Shown: piece after piece, positions 1 to 64,000 of the stretch | Layout of the letters: every line of letters starts with the position of its first letter | How positions within the stretch are numbered: position 1 is the first letter of the stretch | From: Micromonospora sp. WMMD980 | GTDB lineage: Bacteria > Actinomycetota > Actinomycetes > Mycobacteriales > Micromonosporaceae | Length of the DNA: 64,000 nt | NCBI RefSeq assembly: GCF_029626035.1 | Contig: NZ_JARUBE010000003.1 | Location: 3,472,001 to 3,536,000, forward strand | Reading direction: 5' to 3' | The notes under the pieces: model-generated | Databases searched by the model: none | What the model was told of the DNA's origin: nothing | What the model saw: only the letters and a program-made list of their open reading frames with translations | Position numbers and translations under genes: made by a program

Positions 1-106
1 CAAGCCGCTAGCGTCGGAAGGCAAAAGCGCACGTTGAACCGGGTGTGATGGTGGTTGCGGGGACGCGAAGGAAACGCCAGGAGTCTGAAGGGGTGGTGAG
101 GGCGCG

Positions 107-892
107 GTGAAGTCTGGCGCTGACTTCCTATTGGCGGAGCTTCGCGCAGCGCGGACGGCGCGCGGGATGAGTCAAGAAGACTTTGGGAAGCTCATCAACT
201 ATTCGGGCACGCACGTGGGCAACGTCGAGAGCGGCGCTCGCCCGCTGAAGGCGGACTACGTTGCCGCCGTGGACCAGGCGCTCAGCACGAACGGGCTGTA
301 CTCACGTTTGCTGGAGCGGCTCGGCGCGCCGATCTGGCTTCGTGAGTGGATCGATGAAGAGCAACGTGCTACAGCCATTCGTTGGTATGAGCCAGCATGG
401 ATGCCCGGTCTGTTTCAGACGCCCGAGTTCGCGCGGGCGACGCTTGCCGACGAGCTGTTGAGCGCGGATGTGGTCGACCGGCTCGTCACGGCCAGGCTCG
501 CGCGACAGGCGCTGCTGCGGAGGGACCCGCCGCCGTTGGTGACGGTGGTCCTTGACGGGACGGTTATTCGGCGCGTGGGTGACGGGCAGGAAAGTATGAT
601 CGCGGCGCAGCTCGCGCACTTCGCCGAGTGTGCCGAGTTGCCGCATGTGCAGGTGCACATCGTTCCGGAGAGCGTGGGAATCTACACGGGCCTGACGGGG
701 CCGTTCGTGCTCGCCCGCCAGCCGGGCGGAGGTTGTGCCGCGTGCGCGGACGGGCAGCTCACCGCGCAGGTAACCGACCGGCCCGAGGACATTGCTATGC
801 TCGAAAAGCGGTGGGACCGCATCTGCGGCGTGGCGCTCCCACGCCGCGACTCCCTCGAACTCATCAGGAAAGCGGCAGGATCATGGACATGA
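107..892 (+). CDS. XRE-family regulator with DUF5753 domain
   Basis: This 261-residue protein has an N-terminal helix-turn-helix of the XRE/Cro type (about residues 9-65, with a recognisable SQEDFGKLI and VGNVESG helix pair) followed by a DUF5753 domain (about 80-255, with the typical WYEP and PGLFQT motifs). Such proteins are common developmental or antibiotic-production regulators in actinomycetes and usually act with a small DUF397 protein. The next gene is exactly such a partner and overlaps it by 4 bases (ATGA), so the two are translationally coupled. The GTG start at 107 is chosen because no in-frame alternative lies upstream with a better ribosome site; a GAGGG stretch lies just ahead of it. 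The family assignment is secure; the regulatory target is unknown. Confidence 0.9.
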   Translation: MKSGADFLLAELRAARTARGMSQEDFGKLINYSGTHVGNVESGARPLKADYVAAVDQALSTNGLYSRLLERLGAPIWLREWIDEEQRATAIRWYEPAWMPGLFQTPEFARATLADELLSADVVDRLVTARLARQALLRRDPPPLVTVVLDGTVIRRVGDGQESMIAAQLAHFAECAELPHVQVHIVPESVGIYTGLTGPFVLARQPGGGCAACADGQLTAQVTDRPEDIAMLEKRWDRICGVALPRRDSLELIRKAAGSWT

Positions 893-1074
893 CCGGCGCG
901 TCGTGGCGCAAGAGCACCCGCAGCGGCAGCAACGGCGGCAACTGCGTGGAGGTCGCCGACAACCTTCCCGGCGTCGTCGGCGTGCGGGACTCGAAGGATC
1001 CGACCGGCCCTGCGCTCACTTTCGAGCCGGTGTCCTGGCGGGCGTTCGTCGCCCAGGTCGGCGAGCGCGGCTGA
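889..1074 (+). CDS. DUF397 family protein
   Basis: This 61-residue protein carries the full DUF397 pattern: WRKSTRS near the N-terminus, NCVEVA, a VRDSKDP motif and a C-terminal W-x-x-F-V. DUF397 proteins are encoded beside XRE/DUF5753 regulators in actinomycetes and are reported to modulate them. Two in-frame ATGs exist at 883 and 889. I choose 889 because it forms an ATGA overlap with the stop of the upstream regulator and has a GCAGGA ribosome-binding site 8 nt upstream, whereas the ATG at 883 would be too close to it. The pair is a compact two-gene regulatory unit closed by a hairpin just downstream. Confidence 0.88.
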   Translation: MTGASWRKSTRSGSNGGNCVEVADNLPGVVGVRDSKDPTGPALTFEPVSWRAFVAQVGERG

Positions 1075-1088
1075 CCGAACCGGCTCCG

Positions 1089-1123
1089 AGAGCGCCCCGG
1101 ATCCACGCGGCCCGGGACGCTCT
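1089..1123 (+). terminator. Hairpin terminator after the DUF397 gene
   Basis: A 12-bp stem with one mismatch (AGAGCGCCCCGG against CCGGGACGCTCT) encloses an 11-nt loop, 14 bases after the DUF397 stop codon. There is no U-tract, which is usual for high-GC actinomycetes. It probably ends the two-gene transcript. Confidence 0.6.
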
Positions 1124-1448
1124 GCTGTCTCAGGCGGCAGCGAGCTCGCCCAGCTCGGCGCCGGCGGCTACTGCCATACGCCTGTCCGATCCCGCTGACA
1201 TCGCCTGAGCTGGCCCAACACGAGCGTCAGCGGTGGGCGCTGCCGGGTAGACACCGCCTGCGACTGGCCTGAACTCCGTGCCGCCGCTGCGGCCATCAGC
1301 ACGACCAAGCCGGCGAGGTCACCACGTAAGCCGCCGACCGCGACCAGCGCCCGAGCTGGTGGCCGCCCGCCCGACACGACCCTGCTGGCGTTGACCTTGC
1401 GTGCTGGTGCCATTTGCCCCGGGTGTAGTTCAACAGTTAGAGGAGGCA
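1124..1448. other. Intergenic stretch with no recognisable gene
   Basis: I see no convincing coding sequence here on either strand. Open frames that cross it are low-complexity shadows without ribosome-binding sites or domain motifs. Together with the broken pieces that follow, this looks like a zone of decayed accessory DNA. Confidence 0.5.
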
Positions 1449-1808
1449 GTGTTGATCCAGATTCGACTGAGTCACTACGAGCCGTGCGACCCGACTTAAG
1501 ACTGCCTCGGCCGCACCCACATCGGCTACCGCGAGGGCATGACCGAGGCCGAGGCATTCGAGGCCGGCCGCGGCGCATGGAAACTCAAGGCCGACCGAGT
1601 GCTCGACCAGGACGGGGTGCAGATCATCAACCTCGACGGTACGGTCCTCGCGGTCGCGACGATCACCGGCATCACCAAGTGCGACGACCGGCAGGCCATC
1701 GAGGGCAGCCTGCTCACCGGCGACCCTCGGGTCGGCCACCCGACCACGAAGCCGCACCTGTCGCGGAACCCGGTCGGCTACTTCGAATCCAGCCGCGCCC
1801 GCCGCTGA
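1449..1808 (+). pseudogene. Small hypothetical gene interrupted by an in-frame TAA
   Basis: Reading from GTG 1449 (or TTG 1452), directly behind an AGGAGG site at 1441-1446, gives 16 codons, then TAA at 1497-1499, then an uninterrupted in-frame run to the stop at 1806-1808. The reading after the stop (GRTHIGYREG, then MTEAEAFEAGRGAWKLKADR) is smooth coding-like sequence that clearly began before the internal ATG at 1539. The simplest reading is a roughly 119-codon gene inactivated by one nonsense change, or now restarting at 1539 to give 89 residues (with QIINLDGTVLAVATITGIT and LLTGDPRVG segments). I do not recognise the family. It sits among other broken genes. Confidence 0.55.
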
Positions 1809-1860
1809 CCCCACCCAACATCCACCGTCCGGGCGGTCGGTGCAGCAGACCTGGCGAGAA

Positions 1861-1902
1861 CAGCTGGCCCGTGGGATCAATGTAGCTGGTGGGGTTGCAG
1901 CT
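1861..1902 (-). pseudogene. Orphan Rhs core-end fragment
   Basis: On the minus strand this segment reads SCNPTSYIDPTGQL, the hallmark that closes the Rhs/YD-repeat core just before a variable C-terminal toxin tip. The intact Rhs gene about 1.1 kb away has the equivalent CNPANYTDPTG, and the DNA is also visibly related (GGATCA-TGTAG and GGGGTTGCA blocks at both sites). Nothing before or after it in frame looks like Rhs, so this is a relic of a second or displaced Rhs C-terminus, overlapped by no intact gene. The motif is unmistakable; the history is inferred. Confidence 0.6.
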
Positions 1903-1970
1903 GGGTCGAACACGGAAATCTACGCAGTCCCGCCCCGTCAGCGGACATCACCGCTGATGGCGTTGGTGAG

Positions 1971-2318
1971 GTGCCTCCGAAGTTGAGGTCATACCAGCAG
2001 GACGCGGTGGATCACATCGTCGCGGCACTGGGCGATGGTGGTCGTGCCCGGATGCGGGCGGCCTGCGGTAGCGGGAAGTCGCTCGTCGGGTTGGGCGCCG
2101 GGGTGCGGTTGTGCCCGTCGGGGGCTGGTGGTGGTCGCGGTGCCCTCGCTTACGCTGCTGGCGCATATGCTGAGCGTGTGGGTCAGGACGCACGCCGCGG
2201 AGCGGGTGTTGGCAGTCTACGGCGAGGGCGGTGTCGCCGACGACGCGGTGCGGGTGGGTGGATCTGTCGTGTCCGGTGACCACGGACCCGGGAGAATCGC
2301 CGACTGGGTACGGCCCCG
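1971..2318 (+). pseudogene. Truncated, frameshifted superfamily 2 helicase
   Basis: The start reads KLRSYQQDAVDHIVAAL followed by RAACGSGKSLVG, that is, a Q-tip-like region and Walker A motif typical of DEAD/DEAH-type helicases found in actinobacterial accessory regions. After CPSG near 2113 the frame is lost. The expected continuation (LVVVAVPSLTLLAHMLSVW and YGEGGVADDAV) is in a second frame, and the next expected segment (LSCPVTTDPG and RIADWV) needs further shifts. The sequence ends abruptly near 2318 with none of the later helicase motifs. This is a decayed fragment of a protein that would normally be many hundreds of residues long. Confidence 0.65.
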
Positions 2319-2395
2319 GCAGCCGCGCCCCGGCCGGCCAGGGGATCGGTTGCAGTCCCAGAACCACAATGGACGAAAGCTGACGAGCCGCCCGC

Positions 2396-2587
2396 TCAAC
2401 GCTGCCGCAGGTAGATGAGGGCTGCGACGCCGCCGCCGCAGATCGCGTAGCCCAGCGTTGCCGTGATCTTGACCCACTGCGACAGATTCGTCTGCCCGAG
2501 CAGCCAGCCCAGCGTCAGACCACCCACGCCGAACAACACGATGAACAGGAACAACATCTGTCCTACCCGCCTACGACTTACCGCCAT
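2396..2587 (-). CDS. Small two-helix membrane protein, candidate immunity protein
   Basis: This 63-residue protein has two predicted membrane segments (about residues 10-30, FLFIVLFGVGGLTLGWLLG, and 40-58, ITATLGYAICGGGVAALIY) separated by a short polar NLSQW loop, with basic residues at both ends. The ATG has a good AAGGAG ribosome-binding site, and a perfect 15-bp hairpin lies immediately upstream of it. It is the first gene downstream of the Rhs gene on the same strand, the place where polymorphic-toxin immunity genes lie, and the Rhs tip is itself hydrophobic, so a membrane-embedded immunity role is plausible. I recognise no family, and the function is inferred only from position and topology. 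Confidence 0.6.
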   Translation of the reverse strand: MAVSRRRVGQMLFLFIVLFGVGGLTLGWLLGQTNLSQWVKITATLGYAICGGGVAALIYLRQR

Positions 2588-2605
2588 GAGAGAACTCCTT
2601 CCCCG

Positions 2606-2638
2606 GGTTGCGGGACCAGCGAAGCTGGTCCCGCAACC
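2606..2638 (-). promoter_or_regulatory. Perfect 15-bp inverted repeat before the small membrane protein gene
   Basis: GGTTGCGGGACCAGC and its exact complement are separated by GAA. In the direction of transcription the hairpin lies between the Rhs stop codon and the ribosome-binding site of the 63-residue gene, only about 8 nt from that site. It could terminate Rhs transcription, act as an attenuator, or hold the ribosome site near a stable helix so that the two genes are expressed at different levels. Confidence 0.6.
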
Positions 2639-2800
2639 TCACCTTAAGCGAAGAACAACGGCCCTGATCGAGAGGAAGAACCAACCGAGCTCGGCCAGTA
2701 CGAACAGCCTTAGGCCGCCAGTATCTGACTAGTCGCAGCAACAGCGAGTGAGCCCGCGATCCGCAGCGACAGAAGCACCAGGTGCCTGACCTTGGCGATT

Positions 2801-5800
2801 TCAGTCTCCCGCAAGGCAGAAGCCGAGTCCGGCCAGGGCGAGAACGCCGGCAACCGCACCTGTGCCCACGAGAACCGCGCCCCCGACAAAGGGAACGAAG
2901 ACGACTCCCGCCATGGCCCAGGTGCCATACGCTGCCCCAAATCCTGCAACCGCTCCTGAGGCGAATCCCAGAATCGAACTCGTAGAGCAGCGGCCCGTCG
3001 GATCAGTGTAGTTCGCGGGGTTGCATGCCGCGTAGGCGTAGCGATTGCCATGAAGCGGGTTGCCGACGAAGCTGAGGTTGTCCTGTTGGGTGAAGCGGCC
3101 TTGTTGGGGGTTGAACCAGCGCTGGCCGAACTTGGTGAATCCGGTGGCCTGGTCGTAGGTGCCGCCAGCGTACCGGACGATGTTGTTGGTGCCGAGGTTG
3201 GTTTCGTCGGTGGTGGTGGCGTTGCCGTAGGGGTCGTACTTGTAGGTGGCGGCGAGGGTGCCGTTGGCTTTGACGGCGGCGACGGGGGTGCCGAGGCCGT
3301 CGAGGACGAAGGCGGTGTCGGTGCCGTTGATGCGCAGGCCGAGTGGGGTGCCGAGGCCGTCGCGTTCGACGTAGACGGTGGTGCCGCCGGCGGTCCAGGA
3401 CTGCAGCCACGGCATGCCGTGCTGGTCTTCGTAGCCGTATTGCATGGTGGTGGTGCCGGCGCGGGTCAGCTCGACCTGGTCGGTGCCGGCGTAGGCGTAG
3501 GTGCTGGAGTTCGCGCCGGTCATCTGGTTGGCGTTGTTGTAGGTGATCGGGTTGACCGACGGTGCGCTGGCGCGGGTCTGGTTGCCGCGGTTGTCGTAGG
3601 TGTTGTTGGTGGTGGTGATCTGGTTGGCGGTGTTGAAGGTCAGGGTCTGGGTGGTGGTGCCGTCGACCTTGACGGTGTCGCGGTTGCCGTTCTTGGTGTA
3701 GGTGTAGTCGTAGGTTTTGCCGTTGTAGTTGGTGGCCTTGGTCAGCCGGTTGGCCTTGTCGTAGGTGAACTGGCTGACCGTCCCGGAGGTTTCGTCTTTC
3801 TGCCACTGCCGCAGGCCGGTGTCATCGGTGGTGGCGGTGGAGCAGGGTTGTCCGGAGGTGTACTTGGCGTAGCAGTAGGTCACGTCGAACACCGTCGCGG
3901 GGGCGGCGGAGTTGCGGGTGGCCGTGATGCGGGTGGGCCGGTCGGACTTGTCGTAGGTGGTCTTGACGCGCAGGGCGTAGACGCTGTTGTTGACGTTGGC
4001 GGCGAAGAAGGTGTTGAGGCGGTTGCCGTCTTTGTCGTAGGAGTAGTTGTAGCGGGTGCCGCTGGCGGTCTCGGTGCCGACGAGCCAGTTGCGGGTGTTG
4101 TAGATGTGCTTGGTGGTTCCACGGCCGTCGGTGATGCCGGTGAGGTTCCCGGCGAGGTCGTGGTCGTAGAGCAGCGTCACGCCGCCGGGGTTGGTGCGCT
4201 TGCGCAGCTGGTTGAGGTTGTCCCACTCCCAGGTGGTGGTGCCGGTGGCGTCGGTGCGGCTCTGCAGGTTCCCGGCGCGCCCGTACTCGTAGGTGACGGG
4301 GGTGAGGTTGGCGCCGCAGCCGGAGTAGCTGGTCTTCTCCAGCCGGTCGTCCTTGGTCCAGTCGTAGGTGGTGGTGCAGCCGCCCTGGGCGACGGTCCGG
4401 GTGCGGCCGAGGACGTCGTAGGTGAACGTCTTGACCGCCAGCCCGTTGCCGGTGGGCGGGGTCAGCGTGGTGATCTGCTTGTCGCTGTCATAGGTGTAGG
4501 TGGTGGGGTTGCCGGTGTTCGCCGGGTCGGTGGAGGTCTTGACGGTGCCGTCGGTGTTGTAGTCGACGTCGGCCTTCGCGGCCAAGGCGTCGGCGGTGGA
4601 GGTGCGGTTGCCGGCGCCGTTGTACGTGTAGGTCGAGCTGTTGCTCTGGGTGTCGATCGACGAGGACGGCTGGAAGTTCGCCGTCGGGTTCGTCGAGGTC
4701 GCCGCATTGGCGTAGGCGGCGGAGGCGCTGGCGCCGGATGGTGAGGCCGACTTGGTCAGCGACTGGCCGGCGTTGGCGCCGTAGGTGTTGGTGGTCGTGC
4801 TGCCCTCGGGGCTGACGTCGGTGGCCACGTCCTGGAACGTCGTGTAGGTCTTGGACCGTTCGTTGCCGGCCGGGTCGGTGGCCTTGGTGACCCGCTTGTC
4901 GCTGTTCAGGTCGTAGGTGGTGTGCGGCACCGACGCGACCGGCTGCGCCAGGTCCTGGCGCGGGTCGGCCATCATCGTCTGCGACGACGTGGGGTATGAG
5001 AGCCGGGTGGTCGCACCCTGGCCGGTGGTGGTGTCGGTGACCTGGGTGAACGAGGTGACCCGGTGCTGCCCGTCGTAGGTGACGACGCTGTAGAGGTCGT
5101 CCTTGGACCAGATCTTGACCAGGTCACCGGCGGCGCTGTACTCGAACGCCCACTGCCGCGTCGCTCCCAGCAGGTCGATCGCCTGCAGCCGGTTGTTGGC
5201 GTCGTACTTGTAGGACACCGTCCGGATGACGTTGTAGGCGTCGCTCTGCTCGTACGTCTTCAACCGGCCGTTGACGAACGTGGCCGTGGCCTTGCGGGCG
5301 TACTGACTTCCCCGGTCGGAGACGACCTGGGTGAGCTGCCCGCCGCTGTAGGTGTAGTCGGTGACGTTGTCGTTACGGTCCTCGGTCTTGTCCAGCAGAC
5401 CGTCGGAGGTGAAGAACAACTCCTTGCCGCTGTCGTTCTCGGTCAGCTTCCACCCGGTGCCGTTCTTGACCAGCTTGGCCTTGAACTCACCCGGCGTCGT
5501 GTAGGCCGACCCGGTCCAGGTGAACTTCCCGACCACGCCGTCGGCCGCGGCGTAGGTGACCGAGCTGTCATCGGCCGGATACAGCTTCACGTCCTGCCCG
5601 GCCCGGGTTCGCCAACCCGGCCCGTGCGCGCCCGTCGACAGGTCGCTGCCCAGCATGAGGCTGTTGAACGACGCGCCCAGCGTCACGTTCCCGGCGATCC
5701 CGGGCAGGGTCAGGTCGGTGGTGTTCACCATCAGGTTCCCGGACCCGACGTTGACCTTCACCTCCATCCGGTCAGCCAGCGAGAACGACACCAGGGTGCC

Positions 5801-6046
5801 GTTGCGCACCGGCCCGGTGCCCTTGGGCACCGACGGCGCCGCCCCCGCAGCGGCCCGCGTCACCGCGCGCTGCGGCGAGTCGAACAACCACACCTTCGAA
5901 GACGACCGCGGCGACACCTGCGGCGCCTCCGACACCTCCTTCTGCGGCGCCGCGGGCGCAGCGGATGACGCAGCCGGCGGAACCGCCAGCACCGACGTGG
6001 CCAGCAGCGCGGACGCCACTCCCACAGCCACTCGACGTTGACCCAT
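2801..6046 (-). CDS. Secreted Rhs/YD-repeat protein with hydrophobic C-terminal tip
   Basis: The protein has 1081 residues. It starts with a signal peptide (about 1-30, MGQRRVAVGVASALLATSVL then a SSAAP-type cleavage region). The start at 6046 is chosen because it begins this signal peptide and has a GGGAG site; the open frame extends further upstream without support. The body is a long series of YD repeats (for example YTYDSDKQI, FTYDVLGRT, YSYDKDGNR) forming the Rhs shell, closed by the core motif RYAYAACNPANYTDPTG at about 1002-1018. The last 62 residues are Gly/Ala-rich and hydrophobic with glycine-zipper spacing (GAVAGFGAAYG, VGGAVLVGTGAVAG), unlike a folded nuclease tip, suggesting a membrane-active effector. 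Rhs proteins deliver such variable tips in contact-dependent or secreted competition. A small membrane protein follows on the same strand. Confidence 0.9.
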   Translation of the reverse strand: MGQRRVAVGVASALLATSVLAVPPAASSAAPAAPQKEVSEAPQVSPRSSSKVWLFDSPQRAVTRAAAGAAPSVPKGTGPVRNGTLVSFSLADRMEVKVNVGSGNLMVNTTDLTLPGIAGNVTLGASFNSLMLGSDLSTGAHGPGWRTRAGQDVKLYPADDSSVTYAAADGVVGKFTWTGSAYTTPGEFKAKLVKNGTGWKLTENDSGKELFFTSDGLLDKTEDRNDNVTDYTYSGGQLTQVVSDRGSQYARKATATFVNGRLKTYEQSDAYNVIRTVSYKYDANNRLQAIDLLGATRQWAFEYSAAGDLVKIWSKDDLYSVVTYDGQHRVTSFTQVTDTTTGQGATTRLSYPTSSQTMMADPRQDLAQPVASVPHTTYDLNSDKRVTKATDPAGNERSKTYTTFQDVATDVSPEGSTTTNTYGANAGQSLTKSASPSGASASAAYANAATSTNPTANFQPSSSIDTQSNSSTYTYNGAGNRTSTADALAAKADVDYNTDGTVKTSTDPANTGNPTTYTYDSDKQITTLTPPTGNGLAVKTFTYDVLGRTRTVAQGGCTTTYDWTKDDRLEKTSYSGCGANLTPVTYEYGRAGNLQSRTDATGTTTWEWDNLNQLRKRTNPGGVTLLYDHDLAGNLTGITDGRGTTKHIYNTRNWLVGTETASGTRYNYSYDKDGNRLNTFFAANVNNSVYALRVKTTYDKSDRPTRITATRNSAAPATVFDVTYCYAKYTSGQPCSTATTDDTGLRQWQKDETSGTVSQFTYDKANRLTKATNYNGKTYDYTYTKNGNRDTVKVDGTTTQTLTFNTANQITTTNNTYDNRGNQTRASAPSVNPITYNNANQMTGANSSTYAYAGTDQVELTRAGTTTMQYGYEDQHGMPWLQSWTAGGTTVYVERDGLGTPLGLRINGTDTAFVLDGLGTPVAAVKANGTLAATYKYDPYGNATTTDETNLGTNNIVRYAGGTYDQATGFTKFGQRWFNPQQGRFTQQDNLSFVGNPLHGNRYAYAACNPANYTDPTGRCSTSSILGFASGAVAGFGAAYGTWAMAGVVFVPFVGGAVLVGTGAVAGVLALAGLGFCLAGD

Positions 6047-6753
6047 CAACACTCCCTCTTCAACACCCCACCCGACGGCCGATCCGCCAGGAAAAGGACA
6101 TAACTCGCCACACCCTTCAACGGCTAACCGTGAACGGCATGGTTGACAAAGAGCCGACCCGCTCAAGCGCGCGAGGTCAGCAGGAAAGAAACTCAGGATG
6201 CAAGAAAGCTGGCAGGCGATTTATCGCTAGCGCTGAATGCTCGAATGATGCGCATAAATCTTCGCAGATTATCGCAGCAGCGATAACTCGCGGTCGATGC
6301 GAAATTCGCCTTCGCGAGCGGCGGAAACGGCCCAGCCTGGGGCCGTGATCGGCAGCAGTCGACCGCGCCTAGATAGACGCCACCTGCGCCGGGGCTCAGA
6401 AATTTTCAGTCAGCCATCGTGACTCACGCATCCCCCGTTGAAATTGCTGATTGTCATCGATCAACTGTTGTCCCTGAACAAGCTATCCAGTTAGCAAGTC
6501 TCGGGTCAACAACTATCACAAACAGCTAGGATCAAAGGTTTTTATCACTGCAAAAGGTGCAGTGCGGATGGCGCTACGTGACCACGATCGAATACCTGAA
6601 TTCGACCGACGCCGATCATGCGGCTCCTACACACGTTCCACACCCGGCATCCTCGGCCCGTGGCCTGTCGAGTCGCGACGGATGCACGAAGCCCGGCGGT
6701 GGCCATCCTGGGCCGTGTCCGCCGGGCTTGCGAGCAGGGTCGAGACTCCTTGG
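6047..6753. other. Less GC-rich intergenic region upstream of rhs
   Basis: About 700 bases hold no supported gene; the open frames that cross it lack coding character. Base composition is clearly lower in GC than the neighbours, with stretches such as AAGAAACTCAGGATGCAAGAAAG and TATCACAAACAGC-like DNA near 6510-6550, a sign of recently acquired or regulatory DNA. It contains a small cluster of TATCGC motifs described separately and must carry the rhs promoter, which I cannot place with confidence. Confidence 0.5.
6216..6286. repeat. Cluster of TTATCGC motifs upstream of rhs
   Basis: GCGAT-TT-ATCGC lies at 6216-6227, and TTATCGC-AGCA-GCGATAA lies at 6269-6286. The heptamer TTATCGC therefore appears twice directly and once inverted within 70 bases of an otherwise unremarkable region. 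This could be an operator array for an unknown regulator of the rhs gene; no known consensus is claimed. Confidence 0.4.
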
Positions 6754-7491
6754 TCAGTCCGGTCGTCGGGCCACCACCGCCAGGGCCATGCCGAAGAACT
6801 TCAGCGGCGACCGTTCGATCGCGTCGGTCACCGGCCGGATCCGCTGACCGAAGCCGGACCGGTCGAACGGCGGCATGATGTAGTCCACCGCCCCCGTCTC
6901 CAACCCCGCCCGGCGGAGCTGCCCCGACAAGCCCCGAGCGGTGAAGGAACGCGCATCGGCCAGCCGCCGGTGCAGCGGGACGATCCACGGCAGGAACGGA
7001 CCCCGTGCCGGCCGGTACCGCTTGCCTCGGATCAGGAAACCGTGCGTCTCGATCGGGAACCACCGGTTGGAAGTGGTCAACGCGAACCGGCCACCCGGCA
7101 CCAGCACCCGGTGCACCTGCCGCAACGCCGCATCGAGATCATCGATGTGCTCCACCACCTCGATGGCGGTGACCAGGTCGAAACTCTCATCCGGGTAGTC
7201 CAGCTCGGTGGCGGACAACTCCCGCACGTTGATCTTCTGCGCCGCCACCGGATCCCCCGCCAGCCGCTCCCGGAACAACTCCAACCGGTCCTGCTGGATG
7301 TCGACCGCCTCGATCTGCTCGAACGCGTTCACCAACCGCATCGTGTACGTGCCATCCCCACAACCGATCTCCAGCAACCGCCGACCGCTCAGTGCCGTGT
7401 ACCGGCTGAGCGTTCCCAGTCTCTTCGCTACCCCCCGCTCGCCGAAAGCACTGCCATGTCCCAGTCCCAGTTGCCCCGAGGCTTCAGTCAC
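6754..7491 (-). CDS. Class I SAM-dependent methyltransferase
   Basis: This 245-residue protein has the class I methyltransferase fold signatures: motif I LLEIGCGDG at 39-47, an acidic residue after strand two (EAVDIQQ, about 61-67), motif post-II FDLVTAIEVVEHI (104-116) and the VLVPGGRF strand-five turn. It resembles UbiG/Coq3-like and small-molecule methyltransferases, but the substrate cannot be deduced. Translation starts at GTG 7491; a TAGAGT hexamer lies 8 nt upstream of the start, so the message may have almost no leader. It stands alone, separated from the next operon by a strong terminator and from rhs by the less GC-rich gap. Confidence 0.85.
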   Translation of the reverse strand: MTEASGQLGLGHGSAFGERGVAKRLGTLSRYTALSGRRLLEIGCGDGTYTMRLVNAFEQIEAVDIQQDRLELFRERLAGDPVAAQKINVRELSATELDYPDESFDLVTAIEVVEHIDDLDAALRQVHRVLVPGGRFALTTSNRWFPIETHGFLIRGKRYRPARGPFLPWIVPLHRRLADARSFTARGLSGQLRRAGLETGAVDYIMPPFDRSGFGQRIRPVTDAIERSPLKFFGMALAVVARRPD

Positions 7492-7564
7492 GGTCGCCGA
7501 CTCTATGCATACTGGTCGCTTTGGTGGGGGCGGTCACATGACCCGGTCGTTCTGCCTGCCGCCC

Positions 7565-7610
7565 GGTGACACGAACGGGGCCCCCGCACCGGGGGCCCCG
7601 CCGTGTCACC
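7565..7610 (-). terminator. Strong hairpin terminator
   Basis: An outer stem GGTGACACG/CGTGTCACC and an inner GGGGCCCCCG/CGGGGGCCCC stem form one long hairpin. It lies about 130 bases downstream of the ACT-GNAT gene on the minus strand and would also block read-through into the methyltransferase gene. Confidence 0.7.
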
Positions 7611-7736
7611 GTCCCCCGCATCGGAGGTCGGTCAGGGTGGCGCCGGAAGGCGCCGGTTGCGGCCCCCTCCGCCCGGCCCCGCGACGTGCCGCGCCGTTGC
7701 GGCTCGCCCGAGGGCCCGGCCTGGGCGGCCGTCAGA

Positions 7737-8882
7737 TCAGATCGGACCGGACCGCTGGCTCGGCAAGCCGTGGCCGGCCTGCGCCGGCAGGGCCGGCGCC
7801 GCGCCACAGCCGGCCGGCGCCGGCCCCGCGCCATGGCCGTCCGGGGACGCCGGAACGGGAGCCAGCGGCACGGTCGCGGTCAGCAACCCGCCGTCGCGCT
7901 CCAGAGCCGTCGGCCGGTCCAGCCGGCGCAGCGTACGCAGCATCGGCGTGTTCTCGGCCTGCACGTGCAGCAGCACGGCTGCGTAACCGGCCCGGTCGGC
8001 GTGGCCGAGCAGCCGGCGCAGCAGCGCCGACCCGAGGCCCCGACGCTGCCAGTCGTCGCGGACCAGCAGCGCCGCCTCGGCCTCGTCCCCCTCGCCGAGC
8101 AGGTTGGCCATCGCCACCACCGGCTCCGCCGCCCCGCCGGAGCCGGTCGTGACGAGCAGGGTCGTCCCCCGGGCCGGCTCCAGCAGCCGGCGCAGCCGGG
8201 CCGGCGACGGGTCCGCCGCCCCGCTCAGGTAGCGCCGCTGCCGGCTCCGCGCCGAACAACCGGCGTGCAGCTCGCGTACGGCCGGCACGTCGTCGGCGGT
8301 GGCCGGCCGCACCGACACCTCGGCGCCGTCCGGCAGCACCACTGTGACCCGGTCGGTGTCCCGCCGGCCCAGCGTCGCCGCCAGCTCGACCAGGGCCTGC
8401 GCCCGGGCGTACTCGGCCGGGGTGAAGCTCGGCTCCCGGCGGCGCAGCTCGTAGGCGCCGCCCGCCGGATCGGCGAGCACCATCGTGGTGCCGCCCACCC
8501 CACCCGGCGCGGCGACGGGCGCGGGACGCCAGGTCACCACGTCGGCGCCGAGCAGCGTACGCAGCGTCGCGCCGGCCGCCTCCGGGTCGCGGACCAGCCG
8601 ACCGGCCAACCCGAGCACCCGGGTCGGCTCGTCGGCCAGCCCACGCGCCTCGCTGCGCGCGACCCAGCAGTCCCGGCCCCGCCCCCGCTCCACCGCGGCC
8701 CGCAGCTCGGCCTCGGTGACCTGCTCCGGCGCGTCGACCAGGAAGTCGTCGACCGCACCGACCTCGGTGGTGTGCACCTGCACGGTGAGGATGTTGACCC
8801 CGCGCAACGCGAGGCTCGCCGTGAGCACCGACAGGTAGCCCGGTCGGTCGTCCACGGTGGCCCGGATCCGCCACAGCGCCAT
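7737..8882 (-). CDS. ACT-GNAT fusion acetyltransferase
   Basis: The 381-residue protein begins with an ACT ligand-binding domain (about 1-75; the start MALWRIRATVDDRPGYLSVL is classic ACT), then a second divergent ACT-like stretch (about 80-165), and then a GNAT acetyltransferase domain (about 187-340) with the acetyl-CoA loop QRRGLGSA at 279-286. ACT-GNAT fusions whose protein-lysine acetyltransferase activity responds to amino acids have been described in actinobacteria, including Micromonospora. I infer a similar amino-acid-sensing acetyltransferase. The C-terminal 40 residues are a low-complexity Ala/Pro/Gly tail. A GGGAGA-type ribosome site precedes the ATG. The next gene upstream on the same strand encodes another ACT protein. 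Confidence 0.85.
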   Translation of the reverse strand: MALWRIRATVDDRPGYLSVLTASLALRGVNILTVQVHTTEVGAVDDFLVDAPEQVTEAELRAAVERGRGRDCWVARSEARGLADEPTRVLGLAGRLVRDPEAAGATLRTLLGADVVTWRPAPVAAPGGVGGTTMVLADPAGGAYELRRREPSFTPAEYARAQALVELAATLGRRDTDRVTVVLPDGAEVSVRPATADDVPAVRELHAGCSARSRQRRYLSGAADPSPARLRRLLEPARGTTLLVTTGSGGAAEPVVAMANLLGEGDEAEAALLVRDDWQRRGLGSALLRRLLGHADRAGYAAVLLHVQAENTPMLRTLRRLDRPTALERDGGLLTATVPLAPVPASPDGHGAGPAPAGCGAAPALPAQAGHGLPSQRSGPI

Positions 8883-8963
8883 GGTTGTCTCCCTTCCTCA
8901 CCACCGACCATGCCGGTCGCCTGTTGCGCCCCCGTTGCCCCCCGGTGACGGGCCGCCGCCGGC

Positions 8964-9668
8964 TCAGGTGATCGTGGTCACCGGCGGCGCGCCCACCAGG
9001 TCGAGCCGGTCGCCGAGGATCACCGCGCTGGCGCGGACGAGCTGGGCGAGCCGGTCCACCTCGGTGGAGTGGAACGCGGCGGCCGAGAGTGGCTCGCTGT
9101 GGTCGCGGGAGACCACCAGCACCAGGCCGGCGCGGCCGAACGGCGCGACCGCGTAGTGGTGCCCGTCCGGGCTGGTCATCGCGCGGGCCCGCAGCGGCGT
9201 CACCTCGGGCAACCGGGGCGGCGCCGGCGCCCGCCAGCTCGCGTGCCCCACCGTGGCCGAGGCGCCCTCGCCGCTGCGCGAGGCCCAGTCGAGCGGCACC
9301 ACGGCGGCCACCGCCCAGTCCGCGGCGAGCAGACCCGGGACCGCGTCGACGAGCGTGGCCACCCCGTCGGTCGGGTTCGCCGCCACCTGGGCGAGCAGTT
9401 CCGCGTCCTGCCCGGTGGTGGTCGGCGCGCCGATCGCCCGCCACACCCCGTCCACCCGGACGCCGGGGATCGCGGCCAGCCCGGCGAGCAGCCGTTCCAC
9501 CCGCGCCGCGCCCGGCCAGACTACGGTGAAGTCGTCCACCGCCCGCCCGCCGAGCCGTTCCAGCACCACCACCTGGACGATGTCGGCGCCGGAGACGCCG
9601 AGTGTCCGGGCCACCTGGCCGAGCGTGCCCGGTCGGTCCGGCAGGGTCACCCGAACTCTCAGCAGCAT
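8964..9668 (-). CDS. ACT domain protein
   Basis: This 234-residue protein opens with an ACT domain (about 1-72, MLLRVRVTLPDRPGTLGQVA). The rest (about 75-225) resembles a degenerate GAF-like ligand domain with PLDWASRSGEG and FGRAGLVLVVSRD segments but has no catalytic motif. The start at 9668 is supported by the ACT consensus and an AGGGG ribosome site; the longer open frame upstream is not. It lies 81 bases upstream of the ACT-GNAT gene on the same strand, so the two are probably co-transcribed and may respond to the same amino acid. Function is inferred from domain content only. Confidence 0.8.
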   Translation of the reverse strand: MLLRVRVTLPDRPGTLGQVARTLGVSGADIVQVVVLERLGGRAVDDFTVVWPGAARVERLLAGLAAIPGVRVDGVWRAIGAPTTTGQDAELLAQVAANPTDGVATLVDAVPGLLAADWAVAAVVPLDWASRSGEGASATVGHASWRAPAPPRLPEVTPLRARAMTSPDGHHYAVAPFGRAGLVLVVSRDHSEPLSAAAFHSTEVDRLAQLVRASAVILGDRLDLVGAPPVTTIT

Positions 9669-9781
9669 GTCTGATCCCCTACGCTCGGCGGGCCGGCGAC
9701 GGCCGGCAGGCTGGGGCCCAGCCTGCCGGCTGACCATTTCGCCCCCGTTGCAGCGGCATGTCCCGCGGGGAAAATCCGACC

Positions 9782-9816
9782 TTGACAACAAAGCTGAGCT
9801 GCCATCAACTATCCGG
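9782..9816 (+). promoter_or_regulatory. Promoter of the kinase/acyl-CoA dehydrogenase operon
   Basis: A consensus -35 TTGACA (9782-9787) is followed after 17 nt by TCAACT (9805-9810) and 6 nt later by the ATG at 9817. This geometry predicts a leaderless transcript beginning at the start codon and decides the start of the gene. Confidence 0.65.
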
Positions 9817-10890
9817 ATGACCGATCCGGCCGTCGACGCCGCCCGGCCCCCGACCGGTCCGGCCCCCCGCGGGCTCGACCTCGACCGGCTCGCCGCCCAC
9901 CTGGCCGCGCACCGGCCGGAGCTGGCCGGGCCGCTGTCCGCGCGGCTCATCGCCGGGGGCAAGTCCAACCTGACCTACCTGCTGCGGGCCGGCGACCGCG
10001 AGGTGGTGCTGCGCCGGCCCCCGCTCGGGCACGTGCTGGCCACCGCGCACGACATGGCCCGGGAACACCGGGTGATCTCGGCGCTGGCCCCGACCGGCGT
10101 GCCGGTCCCGGAGGCGCTGCTGCTCTGCGCCGACGACAGCGTCATCGGCGCGCCGTTCTACCTGATGGCCAAGGTCGACGGCGAGGTCTACCGGCGGCGG
10201 GAGCAGACCGACGCGCTCACCGCCGAGCAGCGGCGCGACCTCGCCCTGGCGATGATGGACACGCTCGCCACGCTGCACCGGGTGGAGCCCGCCGAGGTCG
10301 GGCTCGCCGACTTCGGTCGCCCGGACGGCTACCTGGCCCGGCAGGTCCGCCGCTGGGCCGGCCAGCTCGACCGCTCCCGCAGCCGCCCGCTGCCCGGCGT
10401 CGACGAGCTGCGCGACGCGCTGGCCGGCAGCGTGCCGGAGGGGGCGAACGCGGGCCGGATCGTGCACGGCGACTACCGGCTCGACAACCTGCTCGCCTCC
10501 GTCGACCCGGTGGCGGTGCGGGCCGTGCTCGACTGGGAGATGGCCACGCTCGGCGACCCGCTCGCCGATCTCGGCCTGCTGCTCACCTACTGGGACGTGC
10601 TGGGCGACAGCGAGCACGCCGAGGGCAACCCGGTGGCCGACGGCATCGGCCCCCGCGCCGGCTTCCCCACCGGGGCCGAGCTGATCGACCGCTACGCCGG
10701 GCGCAGCGACGTCGACGTCGGCCCGCTGCACTGGCACGTGGCGCTCGGCTGCTTCAAGCTGGCGGTGATCTGCGAGGGCATCCACTACCGCCACACCCTC
10801 GGGCAGACGCTGGGCGAAGGCTTCGACCGGATCGGCGAGATGGTGGCGCCGCTGGTCGCGCACGGTCTGCACGCGGTGAGGGAGAAATGA
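9817..10890 (+). CDS. Aminoglycoside-phosphotransferase-like kinase (ACAD10/11-type)
   Basis: This 357-residue protein is a protein-kinase-like phosphotransferase of the APH family. It has a nucleotide-binding region ([10 protein letters not shown], 48-57, and an [11 protein letters not shown] strand), the catalytic loop HGDYRLDN at 217-224 and the metal-binding segment [10 protein letters not shown] at 238-247. This subgroup is the one fused to acyl-CoA dehydrogenases in mammalian ACAD10/11 and represented by LvaA in Pseudomonas, where it phosphorylates 4-hydroxyacyl-CoA. The next gene, overlapping by 4 bases (ATGA), encodes an acyl-CoA dehydrogenase, which supports a role in hydroxy-fatty-acid breakdown. 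The substrate is inferred. Confidence 0.85.
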
Positions 10891-12101
10891 TGGAGTTCGC
10901 GTACGACGACCGGACGGTCGAGCTGCGGCAGCGGCTGGAGGCGTTCCTCACCGAGTGCGTCCTGCCGGCCGAGGCGGTGCACCACGAGCAGGTGCTGGCC
11001 GCCGGCGACCCGTGGGCCCGCCCGCCGGTGATGGACGAGTTGAAGGCCGAGGCCCGGGCCCGCGGCCTGTGGAACCTGTTCCTGCCGGACGCGCGCTACG
11101 GCGCCGGCCTGACCAACCTCCAGTACGCGCCGCTGGCCGAGCTGACCGGGCGCAGCCCGCACCTCGCCCCGGAGGCGCTCAACTGCGCCGCGCCGGACAC
11201 CGGCAACATGGAGCTGCTCGCCGAGTTCGGCTCCGACGCGCAGCGGGACCGCTGGCTCACGCCGCTGCTCGCCGGCGACATCCGCTCCGCGTTCTGCATG
11301 ACCGAGCCGGAGGTCGCCTCCTCGGACGCGACGAACATCGCCACCCGGATCACCCGGGACGGCGACCACTACGTCGTCGAAGGCCGCAAGTGGTGGTCGT
11401 CCGGCGCGATGGACCCGCGCTGCGAGATCTTCATCGTGATGGGCAAGACCGACCCGGACGCCGACCGGCACCGCCAGCAGAGCATGATCCTGGTCCCCCG
11501 GGACACCCCGGGCGTCACGGTACGGCGCGGGATGACCGTCTTCGGCTACAGCGACGCCCCGCACGGCGGGCACGCCGAGATCGACTTCTCCGACGTCCGG
11601 GTGCCGGCGGCGAACCTGGTCGGCGCCGAGGGCACCGGCTTCGCCATCGCCCAGGCCCGGCTCGGCCCGGGCCGGATCCACCACTGCATGCGGCTGGTCG
11701 GCATGGCCGAGCGGGCGCTGGAGCTGCTCTGCCGGCGCGCCCTCGACCGGGTCGCGTTCGGCCGCCCGCTCGCCGAGCAGGGCGTGGTGCGGGAGTGGAT
11801 CGCCGAGTCCCGGGTCCGGATCGAGCAGGCCCGGCTGCTGGTGCTCAAGACCGCGTGGCTGATGGACACGGTGGGCAACAAGGGCGCGCACACCGAGATC
11901 CAGGCCATCAAGATCGCCACACCGGCGATGGCCGAGTGGGTGATCGACAAGGCGATCCAGGCGTACGGCGGGGCCGGCGTCAGCCAGGACACGCCGCTCG
12001 CGGCGCTCTGGGCCCAGGCCCGCACGCTGCGCCTCGCCGACGGGCCGGACGAGGTGCACCGGGCGTCGCTGGCCCGGCGGGAGCTGCGCCGCTGGTCCTG
12101 A
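10887..12101 (+). CDS. Acyl-CoA dehydrogenase family protein
   Basis: The 404-residue protein shows the three-part acyl-CoA dehydrogenase layout: an N-terminal helical domain (about 1-125), a beta domain with the [15 protein letters not shown] segment (about 135-150), and a C-terminal helical domain (about 250-400) ending in the [19 protein letters not shown] region seen in FAD-binding family members. It is closest in kind to the dehydrogenase half of ACAD11 and to LvaC, which handle the phosphorylated intermediate made by the neighbouring kinase. It overlaps that kinase gene by 4 bases, so the two products are made together. It converges with the LacI-type gene 23 bases downstream. Confidence 0.88.
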
Positions 12102-12124
12102 CCTGCCCCACCGACGCGGCCGGG

Positions 12125-13171
12125 TCAGGCGGAGGCGCGGTGGATCAGCTCGGTGTCCAGCAGCACGTGTGGTGAGGGCACCTCGTCGCCGCGGATGCGC
12201 GAGACGAGCATGCGGGCCATCTGCCGGCCCATCTCCTCCACCGGTTGGAACACCGTGGTCAGCGGCGGCTCCGCCTGGCGGGCGATCGGGGCGTCGTCGA
12301 AGCCGATCACCGCCACGTCCTCGGGCACCCGGCGACCGGCCTCGCGCAGCGCGCGCAACGCGCCGAAGGCCATCAGGTCGGAGGCGACGAAGACGGCGTC
12401 CAGATCCGGGCAGGCGTCCAGCAGCCGGCGCATGGCGGCGGTGCCGCTGCCCTCGCTGAAGTCCCCGTATGCGATCAGGCCCGACTCGACCGCGCCCCCG
12501 GCGGCCCGCACCGCCTCCCGGTAGCCGGAGAGGCGGGCCAGGCCGGCGCCCATGTCCTGCGGGCCGGCGATGGTGGCGACCCGTCGCCGTCCCTGGACGA
12601 ACAGGTGCTCCACCGCCCGCCGGGCGCCGCCGACGTTGTCCACGTCGACGAACCACGCCGGCTGGGCGTTCGGGTGCAGCATCCGGGCCGGCCGGCCGCC
12701 GAGCACCGCGGGCAGGCCGCGCTCCTCCAGCAGCGTGGGCAGCGGGTCGGAGTCGTGCAGGGAGAGCAGCAGCACGCCGTCCACGTGCTGGTTGGTCAGG
12801 TGGTGCTCGACCCGCTCCCGCTCGATCGGCGACTGCACCATGGCCAGCCAGAGCTGCATCGGCGTCTCCAGCAGCCCGGAGCTGACGCCCCGGACGATGG
12901 CCGCGAAGAACGGCTCGGTGAAGACCCGCTCCCCCGACTCGGAGACCACCAGGGCCACCGAGTCGGTGCGCTGGGTGACCAGCGCCCGGGCGGCCCGGTT
13001 GGGCACGTACCCCAGCTCGGCGATGGCCTGCTGGACGGCGGCCCGGGCTTCCGGACTGACCTGCGGCGAGCCGTTGACCACGCGGGAGACCGTGCCGCGC
13101 CCGACGCCGGCGCGGGCCGCGACCGCGTCGAGGGTCGGGCGCCCGAGCGAGCGGGTGCGCTGCGTTGTCAT
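12125..13171 (-). CDS. cebR: LacI-family regulator, probable cellobiose repressor CebR
   Basis: This 348-residue protein has an N-terminal LacI helix-turn-helix (about 13-36, LDAVAARAGVGRGTVSRVVN) and a periplasmic-binding-protein-like sensor domain (about 70-345). In Streptomyces, CebR represses cebEFG-bglC by binding a 14-bp palindrome, TGGGAGCGCTCCCA, and releases it on binding cellobiose. Here two near-perfect copies lie at the cebE promoter, and this gene follows bglC on the same strand, so it is the natural candidate. Its position downstream of bglC differs from the divergent cebR of Streptomyces. A GGAGGAG ribosome site precedes the ATG. A terminator separates it from bglC, suggesting its own promoter. 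Confidence 0.8.
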   Translation of the reverse strand: MTTQRTRSLGRPTLDAVAARAGVGRGTVSRVVNGSPQVSPEARAAVQQAIAELGYVPNRAARALVTQRTDSVALVVSESGERVFTEPFFAAIVRGVSSGLLETPMQLWLAMVQSPIERERVEHHLTNQHVDGVLLLSLHDSDPLPTLLEERGLPAVLGGRPARMLHPNAQPAWFVDVDNVGGARRAVEHLFVQGRRRVATIAGPQDMGAGLARLSGYREAVRAAGGAVESGLIAYGDFSEGSGTAAMRRLLDACPDLDAVFVASDLMAFGALRALREAGRRVPEDVAVIGFDDAPIARQAEPPLTTVFQPVEEMGRQMARMLVSRIRGDEVPSPHVLLDTELIHRASA

Positions 13172-13192
13172 CGTCTGTGCTCCTCCGACGGG

Positions 13193-13238
13193 CGGGCGGG
13201 CCCGGCACCGGTTGAGGCTCCGGCGCCGGGGCCGCCCG
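13193..13238 (-). terminator. Hairpin between bglC and cebR
   Basis: A 19-bp stem with few mismatches (CGGGCGGGCCCGGCACCGG against CCGGCGCCGGGGCCGCCCG) and an 8-nt loop lies directly after the bglC stop codon and before the regulator gene. It probably ends the ceb transcript. Confidence 0.65.
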
Positions 13239-13255
13239 TTACTGGCTGGCCCAGC

Positions 13256-14689
13256 TTATTGTGCGGCCAGGCCGTTGCGTCGGATCACGTCGGCGTACCA
13301 CCTGGCGCTGGACTTCGCGATCCGGGCCTGAGTGTCGTAGTCGACATAGACCATGCCGAACCGCTTCGTGTAGCCCCAGGCCCACTCGAAGTTGTCCATC
13401 AGTGACCAGGCGAAGTAGCCCTTCAGCGGCACCCCGGCCTCGATCGCGGCGTGTGCCGCGCGCAGGTGCGCGGCGAAGTAGCCCAGCCGCTCCGGGTCGT
13501 CGACCCGGCCGTCGACCAGCTCGTCGACGAAAGCCGAGCCGTTCTCGGTGACGTAGAGCGGCAGGTCGGTGTATTCCCGGTGGACCCGCTCCAGCGTCTC
13601 GGTCAGGCCCGGGGCGTCGATCTCCCAGTCCATGTCGGTCACCGGCACGCCGCGGGTGACGAACCGGACGTCCTCGCTGCCCGGCCAGCAGGACGGCGCC
13701 CGCCAGTAGGGCTCCGGCTCGCCGCCCTCGACCGGCGCGGCGACGACGTGCCGGCTGTAGTAGTTGACCCCGACCATGTCCAGCGGGGTGGAGATGGTCT
13801 TCAGGTCGCCGTCGCGGACGTGCCCGAGGTCGGTCACGCCGCGCAGGTCCGCGACCAGGTCGGCCGGGTACGCGCCGCGCAGCACCGGGTCGAGGAAGAA
13901 GCGGTTGGCCAGCGCGTCGATCCGGCGGGCCGCGTCGGCGTCGGCCGCCGAGTCGGTGGCCGGGGTGACCGGGTAGAGGTTCACCGTGATGCCCAGCTCC
14001 GCCTGCGGGCGCGACGCCCGCACCGCCTGCACCGCCAGCCCGTGCCCGAGCATCAGGTGGTGCCCGGCGCGGACCGCGTCCGCCCCGTCGGAGCGGCCCG
14101 GCGCGTGCACGCCGGAGCCGTAGCCGAGGAACGCCGAGCACCACGGCTCGTTCAGCGTGGTGAAGTATTTCACCCGATCGCCCAGCTCGTCGGCGACCAG
14201 CTGCGAGTATTCGGCGAACCGGCCGGCGGTGTCCCGGGCCGGCCAGCCGCCGGCGTCCTCCAGCGGCTGGGGCAGGTCCCAGTGGTAGAGCGTCACCCAC
14301 GGCTCGATGCCGTGGCCGAGCAGCTCGTCGACCAGGCGGCGGTAGAAGTCCATCCCCTCCTGGTTGGCCGTGCCGGTGCCGCCCGGCTGCACCCGCGGCC
14401 AGGAGACGGAGAAACGGTAGGACCGCAGCCCCAGGTCGGCCATCAGCCGCACGTCGTCCGACATCCGGTGGTAGTGGTCGCAGGCCACGTCGCCGGTGTG
14501 CCCGGCGACCGTCCGACCCTCGGTGTGGCTGAAGGTGTCCCAGATCGACGGCGTACGGCCACCCTCCGCAGCGGCGCCCTCGATCTGGTAGGCGGCGGTG
14601 GCCGCGCCCCAGAGGAAGCCGGGCGGGAAGGTCAGGGCCGGGCCCTCGTCGAGGACGCCGACGGCGGGCGGGCTGGCTGGGTTGCTCAC
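13256..14689 (-). CDS. bglC: GH1 beta-glucosidase
   Basis: This 477-residue family 1 glycoside hydrolase has the start motif [14 protein letters not shown], the acid/base glutamate in TLNEP (E181), the nucleophile in YVTENG (E382) and the substrate-site [14 protein letters not shown] motif [14 protein letters not shown] near the C-terminus. It has no signal peptide, so it would hydrolyse imported cellobiose or related beta-glucosides in the cytoplasm. I choose GTG 14689 because it overlaps the upstream permease stop by 4 bases (GTGA) and matches the family length; the frame is open further upstream inside the permease gene. It is the last gene of the ceb transcript, as in Streptomyces cebEFG-bglC. 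Confidence 0.92.
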
Positions 14690-15582
14690 GACTTGACGGC
14701 GCCTTCCATGATGCCGCCGATGATCTGGCGGCCGAACAGAACGAACACGACGAACAGGGGCAGGGTCGCGATCAACGTACCGGCGAAGATCTGCGAGTTG
14801 TCGGCGAAGTAGGCGGTGTTCAGGCTGCGCAGCGAGATCTGGACCGTCGGGTTGGACGGGTCGGCCAGCACCACGAACGGCCAGAAGAACTGGTTCCACT
14901 GTTCCATGAAGGTGAGCAGGCCCAGCACCGCGGCGGCGGGACGCAGCGCGGGCATCACCACGTGCCAGTAGACCCTCCAGGTGGAGCAGCCGTCCACCCG
15001 GGCGGCCTCGATCAGCTCGTTCGGGACCGCCTGCTCGGCGTACTGGCGCATCATGAAGATCCCGAAGCCGCCGATGAGGAACGGCACGGTGACCGACGGC
15101 ATGGTGTTCAGCCAGTCGAGCTTCGCCATCAGGATGTAGAGCGGGAGCACGCCGAGCTGGATCGGCACCATCATCGAGGCGAGGATGATCAGCAGCAGCG
15201 CGTTCTTGCCCCGGAACCGGAGCTTGGCGAACGCGAAGCCGGCCAGCGAGCCGAAGAAGACCGTGGCGATGGTGATCGTCCCGGAGACCAGGAACGAGTT
15301 CATCAGGCCCTTGACGACGTTGGCGTCGCCGTTGGCCAGCACCCGTTCGATGTTCTCGCCGAGCTTGCCGCCGGGCAGGAACGGCGGTGGCCAGGAGTTG
15401 GCCGCGTCGTTCGTGCGCGAGGCGATCACGATCATCCAGTAGAACGGGAACAGCGACAGGAGCACCCCGAGGACCAGCCCGAACCAGGTCAGCGGGCTGG
15501 CCTTCCAGAGCCGCTCGGCCTGGTGGGTGCCCTTGGCCGGCGCGGGCGGCCGGGCGGGGGGACGAAGCGTGGTGGTCGTCAT
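14686..15582 (-). CDS. cebG: Sugar ABC transporter permease, CebG type
   Basis: This 298-residue membrane protein of the MalG class has about six membrane helices starting near residue 30 ([20 protein letters not shown]) and the EAA loop ([15 protein letters not shown]) that contacts the ATPase. With CebF it would form the channel of a cellobiose/cello-oligosaccharide importer. No ATPase gene is in the locus, as expected for actinomycete ceb systems that share the multipurpose ATPase MsiK encoded elsewhere. It starts 10 bases after the cebF stop codon and overlaps bglC by 4 bases. Confidence 0.88.
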
Positions 15583-15592
15583 CTCGTCACCT

Positions 15593-16570
15593 TCACTTGT
15601 CGGAGCTGATGCGTCGGGCCAGCAGGTAGTTGACCGTCGACATCAGCGCGATGAGCACGAAGAGCACGAGCGCGACCGCCCCGGCGTAACCCCACCGGAA
15701 GCGCTGGTTCATCACGTCGAGCAGGTACATCGTGATGGTCTGGAACTGCCCCTCCGAGCCCCCGGAGAGACCGCCGGAACCGCTGGTGAACAACAGCGGC
15801 TCGGTGAAGAGCTGGAGCCCGCCGATGGTCGAGATGATCAGCGTGAAGATGATCGTGGGACGCAGCTGCGGGACGGTGATCGACCAGAACTGGCGTCGCC
15901 GGGAGGCGCCGTCCAGCGCCGCGGCCTCGTACATGTCCTTGCTGATCGACTGCATCGCGGCCAGGTAGATCAGCGCGTTGTAGCCGACCCAGCGCCAGTC
16001 GACCATGGTGGAGATGGCGAACCAGGAGGCGAAGCGGTTCGCCCGCCAGTCGATCGGGTCCAGGCCGACGCTGTCCAGCAGCCAGTTGACCAGGCCGAAG
16101 TCCTTGGCGTAGATCATCGAGAAGATCAGCGCGACCACCGCGGTCGAGGTGATGATCGGCATCGCGATGGCCATCCGGAAGAAGGTCTGCGCGCGCAGCC
16201 TCCGGTTCAACGCGTTGGCCAGCATGAGCGCCAGCATCAGCTGGGGCACGGTGGAGAGCACGAACATGCCGAACGTGTTCACCACCGCGTTCCAGAACTG
16301 CGGGTCGTCGGTGATCAGTTCGACGAAGTTGTCCATCCCGACGAACGAGATCGTCGCGTTCAGCGGGGACCGGTCGGTCAACGCGATCCAGACCGTGTAG
16401 GCGATCGGGTACGCGCTGAACACGGCGAAGATCAGGAAGAACGGCAGGACGTACAGGTAGGGCGAGTACTTCAGGTCCAGCTTGGTGGCCGAGCTGGCGC
16501 GGCGGTGCGAGGTGCGGGCGCGCGGCGGGCGGGGCTCGGGCGGCGCCGTGGCGTGCAGGTCGAGGCTCAT
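15593..16570 (-). CDS. cebF: Sugar ABC transporter permease, CebF type
   Basis: This 325-residue permease of the MalF class has a basic, Pro-rich cytoplasmic N-terminus (1-35) followed by about six membrane helices and an EAA loop (EAAALDGASRRRQFW, about residues 217-231). It pairs with CebG to import oligosaccharides delivered by the lipoprotein CebE. A GGAG ribosome site precedes the ATG. The gap between cebE and this gene contains a perfect 20-bp hairpin that probably lowers permease expression relative to the binding protein. Confidence 0.88.
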   Translation of the reverse strand: MSLDLHATAPPEPRPPRARTSHRRASSATKLDLKYSPYLYVLPFFLIFAVFSAYPIAYTVWIALTDRSPLNATISFVGMDNFVELITDDPQFWNAVVNTFGMFVLSTVPQLMLALMLANALNRRLRAQTFFRMAIAMPIITSTAVVALIFSMIYAKDFGLVNWLLDSVGLDPIDWRANRFASWFAISTMVDWRWVGYNALIYLAAMQSISKDMYEAAALDGASRRRQFWSITVPQLRPTIIFTLIISTIGGLQLFTEPLLFTSGSGGLSGGSEGQFQTITMYLLDVMNQRFRWGYAGAVALVLFVLIALMSTVNYLLARRISSDK

Positions 16571-16632
16571 CGGGAGTCCTTCTCCTCAGCCGGCGTCACC
16601 CGCCACACGGATGACGCCGGGCTCTGCGGGCA

Positions 16633-16677
16633 CCGCGGGTGGCGCCGGCAGCACGGGGCTGCCGGCGCCACCCGCGG
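16633..16677 (-). promoter_or_regulatory. Perfect 20-bp intercistronic hairpin between cebE and cebF
   Basis: CCGCGGGTGGCGCCGGCAGC is followed by a 5-nt loop and its exact complement. It sits between the binding-protein gene and the permease genes. Such structures in sugar-import operons commonly stabilise the upstream message or partly terminate transcription so that the binding protein is made in excess. Confidence 0.7.
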
Positions 16678-16691
16678 GCGGCTCAGCCGGG

Positions 16692-18008
16692 TCACTTACC
16701 GGCGGCCGCACCGTTCTTCAAGGCCGCCTGCCACTGCTCGTCGGCCGACTTGCCCTGCTCCACGGCGCGCAGCGTGTTCTCCACGGCGGTGCGGACCGCG
16801 TTGTTCTTCGGGCCGAGGTAGACCGGCTTCAGGTCGGTGGCGCCGGCGGCGAAGATCTTGCCGACCGGGGCCTTGCTGAAGTAGTCGTTGGTCGAGTCGG
16901 CCACGGCCGGGTCGGTGAGCGCCTGCGGGTTCGACGGCAGGTTGCCGACCGCCTTGTACGCGCCGATCTGGCCCTGCGCGCTGGTCAGGAACTTGGCCAG
17001 CTCGGCCGCCTCCTTCTGGTGCTTGCTCGACTTCGGCACGCCGAGGAACGAGCCACCCCAGTTGCCGCCCGCGCCGGGGGCCTTGGCGATGTCCCACTTG
17101 CCGGCCGCCGCGTCACCGGCCTGGCCCTTGATCACACCGGTCATCCACGCCGGGCAGGCGATGGTGGCGAAGGTGCCGTTCTTGAACCCGGCGTTCCACT
17201 CGTTGGAGAAGGACTGCAGGTTGTTCGACAGTCCGGCGCCGATCATCTTGGTGGTGAGCTGGTACGCGGCCTGCACGTCCGGGTTTTGGTCGATGACCAG
17301 CTTGTTGCTCTTGTCGTAGTAGGTGTAACCGGTGCCCTGACCGGCGACCTGCATCAGCACCACGTTGTAGAAGTTGGTCGCCGAGTCGACGAACTTGTGC
17401 TTCTTGTCGGCGGCGGCGAACTTCTGGCCGGTGGTGATGAACTGGTCCCAGGTGGGCCAGAGCGCGCCGACCTGCTCGCGGTCGGTGGGCAGGCCGGCGG
17501 CCTTGAACAGGTCGCTGCGGTAGCACAGCGCCATCGAGCCGACGTCGGTGCCGAGGCCCAGCACCTTGCCGTCGGGGGTGGTGCCCTGCTCCCACTTCCA
17601 CGGCAGGAAGTTGCCCTTGAGGTCGTTCGCGCCGTGGTCGGCGAGGTTCACGAACTTGTCGGCCTGCGCGTAGAACTGGACGATGGTGCCCTCCTCGAGG
17701 GCCACCACGTCGCCGGCGCCCGACCCGGCGGTAATCTGCTGGGTGAGGCGGGTGTTGTAGTCGCCGAGGCCGAGGCCCTTGCCGCGCTCCTGGATCTTGA
17801 CGTTCTTGTGCTCGGCTTCGTACTGCTTGTACAGGTCTTCGTAGCCGAAGCCCTGGTCGCCGAAGACGTCGACGACCAGGGTGACCGGACCATCGCTCTC
17901 GCTGCTGCCGCCGGACGAGTCGTCGCTGCAGGCGGTGGCGGTGGCCAGCACCGTGACAGACGCGAGCGCGATGGCCGCGAGCTGCCGACGGCGGATGGGG
18001 AGGCTCAT
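16692..18008 (-). CDS. cebE: Sugar-binding lipoprotein, CebE type
   Basis: This 438-residue extracellular solute-binding protein has a lipoprotein signal peptide with lipobox ATAC and lipidated Cys27, followed by a Ser/Gly/Asp linker and the two-lobed binding fold (VTLVVDVFGDQGFGYEDL, then YNTRLTQQITAGSGAGDVVAL and WPTWDQFI motifs). It is anchored outside the membrane and delivers sugars to CebF/CebG. Ligand identity, cellobiose or cello-oligosaccharides, is inferred from the operon order cebE-cebF-cebG-bglC and the CebR-like operators in front. A GAGGGG ribosome site precedes the ATG. Confidence 0.88.
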   Translation of the reverse strand: MSLPIRRRQLAAIALASVTVLATATACSDDSSGGSSESDGPVTLVVDVFGDQGFGYEDLYKQYEAEHKNVKIQERGKGLGLGDYNTRLTQQITAGSGAGDVVALEEGTIVQFYAQADKFVNLADHGANDLKGNFLPWKWEQGTTPDGKVLGLGTDVGSMALCYRSDLFKAAGLPTDREQVGALWPTWDQFITTGQKFAAADKKHKFVDSATNFYNVVLMQVAGQGTGYTYYDKSNKLVIDQNPDVQAAYQLTTKMIGAGLSNNLQSFSNEWNAGFKNGTFATIACPAWMTGVIKGQAGDAAAGKWDIAKAPGAGGNWGGSFLGVPKSSKHQKEAAELAKFLTSAQGQIGAYKAVGNLPSNPQALTDPAVADSTNDYFSKAPVGKIFAAGATDLKPVYLGPKNNAVRTAVENTLRAVEQGKSADEQWQAALKNGAAAGK

Positions 18009-18109
18009 CTTTCAGACCCCTCTTTCGGTGGTGAGGCGAGTTATTCGTGTGGTGGGGGATGCGTTTCGCGCCGGGCCGGAGCGGGCAAGGAAGAGATTCA
18101 CGCCACTCC

Positions 18110-18123
18110 CGGGAGCGCTCCCA
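18110..18123. promoter_or_regulatory. CebR-like operator 1
   Basis: CGGGAGCGCTCCCA matches the published CebR palindrome TGGGAGCGCTCCCA at 13 of 14 positions. It covers the predicted transcription start of cebE, so bound repressor would block RNA polymerase. Confidence 0.85.
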
Positions 18124-18125
18124 TG

Positions 18126-18154
18126 AGATTGCCGGGAGGTAACAGGGGTGTCAA
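18126..18154 (-). promoter_or_regulatory. cebE promoter
   Basis: On the minus strand a perfect -35 TTGACA (18154-18149) and a -10 CAATCT (18131-18126) are separated by 17 nt. The two CebR-like sites flank it on either side. Confidence 0.75.
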
Positions 18155-18162
18155 TAGGCCGG

Positions 18163-18176
18163 TGGGAGCGTTCCCA
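18163..18176. promoter_or_regulatory. CebR-like operator 2
   Basis: TGGGAGCGTTCCCA matches the CebR consensus at 13 of 14 positions and lies just upstream of the -35 element. Its centre is 53 bp from that of operator 1, about five helical turns, so repressors could bind on the same face of the DNA and cooperate or loop. Confidence 0.85.
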
Positions 18177-18216
18177 TTTCGTTACCGCGTGCTTCCCGCC
18201 CCGCCCGCGGGGCCGG

Positions 18217-18762
18217 TCAGCAGCAGCGACGCAGCAACGTGGTGGCGCGGTCGGGGGCGAAGACGGCCGGATCGAACGCCGGGCCGGCCCACTCACGCAT
18301 CACCGTGTGCTCGGGATGCTCCGGATCGGCGAGCGCGGCCAGCAGCACGGCGTAACCCTCCGGGCCACCCACGCCCTCCGGCGGGGCGGCCCGCTCCCCG
18401 TCCAGGCAGACCGGGTAGCGCTCGTCCGGGTCGGCGGCGCAGACGTCCTCCACGATCAGGTCGTGCTCCCACCAGTCACCGAAGTCGTAGGTGTAGCGGA
18501 ACCGGTCGCCCTTGCCCACCACCGCGTCGAGCCGGGCGTCCAGCTCGTCGCCGAGCGCCAGCTCGCCGCCCGGGTCGGGCTCGCCGTACTGCCGCCCGTC
18601 GATCTCGAACGAGTGCAGGTGGCAGTCGCGCCACCCGATCGCGTGCTGGAGCACCCGGTGCAGCCGGTCCAGCGTGTAACCACCCGGCACCAGCACCCGC
18701 CGCCAGACCGGCGGCCGGACCCCGGCCACGGACACCATCAGCTGGAAGATCTGACGCGGCAC
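18217..18762 (-). CDS. Plasmid pRiA4b ORF-3 family protein
   Basis: This 181-residue protein matches the pRiA4b ORF-3 (IS1096 TnpR-like) family: IFQLMVSVAGVRPPVWRRVLVPG at the start, HLHSFEIDGRQYG, the YDFGDWWEHDL motif (about 90-100) and the CLDGERAAPPEGVGGPEGY motif near 130-148. The biochemical role of the family is not established. I choose GTG 18762 because GAGGAAGGA lies 10 nt upstream; an in-frame ATG at 18798 lacks a site and would enter the divergent gene. It is divergent from the small Cys-rich gene, with only 34 bases between them. Confidence 0.85.
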   Translation of the reverse strand: MPRQIFQLMVSVAGVRPPVWRRVLVPGGYTLDRLHRVLQHAIGWRDCHLHSFEIDGRQYGEPDPGGELALGDELDARLDAVVGKGDRFRYTYDFGDWWEHDLIVEDVCAADPDERYPVCLDGERAAPPEGVGGPEGYAVLLAALADPEHPEHTVMREWAGPAFDPAVFAPDRATTLLRRCC

Positions 18763-18784
18763 GTGGTCCCGTCCTTCCTCGGCA

Positions 18785-18790
18785 TAGGCT
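18785..18790 (+). promoter_or_regulatory. -10 element of a leaderless transcript
   Basis: TAGGCT ends exactly 6 nt before the ATG at 18797. The same spacing recurs at many starts in this window, including an identical TAGGCT at 55292. Confidence 0.6.
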
Positions 18791-18796
18791 GCCCGC

Positions 18797-18916
18797 ATGA
18801 TCTGCCGAGCCTGCCGGGAGCGGCGGCACGACGACTGTCCTGGCCGGAAGTGGTGCGACTGCCAGCACCGTACCGCCGAACCCACCCCACCGGTCACCGG
18901 TCCGGCCGGCGAATGA
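18797..18916 (+). CDS. 39-residue Cys-rich small protein
   Basis: This short ORF encodes 39 residues beginning MICRACRERRHDDCPG and continuing with WCDCQHR, so cysteines fall at 3, 6, 14, 20 and 22 with a histidine at 24, a pattern that suggests a zinc-binding knuckle. It is preceded by a TAGGCT -10 hexamer 6 nt from the ATG (leaderless start), and its TGA overlaps the ATG of the next gene as ATGA, so it is probably co-translated with the reductase. Third codon positions are GC-rich as in real genes here. I do not know a function; coupling suggests it is made with the reductase. Confidence 0.7.
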   Translation: MICRACRERRHDDCPGRKWCDCQHRTAEPTPPVTGPAGE

Positions 18917-19704
18917 GCGTCGGAACCCCGATCGAACGGATCTGGCCGGCGCCCGTCACCGGCCCGCTGGCCGACCCGCAGCTCACCGCGCTCTACGGGC
19001 GGCCGGCGCGCCCGCACCTGCGGGTCAACTTCGTGGCCAGCGCGGACGGCGCGGTCACCCTGGACGGTTACTCCGCCGGTCTCTCCGGCGAACCGGACAA
19101 GCGGGTCTTCGGGATGCTGCGGATGCTCTGCGACGGCCTGCTGGTGGCCGCCGGCACGCTGCGCCACGAGGGCTACCGCGCGGTGCGGCTGGACGCCGGA
19201 CGCCGCGCCTGGCGCCGGGAGCGGGGCCTGGCCGAATTTCCGACGCTCGTGGTGGTCTCCGGCTCGCTCGACCTCGACCCGGCCCAGGCGTGCTTCGCCG
19301 ACGCCCCGGTCCGGCCGCTGGTGCTCACCCGCGACGATGCCGAACCGCCGGCCGGGCTCGCCGACGTGGTCGACCTGGTCCGCTGCGGCGCCGACCGCGT
19401 CGACCTCACGACCGGCCTGGCCGAGCTGCGCCGCCGCGGGCTGGACCAGGTTCTCTGCGAGGGCGGACCACACCTGTTCGGCGCGCTCACCGCCGCCGAC
19501 CTGGTCGACGAGCTGTGCCTGACGGTGGCGCCCCTGCTGGCCGGGGCCGGCCCCGGCCGGATCACCGCCGGCGCCGCGAGCGCCCCCCGCCACCTGCCGC
19601 TGCGACACGTGCTGGCCGCCGACGCCGTGCTGATGCTGCGCTACGCCCGCGATGGGGACGAACCGGCCGGCCCACGACCCGCCGGCGCCGCGCCCGCCGC
19701 CTGA
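18913..19704 (+). CDS. RibD C-terminal domain reductase (pyrimidine reductase family)
   Basis: This 263-residue protein has the RibD_C/dihydrofolate-reductase-like fold: LRVNFVASADGAVTLDG near residues 36-52, the KRVFGMLRMLCDGLLVAAGTL segment, and LCEGGPHLFGALTAADLVDEL (about 182-202), the conserved EGG nucleotide-binding turn. RibD-type enzymes reduce the ribosylaminopyrimidine intermediate of riboflavin synthesis with NADPH, but stand-alone actinobacterial members often have other or unknown substrates, and no riboflavin genes lie nearby. The start overlaps the 39-residue gene by ATGA. The C-terminus runs into a Pro/Ala-rich tail. Confidence 0.85.
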   Translation: MSVGTPIERIWPAPVTGPLADPQLTALYGRPARPHLRVNFVASADGAVTLDGYSAGLSGEPDKRVFGMLRMLCDGLLVAAGTLRHEGYRAVRLDAGRRAWRRERGLAEFPTLVVVSGSLDLDPAQACFADAPVRPLVLTRDDAEPPAGLADVVDLVRCGADRVDLTTGLAELRRRGLDQVLCEGGPHLFGALTAADLVDELCLTVAPLLAGAGPGRITAGAASAPRHLPLRHVLAADAVLMLRYARDGDEPAGPRPAGAAPAA

Positions 19705-19808
19705 GCCCGCCCTCATCCGCCGCGCGGCGCCCGTTCCGGACCGACCGGGCAGCATGCCGACCCGAGCTACCCGGCTGCGCCGCCTCCCGACCACGCCACC
19801 CACCCGGC

Positions 19809-19994
19809 CACGCCGCACCCCGGCCGCGTCGTCCCCGGCCACGCCGCAACCCGGCCGCGTCGTCCCCGACCACGCCGCAACCCGGCCGCGTCGTCCCCGA
19901 CCACGCCGCACCCCGGCCGCGTCGTCCCCGACCACGCCGCACCCCGGCCGCGTCGTCCCCGACCACGCCGCACCCCGGCCGCGTCGTCACCCCG
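19809..19994. repeat. Six tandem 31-bp repeats
   Basis: A 31-bp unit beginning CACGCCGCA and containing CCGGCCGCGTCGTCCCC recurs with start points at 19809, 19840, 19871, 19902, 19933 and 19964, differing only by single bases (for example CACCCC or CAACCC, CCGG or CCGA). Degenerate partial units flank the array. The copies are contiguous, without spacers. The unit length is not a multiple of three and no gene is supported across it. The 345 bases between the reductase and the next gene are otherwise featureless. Confidence 0.9.
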
Positions 19995-20026
19995 GCGCGT
20001 CGTCACGAGGGCGGCAGGCCGGTTTC

Positions 20027-20072
20027 AGCGATATACCGGAGAGTCATTTTTATGCCTCTCCGGTATATCGCT
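20027..20072. repeat. Perfect 17-bp inverted repeat with AT-rich loop
   Basis: AGCGATATACCGGAGAG is followed by a 12-nt loop, TCATTTTTATGC, and its exact complement. The AT content is striking against the GC-rich surroundings. It may act as a terminator between the plus-strand reductase and the minus-strand ORF, whose stop codon lies in the loop, or it may be a remnant of a small mobile palindrome. Confidence 0.85.
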
Positions 20073-20358
20073 CTCGATCGGACCGTTCCCCTCCCCCGAC
20101 ACGCCGACGATCGACTCGCCAACGCCCCGTTCGCGCCGACGGCCACCGCACCGACACCTCGGCCACGCCGGATGCCGACCACGCCGACACCCCGGTTACG
20201 CCAGAAGCCGGCCGCCCGACCGACTCGCCGCGGGCCTGCGAAAGGGCCCGTCCCTGCGCGGCGTGGAAGCGGGTCGCGACGAGGGTCGCCTCCTCGACCG
20301 CCGGCAGGGCCGTGGCCAGGGCGAACAGCCCGACCAGCCGGCCCCGCGTCGACGCCAC
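20050..20358 (-). CDS. Hypothetical protein of 102 residues
   Basis: From GTG 20358, 7 nt behind a GGGAG site, the frame reads ASTRGRLVGLFALATALPAV, then EEATLVATRFHAAQGRALSQ, with strongly GC-rich third positions typical of real genes in this genome. The second half (VGRPASGVTGVSAWSASGVA and onwards) is lower complexity and ends inside the 17-bp inverted repeat. No family is recognised. It is divergent from herA, with 219 bases between the starts. It may be a real small gene whose end has drifted, or chance coding bias, so I keep it at modest confidence. Confidence 0.4.
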   Translation of the reverse strand: MASTRGRLVGLFALATALPAVEEATLVATRFHAAQGRALSQARGESVGRPASGVTGVSAWSASGVAEVSVRWPSARTGRWRVDRRRVGGGERSDRERYTGEA

Positions 20359-20577
20359 GTCCCGCTCCCCCGCTCTTCCGGCCGCCCTGCGGGATCCCGC
20401 GCCGAGCGGCACGCCGAGGCGGGATCGCACGCACCGTGGCCGGTCGGATCCGCGCGGCGACCGGTCGCGACGCGCCGACGTGGCGTCCGACGCGTCGCGT
20501 GGCAACCTGTCGCATCCCTCGGGCAGGATGCAGGACGTGCGCCGTGACCGGAACGACCAGCCGACCGGAGACCGCCG

Positions 20578-22326
20578 ATGACCGACGACCAGCTCGACGG
20601 GCCCGGCGAGGGTGTCGGCCGGGTGCTCGGCACCGCCGACGCCACCCCACTCACCTTCTGGACCGCCGTCGCACCGGGGAGCTACCTGCAACTCGACGAC
20701 GTGGTGGTGACCCGGCGCGAGCTGCCCGACCGCGAGCCGGTGACCATCGCCGGCGTGGTGACCCAGGTGCGCGCCCGGCACGAGGGGGCGCAGTTCGACT
20801 CCGACGTGTTCGCCATCGCCGACGGCACGCTGCCGGCGCAGGTGCAGGAGGCGGCCGAGGTCACCACCACCCGGGTCGACCCGGAGTTCTACGTCCCGCC
20901 CACCCCCGGCGCGGTGGTGCACCGGGCCGAGGGTGACGCCCGGGCCCGGGCGCTGCACTTCGACCGGATGGAGCGGCGGATCCCGATGGGGATGGGCCGC
21001 GACGGCGTGCCGGTCTACCTCAACGCCGACTTCCTCGACGGCACCCGGGGCGCGCACGTCTCCATCTCCGGCATCTCCGGCGTCGCCACCAAGACCAGCT
21101 TCGCCACCTTCCTGCTCTACTCGGTGTTCCGCTCCGGGGTGCTCGGCGGCGACGCGGTCAACGCCAAGGCGCTGATCTTCAACGTCAAGGGCGAGGACCT
21201 GCTCTTCCTCGACCACCCCAACAGCCGCCTCGACGACCCGACCCGCGCGGCGTACGCGAAGCTCGGCCTCGACGCCGGTGCGTTCCCCGACGTGCGGGTC
21301 TACGCCCCGCCCCGGGTCGGCGACTCCTCCGGCACGCCCGACGTGAGCAGCCGGCTCACCGGCGTCGACAGCTTCTACTGGACGCTCAGCGAGTTCTGCG
21401 CCGACCGCCTGCTCCCCTACGTGTTCGCCGACGCCGACGACGAGCGCCAGCAATACACCATGGTGGTCCACTCGGTCGCCGCCCACCTGGCCCGCCATGC
21501 CCAGCCCGCCGACGGCGGCGTGAGCATCGACGGGGTCCGCCTGGGCTCCTACGCCGACCTCGTCGACCACGTCGTCGAGCAGCTCAACGACGACGAGACC
21601 CGGGGCGAGTGGGCCGGCAGCGCGGTCGGGCTGGGCACGGTCAACGCCTTCGCCCGCCGGCTCATCGGCAGCAAGAAGGACCTGGGCCGGCTGATCCGCG
21701 GCGACCTGGCCGCCCGCCGGCCGCACTCCATCAACACGGCGGAGAGCGCCCAGGTCACCGTGGTCGACCTGCACAACCTGCCGGACCGCGCGCAGCGCTT
21801 CGTGGTCGGCGTGACGCTGAAGAGCGAGTTCGAGCGCAAGGAGAAGGCCGGCACCGCCAAGCCGTTGCTCTTCGTCGTGCTCGACGAGCTGAACAAGTAC
21901 GCCCCCCGCGAGGGTTCCTCCCCGATCAAGGAGGTGCTGCTCGACATCGCCGAGCGGGGCCGCTCGCTGGGGGTGATCCTGGTCGGCGCGCAGCAGACCG
22001 CGAGCGAGGTCGAGCGGCGGATTGTCACCAACTCGGCGATCCGGGTGGTGGGTCGGCTCGACCCGGCCGAGGCGTCCCGCCCGGAATACGGCTTCCTCCC
22101 GCCCGCCCAACGGCAGCGGGCGCTGCTGGCCAAGCCGGGCACCATGTTCGTCAACCAGCCCGACATCCCGGTGCCGCTCTGCCTGGAGTTCCCGTTCCCG
22201 GCGTGGGCCACCCGGGTCTCTGAGGCAGGCCGCCCGCCGTCGGAGACGCTACGGTCGATCACGCAGTCCGCCGATCCGTTCGCGGTGGTCGGCTCCGGCT
22301 CCTCCGACGACGACATCCCGTTCTAG
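20578..22326 (+). CDS. herA: HerA-type DNA translocase/ATPase
   Basis: This 582-residue protein has an N-terminal HAS-barrel-like region (about 10-100), a HerA/FtsK-type ATPase core and a C-terminal part with the arginine-rich VERRIVTNSAIRVVGRLD segment. The P-loop position (165-174) reads GISGVATKTS: the lysine and Thr-Ser are kept but the usual GK glycine is replaced by Thr, so this is a non-canonical Walker A. Walker B is LLFVVLDE at 430-437, followed by the GVILVGAQQTASEVE sensor strand. HerA hexamers translocate DNA and load the NurA nuclease. The next three genes are sbcD, sbcC and nurA, the same order as in archaea. A GGAG site precedes the ATG. Confidence 0.88.
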   Translation: MTDDQLDGPGEGVGRVLGTADATPLTFWTAVAPGSYLQLDDVVVTRRELPDREPVTIAGVVTQVRARHEGAQFDSDVFAIADGTLPAQVQEAAEVTTTRVDPEFYVPPTPGAVVHRAEGDARARALHFDRMERRIPMGMGRDGVPVYLNADFLDGTRGAHVSISGISGVATKTSFATFLLYSVFRSGVLGGDAVNAKALIFNVKGEDLLFLDHPNSRLDDPTRAAYAKLGLDAGAFPDVRVYAPPRVGDSSGTPDVSSRLTGVDSFYWTLSEFCADRLLPYVFADADDERQQYTMVVHSVAAHLARHAQPADGGVSIDGVRLGSYADLVDHVVEQLNDDETRGEWAGSAVGLGTVNAFARRLIGSKKDLGRLIRGDLAARRPHSINTAESAQVTVVDLHNLPDRAQRFVVGVTLKSEFERKEKAGTAKPLLFVVLDELNKYAPREGSSPIKEVLLDIAERGRSLGVILVGAQQTASEVERRIVTNSAIRVVGRLDPAEASRPEYGFLPPAQRQRALLAKPGTMFVNQPDIPVPLCLEFPFPAWATRVSEAGRPPSETLRSITQSADPFAVVGSGSSDDDIPF

Positions 22327-22338
22327 GCGGCACTCACC

Positions 22339-23487
22339 ATGAAGATCCTGCACACCTCCGACTGGCACGTCGGCAAGGTCCTCAAGGGGCAGTCCCGGGC
22401 CGAGGAGCACACGCAGGTCCTCGCCCAGGTGATCGACATCGCCCGCGACGAGCGGCCCGACCTGGTGATCGTCGCCGGCGACCTCTACGACACCGCCGCG
22501 CCGACGCCGGAGGCCACCCGGCTGGTCACCCGGGCGTTGACCGCGCTGCGCCGCACCGGCGCGGACGTGGTGGCGATCGGCGGCAACCACGACAACGGCG
22601 CGGCGCTCGACGCGCTGCGGCCCTGGGCCGACGCCGCCGGCATCACGCTGCGCGGCAGCGTCCGGGAGAGCCCGGCCGAGCACGTGGTCGACGGGGTGAC
22701 CCGCGACGGCGAGCGCTGGCAGGTGGCCGCGCTGCCGTTCCTGTCCCAGCGCTACGCCGTCCGCGCGGTGGAGATGTACGCGCTGACGCCGGCCGAGGCC
22801 AACCAGACCTACGCCGACCACCTGGGCCGGGTGCTCGACAAGCTGGCCGAGGGGTTCACCGAGCCGGATCGGGTACACCTGGTCACCGCCCACCTGACCG
22901 TGGTCGGTGCGAGCACCGGCGGCGGCGAGCGGGATGCGCACACCGTGCTCGGCTACGCGGTGCCGGCCACCGTCTTTCCGGGCAACGCGCACTACGTGGC
23001 GCTGGGCCACCTGCACCGCTCGCAGCGGGTCATCGGCCCCTGCCCGATCCGCTACAGCGGCAGCCCGCTCGCGGTCGACTTCGGCGAGCAGGAGAACGTC
23101 GGCTCGGTGACGGTCGTGGAGGTCACCGCCACCACGGCCGCGCGGGTCCGGGAGGTGCCGGTGCCCGGCGCGGTGCCGCTGCGCACCGTGCGCGGCACGC
23201 TCGCCCAGCTCGCCGAGGTCGAGCCGCCCGACGGGTGGCTGCGGGTCTTCGTCCGGGAGCAGCCCCGGGCCGGGCTGCGCGAGGAGGTGCAGGAGCTGCT
23301 CCCCCGCGCGTTGGAGATCCGGATCGACCCGGAGCTGATGCCGGCGCCGGGCAGCGGCACCCGCACCGCCCAGCGGGCCGGTCGTTCTCCACGCGAGTTG
23401 TTCGCCGACTATCTGGGCAGCCGCGGCCACGCCGACGAGGGCGTCCGGGAACTCTTCGACGAGTTGCTCGAGGAGGTCGAGCACTGA
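22339..23487 (+). CDS. sbcD: Exonuclease SbcD (Mre11-like)
   Basis: This 382-residue metallophosphoesterase shows all Mre11/SbcD motifs in order: HTSDWHVGK at 5-13, GDLYD near 51-55, GNHDN near 79-83, TAHL near 183-186 and LGHLHRSQ near 218-225, which together bind two manganese ions. With SbcC it forms the ATP-dependent nuclease that opens hairpins and processes DNA ends. It begins 12 bases after herA and overlaps sbcC by one base (TGATG), so expression is coupled. Confidence 0.95.
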   Translation: MKILHTSDWHVGKVLKGQSRAEEHTQVLAQVIDIARDERPDLVIVAGDLYDTAAPTPEATRLVTRALTALRRTGADVVAIGGNHDNGAALDALRPWADAAGITLRGSVRESPAEHVVDGVTRDGERWQVAALPFLSQRYAVRAVEMYALTPAEANQTYADHLGRVLDKLAEGFTEPDRVHLVTAHLTVVGASTGGGERDAHTVLGYAVPATVFPGNAHYVALGHLHRSQRVIGPCPIRYSGSPLAVDFGEQENVGSVTVVEVTATTAARVREVPVPGAVPLRTVRGTLAQLAEVEPPDGWLRVFVREQPRAGLREEVQELLPRALEIRIDPELMPAPGSGTRTAQRAGRSPRELFADYLGSRGHADEGVRELFDELLEEVEH

Positions 23488-25961
23488 TGCGGCCGATGCG
23501 GTTGGACATGGCCGGCTTCACCGTCTTCCGCGAGGAGACCACCGTCGACTTCACCGACGCCGACTTCTTCGCGCTCGTCGGCCCGACCGGCTCGGGCAAG
23601 TCCACGGTGCTCGACGCGATCTGCTTCGCGCTCTACGGCACGGTGCCCCGCTGGGGCGGCGCGCGGGGGCTGGCCAACGCGCTCGCGCCGTCGGCCACCG
23701 AGGCCCGGGTCCGGCTGGTCTTCGAGTCCGCCGGCGACCGCTACGTCGCCACCCGGGTGGTGCGCCGCGACGGCCGGGGCACGGTGAAGACGGCGAACGC
23801 CGGGCTCCAGCTCATGCCGCAGGGGTTCGACGTCACCAAGCTCGACACCGGGCTCAGCCCGGACGACCTGGGCGACGTGGTGGCCGGCACGCCGGCCGAG
23901 ATGGAACAGGCGGTGCTCGACGCGGTCGGGCTGCCCTACGAACAGTTCACCTCCTGCGTGGTGCTGCCGCAGGGGCAGTTCGCCGACTTCCTGCACGCCA
24001 AGCCGGCGACCCGCCAGCAGATCCTGGTCAACCTGCTCGGGCTGGGCGTCTACGAGGGCGTGCAGAAGAAGGCGGTGGAGCGCGCCGGACGGGCCGAGGC
24101 GAAGCTGGAGACGGTCGACAAGGTGCTCGGCGGCCTCGCCGACGTCGACGACGCGAGCCTGACCGACGCCCAGGGCCGGGTCGACGCGGTGCGGGAGCTG
24201 GCCGGGGCGGTCGAGGCGGCCGTACCAGAGCTGGAGCGCGCCCGGGCGACGGCGGGTGAGCGGGCGGCGGCGCTGGCCGACCTCGACGCCGAGCTGGGTG
24301 TGCTGGACGGGGTGCGGGCGCCGGAGGGCGTCGCCGAGCTGGCCCGGGCGGTGACCGCGGCCCGGGTGGCCGCCGACGAGGCGACCGCGGCGGTGGGGCT
24401 GGCCGAGGAACGGGAGGAGAAGCTCCGCGGCGAGCTGGCCGCGGCCGGCGACGAGAGCGCGTCACGGGTGCAACTGCGGGCGTACGCCGACCGGGAGCGG
24501 TTGACCGGCGAGGCGGCCACGGTCCGCGCGGCGGTCGACGCGGCGGCCGCCGAGCACGAGGCGGCGCTCGCGGCGCTCGCGGGCGCGCGGGCCGACGCCG
24601 AGCGGGCCGAGGTCGAGCTGGAGGCGGCGTTCCGGGCGCACGAGGAGGCCAAGGCGGCCGACCAGGCGGTGGCGCTGCGGGCGCACCTGGTCGACGGCGC
24701 GCCGTGCCCGGTGTGCGAGCAGGTGGTCGCCACCGTGCCCGCGATGCCGAAGGGCTCGGCGGTGAGCCGGGCGGTCGCGGCCGGCAAGGCGGCACGCGCG
24801 GCGAGCGAGGTCGCCAAGCGGGTGGTGACCGAGCGCGACGCCGCCGCCCGCGACCTGGACCGGGTGCTGTTGCGGGCGCGGGCCGAGCACGACGGGCTCG
24901 CCGCCCGGCTGGCCGAGCTGGACGGGCAGCTCGCCGACGCGCCCGCGCCGGACGCGCTGCGCGCGTCGCTGGCCGAGCACGCCCGGCTCCGGGCGGCGCT
25001 GGACGAGGCGGCCGGCGCGGTCCGGGCCGGCCGGGAGGCGGCCCGCCGGGCCCGCGGCACGCTCGACGGCGCGCAGGACCGGTTGCGCCGCGCCTGGCGC
25101 GAGTTCGACGCGGTCCGCGACGGGCTGGTCCGGTTCGGCCCGCCCGCCGCCGACCGCGACGACGTGGCCGGGGCCTGGGCGGCGCTGGCCGGCTGGGCGG
25201 GCGAGCAGGCCGACCGGCGACGGGCCGACCGGGCCGGGCTGGCCGACTCGGTCGAGGCGGCCGAGCGGGCGGCGGGCGAGGTCGCCGACCGGATCGGCGC
25301 GCTGTTCACCGCCGCCGGGCTGGACGCGCCGGCCGACCCGCTGCGCGACGTGGCGGTGGCGGTCGAACGGGCCGAGGCGGAGCTGCGCCGGCTCACCGAG
25401 CGCCGCGACCAGGCGACCGAGCTGCGCGAGCAGCGGTCCGGCCACGAGCGCGAGGCGCGGGTGGCACGGGCGCTCGCCGGGCACCTGCGGGCCAACAACT
25501 TCGAGCGGTGGCTGCTCACCGAGGCGCTGGACCTGCTCGTCGACGGCGCGTCGCGGATCCTGCGGGAGCTGTCCGGCGGGCAGTACGACCTGGTCCACGA
25601 CAAGGGAGAGTTCTTCGTCGTCGACCACCACGACGCGGGGCTGCGGCGCGGGGTGCGGACGCTGTCCGGCGGCGAGACGTTCCAGGCGTCGCTGGCGCTG
25701 GCGCTGGCGTTGTCGGAGCAGCTCGCGGGCATGTCGACGAGCGCGGCCAGCCTGGAGTCGATCGTGCTGGACGAGGGCTTCGGCACACTGGACGCGGCGA
25801 CGCTGGACACGGTCGCGGCCACGCTGGAGAACCTGGCCGCCCGGGGCGACCGGATGGTCGGCGTGGTCACCCACGTCCCGGCGCTCGCCGAGCGGATCCC
25901 GGTGCGCTTCGAGGTCCGCAAGGACGCCCGCACCGCGCGCATCGAGCGGACCGGCCTGTGA
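23487..25961 (+). CDS. sbcC: Exonuclease SbcC (Rad50-like)
   Basis: This 824-residue SMC-type ATPase has Walker A GPTGSGKST at 32-40, long Ala/Glu/Arg-rich coiled coils on both sides of a zinc hook CPVC (C407 and C410), and the ABC signature LSGGE at 726-730 followed by the Walker B VLDEGFGTLD. It dimerises through the hook and clamps DNA for SbcD. The ATG at 23487 is chosen because it shares a base with the sbcD stop and the conserved MRPMRLDMAGF start follows; the frame is open well upstream but only as a shadow of sbcD. It is shorter than E. coli SbcC, mostly in the coiled coils. Confidence 0.94.
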   Translation: MRPMRLDMAGFTVFREETTVDFTDADFFALVGPTGSGKSTVLDAICFALYGTVPRWGGARGLANALAPSATEARVRLVFESAGDRYVATRVVRRDGRGTVKTANAGLQLMPQGFDVTKLDTGLSPDDLGDVVAGTPAEMEQAVLDAVGLPYEQFTSCVVLPQGQFADFLHAKPATRQQILVNLLGLGVYEGVQKKAVERAGRAEAKLETVDKVLGGLADVDDASLTDAQGRVDAVRELAGAVEAAVPELERARATAGERAAALADLDAELGVLDGVRAPEGVAELARAVTAARVAADEATAAVGLAEEREEKLRGELAAAGDESASRVQLRAYADRERLTGEAATVRAAVDAAAAEHEAALAALAGARADAERAEVELEAAFRAHEEAKAADQAVALRAHLVDGAPCPVCEQVVATVPAMPKGSAVSRAVAAGKAARAASEVAKRVVTERDAAARDLDRVLLRARAEHDGLAARLAELDGQLADAPAPDALRASLAEHARLRAALDEAAGAVRAGREAARRARGTLDGAQDRLRRAWREFDAVRDGLVRFGPPAADRDDVAGAWAALAGWAGEQADRRRADRAGLADSVEAAERAAGEVADRIGALFTAAGLDAPADPLRDVAVAVERAEAELRRLTERRDQATELREQRSGHEREARVARALAGHLRANNFERWLLTEALDLLVDGASRILRELSGGQYDLVHDKGEFFVVDHHDAGLRRGVRTLSGGETFQASLALALALSEQLAGMSTSAASLESIVLDEGFGTLDAATLDTVAATLENLAARGDRMVGVVTHVPALAERIPVRFEVRKDARTARIERTGL

Positions 25962-26932
25962 CGCGGCCGGGACAGGCCCGGTTCTTCGTCGACTCGTGGG
26001 ATCCGGCCTACGGTGCGTCGTTCGAGGCCGCCGGCGGGACCGGGCCGGCGGCGCCGAGCAGCGCGCAGGTGGAGGCCGACGTCGAGCTGCCGGTCACCGA
26101 CTGGCGGGCGATCGACGTCCGCCCGGGCGTGCGGGCGCCGGACGTGGTGCTGCTCGTCGACGGGGTACGCCGGATCGACGCCAGCGTCTGGACGGCCGAG
26201 GAGGACGGCGGCTCGTTCCCCGGCATCGCCGCCTCGTACGCCGCCGGGGTGGTCCGCTGCGACCTGGACCGGGGCGCCGCCGAGCTGGCCGGGGCCCGGG
26301 TGGGGCGGGGGTTGTTCACCGCCAGCCCGTCGGCGCAGGACGTGGTGGCCGGCGCGATCCGTTACCCGGTGCACCGGGTCGGCGGCACCGGCGAGCTGAG
26401 CAAGCTGCCGGCCGCGGTGCAGGGCCCGCTCACCGCGCTGGAGGTGGCCGTCTCCGACGCGGTGCGCGCCGACGGCGACCTGCTGGTGGTGGACGGTCCG
26501 CTGCGCAGCCGGCGTAACCTGCCGCGCACCCTCGGCTACATCAAGACCCAGCACAGCCAGTATCTGGACGCCCGGCTCACCGCGGTGGTGACCGGGTTGG
26601 CGCCGGGTCAGCGCTGCCCGGTGTTCCGGCTGGGCACGGCGTGGGGCGGCTGGTCCTGGTATCTGCGACTGCCGGTGGCCGCCGGGGCGCCCTGGGCGGG
26701 CATCGTGCGGATGGAGTGCTCGGCCGACCTGACCGTGCCGGAGGCGATCGCGCTGGCCGACCTGTCGCTGGTCACGCTGCCCCGGTTCGCGTCCACGCCG
26801 TACAAGGACCCGCGCGCCCCGCAGAACCTGGTGCCGATCGCCGGGCTGGAACGCCGGCTGCGCGGGATGCTCGGCGACGCGCGGCTGCTGCACCGGGTGC
26901 TCACCTCGGCGGCGCGCGGGATCCGGCGCTGA
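25958..26932 (+). CDS. nurA: NurA domain nuclease
   Basis: This 324-residue protein fits the NurA 5'-3' nuclease family: an early DVVLLVDGVRRIDASVW strand carrying the DxG metal site (about 61-77), a second acidic strand LLVVDGPL (about 172-179), the GYIKTQHSQYL segment, a WSWYLRLP strand, and a C-terminal VTLPRFASTPYKDPRAPQN motif like the conserved Pro-Arg-Ala end of NurA. NurA works with HerA to resect DNA ends. It overlaps sbcC by GTGA and the next gene by TGATG. The family call rests on these motifs plus the operon context with HerA and SbcCD. Confidence 0.8.
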   Translation: MTRPGQARFFVDSWDPAYGASFEAAGGTGPAAPSSAQVEADVELPVTDWRAIDVRPGVRAPDVVLLVDGVRRIDASVWTAEEDGGSFPGIAASYAAGVVRCDLDRGAAELAGARVGRGLFTASPSAQDVVAGAIRYPVHRVGGTGELSKLPAAVQGPLTALEVAVSDAVRADGDLLVVDGPLRSRRNLPRTLGYIKTQHSQYLDARLTAVVTGLAPGQRCPVFRLGTAWGGWSWYLRLPVAAGAPWAGIVRMECSADLTVPEAIALADLSLVTLPRFASTPYKDPRAPQNLVPIAGLERRLRGMLGDARLLHRVLTSAARGIRR

Positions 26933-27789
26933 TGGGCCGGCGGCGCGACGCCGACCGGATGGCGGCGGACGTGGACACCGGCCGGGCCGAGCTGGTGCCG
27001 GACCGGGACCGACCCCGCTCGTGGACGCTGCTGCTGGACGGCGCGCCGCAGTCGCACGTGGACCTGGCCGATCCGACGCATCTGGAGTTCGAGTACGTCC
27101 GCCGGCTGGCCGCCGCGCTCGACCTGGTGGCGCCCGCCGGCACACCGCTGCGGGTGCTGCACCTGGGCGGCGGCGCGCTCACCCTGCCCCGCTACGTCCA
27201 GGCCACCCGGCCCGGCTCGACGCAGCGGGTGTCCGAGGTGGACGGCGCGCTGGTGGAGCTGGTTCGGCGGGAGTTGCCCTGGCCGTCCGACCCCCGGCTG
27301 CGGGTGCGGGTGGCCGACGCCCGGGCCACGCTGTCGTCCAGCCGCGACGGCGGGTACGACGTGATCGTCGCGGACGTGTTCGCCGGCGCCCGCACGCCCG
27401 CCCACCTGACCTCGGTGGAGTACGCCGCCGAGGTGGCCCGGGTGCTGGCGCCCGACGGCTGTTACCTGGCGAACGTGGCCGACGGCCCGCCGCTGCGGCA
27501 CGCCCGCGGGCAGGTCGCCACCGTGCGTACCGTGCTGCCCCGGGCGTGCCTGGTGGGCGACGCGGCGGTGCTGCGCGGCCGGCGCTACGGCAACCTGGTG
27601 CTGGTGGCGTCCCGGGTGGAGCCGCCGGTGCCGGAGCTGGCCCGACGCGCGGCCGGCGACTGGTTCCCCGGTCGGGTGGTGGCCGGTGACGAGCTGGACC
27701 GGTTCGCCGGCGGGTTGCCGGTGGTGCGCGACGCGGACGCCGTCGACTCCACGCCACCGCCGCCAGGAATTTTTTCCGTCAAACGTTGA
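26932..27789 (+). CDS. Spermidine-synthase-like protein
   Basis: This 285-residue protein has the Rossmann fold of the spermidine synthase family: VLHLGGGALTLPRY (about 64-77), an acidic strand-two residue in VSEVDGALVELVRREL, VADARATL, and the DVIVADVFAGARTPAHLTS active-site region. It lacks the N-terminal membrane region of fused forms and some catalytic-site residues cannot be verified, so it may be a methyltransferase-like relative rather than a true aminopropyltransferase. It shares a TGATG overlap with nurA and is the last gene of the herA operon. A link to DNA repair is only positional. Confidence 0.75.
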   Translation: MGRRRDADRMAADVDTGRAELVPDRDRPRSWTLLLDGAPQSHVDLADPTHLEFEYVRRLAAALDLVAPAGTPLRVLHLGGGALTLPRYVQATRPGSTQRVSEVDGALVELVRRELPWPSDPRLRVRVADARATLSSSRDGGYDVIVADVFAGARTPAHLTSVEYAAEVARVLAPDGCYLANVADGPPLRHARGQVATVRTVLPRACLVGDAAVLRGRRYGNLVLVASRVEPPVPELARRAAGDWFPGRVVAGDELDRFAGGLPVVRDADAVDSTPPPPGIFSVKR

Positions 27790-27997
27790 TCCGATCGGCG
27801 GACCGGTGCGTATCCCCGGGCGGCCATGCCCGTGGGGGGCCGGCTGATGTCATTGGACACCGGAGGTCTGCATGCATGCGGTGGCGGCCGGCTGGCACGG
27901 CGAGGTGGCGAGGCCCGAGTGGATGTTCGCCCGGGCACAGCCGCACTCGCGCGCGTCGCGCTCGACCCGGGGGGTCGACGCGCGTCCCGCCGATCGC

Positions 27998-28003
27998 CAG
28001 AAT
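27998..28003 (+). promoter_or_regulatory. -10 element of the sigma factor gene
   Basis: CAGAAT ends 6 nt before GTG 28010, matching the leaderless spacing seen throughout the window. It argues for GTG 28010 rather than the ATG at 27872 as the start of the sigma factor. Confidence 0.55.
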
Positions 28004-28009
28004 GACCCG

Positions 28010-28573
28010 GTGCCGCCCCCGCGACCCGCACCCGGCCGCCACCAGGCGACCTCCGCCGAGGCCAGTCACTCGGACCAGCTGATCCGCCTGCTCTACGCCG
28101 AACACGCCGGCCCGCTGCTGATGTTCGTGATGCGGCTGACCGGTGGGGACCGGCAGCGCGCCGAGGACATCGTGCAGGAGACGCTGCTGCGGGCCTGGCG
28201 CAACGCGCACCGTCTCGGCGGGCCGGGCCAGGGTTCGCTGCGGCCGTGGCTGGTCACGGTGGCCCGGCGGATCGCCATCGACGAGCACCGCAGTGAGCAG
28301 GCCCGCCCGGCGGAGACGTACGACCGGGACCTGACCGCGTTCGCCGAGTCGGACAGCACCGACCGGGTGCTGCGCACGATGACCGTGGCGGACGCGCTGC
28401 GTACCCTGAGCCAGTCGCACCGGGAGATCCTGGTGGCGACGTACTTCCGCGGTCGGACCGTGCCCGAGGCGGCGGAGGAGCTGGGCCTTCCGCTCGGCAC
28501 CGCCAAGTCCCGGGTCTACTACGCGCTGCGCGCGCTGCGCACCGCTCTGCAGGAGAGGGGGGTGACGGAATGA
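28010..28573 (+). CDS. ECF RNA polymerase sigma factor
   Basis: This 187-residue sigma-70 family factor contains only regions 2 and 4. Region 2 includes LLMFVMRLTGGDRQRAEDIV and the -10-recognition helix LLRAWRNAHRL; region 4 is LRTLSQSHREILVATYF with the helix-turn-helix GRTVPEAAEELGLPLGTAKS. An upstream in-frame ATG at 27872 would add 46 residues of low-complexity sequence, so GTG 28010 with its -10 hexamer is preferred. The anti-sigma gene follows with an ATGA overlap, so the two are made in balance. The regulated genes are not known; the adjacent secreted lipoprotein gene is a candidate. It resembles the SigL/SigK groups of mycobacteria. Confidence 0.9.
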   Translation: MPPPRPAPGRHQATSAEASHSDQLIRLLYAEHAGPLLMFVMRLTGGDRQRAEDIVQETLLRAWRNAHRLGGPGQGSLRPWLVTVARRIAIDEHRSEQARPAETYDRDLTAFAESDSTDRVLRTMTVADALRTLSQSHREILVATYFRGRTVPEAAEELGLPLGTAKSRVYYALRALRTALQERGVTE

Positions 28574-29355
28574 GCCGGGCCGACCACATGGACGTCGCCG
28601 CGTATGCGCTCGGCGTGCTGGACGCACAGGACGCCGAGCGGTTCGAGGAGCACCTGGCCACCTGCTGGGCGTGTGCGGCGGAACTGGAGACGATGGTGCC
28701 GGTGGTGGGGATGCTCGCCGACATCGACGGCGAGTCGATGGCCGCGCTGGAGCAGACGCACACCGATCCGGCGCTGCTGGACCGGACGCTGGTGTCGGTG
28801 CGGCGGGACCGCCGGCGTACCCGGGTGCGGCAGTTGCTCGCCACCGCGGCGGCGGTCGTCGTGTTCGGTGGCCTGAGCGCTGTCGCGGCCGGGTTCCTCG
28901 GCGGCGAGGCGCCGTCGACGCCGCAGGCCGGGCCGACGCGGAGTGTGCCCACCGCGGCGCCGAGCAGCACCACCCCGACCGACCCGAACCGGCCGGGCCT
29001 GGGCGGTGACCGGGAGATCGAGGGTGACGAGCACAATGCCACCGACCCGGGCACCGGTGTGAAGACCACGATGTGGCTGGCGAAGAAGGAGTACGGCACC
29101 CAGATCAGCCTGCAACTGAACCGGCTACCGGGTCCGCGCACCTGCCGGCTGCTGGTGGTGCGCAAGAACGCCACCAGCGAGGTGGTCGGCACGTGGTCGG
29201 TGCCGGGCAGCGGCTACGGCACCAACCAGAACCCGCTCGGGTTGGAGCTGACCGCGTCCACCTCGGCCCCGCTGGGTGACATCGCGAAGGTCCAGGTGCA
29301 GTCGGTGGACGTCAACGGGGTGGCGAGCCCGCTGGTGACGGTCGCCGACCTCTGA
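28570..29355 (+). CDS. Zinc-finger anti-sigma factor
   Basis: The 261-residue protein begins with a cytoplasmic zinc-binding anti-sigma domain with H28, C32 and C35 in the HxxxCxxC pattern. A membrane helix follows at about 95-115 (ATAAAVVVFGGLSAVAAGF), then a Thr/Pro-rich linker and an extracellular beta-rich domain (about 160-260) that may sense an envelope signal. It overlaps the sigma factor gene by 4 bases and should hold that factor inactive at the membrane. A strong terminator follows. Confidence 0.9.
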   Translation: MSRADHMDVAAYALGVLDAQDAERFEEHLATCWACAAELETMVPVVGMLADIDGESMAALEQTHTDPALLDRTLVSVRRDRRRTRVRQLLATAAAVVVFGGLSAVAAGFLGGEAPSTPQAGPTRSVPTAAPSSTTPTDPNRPGLGGDREIEGDEHNATDPGTGVKTTMWLAKKEYGTQISLQLNRLPGPRTCRLLVVRKNATSEVVGTWSVPGSGYGTNQNPLGLELTASTSAPLGDIAKVQVQSVDVNGVASPLVTVADL

Positions 29356-29366
29356 TCCACCGTGCC

Positions 29367-29401
29367 GACGGCGCCGGGCGGCTTGGCCGCCCGGCGCCGT
29401 C
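29367..29401 (+). terminator. Strong hairpin terminator after the anti-sigma gene
   Basis: A perfect 16-bp stem (GACGGCGCCGGGCGGC and complement) with a 3-nt loop begins 11 bases after the stop codon. Confidence 0.8.
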
Positions 29402-29455
29402 GCGTCGTTTCGCGGACTCTCCCCTCGTGGTGCCGCACGCGCGCCGGGCGGGAAC

Positions 29456-29502
29456 GGTTCAACCGATCCACTGTGAAATGGACCACCCTTCCCGGTTCAA
29501 CC
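29456..29502 (+). promoter_or_regulatory. Direct repeat GGTTCAACC before the lipoprotein gene
   Basis: GGTTCAACC occurs at 29456-29464 and 29494-29502, 38 bases apart, the second directly preceding a TTGACA hexamer (29503-29508). The pair may be activator or repressor sites for the lipoprotein gene. Confidence 0.45.
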
Positions 29503-29557
29503 TTGACAGCACCGTCGCCCGTACTACTCGGCGAACTGCCAAGAACGAGGAGGGCAC

Positions 29558-30214
29558 GTGGCACACCACATGCGGACGACCGTCATCGTCGCGAGCGCGA
29601 TGGTCGCACTTACGGCCTGCGCCCCCGCGGGCTACAACGGGGCGAACTCGGGCGCGGCGGAGCCGGTCGCCGTCGCCGCGGCCGAGCCCACCGCGGCTGC
29701 CGAACCGGAGGCGTCGGCCTCACCCGAGGAGCCGGCCGCCGACAAGGCGCCCCCGTCGGACGTGAAGCTCACCGACCAGTTGGTCGGCAAGAAGCTGCCC
29801 CGGATGGGCAAGGTCGTCACCGACCAGGACGGCTGGGTGTTGTACCGGTTCGACAAGGACTCGTCGAACCCGGCGCAGTCCAACTGCGTGGACAAGTGCG
29901 CCGAGGTCTGGCCGCCGGCGCTGACCGACGGCAACCCGCAGCTCCAGGGCGTCTCCGACGACAAGGTCGGCACGGTCACCCGGCAGGACGGCACCCGCCA
30001 GATCACCATCGGCGACTGGCCGGTCTACCGCTACGTCGGCGACAAGAAGCCGGGCCAGTGGAAGGGCCAGGGCGTCGGCGGCACCTGGTTCGTCGTCGAC
30101 CCGAACGGCAAGAAGAACCTGACCTGCCTGCCGACGGGCACCCCGAAGGCGGTCGCCCCGCCGGCGTCCGGTGACTCGGGCAGCTCGGGCGGCGGCTCGG
30201 ACTACTCGTACTGA
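29558..30214 (+). CDS. Secreted-repeat lipoprotein (COG4315 type)
   Basis: This 218-residue lipoprotein has a signal peptide with lipobox LTAC (Cys21), an Ala/Glu/Pro-rich linker (22-68), and two copies of the secreted-repeat motif: GWVLYRFDKDSSNPAQSNC (about 97-115) followed by CAEVWPP, and GDWPVYRYVGDKKPGQWKGQ (about 149-168) followed by GTWFVV. The biochemical role of the family is not known; members are cell-surface proteins often near ECF sigma genes. GTG 29558 lies close behind an AGGAGG site; an ATG five codons on is an alternative. The upstream region has TTGACA at 29503 and two GGTTCAACC repeats. Confidence 0.85.
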   Translation: MAHHMRTTVIVASAMVALTACAPAGYNGANSGAAEPVAVAAAEPTAAAEPEASASPEEPAADKAPPSDVKLTDQLVGKKLPRMGKVVTDQDGWVLYRFDKDSSNPAQSNCVDKCAEVWPPALTDGNPQLQGVSDDKVGTVTRQDGTRQITIGDWPVYRYVGDKKPGQWKGQGVGGTWFVVDPNGKKNLTCLPTGTPKAVAPPASGDSGSSGGGSDYSY

Positions 30215-30226
30215 CCGCACCGGACA

Positions 30227-30267
30227 CGGTGACCGGCCGCCGCCGGGGAGGGCGCGGCCGGTCACCG
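30227..30267 (+). terminator. Hairpin terminator after the lipoprotein gene
   Basis: A perfect 14-bp stem (CGGTGACCGGCCGC and complement) encloses a 13-nt loop, 13 bases after the stop codon. Confidence 0.75.
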
Positions 30268-30377
30268 TCGTGGACCCGGGAGGTGGGGCGCACCGGCATC
30301 GCCCCGCCTCCCGGCACGGACACCACCGCGCGCCCGCAGCGTGCGGCGGTGTCCGCCGTCACGACGAGCACGCGTGG

Positions 30378-30383
30378 CAGAGT
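30378..30383 (+). promoter_or_regulatory. -10 element of the DNA glycosylase gene
   Basis: CAGAGT ends 6 nt before GTG 30390 and supports that start for a leaderless message. Confidence 0.5.
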
Positions 30384-30389
30384 GGCGGG

Positions 30390-31304
30390 GTGACCTCGCC
30401 CGCCGCCCGCCGGACGCTGCGCCCGCCGGCCGGCTACCGACTCGCCGCCTCGGTGCGGGCGCTGACGTTCAGCCCCTACGACCCGTGCGCGCGGATCGCC
30501 GCCGGCAGTTTCTGGTGGGCCGCCCGCACCCCGGACGGTCCGGCCACGCTGACGCTGCGACCGGAGGCCGGCGAGTTGGTCGCCGAGGGGTACGGGCCGG
30601 GCGCGGCGTGGGTGATCGACCGCGCCGACGGGGTGGCCGGGCTGCGCGACGACCTGACCGGGTTCCCCGCGCTGGCCGCCCGGCACCCGCTGGTGGCCCG
30701 GCTGGCCCGTCAGCACCACGGGCTGCGGATGCCGGCCACCGGCCAGGTCTTCGCGCGGCTGCTGCGGGCCGTCTTCGAGCAGAAGGTCACCGGCAAGGAG
30801 GCGTACCGGGCGTACGCCGCGACCGTGCGGCACTTCCGCGAGCCGGCGCCGGGTCCGCTGCAGCCGCTGCTGCTGCCGCCGGAGCCGGCCGCGGTGGCGG
30901 CCACGCCGTACTGGGTGTTCCACCCGTTCGGGGTGGAGCAGCGCCGGGCGGACACGCTGCGCCGCGCGGCGGCCGTCGCGGACCGGCTGGAACGCTGCCC
31001 GGACGCGGCCGAGGCCACCCGCCGGCTCACCGCGATCGCCGGCATCGGGCCGTGGACCGCCGCCGAGGTGGTCCGGATCGCGTACGGGGACCCGGACGCG
31101 GTGAGCGTCGGCGACTACCACGTGCCGAACACCGTGGCCTGGGCGCTGGCCGGGGAGCCGCGCGGGGACGACGCGCGGATGCTGGCGCTGCTGGAGCCGT
31201 TCGCCGGTCACCGGGGGCGGGTGTGCGTGCTGCTGGAGGCGGCCGGCGTCCAGGCGCCGAGGTACGGGCCGCGCGCCCCGATCCGCTCCTTCGCCCGCTA
31301 CTGA
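30390..31304 (+). CDS. AlkA-type DNA-3-methyladenine glycosylase
   Basis: This 304-residue protein belongs to the helix-hairpin-helix GPD superfamily. The HhH motif is LTAIAGIGPWTAAEVVRIA (about 213-231), followed by the catalytic aspartate in VSVGDYHVPN (D242). The N-terminal AlkA-like beta region (about 10-110) and the FARLLRAVFEQKVTGKEAY segment complete the family layout. It would excise alkylated bases to start base-excision repair. The long upstream reading frame is a shadow of the lipoprotein gene, so GTG 30390 is chosen, backed by its -10 hexamer. It is one of several DNA-repair genes in the window. Confidence 0.88.
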   Translation: MTSPAARRTLRPPAGYRLAASVRALTFSPYDPCARIAAGSFWWAARTPDGPATLTLRPEAGELVAEGYGPGAAWVIDRADGVAGLRDDLTGFPALAARHPLVARLARQHHGLRMPATGQVFARLLRAVFEQKVTGKEAYRAYAATVRHFREPAPGPLQPLLLPPEPAAVAATPYWVFHPFGVEQRRADTLRRAAAVADRLERCPDAAEATRRLTAIAGIGPWTAAEVVRIAYGDPDAVSVGDYHVPNTVAWALAGEPRGDDARMLALLEPFAGHRGRVCVLLEAAGVQAPRYGPRAPIRSFARY

Positions 31305-31308
31305 CCGG

Positions 31309-31809
31309 TCAGCGGCCGGCGCAGAGCCGGCGCAGCGTGCGCCCCAGCCACCAGGCGTACACCAACTGGAAGCCCCGGGTGACCGGCCCGGCGGCCCGCA
31401 CGTACCAGTGTGCCGGCCGACTGAACGCGGTCACCTCGAAGAAGGTCCCGCCGGGACCACGGGTGACCAGGAACGCCTCCTCGCCGATCTCCGGGTGCCC
31501 GGGCAGCGTGCCGTAGCCGAAGCCGGCCCGGTCCGGTTCGTCGACCGCCCAGACCACCTCGGTCGGGCCCCAGAGGCGCGCCGGACCGACGCCGAGGCCC
31601 GGCGTGACCCGCACCCCGGGCGCGGCGCGCGGCGCGTCGGCGCGCATCACCACGCCGGCGGCGCGGTGCAGCCGCCAGCCGAGCACCGCGTCCGCCGCGA
31701 CCGGGAAGCCGCCGTCCGGCAGCCGGACCCGGTGGCGCAGGTGGTGGTAGCCGGCCGGCAGGCCGCCGTCGCGGGTCGCTCCCACCTCGGGGTACGTCAG
31801 CTCGGCCAC
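31309..31809 (-). CDS. DUF1990 family protein
   Basis: This 166-residue protein fits DUF1990 (UPF0548): LTYPEVGATRDGGLPAGYHH at the start, LGWRLHRAAG near 45-54, the FGYGTLPGHPEIGEEAFLV motif (about 95-113) and FSRPAHWYVRAAGPV near the C-terminus. The family has no established function. I prefer the second of two nearby GTGs (31809) because GAGGAG lies at a workable distance from it; GTG 31818 would lie on top of that site. It ends only 4 bases from the glycosylase stop codon, convergently. Confidence 0.8.
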   Translation of the reverse strand: MAELTYPEVGATRDGGLPAGYHHLRHRVRLPDGGFPVAADAVLGWRLHRAAGVVMRADAPRAAPGVRVTPGLGVGPARLWGPTEVVWAVDEPDRAGFGYGTLPGHPEIGEEAFLVTRGPGGTFFEVTAFSRPAHWYVRAAGPVTRGFQLVYAWWLGRTLRRLCAGR

Positions 31810-31881
31810 GTCGGCCACCTCCTCGCGCGGGGACACCCGCCAGGGTACGACCGCCCGCGGCGGATGTGCTGAGCTGAGCCG

Positions 31882-32370
31882 GTGACCGACGACGTGACCA
31901 TCGCCCCCGCCGTCGCCTCGGACGCCGGTGAGATCCTCACCGTGCAGCGCGCGGCATACCTGGTGGAGGCGCAACGCTACCGGGACCTGTTCCTGCCCCC
32001 GCTGACCGAGACGCTGGACGAGGTCCGGGCGGCGCTGGCCGGCCCGGCCGTGGTGCTCGCCGCCCGGCGCGGCGCCCGCCTGGTCGGCTCGGTGCGGGCC
32101 CGCCTCGACGGTGACACCGCCCACGTGGGCCGGCTCTCGGTCGCCCCGGACCAGCAGGGGCACGGCATCGGTGGGCGGCTGCTGAGTGCGGTGGAGCGGG
32201 CCTGCGCCGGCCGGGTGGCGCGGTTCGCGCTGTTCACCGGCGCGCAGAGCACCGACAACCTGGTCCGGTACGCCCGGCGCGGCTACCGGGTGGTGGCGCA
32301 CCGGGACGACGAGAACGGCAACCGGTTGGCGGTGCTGGAGAAGGTCAGCCCCGCTCGCAGCGACGCCTGA
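31882..32370 (+). CDS. GNAT family N-acetyltransferase
   Basis: This 162-residue protein is a single GNAT domain with strand-four VGRLSVAPDQQGHGIGGRLL (about 74-93), the acetyl-CoA pyrophosphate-binding loop being QGHGIG, and a C-terminal YARRGYRVVAHRDDE segment. The substrate is unknown. A TGAGCT hexamer lies 6 nt before the GTG, so the message may be leaderless. Its end overlaps the end of the convergent SRPBCC gene by 26 bases. Confidence 0.85.
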   Translation: MTDDVTIAPAVASDAGEILTVQRAAYLVEAQRYRDLFLPPLTETLDEVRAALAGPAVVLAARRGARLVGSVRARLDGDTAHVGRLSVAPDQQGHGIGGRLLSAVERACAGRVARFALFTGAQSTDNLVRYARRGYRVVAHRDDENGNRLAVLEKVSPARSDA

Positions 32371-32767
32371 GCCCGTCCGCCTCCTGCCGGAGGTAGCGGC
32401 GCATGGTGGCGCCGCCGAACAGCCCGACCAGCCCGGCCAGCGGGCCGGTCTGGGTCAGCGCCAGCTCGGCGCGGGTGCGCCCGTCGTCCAGCGGGACCAG
32501 CCGGTGCTCGCCCCGGCTGCGCACGCCGGGGGCGGCGGACTCCCAGACGAAGGCGTGCGGCGGCTCGATCTCGGTGACCCGCCACACGGCGGGACGCAGG
32601 CGGGGCTGGGTGAGCCGGGCGGTCGAGCCGAGGACCAGCGGCCCGGGCTCCAGCCGGCGGGCGGCGGTGACCGAGGGCGTCCACTCCGGCCAGCGCTCCA
32701 CGTCGGTCTGCACCGCCCAGACCCGCTCGACGTCGGCGGCGATCTCGACGACCTCCACGAACCGCAT
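32345..32767 (-). CDS. SRPBCC family protein
   Basis: This 140-residue protein is a polyketide-cyclase/START-like fold member: it begins FVEVVEIAADVERVWAVQTDVERWPEWTPSV, the standard first strand and helices, has FVWESAAPGVRSRGEHRLVPL in the middle and ends in a long helix (LFGGATMRRYLRQEADGL). Such proteins bind hydrophobic ligands or serve as stress-response or transport accessories; the ligand cannot be inferred. A GGGAGGG site precedes the ATG. Confidence 0.82.
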   Translation of the reverse strand: MRFVEVVEIAADVERVWAVQTDVERWPEWTPSVTAARRLEPGPLVLGSTARLTQPRLRPAVWRVTEIEPPHAFVWESAAPGVRSRGEHRLVPLDDGRTRAELALTQTGPLAGLVGLFGGATMRRYLRQEADGLRRRCERG

Positions 32768-32852
32768 GGCGTCCCTCCCCCGAAGCAGCCCCGCCTCAGC
32801 CTAGGCCCGCCCCGCATCCCCCGCCGCCCCGAGCCATGGGTGGGGTGGGGAG

Positions 32853-33065
32853 TCAGGCGGCCTCGTGGAGATCGGCCAGGCCGACCGGGGCGTACCGCCG
32901 GAGCAGGCGCTCCAGCTCGGCGACCGAGCCCGCCTCGCCGACCACGTTCGCGCCGCCGCCGTGCTCCGGCGGATAGCGGTGCGCCAGCCGGTAGCGGTAC
33001 CGCCCGCGCACCAGCTCCACGCTGACCCGCCAGCGTCCGCAGCATCCGCAGCTCCACTCCGGCAC
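32853..33065 (-). CDS. Small CxCC-type hypothetical protein
   Basis: This 70-residue protein begins PEWSCGCCGRWRVSVELVRG and ends in a short helix (VAELERLLRRYAPVGLADL). The three cysteines at the N-terminus could hold a metal. GTG 33065 is chosen because a TACCGT hexamer lies exactly 6 nt upstream on the minus strand, the leaderless pattern; an upstream in-frame ATG adds low-complexity sequence. No family is recognised. Confidence 0.6.
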   Translation of the reverse strand: MPEWSCGCCGRWRVSVELVRGRYRYRLAHRYPPEHGGGANVVGEAGSVAELERLLRRYAPVGLADLHEAA

Positions 33066-33071
33066 GCCGCG

Positions 33072-33077
33072 ACGGTA
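33072..33077 (-). promoter_or_regulatory. -10 element of the small CxCC gene
   Basis: On the minus strand TACCGT ends 6 nt before GTG 33065. Confidence 0.5.
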
Positions 33078-33200
33078 GCTCTGACCTGCGGTTCCGCCAT
33101 CCGGTCGGCGGTGACGAAGGAAGCCGGGACGGGACACGCCACCCGGGCCGGGCGGTGATCTGGCTCACCACCGTCGGTGGGGTCTGGTTGACTGGTCGCC

Positions 33201-34313
33201 GTGGACCTGCCGATCAACCCGCCGGTCGAGCCGATGCTGGCCAAGAGCGTGGCCCAACTCCCCACCGATCCCGGCCTGACCTACGAGCCCAAGTGGGACG
33301 GCTTCCGGTGCATCGTCTTCCGTGACGGCGACGAGGTCGAGCTGGCCAGCCGGGGCGGCAAGCCGATGACCCGCTACTTCCCCGAGGTGGTGGAGCAGGC
33401 GCGCCGCCAGCTCCCGCCCCGCTGCGCGGTCGACGGCGAGCTGATCGTGATCCGCCGGGACGGCCCGGGCGGGCAGCCCAGGCTCGACTTCGAGCTGCTG
33501 GCGCAGCGCATCCATCCGGCCGCCTCCCGGGTGAAGCTGCTGGCCGAGACCACGCCCGCCGACTTCGTCGCGTTCGACCTGCTCGCCGTCGACGACGAGC
33601 TGTTGACCGCCCAGCCCTACCCGCAGCGCCGGGAGCGGCTGGAGCGGGCCCTGGCCGGGGTCCGGCCTCCCGTGCACGTGACCCAGGTGACCACCGACCC
33701 GGAGACGGCCCGGCGCTGGTTCGAGGTGTTCGAGGGCGCCGGCCTGGACGGGCTCATCGTCAAGCCGGCCGATCTGCCCTACGAGCCGGGCAAGCGGCTG
33801 ATGTCCAAGGTCAAGCACGCCCGCACGGCGGACGCGGTGGTGGCCGGCTTCCGCTGGCACAAGTCCGGCCCGGTGGTCGGTTCACTGCTGCTCGGCCTCT
33901 ACGGCGACGACGGGTTGCTGCACCACATCGGCGTCAGCTCCTCGTTCACCATGGCCCGCCGCAAGGAGCTGCTCGACGAGCTGGAGCCCTACCGCGACGT
34001 CGGCGCCGACCACCCGTGGGTGCACGGCGACCACGAGCGGGGCCAGCGCATCCCGGGCGGGGTGAGCCGGTGGACCGGCGGCAAGAACCTGGAGTGGGAG
34101 CCGCTGCGCCCGGAGCTGGTGGTCGAGGTGGCCTACGACGCGATGGAGGGCGACCGGCTGCGGCACACCGCCCGGTTCCTGCGCTGGCGCCCCGACCGCG
34201 ACCCCCGCTCGTGCGACTACGGCCAGCTCGACCGCCCGGTCCGCTTCGACGTCGACGAGGTGCTGCGCGGCGATCCGGCGGCGACGGTGAGCGACGCCGG
34301 CGGCCGGGCGTAG
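33201..34313 (+). CDS. ATP-dependent DNA ligase (LigC/LigD ligase-domain type)
   Basis: This 370-residue protein has the adenylation lysine in EPKWDGFR (K31), the nucleotidyltransferase motifs SRGGKPMTRYFPEV, VDGELIV, FVAFDLLAVD and EGLIVKP-like DGLIVKPADLPYEPG, and the OB-fold domain ending in WEPLRPELVVEVAYDAMEGDRLRH. It lacks polymerase and phosphoesterase domains, so it is a stand-alone ligase like mycobacterial LigC, probably serving end-joining or gap repair. A separate polymerase-domain gene lies 14 kb away. Translation starts at GTG 33201 without an obvious ribosome site. Confidence 0.9.
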   Translation: MDLPINPPVEPMLAKSVAQLPTDPGLTYEPKWDGFRCIVFRDGDEVELASRGGKPMTRYFPEVVEQARRQLPPRCAVDGELIVIRRDGPGGQPRLDFELLAQRIHPAASRVKLLAETTPADFVAFDLLAVDDELLTAQPYPQRRERLERALAGVRPPVHVTQVTTDPETARRWFEVFEGAGLDGLIVKPADLPYEPGKRLMSKVKHARTADAVVAGFRWHKSGPVVGSLLLGLYGDDGLLHHIGVSSSFTMARRKELLDELEPYRDVGADHPWVHGDHERGQRIPGGVSRWTGGKNLEWEPLRPELVVEVAYDAMEGDRLRHTARFLRWRPDRDPRSCDYGQLDRPVRFDVDEVLRGDPAATVSDAGGRA

Positions 34314-34347
34314 CCTGGCGGTCGACCCGATCATGGAAGGCGCCAAC

Positions 34348-35937
34348 GTGACAGGCTTCCCCGACCGGCCCCGCCGGGTCCGGCCCGCGCTGGCCGCGTT
34401 CGTCGCGGCGGTGGTGCTCACCGCCGGCTGCACGCTGCCGGCGTTCGCCCCGCGTGCCGAGAGCGAGGGCGAGGCGGCCCCGCCGGGGAGCGCGCCCACC
34501 TGGCGGGCCTGCCCGGAGGTGCCCGACGAGCTGGTCGGCCGGGGCGCGGCCGACATGCGCTACGAGTGCACCCGGGTCGCCGTGCCGCGCAACTGGGGCA
34601 CCGGGGCGGCCACCGGGGCGACCGCCGGGCCGGGCACCGGCGAGACGTTCGAGATCGCGCTGATCCGGGCCCGCTCCACCAAGCAACGCGACCGGATCGG
34701 GTCGCTCGTGGTCAACCCGGGGGGTCCCGGCGCGTCCGGGGTGGACACCGCGGTCTACCTGTCCTTCGGTCCGGCGTTCGGCGGCCTGCCGACGGCGATC
34801 ACCGACCGGTTCGACATCGTCGGCTTCGACCCGCGCGGGGTGGCCCGCTCCAGCCCGGTCAAGTGCATCCCCGACGCCGACCTCGACGCCAGCTTCGGCT
34901 ACGACCCCGACCCCGAGAGCCAGGCGTCCTTCGACGGCTTCGTCGACCTCAACCGGCGCATCGGCGCGCGGTGTGGCGGCAAGTACGGCGACCAGCTCCC
35001 GCTCTACGGCACCGAGCAGGCCGCCCGGGACATGGACGCGGTGCGCGCTGCGGTCGGCGACGAGAAGCTGACCTACCTCGGCTACTCCTACGGCACGCTG
35101 CTCGGCGCCACCTACGCCCAGCTCTATCCGCAGCGGGTGCGGGCGCTGGTGCTCGACGGCGCGGTCGACCCGAGGCAGCAGCTGATCGCCGGTTCGGAGA
35201 GCCAGGCCAAGGGCTTCGAGCGGGCGTTCGACAACTTCTCCCGGTGGTGCGCGGCGAACGCCGGGCGCTGCCCGATCGCGCCGGATGCGCGCGCGGCGGT
35301 CACCGCCGCGATCGACAAGGCCACCGTCTCGCCGGTGCGCGGCGCGGACGGCCGGAAGGCCACCGCCGGCTGGGTCTTCTACGCGGTGATCTCCTCGCTC
35401 TACACCGAGCAGGGTTGGCAGGAGCTGGCCCGGGCGATCGACGAGTTGCAGGGCGGGGACCCGGCGGGCGTGTTCAAGCTCGCCGACGCGTACGCCGGCC
35501 GCGAGGACGACGGGCACTACTCGAACCTGTTCGACGCCAACATGGCGATCAACTGCGCCGACGAGACCGAGAAGCCGACCCGGGAGCAGGTCCGGTCGTT
35601 GCAGTCGCAGTGGCGGCAGAAATATCCGCTGTTCGGCCCGGCGCTGGCGGTGGGGATGCTCGGCTGCGTGGAGTGGCCGGGCGAGCGTGACCCCTATCCG
35701 ACCGGCCGGGCGGCGGGCGCGCCACCGATCCTGGTGGTCGGCACCACCGGCGACCCGGCCACGCCCTACGAGCAGACCGCCGCGCTCGCCTCGATGCTGG
35801 GCGTCGGCCGGGTGCTCACCTGGGAGGGCGAGGGGCACACGGCCTACCCGCAGACCGCGTGCGTGACCAAGGCCGTCGACGCGTACCTGATCTCGCTCAC
35901 CGTCCCCCGGGAGGGGCTGCGCTGCCCCGCCCGGTGA
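34348..35937 (+). CDS. Secreted alpha/beta-hydrolase, tripeptidyl-aminopeptidase-like
   Basis: This 529-residue protein starts with a lipoprotein-type signal peptide (AAFVAAVVLTAGC). The hydrolase core has the oxyanion motif VVNPGGPGASGVD, the nucleophile in GYSYGT (S247) and a C-terminal TAP-like domain with VVGTTGDPATPYEQT, carrying the acid residue, and the EGEGHTAY histidine. Relatives such as SlpD/SlpE and TAP of Streptomyces remove short N-terminal peptides from secreted proteins. I choose GTG 34348 because GGAAGG lies 8 nt upstream; the ATG at 34333 overlaps that site. Confidence 0.88.
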   Translation: MTGFPDRPRRVRPALAAFVAAVVLTAGCTLPAFAPRAESEGEAAPPGSAPTWRACPEVPDELVGRGAADMRYECTRVAVPRNWGTGAATGATAGPGTGETFEIALIRARSTKQRDRIGSLVVNPGGPGASGVDTAVYLSFGPAFGGLPTAITDRFDIVGFDPRGVARSSPVKCIPDADLDASFGYDPDPESQASFDGFVDLNRRIGARCGGKYGDQLPLYGTEQAARDMDAVRAAVGDEKLTYLGYSYGTLLGATYAQLYPQRVRALVLDGAVDPRQQLIAGSESQAKGFERAFDNFSRWCAANAGRCPIAPDARAAVTAAIDKATVSPVRGADGRKATAGWVFYAVISSLYTEQGWQELARAIDELQGGDPAGVFKLADAYAGREDDGHYSNLFDANMAINCADETEKPTREQVRSLQSQWRQKYPLFGPALAVGMLGCVEWPGERDPYPTGRAAGAPPILVVGTTGDPATPYEQTAALASMLGVGRVLTWEGEGHTAYPQTACVTKAVDAYLISLTVPREGLRCPAR

Positions 35938-35954
35938 CGGTCCGGCGGCCGTGC

Positions 35955-35960
35955 CAGACT
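35955..35960 (+). promoter_or_regulatory. -10 element of the GNAT gene
   Basis: CAGACT ends 6 nt before GTG 35967. Confidence 0.5.
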
Positions 35961-35966
35961 TCCCGG

Positions 35967-36419
35967 GTGGCTGAGGTGATCTTCCGGGAGGCGGTCCGGG
36001 CCGACCTGCCCGCCGTACTCGCCCTGCTCGCCGACGACGTGCTGGGCCGGACCCGCGACCTGCCCGAGGTCGACGAGGCGTACGAGCGGGCGTTCGCCGA
36101 CCTCGACGCCGACCCGCGCAACTTGATGATCGTCGCGGACGACGGCGGTGAGCTGGTCGGCTGCTTCCAGATCACCTACATTCCCGGCCTGGGCCGGCAC
36201 GGCGCGGAGCGGTCGCTGATCGAGTCGGTGCGGGTCCGCTCGGACCGGCGCGGACGCGGGCTGGGCCGGGCGATGATGCGCTGGGCGATCGACCAGGCCC
36301 GCGCGCGGGGTTGCGCGCTGGTGCAGCTCACCACCGACAAGCAGCGCGCCGACGCGCACCGGTTCTATCGCGACCTGGGCTTCGTGGCCAGCCACGAGGG
36401 GATGAAGCTGGCGCTGTAG
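35967..36419 (+). CDS. GNAT family N-acetyltransferase
   Basis: This 150-residue GNAT protein has the acetyl-CoA loop in RSDRRGRGLGRAMMRWAI (about 93-110) preceded by SLIESVRV, and the closing motif ADAHRFYRDLGFVASHEGMK. The GTG start is set by the N-terminal strand VIFREAVRADLPAVLAL and by the -10 hexamer 6 nt upstream. The substrate is unknown. It follows the secreted hydrolase gene by 29 bases but seems to have its own promoter. Confidence 0.85.
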   Translation: MAEVIFREAVRADLPAVLALLADDVLGRTRDLPEVDEAYERAFADLDADPRNLMIVADDGGELVGCFQITYIPGLGRHGAERSLIESVRVRSDRRGRGLGRAMMRWAIDQARARGCALVQLTTDKQRADAHRFYRDLGFVASHEGMKLAL

Positions 36420-36449
36420 CGGCACCCGGATCCGACCGGCGGGCACGGG

Positions 36450-37166
36450 TCAGTCGGTCACCAACTGGCCGTCGCGCAGGACCAGCGTCCGGTCGGCCAG
36501 CTCGATCAACGCCGGATCGTGCGTCGCGACCAGGGCGGTCATCCCCCGGGCGTGCACCACGGCGCGCAGCAGGCCCATGATCGAACGGCCGGTCTCGGAG
36601 TCGAGCTGCCCGGTCGGCTCGTCCGCGATGAGCAGGTCCGGCTCGTTCGCGAGCGCCCGGGCCACCGCCACCCGCTGCTGCTGGCCGCCGGACAACTCGT
36701 ACGGACGCTGCGCGGCGTGTGCGCCCAAGCCGACCAGCTCCAGCAGCACCGCCACCCGCTGCTCCCGCTCCGCCGCCGGCACCTTGGCCAGCCGCAGCGG
36801 CACCCCGACGTTCTCCGCCGCGGACAGGATCGGCACCAGGCCGAACGTCTGGAAGACGAAGCCGACGGTGCCGCGGCGCAACGCCAGCAACTCCCGCTCC
36901 CCCGCCGAGGTCACGTCGTGCCCGGCCACCCGGATCCGCCCGGCGTCCGGCCGGTCCAGGCCGCCGACCAGGTTCAGCAGCGTGGTCTTGCCGGCGCCGG
37001 ACCGGCCGCGGACCGCGACCAGCTCGCCGCGACCGGCGGTGAAGGAGACATCCCGCACGGCGTGCACGGCGTGCTCCCCCCGGCCGAAGGTGCGGCTCAC
37101 CCCCTCGACCCGCACCACGTCCTCGACTGTCGTCCCCGGCAGCACCGCGGCCCGCTCGGTCATCAC
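36450..37166 (-). CDS. ABC transporter ATP-binding protein (MacB/LolD type)
   Basis: This 238-residue ATPase has Walker A GRSGAGKTT (about 54-62), Q-loop QTFGLVP, signature LSGGQQQR, Walker B LLIADEPTGQLD and switch histidine in VATHDP. It belongs to the group that works with FtsX-type mechanotransmission permeases. Its start overlaps the end of the preceding ATPase gene by 4 bases (ATGA). Two ATPases and two permeases in one cluster suggest either a heteromeric exporter or two related exporters. Confidence 0.9.
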   Translation of the reverse strand: MMTERAAVLPGTTVEDVVRVEGVSRTFGRGEHAVHAVRDVSFTAGRGELVAVRGRSGAGKTTLLNLVGGLDRPDAGRIRVAGHDVTSAGERELLALRRGTVGFVFQTFGLVPILSAAENVGVPLRLAKVPAAEREQRVAVLLELVGLGAHAAQRPYELSGGQQQRVAVARALANEPDLLIADEPTGQLDSETGRSIMGLLRAVVHARGMTALVATHDPALIELADRTLVLRDGQLVTD

Positions 37167-38197
37167 TCACTCTCCTCGGCGTGCGCCCGGTCGCCGGGGC
37201 GCACCTCGACGCGGTCGGGTTCCAGGTCGAGCCGGACCCGGTCGCGCAGCGACAGGGCCTCCACGAACGGCGCCGGCAACTGCATCCGGCCGGTGCGGTC
37301 GAGCACCGCGTACTCCTCGCTGACCAGCTCGGTGCCGCCGTCGGCGGTGGTTCGCGCGGTCCGGCGTACCTCGGAGGCGGTCCGGCCGTCGCGGATCGCG
37401 ACGGTCCGGCGGACCTGACCCGCCACGGCGTGGTCGTGGGTGACCACCACGATGGTCACGCCCAGCTCGGCGTTGATGGTGCGCAACGCGGCGAAGACCT
37501 CCGCGCCGGTCGCCTCGTCCAGCTCGCCGGTCGGCTCGTCGGCGAAGAGGATCTCCGGGTCGTTGGCCACCGCCACCGCCACCGCGCACCGCTGCTGCTC
37601 CCCGCCGCTCATCTGACCGGGCCGCCGGTCCGCGCAGTAGCCGACCCCGACCAGGTCGAGCAGGCGACGGGCCCGCTCCCGCCGGTCCCGCCGGCCACCG
37701 TGCCGACCGGCCAGCCTCATCGGCAGCTCCACGTTCTCCGTCGCGGTCAGGTACGGCAGCAGGTTGCGGCCGGTCTGCTGCCAGACGAACCCGACCATCT
37801 CCCGCCGGTAGGCGAGCCGCTTCCTGTTCGACAGGGCGAGCAGGTCGTACTCGGCGACCCGGGCGATGCCGGCGGTCGGGGTGTCCAGCCCGGACAGGAT
37901 GTTGAGCAGGGTCGACTTGCCGGAGCCGGAAGCGCCCACGATCGCGACCAGCTCACCGCGGTCGATCACCAGGTCGAGACTCTGGAGGGCGACCACCTCG
38001 ACGCCCTCGGTCTTGAAGATGCGCACCAGGCCGTCGCAGACGATGTGCCCACGCAGCCGGTCCCGCCCGCCGGCCCGTTCGGCGGCTCGCTCGGCCGCGC
38101 GCTGTTGCAGGGCGGCCAGGTCCGGCATCGGCTGTCCGGGGTCGTGGCGCGGCGTCAGACGCGCCGAGCCCGGATGGCCGGAAGCGGTCGCGGTCAT
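37163..38197 (-). CDS. ABC transporter ATP-binding protein with AbrB-like C-terminal domain
   Basis: This 344-residue protein is a MacB-type ATPase: Walker A GASGSGKST, Q-loop QQTGRNLLPY, signature MSGGEQQR, Walker B ILFADEPTGELD and H-loop VVTHDH. It then continues for about 50 residues with EEYAVLDRTGRMQLP and PFVEALSLRDRVRLDLEPDR, which reads like a SpoVT/AbrB swapped-hairpin domain. An Arg/Ala-rich N-terminal extension (1-48) precedes the ATPase fold. The tail could dimerise the ATPase or bind DNA or a regulator. It overlaps both neighbours and is part of one operon with the two large permeases. Confidence 0.88.
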   Translation of the reverse strand: MTATASGHPGSARLTPRHDPGQPMPDLAALQQRAAERAAERAGGRDRLRGHIVCDGLVRIFKTEGVEVVALQSLDLVIDRGELVAIVGASGSGKSTLLNILSGLDTPTAGIARVAEYDLLALSNRKRLAYRREMVGFVWQQTGRNLLPYLTATENVELPMRLAGRHGGRRDRRERARRLLDLVGVGYCADRRPGQMSGGEQQRCAVAVAVANDPEILFADEPTGELDEATGAEVFAALRTINAELGVTIVVVTHDHAVAGQVRRTVAIRDGRTASEVRRTARTTADGGTELVSEEYAVLDRTGRMQLPAPFVEALSLRDRVRLDLEPDRVEVRPGDRAHAEESE

Positions 38198-40929
38198 CAG
38201 CTCTCCTCTCCGAGCCGCAGCACCTCACCGAGGCGCATCCGGCGGTTGTTCACGGCCTCCACGGTGATCGCGAAGCCGAGGGCCAGCAGGGCCAGGACCG
38301 ACACCCCGGCCACCAGGCCGGGTTCGAACGTCGGGCGCACGGTCACCCCGCCGGTGAACGCGGGCAGGCCGAGCACCGGGGTGAGCAGCAGCGGCAGCAC
38401 CGCCCCGACCACCGCGCCGGTGAGCACCGACACCAGCACCAGCGGGGTCAGCTCGACCAGCAACAACCCGCGCCACTGCCGGCGGGACAGGCCCATGGTG
38501 CGCAGCCGGGACAGCACCTGCCCACGGGAGCGGGCGCCGGCCAGCACGGCGAAGGCGAGCCCGAGCAGCCCCAGCACCGCGCCGCCGCCGGCGCCGAGCG
38601 CGAACCCGAACACCAGCAGCCCGTTCACGCCGCTGCCGCCCAGCTCGGCCCGGACCCCCGCGCGGCTGGTCACCTCCGGCGCGCGGGCCTTGTCGGCCGC
38701 GTCGACCGTGCCGATCCGCAGGTAGCGGCGTTGCCCCTCGACCGCCACCCGGTTCACCTCGGCCACGTCCACCTCCGGCCCGGCCAGCACGAAACCGGTG
38801 GGGGCGAGCGGATGCGGCGCGTCGGCCGGAAGCGCCGGCCAGGGCAGCACCACGAACCGGCCGACCGAGCGGTCGACGAGCGCGAACCCGTCGACCGTGC
38901 CCGCGGCCCGCAACGGCAGCCGGTTGCCCTGCACGTCCAGCCAGGCCGGGCGGCGCCCCTGCGCGTCGGCGAGCCCGGCCTCGGCCAGCTCTGCGGCGAC
39001 CGCCGGGGACACCAGCGCCGGTAACGGGGTGCTGCCGTCGCCGCCGGCCAGCAGCGGGTCGGGCACGCTGACCGGTACGCCGGCGCGGCGGGCCACCTCG
39101 GCGAACCCGGCGGCGTCGACGAGCAGCACCCGCAGCTCCCGGATCGGGCTCGGCCGGCCGGCCCGGTCGGCCGACGGGCGCTCCGCCGGCACGGTCAGCA
39201 GCGGGGCCACCGCGCGGACGCCCGGCAGCGCGGCCAACCGGTCGGCGGTGTCCGGCGCGAAGCGTTCCCCGGTGACCAGGACGTCCCCGGGCACCACGCG
39301 GGCCGCGGCGGTGTCCCGGCCGCTCTCGATGCCGGTGGCCACCACCCCGCAGAACGCGGCGGTGGCGACGGCCAGCACCACCACGACCAGCGGCCCGGTG
39401 CTGGCGGCCCGGCCGGCGCGGGCGGTGCCGAGGAACGCGACGCTTCCGCGCGCCCGGGCGGTGACGCGGCTGAGCAGCCGCAACGGCCATGGGTACGCCC
39501 GCAGCGCCAGCAACGCCGCGGCCACCGCCAGCAGCACCGGCACCGACACCAGAAGCGGGTCGACCGAACCGGCGGTGAGCCCGCGCCGGCGCAGCAGGAA
39601 CGCCCCGAGCACGGCCACCCCGAGCACCACCGCTTCGACGGTGAGCCGGACGGCGGGCGACCGACCACCGAGGTCGGCGCGGCCGGCGACGCCCCGGCCG
39701 ACGGCGAGCGCCGCCACCGGCGGGAGGACGGTGACCAGCAGCGCGGCCAGCAGCACCCAACCTGCCGACGTCCCGGTGCCGGGCAGCAGGCCGCCGAGCA
39801 GCCAGCCGACCCCGGCCGCGGCCGGCAGCACCAGCGCCGACTCGGCCAGGCCCCGGCGCAGCACGTCGGCCGTCGAGCCGCCACGCGCCCGGATCAGGTG
39901 GAACTCGGCGCGTCGGCGGCGCGCGGCCAGCCGGGCGGCCAGCAGGGACAGCCCCGCCAGCGTGGCGAGCAGCCCCGCGCCGATGACCGCGAGCAGGGTG
40001 CGGGCGGCGGCGAGCGCGGACGAGAAGCGACGCAACGCGATGTCGACGCCCTGGGACAGCCGCACCGAGGCGGGACGGACCCGTTCCAGCCCGTCGAGCC
40101 CGCCGATCAACGCGTCCAGCCGACCCGGGTCGATCCGTTGCGGCGCGATCCGGTAGCGCCACCCGAAGCTCACCGGCCAACCAGTCGCGGCGATGGCGTC
40201 CACGCCCGCGTCGGCGGCGTAGGCGACCGCCACGAACGGCTTGCCGTCCCCCTCCGGCGGGGTGAGCCGCAGCATCGACGGCAACCCGTCCCAGACCCCG
40301 TCGCGCCCGTCGTTCGGTCGCCACACCCCGACCAGCTCGACCGGCCGGGACTTCAGCGGTCGGCCCGTCGGGTTCGTCGGGTCCAGCACCGACAGGCTGA
40401 ACCGGTCGCCGGGGGCGACGCCCAGGCTCGTCGCGACGGTGTCGGCGAGCGTCACCTCCACCGCGCCGGCGGCGGTGACGCCGCTCTCCGGCCACCGTCC
40501 GGCGGTCAGGGTGGTCGCCTCCCGCAGGCCGTTGCCGGTGCGCAGCACCAGGTCGATCAACCCTTTGCCGCTGTCGAGCGTCGGGCCGCGCAACCGGCCG
40601 GGCACGGTGTCCGCGGCGTACCACCGCTGCCCGATCACGCCGCGCACCGCGGCGGGCATCCGGTTCTCGATCGTGTCGAGCTGGCCCGTTTGGGCGGCGA
40701 CGACCGGCTGCACGCTCGACGCGAGCGTGGTCGGCGCCTGGGTGTACCCGAGGTCACGCAGGGCCGCCGGCTGGTTCGCGACGTACTCCCGCAGACCTTG
40801 CCCGGTGAGCCGGTCGGCGACCCGCGGCACACCGGTGATCAGCAGGGCGGTCACCACGGTCAGGACGGCGAGCAGCAGGAACTGCCCCCCGTACGCGCGA
40901 ACCCGCCCCACTGCGCCTGGCAGCCTCAT
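38197..40929 (-). CDS. FtsX-like ABC permease, large form
   Basis: This 910-residue membrane protein has an N-terminal helix (about 15-35, FLLLAVLTVVTALLITGVP), a large extracellular region, a central block of helices with an FtsX core, a second large extracellular domain and a terminal helix block ([20 protein letters not shown], then VELTPLVLVSVLTGAVVGAV). This duplicated layout is that of MacB/BceB-like exporters without a fused ATPase. The start at 40929 has GGAAGG about 9 nt upstream; the longer open frame only reads through the 59-bp repeats. It touches the ATPase gene by overlap. Substrate unknown, possibly peptides or lipids. Confidence 0.88.
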   Translation of the reverse strand: MRLPGAVGRVRAYGGQFLLLAVLTVVTALLITGVPRVADRLTGQGLREYVANQPAALRDLGYTQAPTTLASSVQPVVAAQTGQLDTIENRMPAAVRGVIGQRWYAADTVPGRLRGPTLDSGKGLIDLVLRTGNGLREATTLTAGRWPESGVTAAGAVEVTLADTVATSLGVAPGDRFSLSVLDPTNPTGRPLKSRPVELVGVWRPNDGRDGVWDGLPSMLRLTPPEGDGKPFVAVAYAADAGVDAIAATGWPVSFGWRYRIAPQRIDPGRLDALIGGLDGLERVRPASVRLSQGVDIALRRFSSALAAARTLLAVIGAGLLATLAGLSLLAARLAARRRRAEFHLIRARGGSTADVLRRGLAESALVLPAAAGVGWLLGGLLPGTGTSAGWVLLAALLVTVLPPVAALAVGRGVAGRADLGGRSPAVRLTVEAVVLGVAVLGAFLLRRRGLTAGSVDPLLVSVPVLLAVAAALLALRAYPWPLRLLSRVTARARGSVAFLGTARAGRAASTGPLVVVVLAVATAAFCGVVATGIESGRDTAAARVVPGDVLVTGERFAPDTADRLAALPGVRAVAPLLTVPAERPSADRAGRPSPIRELRVLLVDAAGFAEVARRAGVPVSVPDPLLAGGDGSTPLPALVSPAVAAELAEAGLADAQGRRPAWLDVQGNRLPLRAAGTVDGFALVDRSVGRFVVLPWPALPADAPHPLAPTGFVLAGPEVDVAEVNRVAVEGQRRYLRIGTVDAADKARAPEVTSRAGVRAELGGSGVNGLLVFGFALGAGGGAVLGLLGLAFAVLAGARSRGQVLSRLRTMGLSRRQWRGLLLVELTPLVLVSVLTGAVVGAVLPLLLTPVLGLPAFTGGVTVRPTFEPGLVAGVSVLALLALGFAITVEAVNNRRMRLGEVLRLGEES

Positions 40930-40939
40930 CTGTGCTGGC

Positions 40940-41108
40940 CTTCCGTTCGCGACTGCGGGGCTCCGCTTCGCCGCACTCCTCGCGCTCACCGGACCCGCCT
41001 TCCGTTCGCGACTGCGGGGCTCCGCTTCGCCGCACTCCTCGCGCTCACCGGACCCGCCTTCCGTTCGCGACTGCGGGGCTCCGCTTCGCTGCACTCCTCG
41101 CGCTCACA
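40940..41108. repeat. Three tandem 59-bp repeats between two permease genes
   Basis: A 59-bp unit starting CTTCCGTTCGCGACTGCGGG and containing CTCCGCTTCGCCGCACTCCT repeats with start points 40940, 40999 and 41058; the third copy diverges at its end. Read on the minus strand each unit finishes in GGAAGG, a ribosome-binding sequence, and the last one serves the downstream permease gene. Copies are nearly identical and contiguous. Confidence 0.9.
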
Positions 41109-44100
41109 GGGCTCCCCCGATTCGGAGCTGCACGGCGGCGACCCGCTGACGGATGCCCGTGGTGATGACGGCCGCGAAGGCGAGCGCGGCGAGCAGCAGG
41201 CCGACGGCGGTCAGCCCGACCGGAGCCCAGGGCACCACGAAGACCGCCTCGGGCACCGGCCGGCCGGCGGCCGGCGTGAGGATCACCAACGGCACCATGG
41301 TCGCCGCGACCAGGGCACCGACGAGCAGCCCGACGCCGACGCCGATCGCGGCCAGGAACGTCTGCTCGGCGAGGTAGGCGCGGCCCAGCAACCGGCTGCC
41401 GGCGCCGAGCGTGTGGAACACGGCGAACTCGGTGAGCCGCCGCCGGGTGGTGGCCCAGACGTCCACCGCCAGGCCGACCAGCGCGAGCAGCACGGAGCCG
41501 AGCGCGGCGGCGAGCAGCCCGGTGCGGGCCCCCCGCCAGTACGGGTTCCGGGCGGCCTCCTCGGCCACCCGCTGCCGGTCGTGCAGGACGGTGCCGGCCA
41601 GCGTGGACAGCGTCCGCGCCGCGACGTTGTGCCCGCCGGGGGTGGTCCGCAGCCACCACTCGGCCAGCGGCCGGACGCCGCCGCGTCGCTGGAGCACCTG
41701 GTTCGCGGCGGCGGGCAGGTCGACGAGCACGCCGTCGCCCTCGGTGCCGGGGACCGCGGCGACCCGCCCGACCATCTTCACCTCCAGCGTCACCTCGGCC
41801 AGCGTCAGCGTGAAGGTGTCGCCGGTGCCGACGCTCAGCGCGGCCGCCACCCCCGGCGTGACGAGCACCGGCACCGGCGGGGCGTCGCCGCGCGGCACCA
41901 CGGCGAACCGGGACGGTGGCGTGCTCACGTACTGGAGGAGACCCTCCGGCACGTCGAACGTCCGCACCACGTCCACCCCGGACGGGGTGACCCGCGCGGC
42001 GCCGCGCGGGCCGTCCGCCGGGTCGACCACCCGCCAGGCGCCGTCGACCGGCAGCGGCAACGCGGCACCATCGGCGTCGCTGAGTCGCAGGCCGTCCAGG
42101 ACCAGCCGGTAGGCGGAGCCGACGACGTCGCCGCCGTCGGCCTCGAAGCCGGCCAGCCGCAGCGGCGCCCCGCCGCTGTCGGGCAGCGCGACGGAGAAGC
42201 GCACCGGGCGGCCGTCGCCGCCGGCCTCGGCCAGCCGGAGCCGCCAGACGGCGCCGGCGTCGGTGGTGAACAACGCGCTCACGGTCACCCTCGGCGGCGT
42301 GTAATCGGTGTCGACCGGGGTGCGCACGGTGCCGGCCAGTGTCCGCGCCCCGCTCGGCAGGATTCCCCCGGCGGGTGTGCCCCGCGCGCCGACCATCCGG
42401 TCCAGCAGGCCGGCGGTGGACGTCCCGCCGTCGGCGTCGTCGAGTCTGATCATGCCGCGCGCGCCCGCGGCGTCCAGCGCGACCGCGGTGGCCGGGCGCG
42501 ACTCCCGACCCAGGCGCAGCTCGTCGCGCCAGGCCGGCAGCACCCGCTCCAGCCCGGGGGCGGCGGCCAGCGCGCTCGCCCGGCCGTCGGGGGCGGCGCC
42601 GTCGCGCTCGGTCAACCGCAGGTCGGTGCCGACCGTGTGCCGGGCCTGGTCGCGTTGAGAGTGCTCCCAGGAGGCCACCAGCGACCAGGCCAGCGTGCTG
42701 CCGCCGACGGCGAGCGCGAGCAGCAGCACCGGGCCGGCGTGCGGGCGACGGCCGGCCTGCCACATGCCGAACATGGTGGCGTTCCACGGCCGCCGGTCGA
42801 CGAAGCGTTCCGCGAGCCGGGTGGCCGGCGGTAGCAGCCGCAACGCGATCACGGCGCCGGCCAGCACGCCGATGGTGGGCGCGGCGGCCAGCAGCGGGTC
42901 GATGCCGAGGCTGCCGTTCGCGCCGGACAGCGGTGAGGAATATTGCCGCAGCTGGGTCCAGGCGAGCACGGCCAGCGCCACCAGGGCCAGGTCGACGCTG
43001 GCGCGTTGCACCGTCGCGCCGCGGGTCGGGCGGGAGCGGGCCGCCATGTCCGCGACGTAGGTGCCGGACCGGCGCAGGGCCGGCAACACCATGGCGAGCA
43101 GGCAGCCGACCGCCGCGCCGGCCGCGACCAGCCAGACCCGGGCCATGCCGCCGTCGGTCAGCCCGAGGTCCGCGCCGAGATGGCGGACCGCCGGCCCGGT
43201 CAGCGCCGGGGCCAGCAGCACGGCCGGTGCCACCACGAGCGTCGCCTCGCGTACGGCGAGCCCGGCGAGCTGCACACGGGCGGCGCCCCGGGCGCGCAGT
43301 AGCGCGGTCTGCGCCCGCCGGTCCTCGTTGAGCAACGCGGCGACCAGCACCAGCGCGTACCCGCCGAGCACGACGATCAGCAGCAGCGGGGTCAGCAGGG
43401 CCGAGCGGCCCACCAGGTCGGCGCGGCCGAGCCGGTCGGCGAGCCGGTCCAGGTGGCTGACCTGCTGCGCCGAGGAGTCCAGGCCGGTCGCCTCGGGCAG
43501 CCGGCCGGTGACGTCGGCCAGCGCGGCGGTGACGCCGGGCAGCCGGGCCGGCTCGACGCCGACCAGGTCCGGAGCGGCCAGCCAGGCCGCCGAGACGGAC
43601 CCCGGGAAGGTACGCGCGAAGTCCGCCGGGTCCAGCGCGAACGGCCCGTACGACGTGCTCGCCGCGTCGCCCTGGCCGCCGCCAACGCCCGGCGCGAGCC
43701 GCCAGTACGCGTCGGAGGCGTCCCGGGGCCGCCAGGTGCCGGCGATCGTCACCTCGCTGCCGCGCTCCGCGGCCCGGTCGAACAGCGGCACCCGCTCGCC
43801 GACCTTGAGGCCGAGCCGCGCGGCGACCTTCTCCGGCACGGTGACCTGCAACGGGTCGGCGCCGGCCGCCGGCCACGTCCCGGCGGTCAGCTCGGCGCGC
43901 GCCGGCAGGTCGTCCAGGGTGCCCAGGTTGGCGAAGATCGGGTCGTCGTCGGTGCGGACGGCGCCCACGTCGCCGGTCAGCTCCCGCCCGGTGCCGTAGC
44001 GGGCGGCGGTCACGGTCACCGGCGCGCCACCCAGCCCGCCGGCGAACTGCGCCCGGACCGCCCGGTCCCGCTCGGCGAACGCCGTCGCGTCGGCGCCTCC

Positions 44101-44289
44101 GGAACCGCTGACCAGCAGGCTGCGCTCCTCCGGAGGGGCGGCGTCGAGCACCGCGCGGGCGCCCGCCTCGACCGCCCGCCGGTTGTAGTCGGAGAGCCCG
44201 GTGACCAGCCCGACCGCGACGAGCGCGGCGACCGCGGCGGCGAGCAGCAGCCCACGGGCCTCGACCGCCCGCCTCCAGACCAGCGTCAT
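41104..44289 (-). CDS. FtsX-like ABC permease, very large form
   Basis: This 1061-residue protein has an N-terminal membrane anchor (GLLLAAAVAALVAVGLVTGLS), long extracellular beta-rich segments, a middle helix group (LLTPLLLIVVLGGYALVLVA) and a C-terminal group (LLAAALGSVLLALVGLAVDVW, GVGVGLLVGALVAATMVPLVIL). The start MTLVWRRAVEARG at 44289 has a GAGGA site; the extra upstream frame has no support. It is the first gene of the four-gene exporter operon, followed by the 59-bp repeats and the second permease. The big extracellular domains suggest capture of substrate outside the membrane. Confidence 0.86.
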   Translation of the reverse strand: MTLVWRRAVEARGLLLAAAVAALVAVGLVTGLSDYNRRAVEAGARAVLDAAPPEERSLLVSGSGGADATAFAERDRAVRAQFAGGLGGAPVTVTAARYGTGRELTGDVGAVRTDDDPIFANLGTLDDLPARAELTAGTWPAAGADPLQVTVPEKVAARLGLKVGERVPLFDRAAERGSEVTIAGTWRPRDASDAYWRLAPGVGGGQGDAASTSYGPFALDPADFARTFPGSVSAAWLAAPDLVGVEPARLPGVTAALADVTGRLPEATGLDSSAQQVSHLDRLADRLGRADLVGRSALLTPLLLIVVLGGYALVLVAALLNEDRRAQTALLRARGAARVQLAGLAVREATLVVAPAVLLAPALTGPAVRHLGADLGLTDGGMARVWLVAAGAAVGCLLAMVLPALRRSGTYVADMAARSRPTRGATVQRASVDLALVALAVLAWTQLRQYSSPLSGANGSLGIDPLLAAAPTIGVLAGAVIALRLLPPATRLAERFVDRRPWNATMFGMWQAGRRPHAGPVLLLALAVGGSTLAWSLVASWEHSQRDQARHTVGTDLRLTERDGAAPDGRASALAAAPGLERVLPAWRDELRLGRESRPATAVALDAAGARGMIRLDDADGGTSTAGLLDRMVGARGTPAGGILPSGARTLAGTVRTPVDTDYTPPRVTVSALFTTDAGAVWRLRLAEAGGDGRPVRFSVALPDSGGAPLRLAGFEADGGDVVGSAYRLVLDGLRLSDADGAALPLPVDGAWRVVDPADGPRGAARVTPSGVDVVRTFDVPEGLLQYVSTPPSRFAVVPRGDAPPVPVLVTPGVAAALSVGTGDTFTLTLAEVTLEVKMVGRVAAVPGTEGDGVLVDLPAAANQVLQRRGGVRPLAEWWLRTTPGGHNVAARTLSTLAGTVLHDRQRVAEEAARNPYWRGARTGLLAAALGSVLLALVGLAVDVWATTRRRLTEFAVFHTLGAGSRLLGRAYLAEQTFLAAIGVGVGLLVGALVAATMVPLVILTPAAGRPVPEAVFVVPWAPVGLTAVGLLLAALAFAAVITTGIRQRVAAVQLRIGGAL

Positions 44290-44391
44290 CCGACATCCTC
44301 TCCTGGCCCGGGTGAGCCGACGACCAGGAAGACCCACCAGGCCCGAGAAAAGGTTCGCGCCCGTTACATGATCGTTATCCGTCGGACAGGC

Positions 44392-44419
44392 GACCGCCCC
44401 GGCCGGGGCCGGGGCGGTC
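44392..44419 (-). terminator. Hairpin terminator after the secreted peptidoglycan-binding-like gene
   Basis: GACCGCCCCGGCC and its complement lie almost back to back, 20 bases after the stop codon of the minus-strand gene. Confidence 0.65.
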
Positions 44420-44438
44420 GGTGGGCGGGCGGGCGGGC

Positions 44439-44897
44439 TCAGTGGTTGTTGTTCAGCCAGATGCAGGAGTTGTCGCTGCCGGTCCACCGCCAGCAGAGGT
44501 GGTCGCGGGCCTGCGGGCCGTACTCGCCGTCGGCGGAGATGCCCAGGTCGGACTGGACGCTGCGCAGCGCGCTCTGGGTGTAACCGCCGAAGTCGTTGTC
44601 GACCCCGTTCGGGCCGAGGTATCGGCCGTAGATGCCCTGCAACGTCCGCTGCAGCTCACCGACGCCGGAGCTGTGGTCGCCACGGATCAGCAGGCAGTTG
44701 AAGTTGATGGTGCTGCTGACGTACGCCGGGATCCAGGCCGTGGCGCCCCGGGCGCCGGACCAGGTCGAGGTGTAGACGCCCGCGCCGTTGCAGTGCGGCA
44801 GGGCGGCCTGGGCGGGAGCGGAGACGGCGACCGCGCCGCCCGCGGTCGTGACGGTGAGCGCGGCGGCGAGGCCGAGGCGGACGAGACGTCGGAGCAT
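44439..44897 (-). CDS. Secreted peptidoglycan-binding-like protein
   Basis: This 152-residue protein has a signal peptide (1-31, ending in an APAQA cleavage site) and a compact domain with VGELQRTLQGIYGRYL, FGGYTQSALRSVQSDLG and DGEYGPQARDHL, the helix pattern of the peptidoglycan-binding domain 1 fold, framed by cysteines (HCNGAGVY, NCLLIRG, LCWRW, SCIWLNNN) that probably form disulfides outside the cell. It is likely exported and binds the cell wall. It stands alone between two operons. Confidence 0.8.
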   Translation of the reverse strand: MLRRLVRLGLAAALTVTTAGGAVAVSAPAQAALPHCNGAGVYTSTWSGARGATAWIPAYVSSTINFNCLLIRGDHSSGVGELQRTLQGIYGRYLGPNGVDNDFGGYTQSALRSVQSDLGISADGEYGPQARDHLCWRWTGSDNSCIWLNNNH

Positions 44898-45027
44898 GGG
44901 AAACCCCCTGGTCGAGGTGAGGGTCGCGCGTGCGACGCTGCGGCGCGCGGCTTGTCACCCAATGGTTTCGTCCGCCGGTGGGAGCGGACAGGAGCCGGAC
45001 CGGAGATTGACCGGCACTTCCCGCCGT

Positions 45028-47266
45028 TCAGCGCAGCGTGGCGAGCTTCGCGTCGATCCCGTCGGTGTCGGCCGCCTCGAGCGAGGCGTGGATGTCCCGC
45101 GCCTGCCGCCACACCCGGCGGGCCGACGCGACGTCGCCGGCGGCCAGGTGCGCCTCGCCGAGGCTCACCAGGGCGTCCGCCTCCAACCGCCGGTGACCGA
45201 TCTCGCGGCGCAGCCGGACCGCGTGCTCGTAGCAGCCGACCGCCGCGTCGAACGCGTCGAGCTGGAGGTGGGTGTGCCCGAGACTGGTCCAGGTGATGGC
45301 CTGGCCCAGCACGTTGTCGACGGACGTGAACAGCGCCAGGGCCTGCTCGCAGCTCTCGATCGCGGCGTGGTGGTCACCCAGTTGGGCGTGGGACCAGCCG
45401 ACCGCGTTGAGCGCGAACGCCTGACCGGTGACGTGCCCGGCCAGGCGGTGCAGGCGCAGCGCCTCCCGGGCGTGGGCGAGCGCCGGCCCGGGCTGGCCGG
45501 CGCGGTCGCTGATCCAACCCAGGTTCAGCTCGACCCGGGCCTGCCCGGCGAGGTCACCCGTCCGCCGGTATCTCTCGTAGGCCAGTTCCAGGTGGCGTCG
45601 CGCGTCGTCGGGGCGGTCCAGCGAGATGCCGGCGAAGCCGAGCACCCCGTGGGCGTACGCCTCGAGCCGGTCGTCGGCCAGCCGGACGGCCGCCGACAAC
45701 GCCGCCCGCAGGCTGCTGGTCCAGTCCTCCCAGTAGCCGCGCTGGTTGAGGAACGTGGTGACGGCCCAGGCGAGGTGGGCTGCGTGCCGGTCGAAGCCGT
45801 GGCCGCCGGCCAGTTCCAGGGCCGAGAGCAGCACCTGACGCTCCTCGGTGAACCACCGCACCGCCTGGTCCCGGTCGCCCAGGGGCACCGGCACGGCCCC
45901 GGCCCCCGGCGGGTCGATCGGCAGCCGGTCCCGCTGCGGATAGACCAGTTCGTCGGCCGCGTACGCGACCGACAGGTAGTGGTCGAGCAGGCGGGCCCGG
46001 GCGGCGTGCCGGTCCGCCTCGCCGTCCTCGGCCGCCGTCAGCTCCGCGGCGTACGCCCGGAGCAGGTCGTGACAGGTGAAGCGCCCGGGGCGATCCTCGC
46101 TGAGCAGGTGGGCCCGGGTCAGCTCGGCCAGCGGTCGGCGGGCCTGCGCGGGGGTGATCCCGGCGAGGCTGGCCGCGGCCGGAAGCGCCAGGTCGGGGCC
46201 CGGATGAACGCTCAGCAGCCGGAACAGCCGGGCGGTCCCCCGCGTCCAGGGTCCGGTACGACCAGGACATCACCCGCCGCAGGTCGGTGACGGGTTCGCC
46301 ACCGTCGAAGGCGTCCAGCCGGCCGGCGGCCGGTCGTAGTTCCGCCGCCAGCTCCGCCAGGCCGAAACCGGTGTTGATGGCGGCCCGGGCGGCCACCACG
46401 GACAGCGCCAGGGGCAGCCCGGCGGACGCCCGGACGATCGCGTCGACGGCCGCGGGCTCGGCGCTCACCCGGCGGGTACCGAGGCGACGACTGAGCAGCT
46501 CGCGGGACTCGGCCGCCGACATGACGTCCAGGGTCACCGGTCGCGCGCCGTTCACGCTGACCAGACCCAGGAACTGGGCCCGCCCGGTGACGAGGACGAA
46601 GCAGCCCGGCGCCCCCGGCAGCAGCGGGCGTACCTGGTCGGCGTCGCGGGCGTTGTCCAACACGACCAGCACCCGCCGGCCGCCGAGCCGGCTGCGGTAA
46701 CGGGCGACCTGTTCCTCGATGCCTGCGGGCGGACGATCGCCGGGCCCCGCGAGGGCGTTGAGGAACCCGGCGAGCGCGGTGCTCGGGCCGACCGGGGCGC
46801 CCACCGGGTCGAAGCCGCGCAGGTCGACGTAGAGCTGGCCGTCGGGGAAGTGCGGGGCGACGCGGTGCGCCCAGTGCACGGCGAGCGTGGTCTTGCCCAC
46901 CCCGGCGGTGCCGGAGACGACCGCCAGGCCCATCGCGGTCGGTTGGTCCGCCGCCCGGGTCAGGATCTCGTCGAGGCGGGCCAGCGCGCCGTCCCGGCCG
47001 ACGAAGCCGAAGCCGTCCGCGGGCAGTTGCGCGGGGACGCCGTGCGCGTCGGACGACGGCGACGCCCCCGCGAGGAACCGCTCCCGTGCCGGCCCGTGCA
47101 GCGCGAAGGCGTCGGCCAGCAGCAGCATCGTCGCGGGTCGCGGTCGCGCGATCCGGCCCGCTTCCAGGTCCCGGACGTGCCGGACGGACAGCCCCGCCCG
47201 CTCGGCCGGGGCTTCCTGCGTCAGCGCGCCGCGCCGGCGAAGCTCCCGTACGGCTTCTCCGAACAC
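45028..47266 (-). pseudogene. AfsR-like XRE/NB-ARC/TPR regulator with a one-base frameshift
   Basis: The first frame, from GTG 47266, gives an XRE helix-turn-helix (about 1-70), an NB-ARC ATPase with P-loop SGTAGVGKTT (about 119-128) and the GLPLALSV motif, up to VMSWSYRTLD. There it breaks at a CCCCC run at 46237-46241. Removing one base restores the expected continuation (GTARLFRLLSVHPGPDL, then FTCHDLLRAYAAEL), open without stops through several TPR repeats to 45028. The intact protein would have 745 residues. Such regulators control secondary metabolism or stress genes. Because the homopolymer is the only lesion, it may be a true null allele, a slippage switch or a sequencing error. Confidence 0.85.
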
Positions 47267-47335
47267 GCGGAAGACGCTATCGACGGCGGTCGGTGCGGGC
47301 AGTCGGGCATGCGACGCACGGGCCGGCCCGACCGG

Positions 47336-48367
47336 TCAGGCGTCGCGCGGACGGTCGCGGTCCTTGGAGGGCTGGACGCGTTTCGGCTCGCCCGGCATCT
47401 TCGGGTATTCCGGCGGGTAGGGCAGGTCGCCGAGCCCGTCGGCCGCGTCGCGCTCGGCCCACTCCAGCAGCGGGGTGATGTCCCACGGCGCGTCGTCGAT
47501 GCCGGCGTGCGGGTCGCCGCGCTCGGCGAGCCGGGCCGGCACCGTGCCCAGGTGGAAGTCGTCCGGGTCGACGTCGGTCAGCTCGGCCCAGTCGACCGGG
47601 GTGGAGACGGTGGCGCGGGCGTTGGCCCGCAGCGAGTAGGCGCAGGCGATGGTGCGGTCCCGCGCGGTCTGGTTGAAGTCGACGAAGACCCGGCGGCCCC
47701 GTTCCTCCTTCCACCAGGCGGTGGTGACCAGCTCGGGGCGGCGTCGTTCCAGCTCCCGGGCCAACGCGATGGTGGCGCGGCGCACCTCGACGAACGTCCA
47801 GCGCGGCTGGATGCGCAGGTAGACGTGCACGCCCCGGCCGCCGGAGGTCTTCGGCCAGCCCGGCACACCCAGCTCGTCGAGCAGCGCGCGCAGCTCGCCG
47901 GCGGCGGTCACCGCGTCGGCGAAGCCGGTGCCGGGCTGCGGGTCGAGGTCGACGCGCAGCTCGTCCGGGCGGTCGGTGTCGGCGGCGCGCACCGGCCACG
48001 GGTGGAGGACCACGGTGCCCATCTGCGCCGCCCAGGCCACGTGCGCCAGGTCGGCCGGGCAGAGCTCGTCGGCCTTGCGGCCGCTGGGAAAGCTGATCTC
48101 CGCGGTGCGGATCCACGGGGGTACGCCGCGGGTCGGCACCCGTTTGGAGAAGAACATCTCCCCCTCGATGCCCTCGGGGAAGCGTTGCAGGGTGGTGGGC
48201 CGGTCGCGGAGTGCGCGCATGATGCCCTCGCCCACGGCGAGGTAGTAGTGGAAGACGTCTGCCTTGGTGAAGCCGCGCTGCGGGAAGATCACCCGGTCGG
48301 GGCTGCTGAGCCGCACGGCCCGCCCGCCGACCTCGATCTCCTCGACGGCGCTTCTGCTGCCCGCCAT
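47336..48367 (-). CDS. LigD-type polymerase/primase domain protein
   Basis: This 343-residue stand-alone PolDom has the archaeo-eukaryotic primase fold of LigD: SSPDRVIFPQRGFTKADVFHYY, FFSKRVP, the catalytic aspartates in LRVDLDPQPGTGF, TSGGRGVHVYLRI, and the FVDFNQTARDRTIACAYSLR motif. It adds nucleotides to broken ends in non-homologous end joining. The ligase is a separate gene at 33201, and no Ku gene is in the window. The C-terminus is a basic tail. It is divergent from msrB. Confidence 0.9.
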   Translation of the reverse strand: MAGSRSAVEEIEVGGRAVRLSSPDRVIFPQRGFTKADVFHYYLAVGEGIMRALRDRPTTLQRFPEGIEGEMFFSKRVPTRGVPPWIRTAEISFPSGRKADELCPADLAHVAWAAQMGTVVLHPWPVRAADTDRPDELRVDLDPQPGTGFADAVTAAGELRALLDELGVPGWPKTSGGRGVHVYLRIQPRWTFVEVRRATIALARELERRRPELVTTAWWKEERGRRVFVDFNQTARDRTIACAYSLRANARATVSTPVDWAELTDVDPDDFHLGTVPARLAERGDPHAGIDDAPWDITPLLEWAERDAADGLGDLPYPPEYPKMPGEPKRVQPSKDRDRPRDA

Positions 48368-48402
48368 CAGGCGACCATATGCGATGGCACCGACAGCCGA
48401 CG

Positions 48403-48408
48403 TACCGT
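48403..48408 (+). promoter_or_regulatory. -10 element of msrB
   Basis: TACCGT ends 6 nt before GTG 48415 and fixes the start of the gene. Confidence 0.55.
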
Positions 48409-48414
48409 TGGGGG

Positions 48415-48825
48415 GTGAGTCTTTCCGACAGCGAACTGCCCCGCACCGAGGACGAGTGGCGGGTCCGGCTGAGCCCGGAGGAGTTCCGGGTGCTGCGTCA
48501 GGCCGGCACCGAGGCGCCCTGGACCGGCGAGTACGTCGACACCAAGACCCCCGGCGTCTACCACTGCCGGGCCTGCGGGTTGGAGCTGTTCCGCAGCGAC
48601 GACAAGTTCGACTCGCACTGCGGCTGGCCGAGCTTCGACGACGCCATTCCCGGCGCGGTCAAGGAGATCCCCGACAACACGCTCGGCATGCGGCGGGTGG
48701 AGATCCGCTGCGCCCGCTGCGACAGCCACCTCGGGCACGTCTTCGAGGGTGAGGGGTTCACCCCGAAGGACACCCGGCACTGCGTCAACTCGATCTCGGT
48801 GCGGCTGGAGCCGAGCGGCGGCTGA
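48415..48825 (+). CDS. msrB: Peptide-methionine (R)-S-oxide reductase MsrB
   Basis: This 136-residue enzyme reduces methionine-R-sulfoxide in oxidised proteins. It has the two zinc-binding CxxC pairs (CRACG and CARCD), SHCGWPSFDDAIPGAV, and the catalytic cysteine in RHCVNSISV near the C-terminus. Length and motifs fit a complete cytoplasmic MsrB. The GTG at 48415 is favoured over the frame's earlier ATG because of the -10 hexamer 6 nt upstream. Confidence 0.95.
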   Translation: MSLSDSELPRTEDEWRVRLSPEEFRVLRQAGTEAPWTGEYVDTKTPGVYHCRACGLELFRSDDKFDSHCGWPSFDDAIPGAVKEIPDNTLGMRRVEIRCARCDSHLGHVFEGEGFTPKDTRHCVNSISVRLEPSGG

Positions 48826-48995
48826 CCCGTCGGGCTCGTCACCGGCCCGCTGGTCTGCGTCGCCCTGGAGTGCTGGGCGGTCGCGACACGCCGGGGCGAC
48901 TCGCCGTCTGACCGGGGTCAGGTTCACCGGTTCCGGTTGCCTCCGCAGGTCCACTGCCCGACCCTGGAGACAGGTCCGTTTTCGGGGGGTTTGAC

Positions 48996-49256
48996 ATGGC
49001 CAGCTGTGAGGTCTGCGGCAACGACTACTGGATGGCGTTCGAGGTGCGCACGGTCGACGGGGCCCGGCACACGTTCGACTGCTTCGAGTGCGCGGTGCAC
49101 AAGATGGCGCCGATCTGCGAACACTGCCAGATCAAGATCGTCGGGCACGGTGTGGAGGTCTCCGGCCGCTTCTTCTGCTGCGCCCACTGCGCTCGGGCGG
49201 TCGAGGGCGACCAGGGCGCCGAGATCCGCGACGCGGTCGGCGCCCGCCCCGCCTGA
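48996..49256 (+). CDS. Cys-rich zinc-ribbon-like protein
   Basis: This 86-residue protein has paired cysteines at 4/7, 29/32, 41/44 and 61-62/65 with nearby histidines (HTFDCFECAVHKMAPICEHC), consistent with two zinc sites in a RING- or ribbon-like fold. It starts at an ATG with a GGGGGG purine run 7 nt upstream. No enzyme motif is present; the partner is unknown. Confidence 0.75.
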   Translation: MASCEVCGNDYWMAFEVRTVDGARHTFDCFECAVHKMAPICEHCQIKIVGHGVEVSGRFFCCAHCARAVEGDQGAEIRDAVGARPA

Positions 49257-49315
49257 GCCGCGCCGCTCCGCGGACATGGCGGTTTCCGCCGACTTGATCC
49301 ACGCCACTCCGCCGA

Positions 49316-49335
49316 GGTGGTGGCATCCCACCACC
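49316..49335 (+). terminator. Short perfect hairpin
   Basis: GGTGGTGG-CATC-CCACCACC lies 60 bases after the Cys-rich protein gene and is a plausible terminator. Confidence 0.5.
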
Positions 49336-49408
49336 TTCGATGCAGCCATCTCGGCGAGCCGGTGTGGAGCAAGAGCGGCCGGGGCCGCCTCCGAAGTCGA
49401 TCTACGGC

Positions 49409-49414
49409 TACCAT
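49409..49414 (+). promoter_or_regulatory. -10 element of the lipoprotein gene
   Basis: TACCAT ends 6 nt before GTG 49421. Confidence 0.5.
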
Positions 49415-49420
49415 CCCCCG

Positions 49421-50089
49421 GTGACCCGACGGCCGATCGTTGCGGCGACCCTGCTCCTCGCGCTCGGCGGCTGCGCGCCGACGCCCGACCCGGACGGGCC
49501 GCCGGTGACCGCCGCGCCGGCCCTGGTCGCGCCCGCGCCCACCGACGGCGGGGCCGCCGTCGCGCTGCGGGACCGGCATGCCGCCACCGGCAGCCTCGCC
49601 GGCCTGGCCGAGAAGCCCGAGCACGCCAGCGAGCGGCTCGACTCGGACGGGGTCGCCTGCGGCCGACCACTACCCCTCCTCGACCGGCGGGAGGTCGCCT
49701 CCACCCGCGTCTTCGGGACGCCGAAGGGCACTCCGGCGGAGGGGTTCGTGGAGTTGGCCCAGGAGACCGTGGTCTACCCGGACGACGCCACCGCGGCCGA
49801 CGCCGTACGCCGGATCTTCGATCTGCTGGAAGCCTGCGGGCGCGACGAGGAGGACGGGCAGGTGACCGCCGACCACGTCGCGGCCGCCCTGCCGGCCGGG
49901 GTGGGTGTGCCGGGCCGCGTCGTCGCCGCCACCATGACGCTGCCCGACGGCACCCGGTTCCCGCACCGCTACGCCTGCCTGCACCGGGGTCGGGTGACCC
50001 AGTGCGTGGGGGTCTGGACCCGGTCGGCGGCCGCCACCACGACCTGGTTCGACCGGGCCGCCCTCGCCACCGGAGCCGGCCTGCGCTGA
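49421..50089 (+). CDS. Hypothetical lipoprotein
   Basis: This 222-residue protein has a lipoprotein signal ending LALGGC (Cys18), a Pro/Ala-rich linker, and a globular domain with VVYPDDATAADAVRRIFDLL and a pair of cysteines (EACGRDEED, YACLHRGR, TQCVGVWTR) that may be disulfide-bonded. The layout resembles extracellular sensor domains of the PknH type, but similarity is weak. GTG 49421 is supported by its -10 hexamer and the signal peptide. Function unknown. Confidence 0.75.
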   Translation: MTRRPIVAATLLLALGGCAPTPDPDGPPVTAAPALVAPAPTDGGAAVALRDRHAATGSLAGLAEKPEHASERLDSDGVACGRPLPLLDRREVASTRVFGTPKGTPAEGFVELAQETVVYPDDATAADAVRRIFDLLEACGRDEEDGQVTADHVAAALPAGVGVPGRVVAATMTLPDGTRFPHRYACLHRGRVTQCVGVWTRSAAATTTWFDRAALATGAGLR

Positions 50090-50134
50090 CGGCCCGGCCC
50101 AGGCCCGGGTCGCGGCCCCCCGGCGACCGCCACC

Positions 50135-50140
50135 TAACCT
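50135..50140 (+). promoter_or_regulatory. -10 element of the ElaA-like gene
   Basis: TAACCT ends 6 nt before ATG 50147. Confidence 0.5.
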
Positions 50141-50146
50141 GACGGG

Positions 50147-50587
50147 ATGTCCGTCGAGTCCCACCTGGCAGGCTTCGCCGAGCTGGACACCCGCACGTTC
50201 CACGACCTGCTCCGGCTGCGCGTCGACGTGTTCGTGGTGGAACAGTCCTGCCCGTACCCGGAACTCGACGGCCGGGACGTCGAGCCCGGCACCCGGCACC
50301 TCTGGCTCACCCGGGACGGCGCCGTGGTGGCGTACCTGCGGATCCTGGCCGACCCCGACGGCGTGGCGCGGATCGGCCGGGTGGTGGTGGCGCCGGCGGC
50401 CCGCGGCGCGGGCCTGGCCGGCGCGCTGATGACCGAGGCGCTCGCCGTGGTGGGTGACCGGGCGTGCGTGTTGGAGGCGCAGACACACCTGGTGGGCTTC
50501 TACGCCGGGCACGGCTTCGCGGTCGACGGCCCCGGCTACGTCGAGGACGGCATCCCGCACACGCCGATGCGCCGGAATCCCAACTAA
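50147..50587 (+). CDS. ElaA-like GNAT acetyltransferase
   Basis: This 146-residue protein matches the ElaA branch of GNAT enzymes: LRLRVDVFVVEQSCPYPELDG (about 25-45), HLWLTRDGAVVAYLRIL, IGRVVVAPAARGAGLAGALM with the acetyl-CoA loop, and the closing FYAGHGFAVDGPGYVEDGIPH motif that marks the group. The substrate is unknown. A leaderless start is predicted from the -10 hexamer. Confidence 0.88.
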   Translation: MSVESHLAGFAELDTRTFHDLLRLRVDVFVVEQSCPYPELDGRDVEPGTRHLWLTRDGAVVAYLRILADPDGVARIGRVVVAPAARGAGLAGALMTEALAVVGDRACVLEAQTHLVGFYAGHGFAVDGPGYVEDGIPHTPMRRNPN

Positions 50588-50697
50588 TTGACGTTTATCA
50601 CTTTCTGTGGCAGCGTGCGGACCGAGCCGCCACGCGGGAGAGGGCAACTCCCGACAGTCCGGGCTTCGTGCACCGACACCTCACCCGGAGGCATCAC

Positions 50698-51813
50698 ATG
50701 TCCACTCCCCACCGCCGACGCGTACCGCTCGCGGCGGCGATCCTGGGCGTCTGCGCGGTCGTCGCGGCGCTGCTCACCACCGCCTTCTCCGGCCCGGCCT
50801 CGGCGCACGGGTCGGTGGTCGACCCGGCCTCCCGCAACTACGGCTGCTGGCAGCGCTGGGGCAGTGACTTCCAGAACCCGGCGATGGCCACCCAGGACCC
50901 GATGTGCTGGCAGGCCTGGCAGGCCGACCCGAGCGCCATGTGGAACTGGAACGGGCTGTTCCGCGAGGGTGTGGCCGGCAACCACCAGGGCGCCATCCCG
51001 GACGGCCAGCTGTGCAGCGGCGGACGCACCTCCGCCGGCCGCTACAACGCCCTCGACACGGTTGGCGCCTGGAAGACCACGTCGATCTCCAACAACTTCC
51101 GGATCAAGCTGTTCGACCAGGCCAGCCACGGCGCCGACTACATCCGGGTGTACGTGACCAAGCAGGGCTTCAACGCGCTCACCACGCCGCTGCGCTGGAG
51201 CGACCTGGAGCAGGTCGGCTCGATCGGCAACACCCCGGCCAGCCAGTGGACGCCGGAGACGTCGGGCGTGTCGATCCAGGTGCCGGCGAACGCGCCGGGC
51301 CGGACCGGACGGCACATCGTCTACACCATCTGGCAGGCCAGCCACCTGGACCAGTCCTACTACCTGTGCAGCGACGTGGACTTCGGCGGCGCCGGCCCGT
51401 CCCCGACGACCTCGCCGACCGCGTCGCCCACCGCGTCCCCCACCACCTCGCCGACCGCGAACCCGACCCCGACGTCCACCCCGCCCTCCACGCCGAACCC
51501 GGCCGGTGGCTGCACCGCCACCTACCAGGTCACCGGTCAGTGGGGCGGCGGCTTCCAGGCCGAGGTGAAGGTGACCAACGGCAGCGGCTCGCCGATCCGC
51601 GGCTGGTCGGTGAGCTGGAACTACCAGAACGGCCAGCAGGTCAGCTCGGCGTGGAACGCCACGGTGACCACGAGCGGCACGCTGGTCACCGCCCGGAACG
51701 TCGCCTACAACGGGGCGTTGTCGCCGGGCGCGAGCACGTCGTTCGGCTTCACCGGCACGTCGACCGGCACCAACCCGGTGCCCGGGATCCTCTCCTGCAC
51801 CACCACCGCGTGA
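50698..51813 (+). CDS. AA10 lytic polysaccharide monooxygenase with CBM2
   Basis: This 371-residue secreted enzyme has a signal peptide ending GPASA before His37, which becomes the N-terminal copper ligand of the mature protein. The second brace histidine is H144 in QASHGADYIRVYVTK. A Pro/Thr/Ser-rich linker (about 240-270) joins the AA10 domain to a cellulose-binding CBM2 (about 274-371, with WNYQNGQQVSSAWNA and the paired end cysteines). It would cleave crystalline cellulose or chitin oxidatively; the CBM2 favours cellulose. CBM2-AA10 proteins fit well with the ceb uptake locus in this window. The start is set by the signal peptide; a CGGAGG site precedes it. Confidence 0.93.
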   Translation: MSTPHRRRVPLAAAILGVCAVVAALLTTAFSGPASAHGSVVDPASRNYGCWQRWGSDFQNPAMATQDPMCWQAWQADPSAMWNWNGLFREGVAGNHQGAIPDGQLCSGGRTSAGRYNALDTVGAWKTTSISNNFRIKLFDQASHGADYIRVYVTKQGFNALTTPLRWSDLEQVGSIGNTPASQWTPETSGVSIQVPANAPGRTGRHIVYTIWQASHLDQSYYLCSDVDFGGAGPSPTTSPTASPTASPTTSPTANPTPTSTPPSTPNPAGGCTATYQVTGQWGGGFQAEVKVTNGSGSPIRGWSVSWNYQNGQQVSSAWNATVTTSGTLVTARNVAYNGALSPGASTSFGFTGTSTGTNPVPGILSCTTTA

Positions 51814-51837
51814 CCCTCACCCCGCCCGCCCTCGGGT

Positions 51838-51914
51838 AAGGAGGGGCCCCCTGTTAACACCTCGGTGTGAGAGGGGGCCCCTTCTCTACCGGAGGCGTTA
51901 ACCGGGGGCCCCGC
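51838..51914. repeat. Composite GGGGCCCC palindrome element, copy 1
   Basis: Three GGGGCCCC cores are separated by module A (GTTAACACCTCGGTGTGAGA) and by the reverse complement of module B (GTTAACGCCTCCGGTAGAGA). The element sits between the convergent LPMO and hemQ genes and could act as a two-way terminator. A second copy lies at 55191 in opposite orientation. Confidence 0.8.
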
Positions 51915-51917
51915 CTT

Positions 51918-52619
51918 TCACACCAGGCAGGTGACGATGTCGGCGATCGGGCGGCGGCGGCCGGTGTAGAACGGGACCTCCTCGCGCACGTGCCGGCGCG
52001 CCCGGGAGGCCCGCAGGTCGCGCATCAGGTCGACGATCCGGTGCAGCTCGTCGGCCTCGAACGCCAGCATCCACTCGTAGTCGCCGAGCGCGAACGAGGC
52101 GACCGTGTTGGCCCGCACATCCGGGTAGCCGCGCGCCATCTTCCCGTGCTCGGCCAGCAGCTCCCGCCGCTCGGCGTCGGGCAGCAGATACCACTCGTAG
52201 GAGCGCACGAACGGGTAGACGCAGAGGTAGGCGCGCGGCTCCTCGTCGGCCAGGAACGCCGGGATGTGGCTGCGGTTGAACTCCGCCGGGCGGTGCAGCG
52301 CCATCTGCGACCAGACCGGAGTCAGCGCCCGCCCCAGCGTGGTGCGGCGGAACCGCAGGTACGCGTCCTGGAGCGCGTCACTGGTCGGGGCGTGCCACCA
52401 GATCATCAGGTCCGCGTCGGCGCGCAGCCCGGCCACGTCGTACGTGCCCCGGATGGTCACGTCCTTGCCGGCCAGCTCCGCGAAGAGCGACTCGACCTCG
52501 TCGACGACGTTCTCCCGCAGCGACGGCAACGGGCTGCTGGCCCGGTACACCGACCACATGGTGTAGCGGACGGTGTCGTTCAGCTCCCGCAGCCGCGCCG
52601 CGTTGGTCTGCTCGGTCAT
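51918..52619 (-). CDS. hemQ: Coproheme decarboxylase HemQ (chlorite dismutase-like)
   Basis: This 233-residue protein of the chlorite dismutase fold is HemQ/ChdC, which converts coproheme to heme b in Gram-positive bacteria. Recognisable segments are [42 protein letters not shown] with the catalytic tyrosine region, [20 protein letters not shown] and [14 protein letters not shown]. The start at 52619 overlaps the hemY stop codon (ATGA), so the two are coupled. With hemE and hemY it marks the coproporphyrin-dependent heme pathway. Confidence 0.93.
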
Positions 52620-54025
52620 GCTGCCGATCCTCCCAGTGCCGTGATGATCTCTTCGGCCGCCGTCTCGCCGGAGCGGACGCAGACCGGAATGCCGACCCCG
52701 TCGTAGCCGGCCCCGGCCAGGGCCAGCGTCGGGTGGGCGCCGCGCAGCGCCGTCCGCACCGTCGCCACCCGGGCGGCGTGCCCGGGCGTGTACTGCGGCA
52801 GCGCGCCACCCCACCGCTGCACGTGCCGGGCCACCGGCTCGGGCAGCGCCGTGCCCAGCACCGCCGACAACTCCCGGCGTACGGTGGCGGCCAGGTCGTC
52901 GTCGGTGAGCTGGAGCGAGGTCTCGTCGCCGTACCGGCCCACCGAGGCCCGCACCAGCGCCGACCCGTCGGGCCGGCGCAGGTGCCCCCACTTGGTGGTG
53001 AAAAACGTGGCCGCCTTGATCAGCAGGCCCTCGGCGGCCGGCACCAGGAAGCCGGACAGCTCCGGCAGGTCCGGCCCGGGCAGCGCGAGCGTGACCAGCG
53101 CGACGCTGGCGTAGTCGAGCGCGCCGACGGTGTCGGCCACCTCGGCGGCCTCGGCGGCGAGCAGCCGGGCCGCCGGCCGGGCCGGCACCGCCAGCACCAC
53201 CGCGTCGGCGTCCACCAGCTCGGCGTCCCGGGTCGGCCCGACGGTGAGCCGCCAACCGGTCGGGGTGCGGCGTAGCTCCCGCACCGCGGCGTCCCGGCGG
53301 ATCGTCGCCCCGCTCGCCGTCGCCGCCGCCTCGACGAGCGTGCTCAGGCCGCCGGTCAGGGTGCCGAAGACCGGCGCGCCGGGCGCGCGCGGGGCGGCGG
53401 CCTGCGCGGCGCGTACCGCGCCGACGAGCGTGTGCTCGGCGCGCGCCGCGCGGGCCAGCGCCGGCATGGTGGTGACCAGCGACAGGTCGTCGGCCCGGCC
53501 GGCGTAGACGCCGCCGAGCATCGGGTCGACCAGCCGGTCCACCACGGCGTCGCCGAGCCGCTCCCGGACCAGCCGGCCGACCGCCAGGTCCTCCCCCGGG
53601 GCCAGCAGCGAGCGGCCCGCGTCCCGGTCGGCGTCCGCCGCCGGCCGGGCCACCGTCGCCACCTTTTCCAGATCCCCGGGTACGCCGACGAGCGTGCCGC
53701 CCGGCACCGGGCGCAGCCCGCCGTCGACGAGCAGGGCGGCCTGCCCGACGGTCGGGTGCACGATCCGCGCGCCGAGGTCGAGCCGGCGGGCCAGCGTCAC
53801 CGCCGCCGACTCCCCGCCGGCCGGGTCGCGCATCAGGAACGACTCGGCCCCGAACTCGACCGGCCCGCCGGCCAGCTCACCGGTGCGCAGCTTGCCGCCG
53901 AGGCGGCCGGACTGCTCGTACACGGTGATCTCGGTGCCGGCGGGGGCGCGGTCGCGCAACCGGACGGCGGCGGCCAGCCCGGTGATCCCGCCGCCGACGA
54001 TCGCCACCCGCCACGGTCGCGCCAC
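52616..54025 (-). CDS. hemY: Coproporphyrinogen/protoporphyrinogen oxidase
   Basis: This 469-residue FAD enzyme has the N-terminal dinucleotide motif [14 protein letters not shown] (about 8-21), the ESFLMRDP substrate region, [13 protein letters not shown] and the C-terminal FAD motif [20 protein letters not shown]. In actinobacteria, HemY (also called CgoX) oxidises coproporphyrinogen III to coproporphyrin III. GTG 54025 is chosen because the FAD motif begins directly after it and a GGGGG stretch precedes; the longer upstream frame lies over hemE. It starts 11 bases after the hemE stop and overlaps hemQ. Confidence 0.92.
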
Positions 54026-54036
54026 GACGACGCCCC

Positions 54037-55128
54037 CTAGCGGGCCGGTCGCGCGGACAGCTCGTGCACCAGCGCGACCACCCGGGTCAGCACGTCGGGG
54101 TCGGTCTCCGGCAGGACGCCGTGGCCGAGGTTGAACACGTGGCCGGGCGCCGGCCGACCCTGCTCGACGATCCGCCGCACCTCCGCCTCCACCACCGGCC
54201 AGGGCGCGAGCAGCACGGTCGGGTCGAGGTTGCCCTGCACCGCCTTGCCCGGCCCGATCCGGCCGGTGGCGACGTCCAGCGGCGTACGCCAGTCGACGCC
54301 GACCACGTCGGCGCCGGCCTCGCCCATCGCGGCGAGCAGCTCGCCGGTGCCCACCCCGAAGTGGATCCGCGGCACGCCGGCGTCGGCGAGGCCACCCAGC
54401 ACGTACGACGAGTGGGGCAGCACGAAGCGGCGGTAGTCGGCCTCGGAGAGCGCGCCGGCCCACGAGTCGAAGAGCTGCACGGCGGAGACGCCCGCGTGGA
54501 TCTGCACCCGCAGGAACGACAGCGTCACCTCGGCCAGCCGGGCGCAGAGCGCGTGCCACAGGTCGGGGTCGCCGTACATCATCGCCTTGGTCTTCGCGTG
54601 GGTCCGCGACGGCCCGCCCTCGACCAGGTAGCTCGCGAGGGTGAACGGCGCGCCGGCGAACCCGATCAGCGGGGTGTCACCCAGCTCGGCGACGAGCAGC
54701 CGGACCGCCTCGTCCACGTAGGACACCTCGTCGCGGCCGATCGGGGCGATCCGCTGCACGTCGGCGGCGACGCGCACCGGCTCGGCCACCACCGGCCCGG
54801 TGCCGGGCACGATGTCCAGGTCGATCCCGGCCGCCGCCACCGGCACCACGATGTCGCTGAACAGGATCGCCGCGTCCACGCCGTGCCGGCGGACCGGCTG
54901 GAGGGTGATCTCGGTGACCAGTTCGGGCCGGCGGCAGGACTCCAGCATCGGCACGCTGGCCCGGATCTCCCGGTACTCCGGCAGCGACCGGCCGGCCTGG
55001 CGCATGAACCAGACCGGGGTGTGCGGCACCGGCTCGCGCCGGCAGGCGCGCACGAACGGCGAGTCGGCCGGCCCGCCCCGGCGGGGTTCTCCATCTCGGG
55101 CGGCAGTGCCCGTGGTGTCGGTGCTCAT
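54037..55128 (-). CDS. hemE: Uroporphyrinogen decarboxylase
   Basis: This 363-residue enzyme decarboxylates uroporphyrinogen III to coproporphyrinogen III. It has the [16 protein letters not shown] signature, FSDIVVP, the [13 protein letters not shown] motif, [11 protein letters not shown] and the [13 protein letters not shown] and [14 protein letters not shown] segments. The start at 55128 gives the usual family length; an ATG 51 bases upstream would add a low-complexity extension. It is the first gene of the hemE-hemY-hemQ operon. Copy 2 of the GGGGCCCC element lies in its promoter region. Confidence 0.95.
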
Positions 55129-55190
55129 CGCGGCAATCGTGCCACGCCCCGCACCACCCCCCGCGCTCACCGCCCGCATTTGTGACGTAG

Positions 55191-55242
55191 AAGGAGGGGC
55201 CCCCTGTTAACGCCTCCGGTAGAGAGGGGGCCCCTTCTCACA
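55191..55242. repeat. Composite GGGGCCCC palindrome element, copy 2
   Basis: A GGGGCCCC core, module B (GTTAACGCCTCCGGTAGAGA), a second core and a truncated module A complement (TCTCACAC) follow in order. This is the reverse-complement arrangement of copy 1 at 51838, shortened at one end. It lies between the divergent hemE and DUF3000 genes, so it cannot be only a terminator. Confidence 0.8.
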
Positions 55243-55291
55243 CACGCGACGCGCCCGGCGCGCCGTCACCCGCCGCGCGCCGGAGGCGGCA

Positions 55292-55297
55292 TAGGCT
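55292..55297 (+). promoter_or_regulatory. -10 element of the DUF3000 gene
   Basis: TAGGCT ends 6 nt before ATG 55304, identical to the hexamer and spacing at 18785. Confidence 0.6.
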
Positions 55298-55303
55298 GCC
55301 GGC

Positions 55304-55876
55304 ATGGCCCCCCCGATCGCGCTCCCGGAAACGTTCGCTCGCGCGGTCGCGGGGCTGCGGTCGGCCACACCCCGCCCGGAGATCGTGCTGGAGGAGGTGG
55401 GCGCTCCGCAGCGCCTCGCCCCGTACGCCTTCGCCCTCTCCGCCGTCGTCCTGCGCGACGACGACGAGGTGGCCACCGGGCGGCTGATCCTGCTGCACGA
55501 CCCGGCCGGGCACGAGGCATGGCAGGGCACGCTGCGGCTGGTCACCTACGTCACCGCCGAGCTGGAGGTCGACCTGGCCAGCGACCCGCTGCTGCCCGGC
55601 GTCGGCTGGACCTGGCTGACCGACGCGCTGGACGCGCAGGGCGCCGGGCATCGGGCGATCGGCGGCACGGTCACCCAGACGCTCTCCACCCGGTTCGGGG
55701 AGCTGGCGGGTCCGCCCGCCGCTGGCGACATCGAGATCCGCGCCTCCTGGACGCCGCTACGGGCGGACCTGGGCCCGCACCTGCTGGGCTGGTGCACGCT
55801 GCTGGCCTTCACGGCCGGCCTGCCGCCCCCCGGCGTCACCGCCCTACCGATCCGCCGCTCCGCCGGCGCCGCCTGA
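55304..55876 (+). CDS. DUF3000 family protein
   Basis: This 190-residue protein matches the actinobacterial DUF3000 family, with FARAVAGLRSATPRPEIVLEE at the start, GRLILLHDPAGHEAWQGTLRLV in the middle and the PLLPGVGWTWLTDAL and ASWTPLRADLGPHLLGWC motifs. The function is unknown, but the gene is typically found between hemE and an RNase D gene in actinobacteria, as here (RNase D follows at 58437). A leaderless start is predicted. Confidence 0.88.
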   Translation: MAPPIALPETFARAVAGLRSATPRPEIVLEEVGAPQRLAPYAFALSAVVLRDDDEVATGRLILLHDPAGHEAWQGTLRLVTYVTAELEVDLASDPLLPGVGWTWLTDALDAQGAGHRAIGGTVTQTLSTRFGELAGPPAAGDIEIRASWTPLRADLGPHLLGWCTLLAFTAGLPPPGVTALPIRRSAGAA

Positions 55877-55899
55877 CCCTGCCGCCGCCCACCTCCCGC

Positions 55900-55956
55900 C
55901 GATCATGACGTTGACGGCCGCTCCGCAGGGCCGGAACGCCGCCAACGTCATGATCG
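55900..55956. terminator. Bidirectional hairpin between convergent genes
   Basis: GATCATGACGTTG pairs perfectly with CAACGTCATGATC, extended by a partly matched CGGC region, around a GC-rich loop. It lies between the DUF3000 stop codon and the convergent membrane-protein gene. Confidence 0.7.
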
Positions 55957-55984
55957 ACCGGGCTGTCGGGGTCGCGGTGCGAGG

Positions 55985-56725
55985 TCAGAGGTAGTTCTCG
56001 GCCTCGTCGCAGACCTTGTCCAGGCCCTTGTTGGCGGCCTCGAACGCCGCCTTGTCACCGCGTGACGCCGCCGCGATGGCGGTGGTCAGCTTGTCCAGGC
56101 AACTCGCGATGACCTTCTTCTGCCGGGCCTGCTCGTCCCGGTCGTTCTTGGTGCCGGTCAGGTCCTGCTCGGTGTCGGCCAGCCGGTCCTGGACCGTCTT
56201 CATCTCGCCCCGGAGCTTCTCGATCTCCCGCTGGTTCGCCGAGATGGTGCCGTCGCGCTGGCTGACCTGCCGCTCGGCCTTGTCCAGCTTGCCGTTGGTG
56301 GTGACGTAGAGGCCGGTCATCACCCCGCCGAGCACGAGGAGCAGCCCGGCGACGAGCGCGAGGACCAACGTGGTCCTCCCCCGGCCGCCGGCGGCCGGCG
56401 CGCCGTACCCGGCCGGCCCGTACGGCGTGCCGCCGGGCGGCGCCGACATCGGCTGCGGGCCGTAACCAGGACCCGAAACGGGCGGCGCCGACATCGGCTG
56501 CGGGCCGTAACCAGGACCCGAAACGGGCGGCGCCGACATCGGCGGGTGACCGGGGCCGGAGACCGGGGCCGCGCCCGGCGCGTACTGGCCGGGCACCGGT
56601 GGCTGGGGCCGGGTGGGGTCGGGCTGGGCCGGACCGTACGGCGAGGGCGCCGGCCGGCTCCCGTAGACCGTGCCGCCCGGCGGCTGGGGCGGGTGGTCAC
56701 CCGCTCCGCTCGGTGGCTGGGACAT
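55985..56725 (-). CDS. Pro-rich single-span membrane protein with coiled coil
   Basis: This 246-residue protein has a cytoplasmic Pro/Gly-rich N-terminus (1-115) that includes two exact copies of a 15-residue unit (PPVSGPGYGPQPMSA; 45-bp tandem repeat at 56441-56545), one membrane helix (about 120-143, TLVLALVAGLLLVLGGVMTG), and an extracellular coiled coil (KLDKAERQVSQRDGTISANQ and onwards) ending in a small cysteine-paired domain (ASCLDKL and KVCDEAENYL). The start at 56725 has a GGAGGAA site. The layout recalls envelope-associated proteins of unknown function. It is probably co-transcribed with the protease gene 87 bases upstream. Confidence 0.75.
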   Translation of the reverse strand: MSQPPSGAGDHPPQPPGGTVYGSRPAPSPYGPAQPDPTRPQPPVPGQYAPGAAPVSGPGHPPMSAPPVSGPGYGPQPMSAPPVSGPGYGPQPMSAPPGGTPYGPAGYGAPAAGGRGRTTLVLALVAGLLLVLGGVMTGLYVTTNGKLDKAERQVSQRDGTISANQREIEKLRGEMKTVQDRLADTEQDLTGTKNDRDEQARQKKVIASCLDKLTTAIAAASRGDKAAFEAANKGLDKVCDEAENYL

Positions 56726-56812
56726 GTCGTTCCTCCAGATGTGCTGGTCCCCGCGGGGTGGCCCGACGGGCCGGGGTCGAGGCGGCGCGGTCGGGGCCAC
56801 GCCCGGCGCGGC

Positions 56813-58204
56813 TCAGCAGAGCTTGAACCGGTCGCAGGCGGTCTTGATCGGCACCGCCAGCCCGATGCCCTCGGCGTCGCGGGCCTTGGCCGTGGCGATG
56901 CCGACGACCTCCTTCGACCCGTTGATCACCGGACCGCCGGAGTTGCCGGGGTTGATCGGCGCGTCGAACTGGATGACCGGGCCGGAACCGCCCTCGTCCT
57001 GGCGGAACGCGCTCACCACGCCGGTGGTGACGCTGTCCTGCAACCCGAGGGGCGCGCCGACCACCACGATCTGCTGGCCGGACTTGACCGGCGTACGCGC
57101 CGCGACCAGCCCCCCGAACTTCGCGGTGGTGCGCAGCTGCGCCAGGTCCTTGTCCTTGTCGGTGGCGACGATGGTCGCCTCGAACCGCTGGTCGGTGCGC
57201 TCCAGGAACACCGTGCGCTCGCCGGCGGCGAAGACCGACTCCACCACGTGGAAGTTGGTGAGCAGCGTGGTGCCTCCACCGGACGGCGCCTTGCCGACCG
57301 CGAACGCCGTGCCGGTGAACTGGCCGGCCCGCACCCGGAACACGCTCGGCAGCACCGCGCTGGCCACCGCCTCGGGATTGAAGGCGGCGCCGGCCTGCTT
57401 CTCCAGGCTCCCGGCGCGCTGCTCCAGCCCGTCGAGCCGGCGGGCGTCCGCGCCCTGCGCCTCGGCCGTCCGCCGGTCGGCGGCGGCGAGTCGGTCGTCC
57501 ACCCGGTGGATCTGGTACGCCTGCACGCCGGTCACCACGGCCAGCACGCCGGCCAGCGTCAACGCCACCAGCGACAGTCGGCTGCGGCGGCCGGGCGCGG
57601 CGGTGCGGCCGCCCGGCGGCGCGCCGAAGCCCGGCTGACCCGGTCCGGCGACCGGCTGGCCCGGATAGGCCGGGCCGGAGTTCGGCTGGCCGGGGAACCC
57701 CGGCCCGGACACCGGGTGGCCCGGGTACGGGACGGGGGCCGGGCCGGCCTCGTGGGACGTGGGCTGGTTCGGGTACGACACCCCGACACCGGCCGACCCC
57801 GGGTAGGCCGCCGGCCCGCCGGCCGGCGGCCCCGGATAGGACGAACCCGACGCAGGCGGCCCCGGATACGACGAGCCCGGCGCGGACCGGCCGGGGACGG
57901 ACGAGCCGGCCGAACCGGGGTACGCCGGGCCAGGGTTCGGCTGGGCCGGCACGACGGGTGACGCCCCGCGGGCGGCGGGGCCGGCGGCGTCGGCGCGGGC
58001 CGGGTACGTCGCGCCGGGGGCCGCCGGGGACGGCGAGGCGCCCGGGTGGCCGACGCCGAACGTCGGGTACGTGGGGCGGGCCGCCGACGCCTGATGGGCC
58101 ACGCCCGGCGGAGCGATGCGCGGCGGCAGCGGCCCCGGCCGGTCGGCCGTCCCGTCGCCGTCCTGCCCGGACACACCGTCGCCGGATCCGTAGCCGCCTG
58201 CCAT
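56813..58204 (-). CDS. Membrane-anchored trypsin-like serine protease
   Basis: This 463-residue protein has a long Pro/Gly/Ser-rich cytoplasmic N-terminus (about 1-205, with many YPGxPxSG repeats), a membrane helix (about 208-230, LSLVALTLAGVLAVVTGVQ), a short coiled coil, and an extracellular S1C/HtrA-type protease domain. The triad is visible: His in LLTNFHVVE, Asp in ATDKDKDLAQL and Ser in NPGNSGGPV. It has no PDZ domain. It probably works in envelope protein quality control or signalling. The start at 58204 follows a GGAGGA site; the extra upstream frame is unsupported. Confidence 0.88.
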   Translation of the reverse strand: MAGGYGSGDGVSGQDGDGTADRPGPLPPRIAPPGVAHQASAARPTYPTFGVGHPGASPSPAAPGATYPARADAAGPAARGASPVVPAQPNPGPAYPGSAGSSVPGRSAPGSSYPGPPASGSSYPGPPAGGPAAYPGSAGVGVSYPNQPTSHEAGPAPVPYPGHPVSGPGFPGQPNSGPAYPGQPVAGPGQPGFGAPPGGRTAAPGRRSRLSLVALTLAGVLAVVTGVQAYQIHRVDDRLAAADRRTAEAQGADARRLDGLEQRAGSLEKQAGAAFNPEAVASAVLPSVFRVRAGQFTGTAFAVGKAPSGGGTTLLTNFHVVESVFAAGERTVFLERTDQRFEATIVATDKDKDLAQLRTTAKFGGLVAARTPVKSGQQIVVVGAPLGLQDSVTTGVVSAFRQDEGGSGPVIQFDAPINPGNSGGPVINGSKEVVGIATAKARDAEGIGLAVPIKTACDRFKLC

Positions 58205-58424
58205 GATCGTCCGTCCTCCCCGCCGGCTCCGCCGGCGCACCGACCGCTGCCCGGTCGCCCCCGCGCCGCTCACGGCTCGATGGACCGTACCGGCGCGATC
58301 GGGGTTTGTCTCCCCCGTTGTCCGACCCTGCCACCCCGGCGCAACTCGACCCGTTCCGGACACCCGACGGACATCTCGTCGACACGCGCCGGACCGGCTG
58401 CGCGCACCGGATCGTCCGGCCCAC

Positions 58425-58430
58425 TAGGGT
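58425..58430 (+). promoter_or_regulatory. -10 element of the RNase D gene
   Basis: TAGGGT ends 6 nt before GTG 58437. Confidence 0.6.
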
Positions 58431-58436
58431 TGGCAG

Positions 58437-59750
58437 GTGACCGACGAACCACCCCTGCGCCGTCGGGCCGCCGAAAGCCGTACGGGAGAGGTGTCCCCCC
58501 GGGCCGTGCCGGAGCCGGCGGACGCGGGGACCGAGACCGACGCGGGCACAGCCGTCCCGCTGACCGCTCCGCGCGAGGGCACCCCCGCGCCGGTGGCCAC
58601 CTCGACCGAGCTGGACGAGGTGGTGGCCCGTTTCGCGGCCGGCACCGGCCCGGTGGCCCTGGACGCCGAACGTGCCTCCGGATACCGCTACAGCCAACGG
58701 GCCTACCTCGTCCAGCTGCGCCGGGCCGGCGCCGGCACCGCGCTGGTCGACCCGCTGCCGCTGCCCGACCTCTCCGCCCTCGACGCGGCGATCGCCGAGG
58801 CCGAGTGGGTGCTGCACGCGGCCAGCCAGGATCTCGCCTGCCTGGCGGAGCTGGGGCTGCGCCCGCGCCGGCTGTTCGACACCGAACTGGCCGCCCGGCT
58901 GGCCGGGTTCGAGCGGGTCGGCCTGGCCGCGCTGACCGAACAGGTGCTCGGCTTCAGCCTGGAGAAGCACCACTCGGCCGCGGACTGGTCCAGCCGGCCG
59001 CTGCCGGAGTCCTGGCTGACGTACGCGGCGCTGGACGTGGAGCTGCTGGTGGACCTGCGGGACGCGCTCGACGATGAGCTCGGCCGGCAGGGCAAGTCCG
59101 GTTGGGCGGCGGAGGAGTTCGCCGCGCTGGTCCGCAACGGCGCCCGCCCGCCCCGGGTGCGCGCCGAGCCGTGGCGACGGACCTCCGGGATCCACCGGGT
59201 CCGCGGGGCCCGCGCCCAGGCGCGGGTCCGGTCCCTCTGGTACGCCCGGGACCAGATCGCCGCACGGCGGGACGCCGCGCCGGGCCGGGTGCTGCCCGAC
59301 TCGGCCATCGTGGCGGCCGCCGAGCTGGACCCGAAGGACGAGAAGACGCTGCTGACCCTCCCGGGTTTCGGTGGCCGATCGGTACGCCGGCTGGCGCGTA
59401 CCTGGTTGGCGGCGTTGGACGACGCACGCCAACTGCCGGACGACGCGTTGCCGGTCAGCCCGGCCGTGGAGGGCCCGCCCCCGCCGCACCGGTGGGCCGA
59501 GCGCGACCCGATCGCGGCGGGCCGGCTGGCCCGCTGCCGGGAGGTGGTGGTCGGCACCGCCGGGGCGCACCGGCTGCCGGCGGAGAACCTGATCACGCCG
59601 GACTCGATCCGCCGGTTGGCCTGGCAGCCGCCGGAGGAGATCACCGACGACACGGTCGCGGAGGCGTTGCGCGTGTTGGGTGCCCGCGAGTGGCAACTCG
59701 GGCTGCTCCTGCCCGCGCTGACCGAGGCGCTGCGCACGCCCGTCGCCTGA
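58437..59750 (+). CDS. rnd: Ribonuclease D family exonuclease with HRDC domain
   Basis: This 437-residue DEDD exonuclease has Exo I in GPVALDAERASGYRY (Asp and Glu metal ligands), Exo II in HAASQDLACLAELG, Exo III in TYAALDVELL, and an HRDC domain (about 245-320, SLWYARDQIAARRDAAPGRV). A 55-residue variable N-terminus precedes the fold. It trims the 3' ends of structured RNAs. It follows the DUF3000 and membrane-protein genes in the conserved actinobacterial order. A leaderless start is predicted. Confidence 0.92.
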   Translation: MTDEPPLRRRAAESRTGEVSPRAVPEPADAGTETDAGTAVPLTAPREGTPAPVATSTELDEVVARFAAGTGPVALDAERASGYRYSQRAYLVQLRRAGAGTALVDPLPLPDLSALDAAIAEAEWVLHAASQDLACLAELGLRPRRLFDTELAARLAGFERVGLAALTEQVLGFSLEKHHSAADWSSRPLPESWLTYAALDVELLVDLRDALDDELGRQGKSGWAAEEFAALVRNGARPPRVRAEPWRRTSGIHRVRGARAQARVRSLWYARDQIAARRDAAPGRVLPDSAIVAAAELDPKDEKTLLTLPGFGGRSVRRLARTWLAALDDARQLPDDALPVSPAVEGPPPPHRWAERDPIAAGRLARCREVVVGTAGAHRLPAENLITPDSIRRLAWQPPEEITDDTVAEALRVLGAREWQLGLLLPALTEALRTPVA

Positions 59751-59805
59751 GCGGGCGGCGGGGCGGGGTGTGGGCTCTGCCACACGGGGGGTGGTGACGC
59801 AGTTG

Positions 59806-59821
59806 GTTACTGACGAGTAGC
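59806..59821. promoter_or_regulatory. Candidate operator of the fadA-fadB operon
   Basis: GTTACTGACGAGTAGC is a near-perfect palindrome (GTTACT-N4-AGTAGC, 5 of 6 matches), 37 bases before the thiolase start. TetR-type regulators of fatty acid genes bind inverted repeats of this sort; no specific regulator is assigned. Confidence 0.5.
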
Positions 59822-59857
59822 ATCCGGAGAAATGGCCAGTGCCGAGGGAGGCTCCAA

Positions 59858-61054
59858 GTGCCCCGTGAAGTCCGAGATGTCGTCTTCGTCGACGGCGTCC
59901 GTACCCCGTTCGGCAAGGCGGGTGGGATGTACGGCAACACCCGCGCCGACGACCTGGTGATCCGCTGCATCCGTGAGCTGATGCGCCGCAACCCGCAGCT
60001 GCCGCCGGAGAAGGTGGAGGAGGTGGCGATCGCCGCCACCACCCAGATCGGTGACCAGGGCCTGACCATCGGCCGCACCGCCGCCCTGCTGTCCGGTCTG
60101 CCCAAGACCGTGCCCGGCTTCGCGATCGACCGGATGTGCGCCGGCGCGATGACCGCCGTCACCACGGTGGCCTCGGGCATCGCCATGGGCGCCTACGACG
60201 TGGCCATCGCCGGCGGCGTCGAGCACATGGGCCGCCACCCGATGGGCGAGGGCGTCGACCCCAACCCGCGGATCGTCGCGGAGAAGCTCGTCGACCCGTC
60301 CGCCCTGGTGATGGGCGCCACCGCGGAGAACCTGCACGATCGCGTCCCGCACGTCACCAAGGAGCGCACCGACGCGTTCGCGCTCGCCTCCCAGCAGAAG
60401 ACCGCCAAGGCGTACGCCGACGGCAAGCTCCAGGGCGACCTGGTGCCGGTGGCGGTGCGTGACGAGGAAGGCGGCTGGGGCCTGGCGACCGTGGACGAGG
60501 CGCCGCGGGACACCTCGATGGAGAAGCTGGCCGGGCTGAAGACCCCGTTCCGCCCGCACGGCAAGGTCACCGCGGGCAACGCGGCCGGCCTGAACGACGG
60601 CGCCACCGCCGCGCTGCTGGTCGCCGAGGACACCGCCCGCGAGCTGGGCCTGCCGGTCGGCATGCGGCTGGTGTCGTTCGGGTTCGTCGGCGTCGAGCCC
60701 GAGGTGATGGGCGTCGGCCCGATCCCGTCGACCGAGAAGGCGCTGCGCATCGCCGGCCTGAGCATCGACGACATCGGCCTGTTCGAGCTGAACGAGGCGT
60801 TCGCCGTGCAGGTGCTCGCGTTCCTCGACCACTTCGGCATCGCCGACGACGACCCCCGGGTCAACGCCTGGGGTGGCGCGATCGCCATCGGGCACCCGCT
60901 CGCGTCCTCCGGCGTCCGGCTGATGACCCAGCTCGCCCGGCAGTTCGCCGAGCACCCCGAGGTCCGCTACGGCCTCACCGCCATGTGCATCGGCATCGGC
61001 ATGGGCGGCACGGTCATCTGGGAGAACCCGAACTGGGAGGGTGGAGACAAGTGA
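59858..61054 (+). CDS. fadA: Acetyl-CoA acyltransferase (beta-ketothiolase)
   Basis: This 398-residue thiolase has the acylated cysteine in RMCAGAM (C94), the GGVEHMGRHPM loop, NEAFA, the catalytic histidine in GHPLASSG and the second cysteine in MCIGIGMGG. It carries out the last step of beta-oxidation, releasing acetyl-CoA. The GTG at 59858 follows a GGGAGG site. It overlaps fadB by GTGA, so the two subunits of the trifunctional-type complex are made together. Confidence 0.95.
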   Translation: MPREVRDVVFVDGVRTPFGKAGGMYGNTRADDLVIRCIRELMRRNPQLPPEKVEEVAIAATTQIGDQGLTIGRTAALLSGLPKTVPGFAIDRMCAGAMTAVTTVASGIAMGAYDVAIAGGVEHMGRHPMGEGVDPNPRIVAEKLVDPSALVMGATAENLHDRVPHVTKERTDAFALASQQKTAKAYADGKLQGDLVPVAVRDEEGGWGLATVDEAPRDTSMEKLAGLKTPFRPHGKVTAGNAAGLNDGATAALLVAEDTARELGLPVGMRLVSFGFVGVEPEVMGVGPIPSTEKALRIAGLSIDDIGLFELNEAFAVQVLAFLDHFGIADDDPRVNAWGGAIAIGHPLASSGVRLMTQLARQFAEHPEVRYGLTAMCIGIGMGGTVIWENPNWEGGDK

Positions 61055-63117
61055 GCGCGCTCGCCGCACCGAACGAGGTCGTCACCAGGGCGCTGCTGCG
61101 TCAGGTGAGCGTACCGGGGCTGGACCGGCCCGCCGCGCTGATCACCCTGGACAACGGCTTCGACCACACCAAGCCGAACAGCTTCGGACCGGGCGGGCTG
61201 ACCAGCCTGGACGAGGCGATCACCGCGGCCCTCGCGGCGAACCCGGCGTTCGTCGCGGTCACCGGTAAGCCGTACATCTTCTGTGTGGGCGCGGACATCA
61301 CCAGCCTGCCGCAGCTCGAGAACCGCGAGCAGGCCCTGGCGATCGGCCGGCTCGGCCACCGGGTCTTCGCCCGGCTCAAGGACAGCGACGTGCCGACGTT
61401 CGCGTTCGTCAACGGTGCGGCCATGGGCGGCGGCCTGGAGCTGGCCCTGCACTGCCACTACCGGACGCTGTCGGCGGGCGCGGCGGCCCTGGCGCTGCCC
61501 GAGGTCTCGCTCGGCCTGGTGCCCGGCTGGGGCGGCACCCAACTGCTGCCGAACCTCATCGGCATCCCGGCCGCCACCCAGGTGATCCTGCAGAACCCGC
61601 TGATGCAGAACCGGATGCTCAAGCCGAAGCAGGCGGCCGAGATGGGCGTCGCGGACGTGCTGCTGGAGCCGGCCGACTTCCTGGAGCGGTCGCTGGAGTG
61701 GGCCGCCGGCGTCGTGCGGGGCGAGGTCACGGTGACCCGTCCCGAGGTCGACAAGGACATGTGGGCGGGCGTGCTCTACTTCGCCCGCCAGACGCTGGAC
61801 CAGCGGCTGCACGGCGCGGTCCCGGCCGCGTACAAGGCGTTGGACCTGCTGGAGACCGCCAAGGACGCGGACTTCGCCACCGGCACCGCCGCCGAGGACG
61901 AGGCGCTCGCCGACCTGGTCTTCTCCGAGGAGCTGCGCAGCGGCCTGTACGCGTTCGACCTGGTGCAGCGGCGGGCCAAGCGACCGGCCGGCGCGCCGGA
62001 CAAGGGCCTGGCCCGGCCGGTGACCAAGGTGGGCATCGTCGGCGCCGGCCTGATGGCCAGCCAGCTCGCGCTGCTGTTCGCCCGGCGGTTGCAGGTGCCG
62101 GTCGTCATGACCGATCTCGACCAGTCCCGGGTGGACAAGGGCGTGGGCTACGTGCACACCCAGATCGAGAAGGCCGTCAGCAAGGGCCGAATGGACAAGG
62201 GCACCGCGGCCAAGCTGTACGGCCTGGTCTCCGGCTCCGTCGACAAGTCCGTCTTCGCGGATGCCGACTTCGTCATCGAGGCCGTCTTCGAGGACCTGGG
62301 CGTCAAGAAGCAGGTCTGGGCCGAGCTGGAGAAGATCGTCAAGCCGGAGGCGGTGCTCGCCACCAACACCAGCTCGCTGTCGATCACCGAGATGGCGGCC
62401 GACCTTGAGCACCCGGAGCGGGTCGTCGGCTTCCACTTCTTCAACCCGGTCGCGGTGCTGCCGCTGCTGGAGATCGTCCGCGGCGAGCGGACCGACGACG
62501 CCACCCTGGCGACCGCGTTCGCGGTGAGCAAGCAGCTCAAGAAGTCGTCGGTGCTGGTGAAGGACGCCCCGGCGTTCGTGGTCAACCGCCTGCTGACCCG
62601 CTTCCTGGGCACCGTCTTCGCCGCCGTCGACGCCGGCACCCCGCTGGACGTGGCGAACAGCGCGCTCGACCCGCTGGGCCTGCCGATGCGCCCGCTCGCG
62701 CTGCTCCAGCTCGTCGGGCCGGCCGTGGCCTACCACGTGGGCGGCACGCTGCACGCGGCGTACCCGGACCGGTTCGGCGTCAGCGAGAACCTGAAGCGGA
62801 TCGCCGACTCGGGCCAGCCGATCGTGGTCGACGACCAGATCAACGACGAGGTGGCGAAGCTGCTGGTGGTCGGCGACCAGCCGCTCACCGCCGAGCAGGT
62901 GCGGCAGAACGCGCTGGACGCGCTGGCGCAGGAGATCCGGCTCATGCTGGACGAGGGCGTCGTCGCCGAGGCGCAGGACATCGACCTGTGCATGATCCTC
63001 GGCGCCGGCTGGCCGTTCCACCTGGGCGGCGTCACGCCGTACCTGGATCGGACCGGCACCTCCGAGCGGGTGACCGGCCGACGGTTCCTGCCGCGCGGCG
63101 TGGCCAGCCTGCGCTGA
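61051..63117 (+). CDS. fadB: Fatty acid oxidation complex alpha subunit
   Basis: This 688-residue protein fuses an enoyl-CoA hydratase domain (about 1-290; catalytic Glu130 in NGAAMGGGLE and Glu151 in ALPEVSLGLVPGWGG) to a 3-hydroxyacyl-CoA dehydrogenase (NAD-binding VGIVGAGLMASQLA at about 327-340, catalytic His in GFHFFNPV, then the C-terminal helical domains). It performs hydration and NAD-dependent oxidation in beta-oxidation. The length fits actinobacterial FadB. It overlaps the thiolase gene and ends in a strong hairpin. Confidence 0.95.
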   Translation: MSALAAPNEVVTRALLRQVSVPGLDRPAALITLDNGFDHTKPNSFGPGGLTSLDEAITAALAANPAFVAVTGKPYIFCVGADITSLPQLENREQALAIGRLGHRVFARLKDSDVPTFAFVNGAAMGGGLELALHCHYRTLSAGAAALALPEVSLGLVPGWGGTQLLPNLIGIPAATQVILQNPLMQNRMLKPKQAAEMGVADVLLEPADFLERSLEWAAGVVRGEVTVTRPEVDKDMWAGVLYFARQTLDQRLHGAVPAAYKALDLLETAKDADFATGTAAEDEALADLVFSEELRSGLYAFDLVQRRAKRPAGAPDKGLARPVTKVGIVGAGLMASQLALLFARRLQVPVVMTDLDQSRVDKGVGYVHTQIEKAVSKGRMDKGTAAKLYGLVSGSVDKSVFADADFVIEAVFEDLGVKKQVWAELEKIVKPEAVLATNTSSLSITEMAADLEHPERVVGFHFFNPVAVLPLLEIVRGERTDDATLATAFAVSKQLKKSSVLVKDAPAFVVNRLLTRFLGTVFAAVDAGTPLDVANSALDPLGLPMRPLALLQLVGPAVAYHVGGTLHAAYPDRFGVSENLKRIADSGQPIVVDDQINDEVAKLLVVGDQPLTAEQVRQNALDALAQEIRLMLDEGVVAEAQDIDLCMILGAGWPFHLGGVTPYLDRTGTSERVTGRRFLPRGVASLR

Positions 63118-63133
63118 CCGACCCGCCATCGAG

Positions 63134-63176
63134 CGCGGTGGCTGCGCTGTCCGTTCCGGACGGCGCGGCCGCCGCG
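63134..63176 (+). terminator. Hairpin terminator after fadB
   Basis: A 20-bp stem with three or four G-U wobbles (CGCGGTGGCTGCGCTGTCCG against CGGACGGCGCGGCCGCCGCG) and a 3-nt TTC loop lies 16 bases after the stop codon. Confidence 0.7.
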
Positions 63177-63300
63177 TTCGGCGTTCCGGGCCCGGTCACG
63201 GAAGGGTCCCGGTTTCGCCACTCCGACACCGGGCGGTCAGCGCGGCGTCGGTGGCCCTGGCTACGATCACGCGTCCAGCATTCTCACAGGAGCCGCCTTC

Positions 63301-64000
63301 ATGTCCCAGCCGCCGTCCAACCCCTACCCCGGCACCAACCCCCCTCCCCCGCAGCAGCAGCCCGGTGGCTACCCGCCGCCGCACCAGCAGCCGTACGACG
63401 GCGGTTACCCGCCGGCGCCGCAGCAGCAGCCGCAGTACGGCAGCGACTACCCGCAGCAGCCGCCGTACGGCGGCGAGCAGTTGGGCGCGCCGGTCCCGCC
63501 GAAGAAGAAGTTCGGGGTCGGCAAGGTCCTGCTGATCGTCCTGGCCGTCGTCCTGGTGCTGTGCGTGGGTGGCGGCATCGCCTTCTGGGCCGCCGCCGGC
63601 GACGAGGTCAAGGACGCCGTCAACGCCAGCAAGACCCGGGTGGTCGAGCCGGCGACGCTGGGCGGCCGGCCGAAGGTGACCGAGCCGACGCTGCAGAACG
63701 CGGCCGTGCAGATGAAGTCAGAGCTCGGCAAGGACGTGCCGAACGCGACAAGCACGGCGGGCGCCTTCTACGGCGACCCGGCGAAGAAGGACCTGGTCAT
63801 GATCGTCGGTGTCTCCGGCATCATCGCCGACCCGAAGAAGGAGATGGCGGACGCCATCACGGCGGTCACCCCGGACCTCGGCACCAAGGACTTCAAGGCG
63901 GTCGACGCCGGTCCGCTCGGCGGCGACGCCAAGTGCAGCGACGGCAAGGCGCAGGACGTCCCGGTGGGCGTCTGCGTCTGGGCCGACAAGGGCAGCCTCG
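63301..64000 (+). CDS. Pro/Gln-rich single-span membrane protein (cut by window end)
   Basis: The first 233 codons are present. The N-terminus (1-70) is rich in Pro, Gln, Gly and Tyr (for example YPPPHQQPYDGGYPPAPQQQ), then a Lys-rich stop and one membrane helix (about 77-98, VLLIVLAVVLVLCVGGGIAFW), then an extracellular domain with VTEPTLQNAAVQMKSELGKD, DLVMIVGVSGIIADPKKEM and a probable disulfide pair (AKCSDGKAQDVPVGVCVW). The ATG at 63301 has an AGGAG site. The layout matches the other Pro-rich envelope proteins at 55985 and 56813. Function unknown; the C-terminus lies beyond the window. Confidence 0.8.
   Translation, partial: MSQPPSNPYPGTNPPPPQQQPGGYPPPHQQPYDGGYPPAPQQQPQYGSDYPQQPPYGGEQLGAPVPPKKKFGVGKVLLIVLAVVLVLCVGGGIAFWAAAGDEVKDAVNASKTRVVEPATLGGRPKVTEPTLQNAAVQMKSELGKDVPNATSTAGAFYGDPAKKDLVMIVGVSGIIADPKKEMADAITAVTPDLGTKDFKAVDAGPLGGDAKCSDGKAQDVPVGVCVWADKGSL

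What the first reader, a model, noticed from the sequence alone, without database searches (positions are those of the whole stretch)
20578..27789. Bacterial herA-sbcD-sbcC-nurA operon mirrors the archaeal HerA-Mre11-Rad50-NurA end-resection cluster
Four overlapping or near-touching genes encode a HerA-like ATPase, Mre11-like SbcD, Rad50-like SbcC and a NurA-motif nuclease in the order known from archaeal resection operons. Bacteria usually resect with RecBCD/AddAB/AdnAB and keep sbcDC alone. A complete four-part set in an actinomycete suggests an alternative end-resection machine, with a spermidine-synthase-like protein as a possible fifth member.
Basis: partly seen in the sequence, partly recalled or inferred. 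Interest (0 to 1): 0.75.

Follow-up and report, generated by a model that had tools for sequence, protein, structure and literature searches.

The report
Bacterial HerA-SbcD-SbcC-NurA DNA-end operon
A soil bacterium carries, as one gene block, four proteins that together resemble the DNA-break trimming machine of archaea; the block is real and kept in many related bacteria, and this bacterium has its usual break-trimming enzyme as well.

Summary
Window 20578-26932 encodes HerA, SbcD, SbcC and NurA, 12 nt apart or overlapping by 1-4 bases. HerA and NurA, which Pfam misses, match the solved Deinococcus radiodurans pair: HerA E=8e-149; NurA 3e-20 alone, 4e-56 as a family profile. Motifs are intact. 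HerA occurs in 121 of 121 sampled genomes of the window's family. In 396 genomes of the phylum, 63 of 65 with strong HerA also have NurA, and no genome has NurA alone. Two gene orders, HerA-first and NurA-first, match clades in most gene trees. Linkage of HerA is tight in 42 of 62 phylum loci, looser or unseen in the rest. The four genes also lie on three plasmids of other bacteria. The parts are Deinococcus-type HerA/NurA and bacterial SbcCD. Most likely an accessory DNA-end-processing machine; function is inferred. With a published bacterial precedent (Oceanithermus, PMC5448004), this is a new member of a known kind.

The parts
20578..22326 (+). herA: hexameric-translocase-type ATPase of the Deinococcus HerA kind (582 aa); variant P-loop GISGVATKT at residues 165-173, Walker B DELNKY at 436-441
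   Evidence: E=8.2e-149 to HerA 7f6d_B alone, 2.2e-193 as profile A2; K172, T173, D436, E437 invariant in 51 sequences
22339..23487 (+). sbcD: bacterial-type Mre11 nuclease (382 aa); phosphoesterase motifs SDWH, GDLYD, GNHD, GHLH
   Evidence: NCBIfam SbcD 2.3e-53 versus archaeal Mre11 4.7e-14; motifs; the only SbcD match at E<=1e-15 among the 24 of 36 candidates scored in this genome
23487..25961 (+). sbcC: bacterial-type Rad50 ATPase (824 aa) with Walker A, CPVC zinc-hook motif, LSGGE signature, Walker B
   Evidence: NCBIfam sbcc 2e-79 versus best archaeal Rad50 8e-21; motifs
25958..26932 (+). nurA: nuclease of the bacterial NurA type (324 aa); D68, E162, D179, K196 invariant in the family
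   Evidence: E=3.2e-20 to NurA 7f6d_H alone; profile A1 3.8e-56 to 7f6d_H and 3e-23 to T. maritima TM1739; 38 of 58 family members reach Pfam NurA at E<=1, best 2e-6, the window's own protein does not
26932..27789 (+). spermidine-synthase-like (MFS_SpdSyn subfamily) gene overlapping the nurA stop by one base; local neighbour, not a conserved member
   Evidence: NCBIfam NF037959 6.4e-30; at this place in 3 of 62 phylum loci and 26 of 64 long enough named loci of the family and close kin

Best explanation
[quoted passage not shown] Proposed working: SbcCD recognises and clips blocked, hairpin or protein-bound ends. A HerA hexamer capped by a NurA dimer then loads on the end, pumps the duplex with ATP, and NurA cuts, preferentially leaving a 3' tail for RecA. 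It works beside AdnAB, as an accessory or damage-specific route, not in its place. Shown here: identity of the four proteins, intact catalytic motifs, conserved linkage (tight in the window's family and in the NurA-first form), co-occurrence of HerA with NurA, two gene orders that follow most gene trees, and presence of AdnAB in the same genome. Inferred: co-transcription, physical HerA-NurA-SbcCD cooperation, strand polarity, damage role.
For: Matches to the solved HerA-NurA complex 7f6d (named as D. radiodurans in PMC9960219). Catalytic residues conserved. Outside the class, 60 of 62 strong-HerA genomes have NurA and 60 of 60 NurA genomes have HerA. HerA within 400 bases of sbcD in 42 of 62 phylum loci, and SbcC next to NurA within 400 bases in 30 of 31 HerA-first loci. 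HerA-first order in 64 of 64 long enough named loci and in 13 of 13 readable loci of two other families of the class. HerA in 121 of 121 family genomes. Clades match gene order for HerA, NurA and SbcC. Ku in 3 of the 120 flanking proteins of NurA-first loci; of these, Ku was located in L060, with an ATP-dependent DNA ligase beside it, and in L070. Published end-resection activity of the Deinococcus pair (PMC9960219, passages).
Against: No expression, interaction or activity data. D. radiodurans HerA-NurA is reported to contribute little to radiation resistance (PMC4663267, passages). For the archaeal T. kodakarensis complex the authors doubt a resection role and suggest an antiviral one (PMC12977600, passages). 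The four genes are also on plasmids, in two of three read cases beside defence-like genes. AdnAB is present. Linkage of HerA is not tight everywhere: in 10 of the 62 phylum loci it lies 0.7-4.3 kb from sbcD, and in 9 it is not in the stretch read; it then lies about 5-14 kb away on the same contig (4 loci) or on another contig of a draft genome (5 loci). Motif conservation among loci is high but not complete (SbcC Walker A 62 of 66, one SbcD motif pattern 52 of 72). No LexA- or PafBC-like box in the short forms tried in 400 bases upstream. PADLOC gives MADS-component matches for SbcC (mad3, 2.5e-26), HerA (mad8, 2.8e-8) and the SpeE-like protein (mad2, 1.4e-8), which I take as superfamily matches.
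Confidence: 0.7

Rival explanations
1. A defence or plasmid-control system: the HerA-NurA motor nuclease with SbcCD degrades incoming linear or replicating foreign dsDNA. The chromosomal copies are domesticated.
For: On plasmids the genes sit beside TIGR02680/TIGR02678/DUF2397 genes (recalled as Wadjet components) and ImmA/IrrE in Streptomyces, and near TIR and HEPN-domain genes in Chloroflexota. HerA homologues form defence complexes with other nucleases (PMC12977600 passages; PMC11291478 search listing only). Weak MADS-model matches. Distribution outside the class is patchy: 62 of 336 genomes. Flanks of chromosomal copies do contain PADLOC matches at E<=1e-15: 16 families in 120 proteins and 79 families in 137 (25 shown, among them DrmD, type II methyltransferase and GajB-type helicase models).
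Against: Present in 121 of 121 sampled family genomes. In the PADLOC scans all but one of the listed families are matched by a single protein, so no defence family recurs. The most frequent Pfam families in the flanks (25 shown of 112 and of 166) are transporters, metabolic enzymes, sigma factors and kinases, and Ku. Of 8 neighbours scanned in the window none has a defence family by Pfam; one is a 'plasmid pRiA4b ORF-3-like' protein and one has no match.
Confidence: 0.2
2. A replacement for RecBCD/AddAB/AdnAB-type resection.
For: 13 of 62 HerA-positive genomes outside the class show no PDDEXK_1 gene with a frame of 950 codons or more in the listed rows (list cut), so it may serve this role in some deep lineages.
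Against: AdnAB present here. AdnB nuclease-domain matches in all 60 class-level genomes of the draw. Long-frame PDDEXK_1 genes in 49 of 62 HerA-positive and 45 of 70 HerA-negative genomes outside the class, both lower bounds.
Confidence: 0.06
3. The four genes share an operon only by old linkage, and HerA-NurA and SbcCD act separately.
For: In Deinococcus HerA-NurA are reported not to be clustered with Mre11-Rad50 genes (PMC8708640, passages). HerA is apart from sbcD in 10, and unseen in 9, of 62 phylum loci.
Against: SbcC and NurA stay adjacent in 30 of 31 HerA-first loci, and NurA and HerA within 200 bases in 30 of 30 NurA-first loci, with sbcD within 400 bases of herA in 28 of those 30. SbcD matches in 20 of 20 HerA-positive but 4 of 20 HerA-negative genomes outside the class (distant SbcD would be missed by this query).
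Confidence: 0.15

Closest known systems
Deinococcus radiodurans HerA-NurA (PDB 7f6d)
   Same: Same protein types, same variant P-loop region, NurA acidic motifs aligned
   Different: There the pair is reported not to be clustered with Mre11-Rad50 genes (PMC8708640, passages)
Archaeal herA-mre11-rad50-nurA operon (Sulfolobus and others)
   Same: Same four functions in one cluster (PMC4351679, PMC2288612, PMC8708640, passages)
   Different: Parts are bacterial-type: the HerA profile reaches the T. kodakarensis HerA (9x1l, identified) only at E=0.0025, against 2e-193 for Deinococcus HerA; the NurA profile lists no third NurA structure at E<=10; SbcC and SbcD score far better against bacterial models; AdnAB coexists
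Oceanithermus profundus hepA cluster with sbcD-sbcC downstream
   Same: Published bacterial precedent of HerA (HepA) followed by SbcD and SbcC (PMC5448004, passages)
   Different: One species of Thermales, where it is read as recruitment of SbcCD; here in the sampled whole of a family and in two orders in Actinomycetota, and on plasmids of Cyanobacteriota and Chloroflexota
Anti-phage HerA systems (HerA with Sir2 or DUF4297)
   Same: HerA-superfamily hexamer with a partner nuclease (PMC12977600, passages)
   Different: Only weak matches to PADLOC HerA models (best 5.5e-6) and a different nuclease

Membership tests
Deinococcus-type HerA | Full-length similarity including HAS barrel and RecA core | tested here: met
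   E=8.2e-149 over residues 9-550; HAS-barrel Pfam reached at E<=1 by 10 of 51 family members, best 1.7e-4, not by the window protein
Deinococcus-type HerA | ATPase residues: P-loop Lys/Thr and Walker B Asp/Glu | tested here: met
   K172, T173, D436, E437 invariant in 51 sequences
Deinococcus-type HerA | Hexameric ring that translocates DNA | not testable with these tools
   needs purified protein
Bacterial NurA | Family similarity to solved NurA | tested here: met
   7f6d_H 3.8e-56 and 1zup 3e-23 with profile A1; the Pfam NurA model misses the window protein itself
Bacterial NurA | Acidic catalytic residues and active-site lysine (D58, E116, D133, K202 in S. islandicus, PMC4351679 passages) | tested here: met
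   D68, E162, D179, K196 invariant in 58 sequences and aligned in 7f6d_H and 1zup. One-to-one match with the Sulfolobus residues is inferred, since no archaeal sequence was aligned
Bacterial NurA | RNase H-like fold | tested here: inconclusive
   the predicted model was poor (mean pLDDT 49) and was not compared with any library
Bacterial SbcCD | SbcD phosphoesterase motifs; SbcC Walker, signature and zinc-hook motifs | tested here: met
Archaeal HerA-Mre11-Rad50-NurA operon | Four genes in one cluster | tested here: met
Archaeal HerA-Mre11-Rad50-NurA operon | Archaeal-type component proteins | tested here: not met
Archaeal HerA-Mre11-Rad50-NurA operon | Co-transcription and 5'-3' end resection | not testable with these tools
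   needs RNA and biochemistry
HerA-type anti-phage defence systems | HerA of a defence family with Sir2 or DUF4297 partner | tested here: not met
   weak PADLOC HerA matches only; no PADLOC family for the NurA partner

The most novel reading that the evidence does not exclude
The gene set is an ancient bacterial four-part end-processing machine, inherited as a unit with a single rearrangement of gene order, spread over several bacterial phyla partly by plasmids. It did not arise as a late archaeal gift to Deinococcus-Thermus (the view cited in PMC12977600), and in actinomycetes it is a second dedicated resection route running in parallel with AdnAB.
Probability: 0.3. Interest if true: 0.72.

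Novelty: new member of a known kind. Interest (0 to 1): 0.52.

Why it matters
A 2023 paper states that bacterial NurA-HerA occurs in only a few bacteria such as Deinococcus-Thermus, which lack RecBCD (PMC9960219, passages). Here HerA is in every sampled genome of a family of culturable soil bacteria, and in the window's genome it is tied to SbcCD and NurA in a genome with AdnAB. That gives a mesophilic bacterium in which the disputed job of HerA-NurA (resection or foreign-DNA destruction) and its link with Mre11-Rad50 can be tested by gene removal. Standard annotation half hides it: Pfam misses both window proteins, and the listed NurA homologues are mostly 'hypothetical protein', though at least 16 of the 120 listed bear the UniRef name 'NurA domain-containing protein'.

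Tried and rejected
Direct Pfam, NCBIfam and PADLOC scans of the window proteins left NurA without any hit and HerA with weak ones, and the Pfam NurA search of the genome was empty. This would have wrongly refuted the finding; comparison with solved structures settled it. The spermidine-synthase-like gene was rejected as a member. Replacement of AdnAB was rejected for this genome. The structure prediction of NurA from close relatives only was poor (mean pLDDT 49) and is not used. Promoter scan and LexA/PafBC-like motif scan of the upstream region gave nothing; only short exact forms of the two boxes were tried.

Rows dropped: five of the 67 places (partial or weak matches) were not fetched, so 62 loci were read. 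Eight genomes with a weaker HerA match (E 2e-39 to 8e-31, 30-33% identity, all of one family, none with NurA) were left out of the co-occurrence count. Trees used only sequences covering at least 75% of the profile. L219, HerA alone with 6.2 kb downstream, is a real exception that one search counted as short. The Hfirst/Nfirst label was also given to 8 loci where HerA was not in the stretch, from the SbcC-NurA order. NurA-first SbcD sequences did not form one clade in the unrooted tree. Flanking proteins longer than 900 codons were left out of the scans, and which protein matched which family is not shown by them.

9x1l is T. kodakarensis HerA, at E=0.0025.

The older papers on the FtsK-HerA superfamily, the archaeal herA cluster and the Deinococcus HerA-NurA genetics are not held, so earlier notice of this operon in them cannot be excluded. 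Literature searches. None of the listings or passages that I saw describes the four-gene operon in Actinomycetota; PMC8708640 (passages) does say that NurA and HerA homologues occur in Actinobacteria, Cyanobacteria and Firmicutes.
Full report
OBSERVATION. The HerA stop is followed after 12 nt by sbcD. The sbcD stop and sbcC start share one base (TGATG), sbcC and nurA overlap by four, and nurA and the spermidine-synthase-like gene share one base. The window lies in a 6.8-Mb genome whose nearest NurA proteins are from Micromonospora (120 listed of 3229).

IDENTITY. Pfam, NCBIfam and PADLOC nearly miss the first and fourth proteins. Comparison with solved structures does not. The HerA protein alone matches HerA 7f6d_B at 8.2e-149, and a 51-member family profile at 2.2e-193, with the next structure at 1e-5 and the archaeal T. 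kodakarensis HerA (9x1l) at 0.0025. The NurA protein alone matches NurA 7f6d_H at 3.2e-20; a 58-member profile gives 3.8e-56, and 3e-23 to T. maritima TM1739; the only other match is an unrelated phosphatase at 0.008. 7f6d is the D. radiodurans complex (PMC9960219, passages). 38 of 58 NurA members and 10 of 51 HerA members reach the Pfam NurA and HAS-barrel models at E<=1. NurA residues D68, E162, D179 and K196 are invariant in the 58 and aligned in both solved proteins; they correspond in kind to the D, E, D and K reported as critical in Sulfolobus NurA (PMC4351679, passages), a residue-by-residue match being inferred. HerA K172, T173, D436 and E437 are invariant in 51. SbcD and SbcC carry their motifs and are of bacterial type. 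Over the loci the motif patterns are found in 63 of 65 HerA, 62 to 66 of 66 SbcC, and 72 of 72 SbcD sequences for three patterns but 52 of 72 for a fourth.

CONSERVATION. In 396 genomes drawn over the phylum NurA occurs in 63. HerA occurs in 73 at E<=1e-30, of which 65 are strong. Among 336 genomes outside the class, 62 have strong HerA and 60 of these have NurA; all 60 NurA genomes have HerA. Of 67 NurA places I read 62 loci: SbcC in 60, SbcD in 59, HerA in 53 (several contigs are short). Two orders occur: HerA-SbcD-SbcC-NurA and NurA-HerA-SbcD-SbcC. The NurA-first form is tight: NurA and HerA are within 200 bases in 30 of 30 loci, and HerA and SbcD within 400 bases in 28 of 30. The HerA-first form outside the class is looser: of 31 HerA-first loci, three of them of the window's genus, HerA is within 400 bases of sbcD in 14, 0.7-3.9 kb away in 9, and not in the stretch in 8, while SbcC-NurA is within 400 bases in 30 of 31. 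With 14 further loci from two other families of the class the tally is 44 HerA-first, 30 NurA-first and 2 undetermined; 13 of the 14 show all four genes and the fourteenth contig ends after SbcD. In the window's family HerA is in 121 of 121 genomes and 38 of 38 genera, in two of them in two pieces. In the class draw it is in 17 of 295 genomes, 5 of 102 genera. Of 80 named loci of the family and close kin, 64 are long enough and all 64 have the HerA-first order, in two with a gap of over 2 kb (L217, L222); of 16 short ones, 14 agree as far as they reach, L174 ends after HerA, and L219 is an exception. In unrooted trees, HerA-first and NurA-first loci separate without error for HerA (support 0.80), NurA (0.999) and SbcC (1.0); HerA-first SbcD is one clade (1.0), but NurA-first SbcD is not.

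SETTING. The spermidine-synthase-like gene follows in 3 of 62 loci and 26 of 64, so it is local. The genome has an AdnA-AdnB pair. All 60 class-level genomes of the draw match the AdnB nuclease domain at E<=1e-8; that none is missing is read from the list of non-matches, which is sorted by kinship and begins outside the class. Outside the class, frames of 950 codons or more with a PDDEXK_1 domain were counted by me from the listed rows in 49 of 62 HerA-positive and 45 of 70 HerA-negative genomes (70 drawn at random of 266); both lists are cut, so these are lower bounds. Hence no general replacement. The operon's SbcD is the only SbcD match in this genome at the threshold used (24 of 36 candidates scored). 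Matches to a second SbcD, some in pieces, exist in 10 of 14 HerA-positive genomes of other families in the class. SbcD matches occur in 14 of 21 HerA-negative class genomes (30-38% identity), and in 20 of 20 HerA-positive and 4 of 20 HerA-negative genomes outside the class (78 genomes chosen by me).

WIDER SPREAD AND RIVAL. The four genes also lie together on a Streptomyces plasmid (HerA-first), a conjugative cyanobacterial plasmid and a chloroflexote plasmid (both NurA-first). A Nonomuraea record that PLSDB lists as a plasmid, but which is 11.9 Mb long, also has them. HerA matched 6 of 72,556 plasmid records. The Streptomyces and chloroflexote copies have defence-like neighbours, which keeps a defence role open. 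In the flanks of chromosomal copies the most frequent Pfam families are transporters, enzymes and regulators (25 shown of 112 and of 166). PADLOC families at E<=1e-15 number 16 and 79, each listed one matched by a single protein except one by two. Ku is in 3 of 120 flanking proteins of NurA-first loci; L060 has Ku plus a DNA ligase and L070 has Ku (the third was not located). HerA relatives in phage records and viral contigs are distant, 24-29%; of the four viral contigs two have a weak NurA match and one a weak SbcD match.

MECHANISM. Published work on D. radiodurans describes a HerA hexamer with a NurA dimer that moves along duplex DNA and digests the 5' tail (PMC9960219, passages). In Sulfolobus acidocaldarius Mre11 is reported to interact with HerA (PMC2288612, title and passages). 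By homology the present operon should do the same with SbcCD as the end-clipping partner. This is inference. Against it stand the small radiation effect in Deinococcus (PMC4663267, passages) and the doubt about resection and proposed antiviral role in T. kodakarensis (PMC12977600, passages).

KNOWN OR NEW. A 2021 review says NurA and HerA homologues occur in Actinobacteria among others (PMC8708640, passages), another paper names a few bacteria (PMC4641729, passages), and O. profundus is reported to have SbcD and SbcC downstream of HerA (PMC5448004, passages). UniRef already names at least 16 of the 120 listed homologues 'NurA domain-containing protein'. So the kind is known. What I did not find in the searches is the four-gene operon in Actinomycetota, its constancy in this family beside AdnAB, and its two orders. 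Key older papers are not held.

Noticed in passing
L261 (NZ_CP134205.1 411736-431388), L264 (NZ_CP128402.1 17065-34765): Plasmid-borne copies of the gene set sit beside ImmA/IrrE metallopeptidase genes and defence-like genes; an IrrE-type protease might control them in a damage-dependent way.
   Followed up: partly
L060:7062-8833, L070:8035-8850: Ku, and in L060 also an ATP-dependent DNA ligase, lie next to the NurA-first operon, putting end joining and end processing side by side.
   Followed up: partly
G281 (L082, L086): One genome carries both a HerA-first and a NurA-first copy of the gene set.
   Followed up: no
G657 and G662: In two family genomes the HerA match is split into two pieces, possibly frameshifts or assembly errors.
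   Followed up: no
window 27872-29355: ECF-type sigma factor followed by a zinc-finger anti-sigma-like protein directly downstream of the five genes.
   Followed up: no
L257-L260 and KP836355.1: Distant HerA relatives of this type occur in viral contigs and in Marinitoga camini virus 1; two of the four viral contigs (L258, L260) have a weak NurA match just upstream.
   Followed up: partly
genomes of family label f20 (G011, G041, G062, G084, G106, G115, G125, G200): A weaker HerA relative (30-33% identity) occurs without a NurA match; partner unknown.
   Followed up: no
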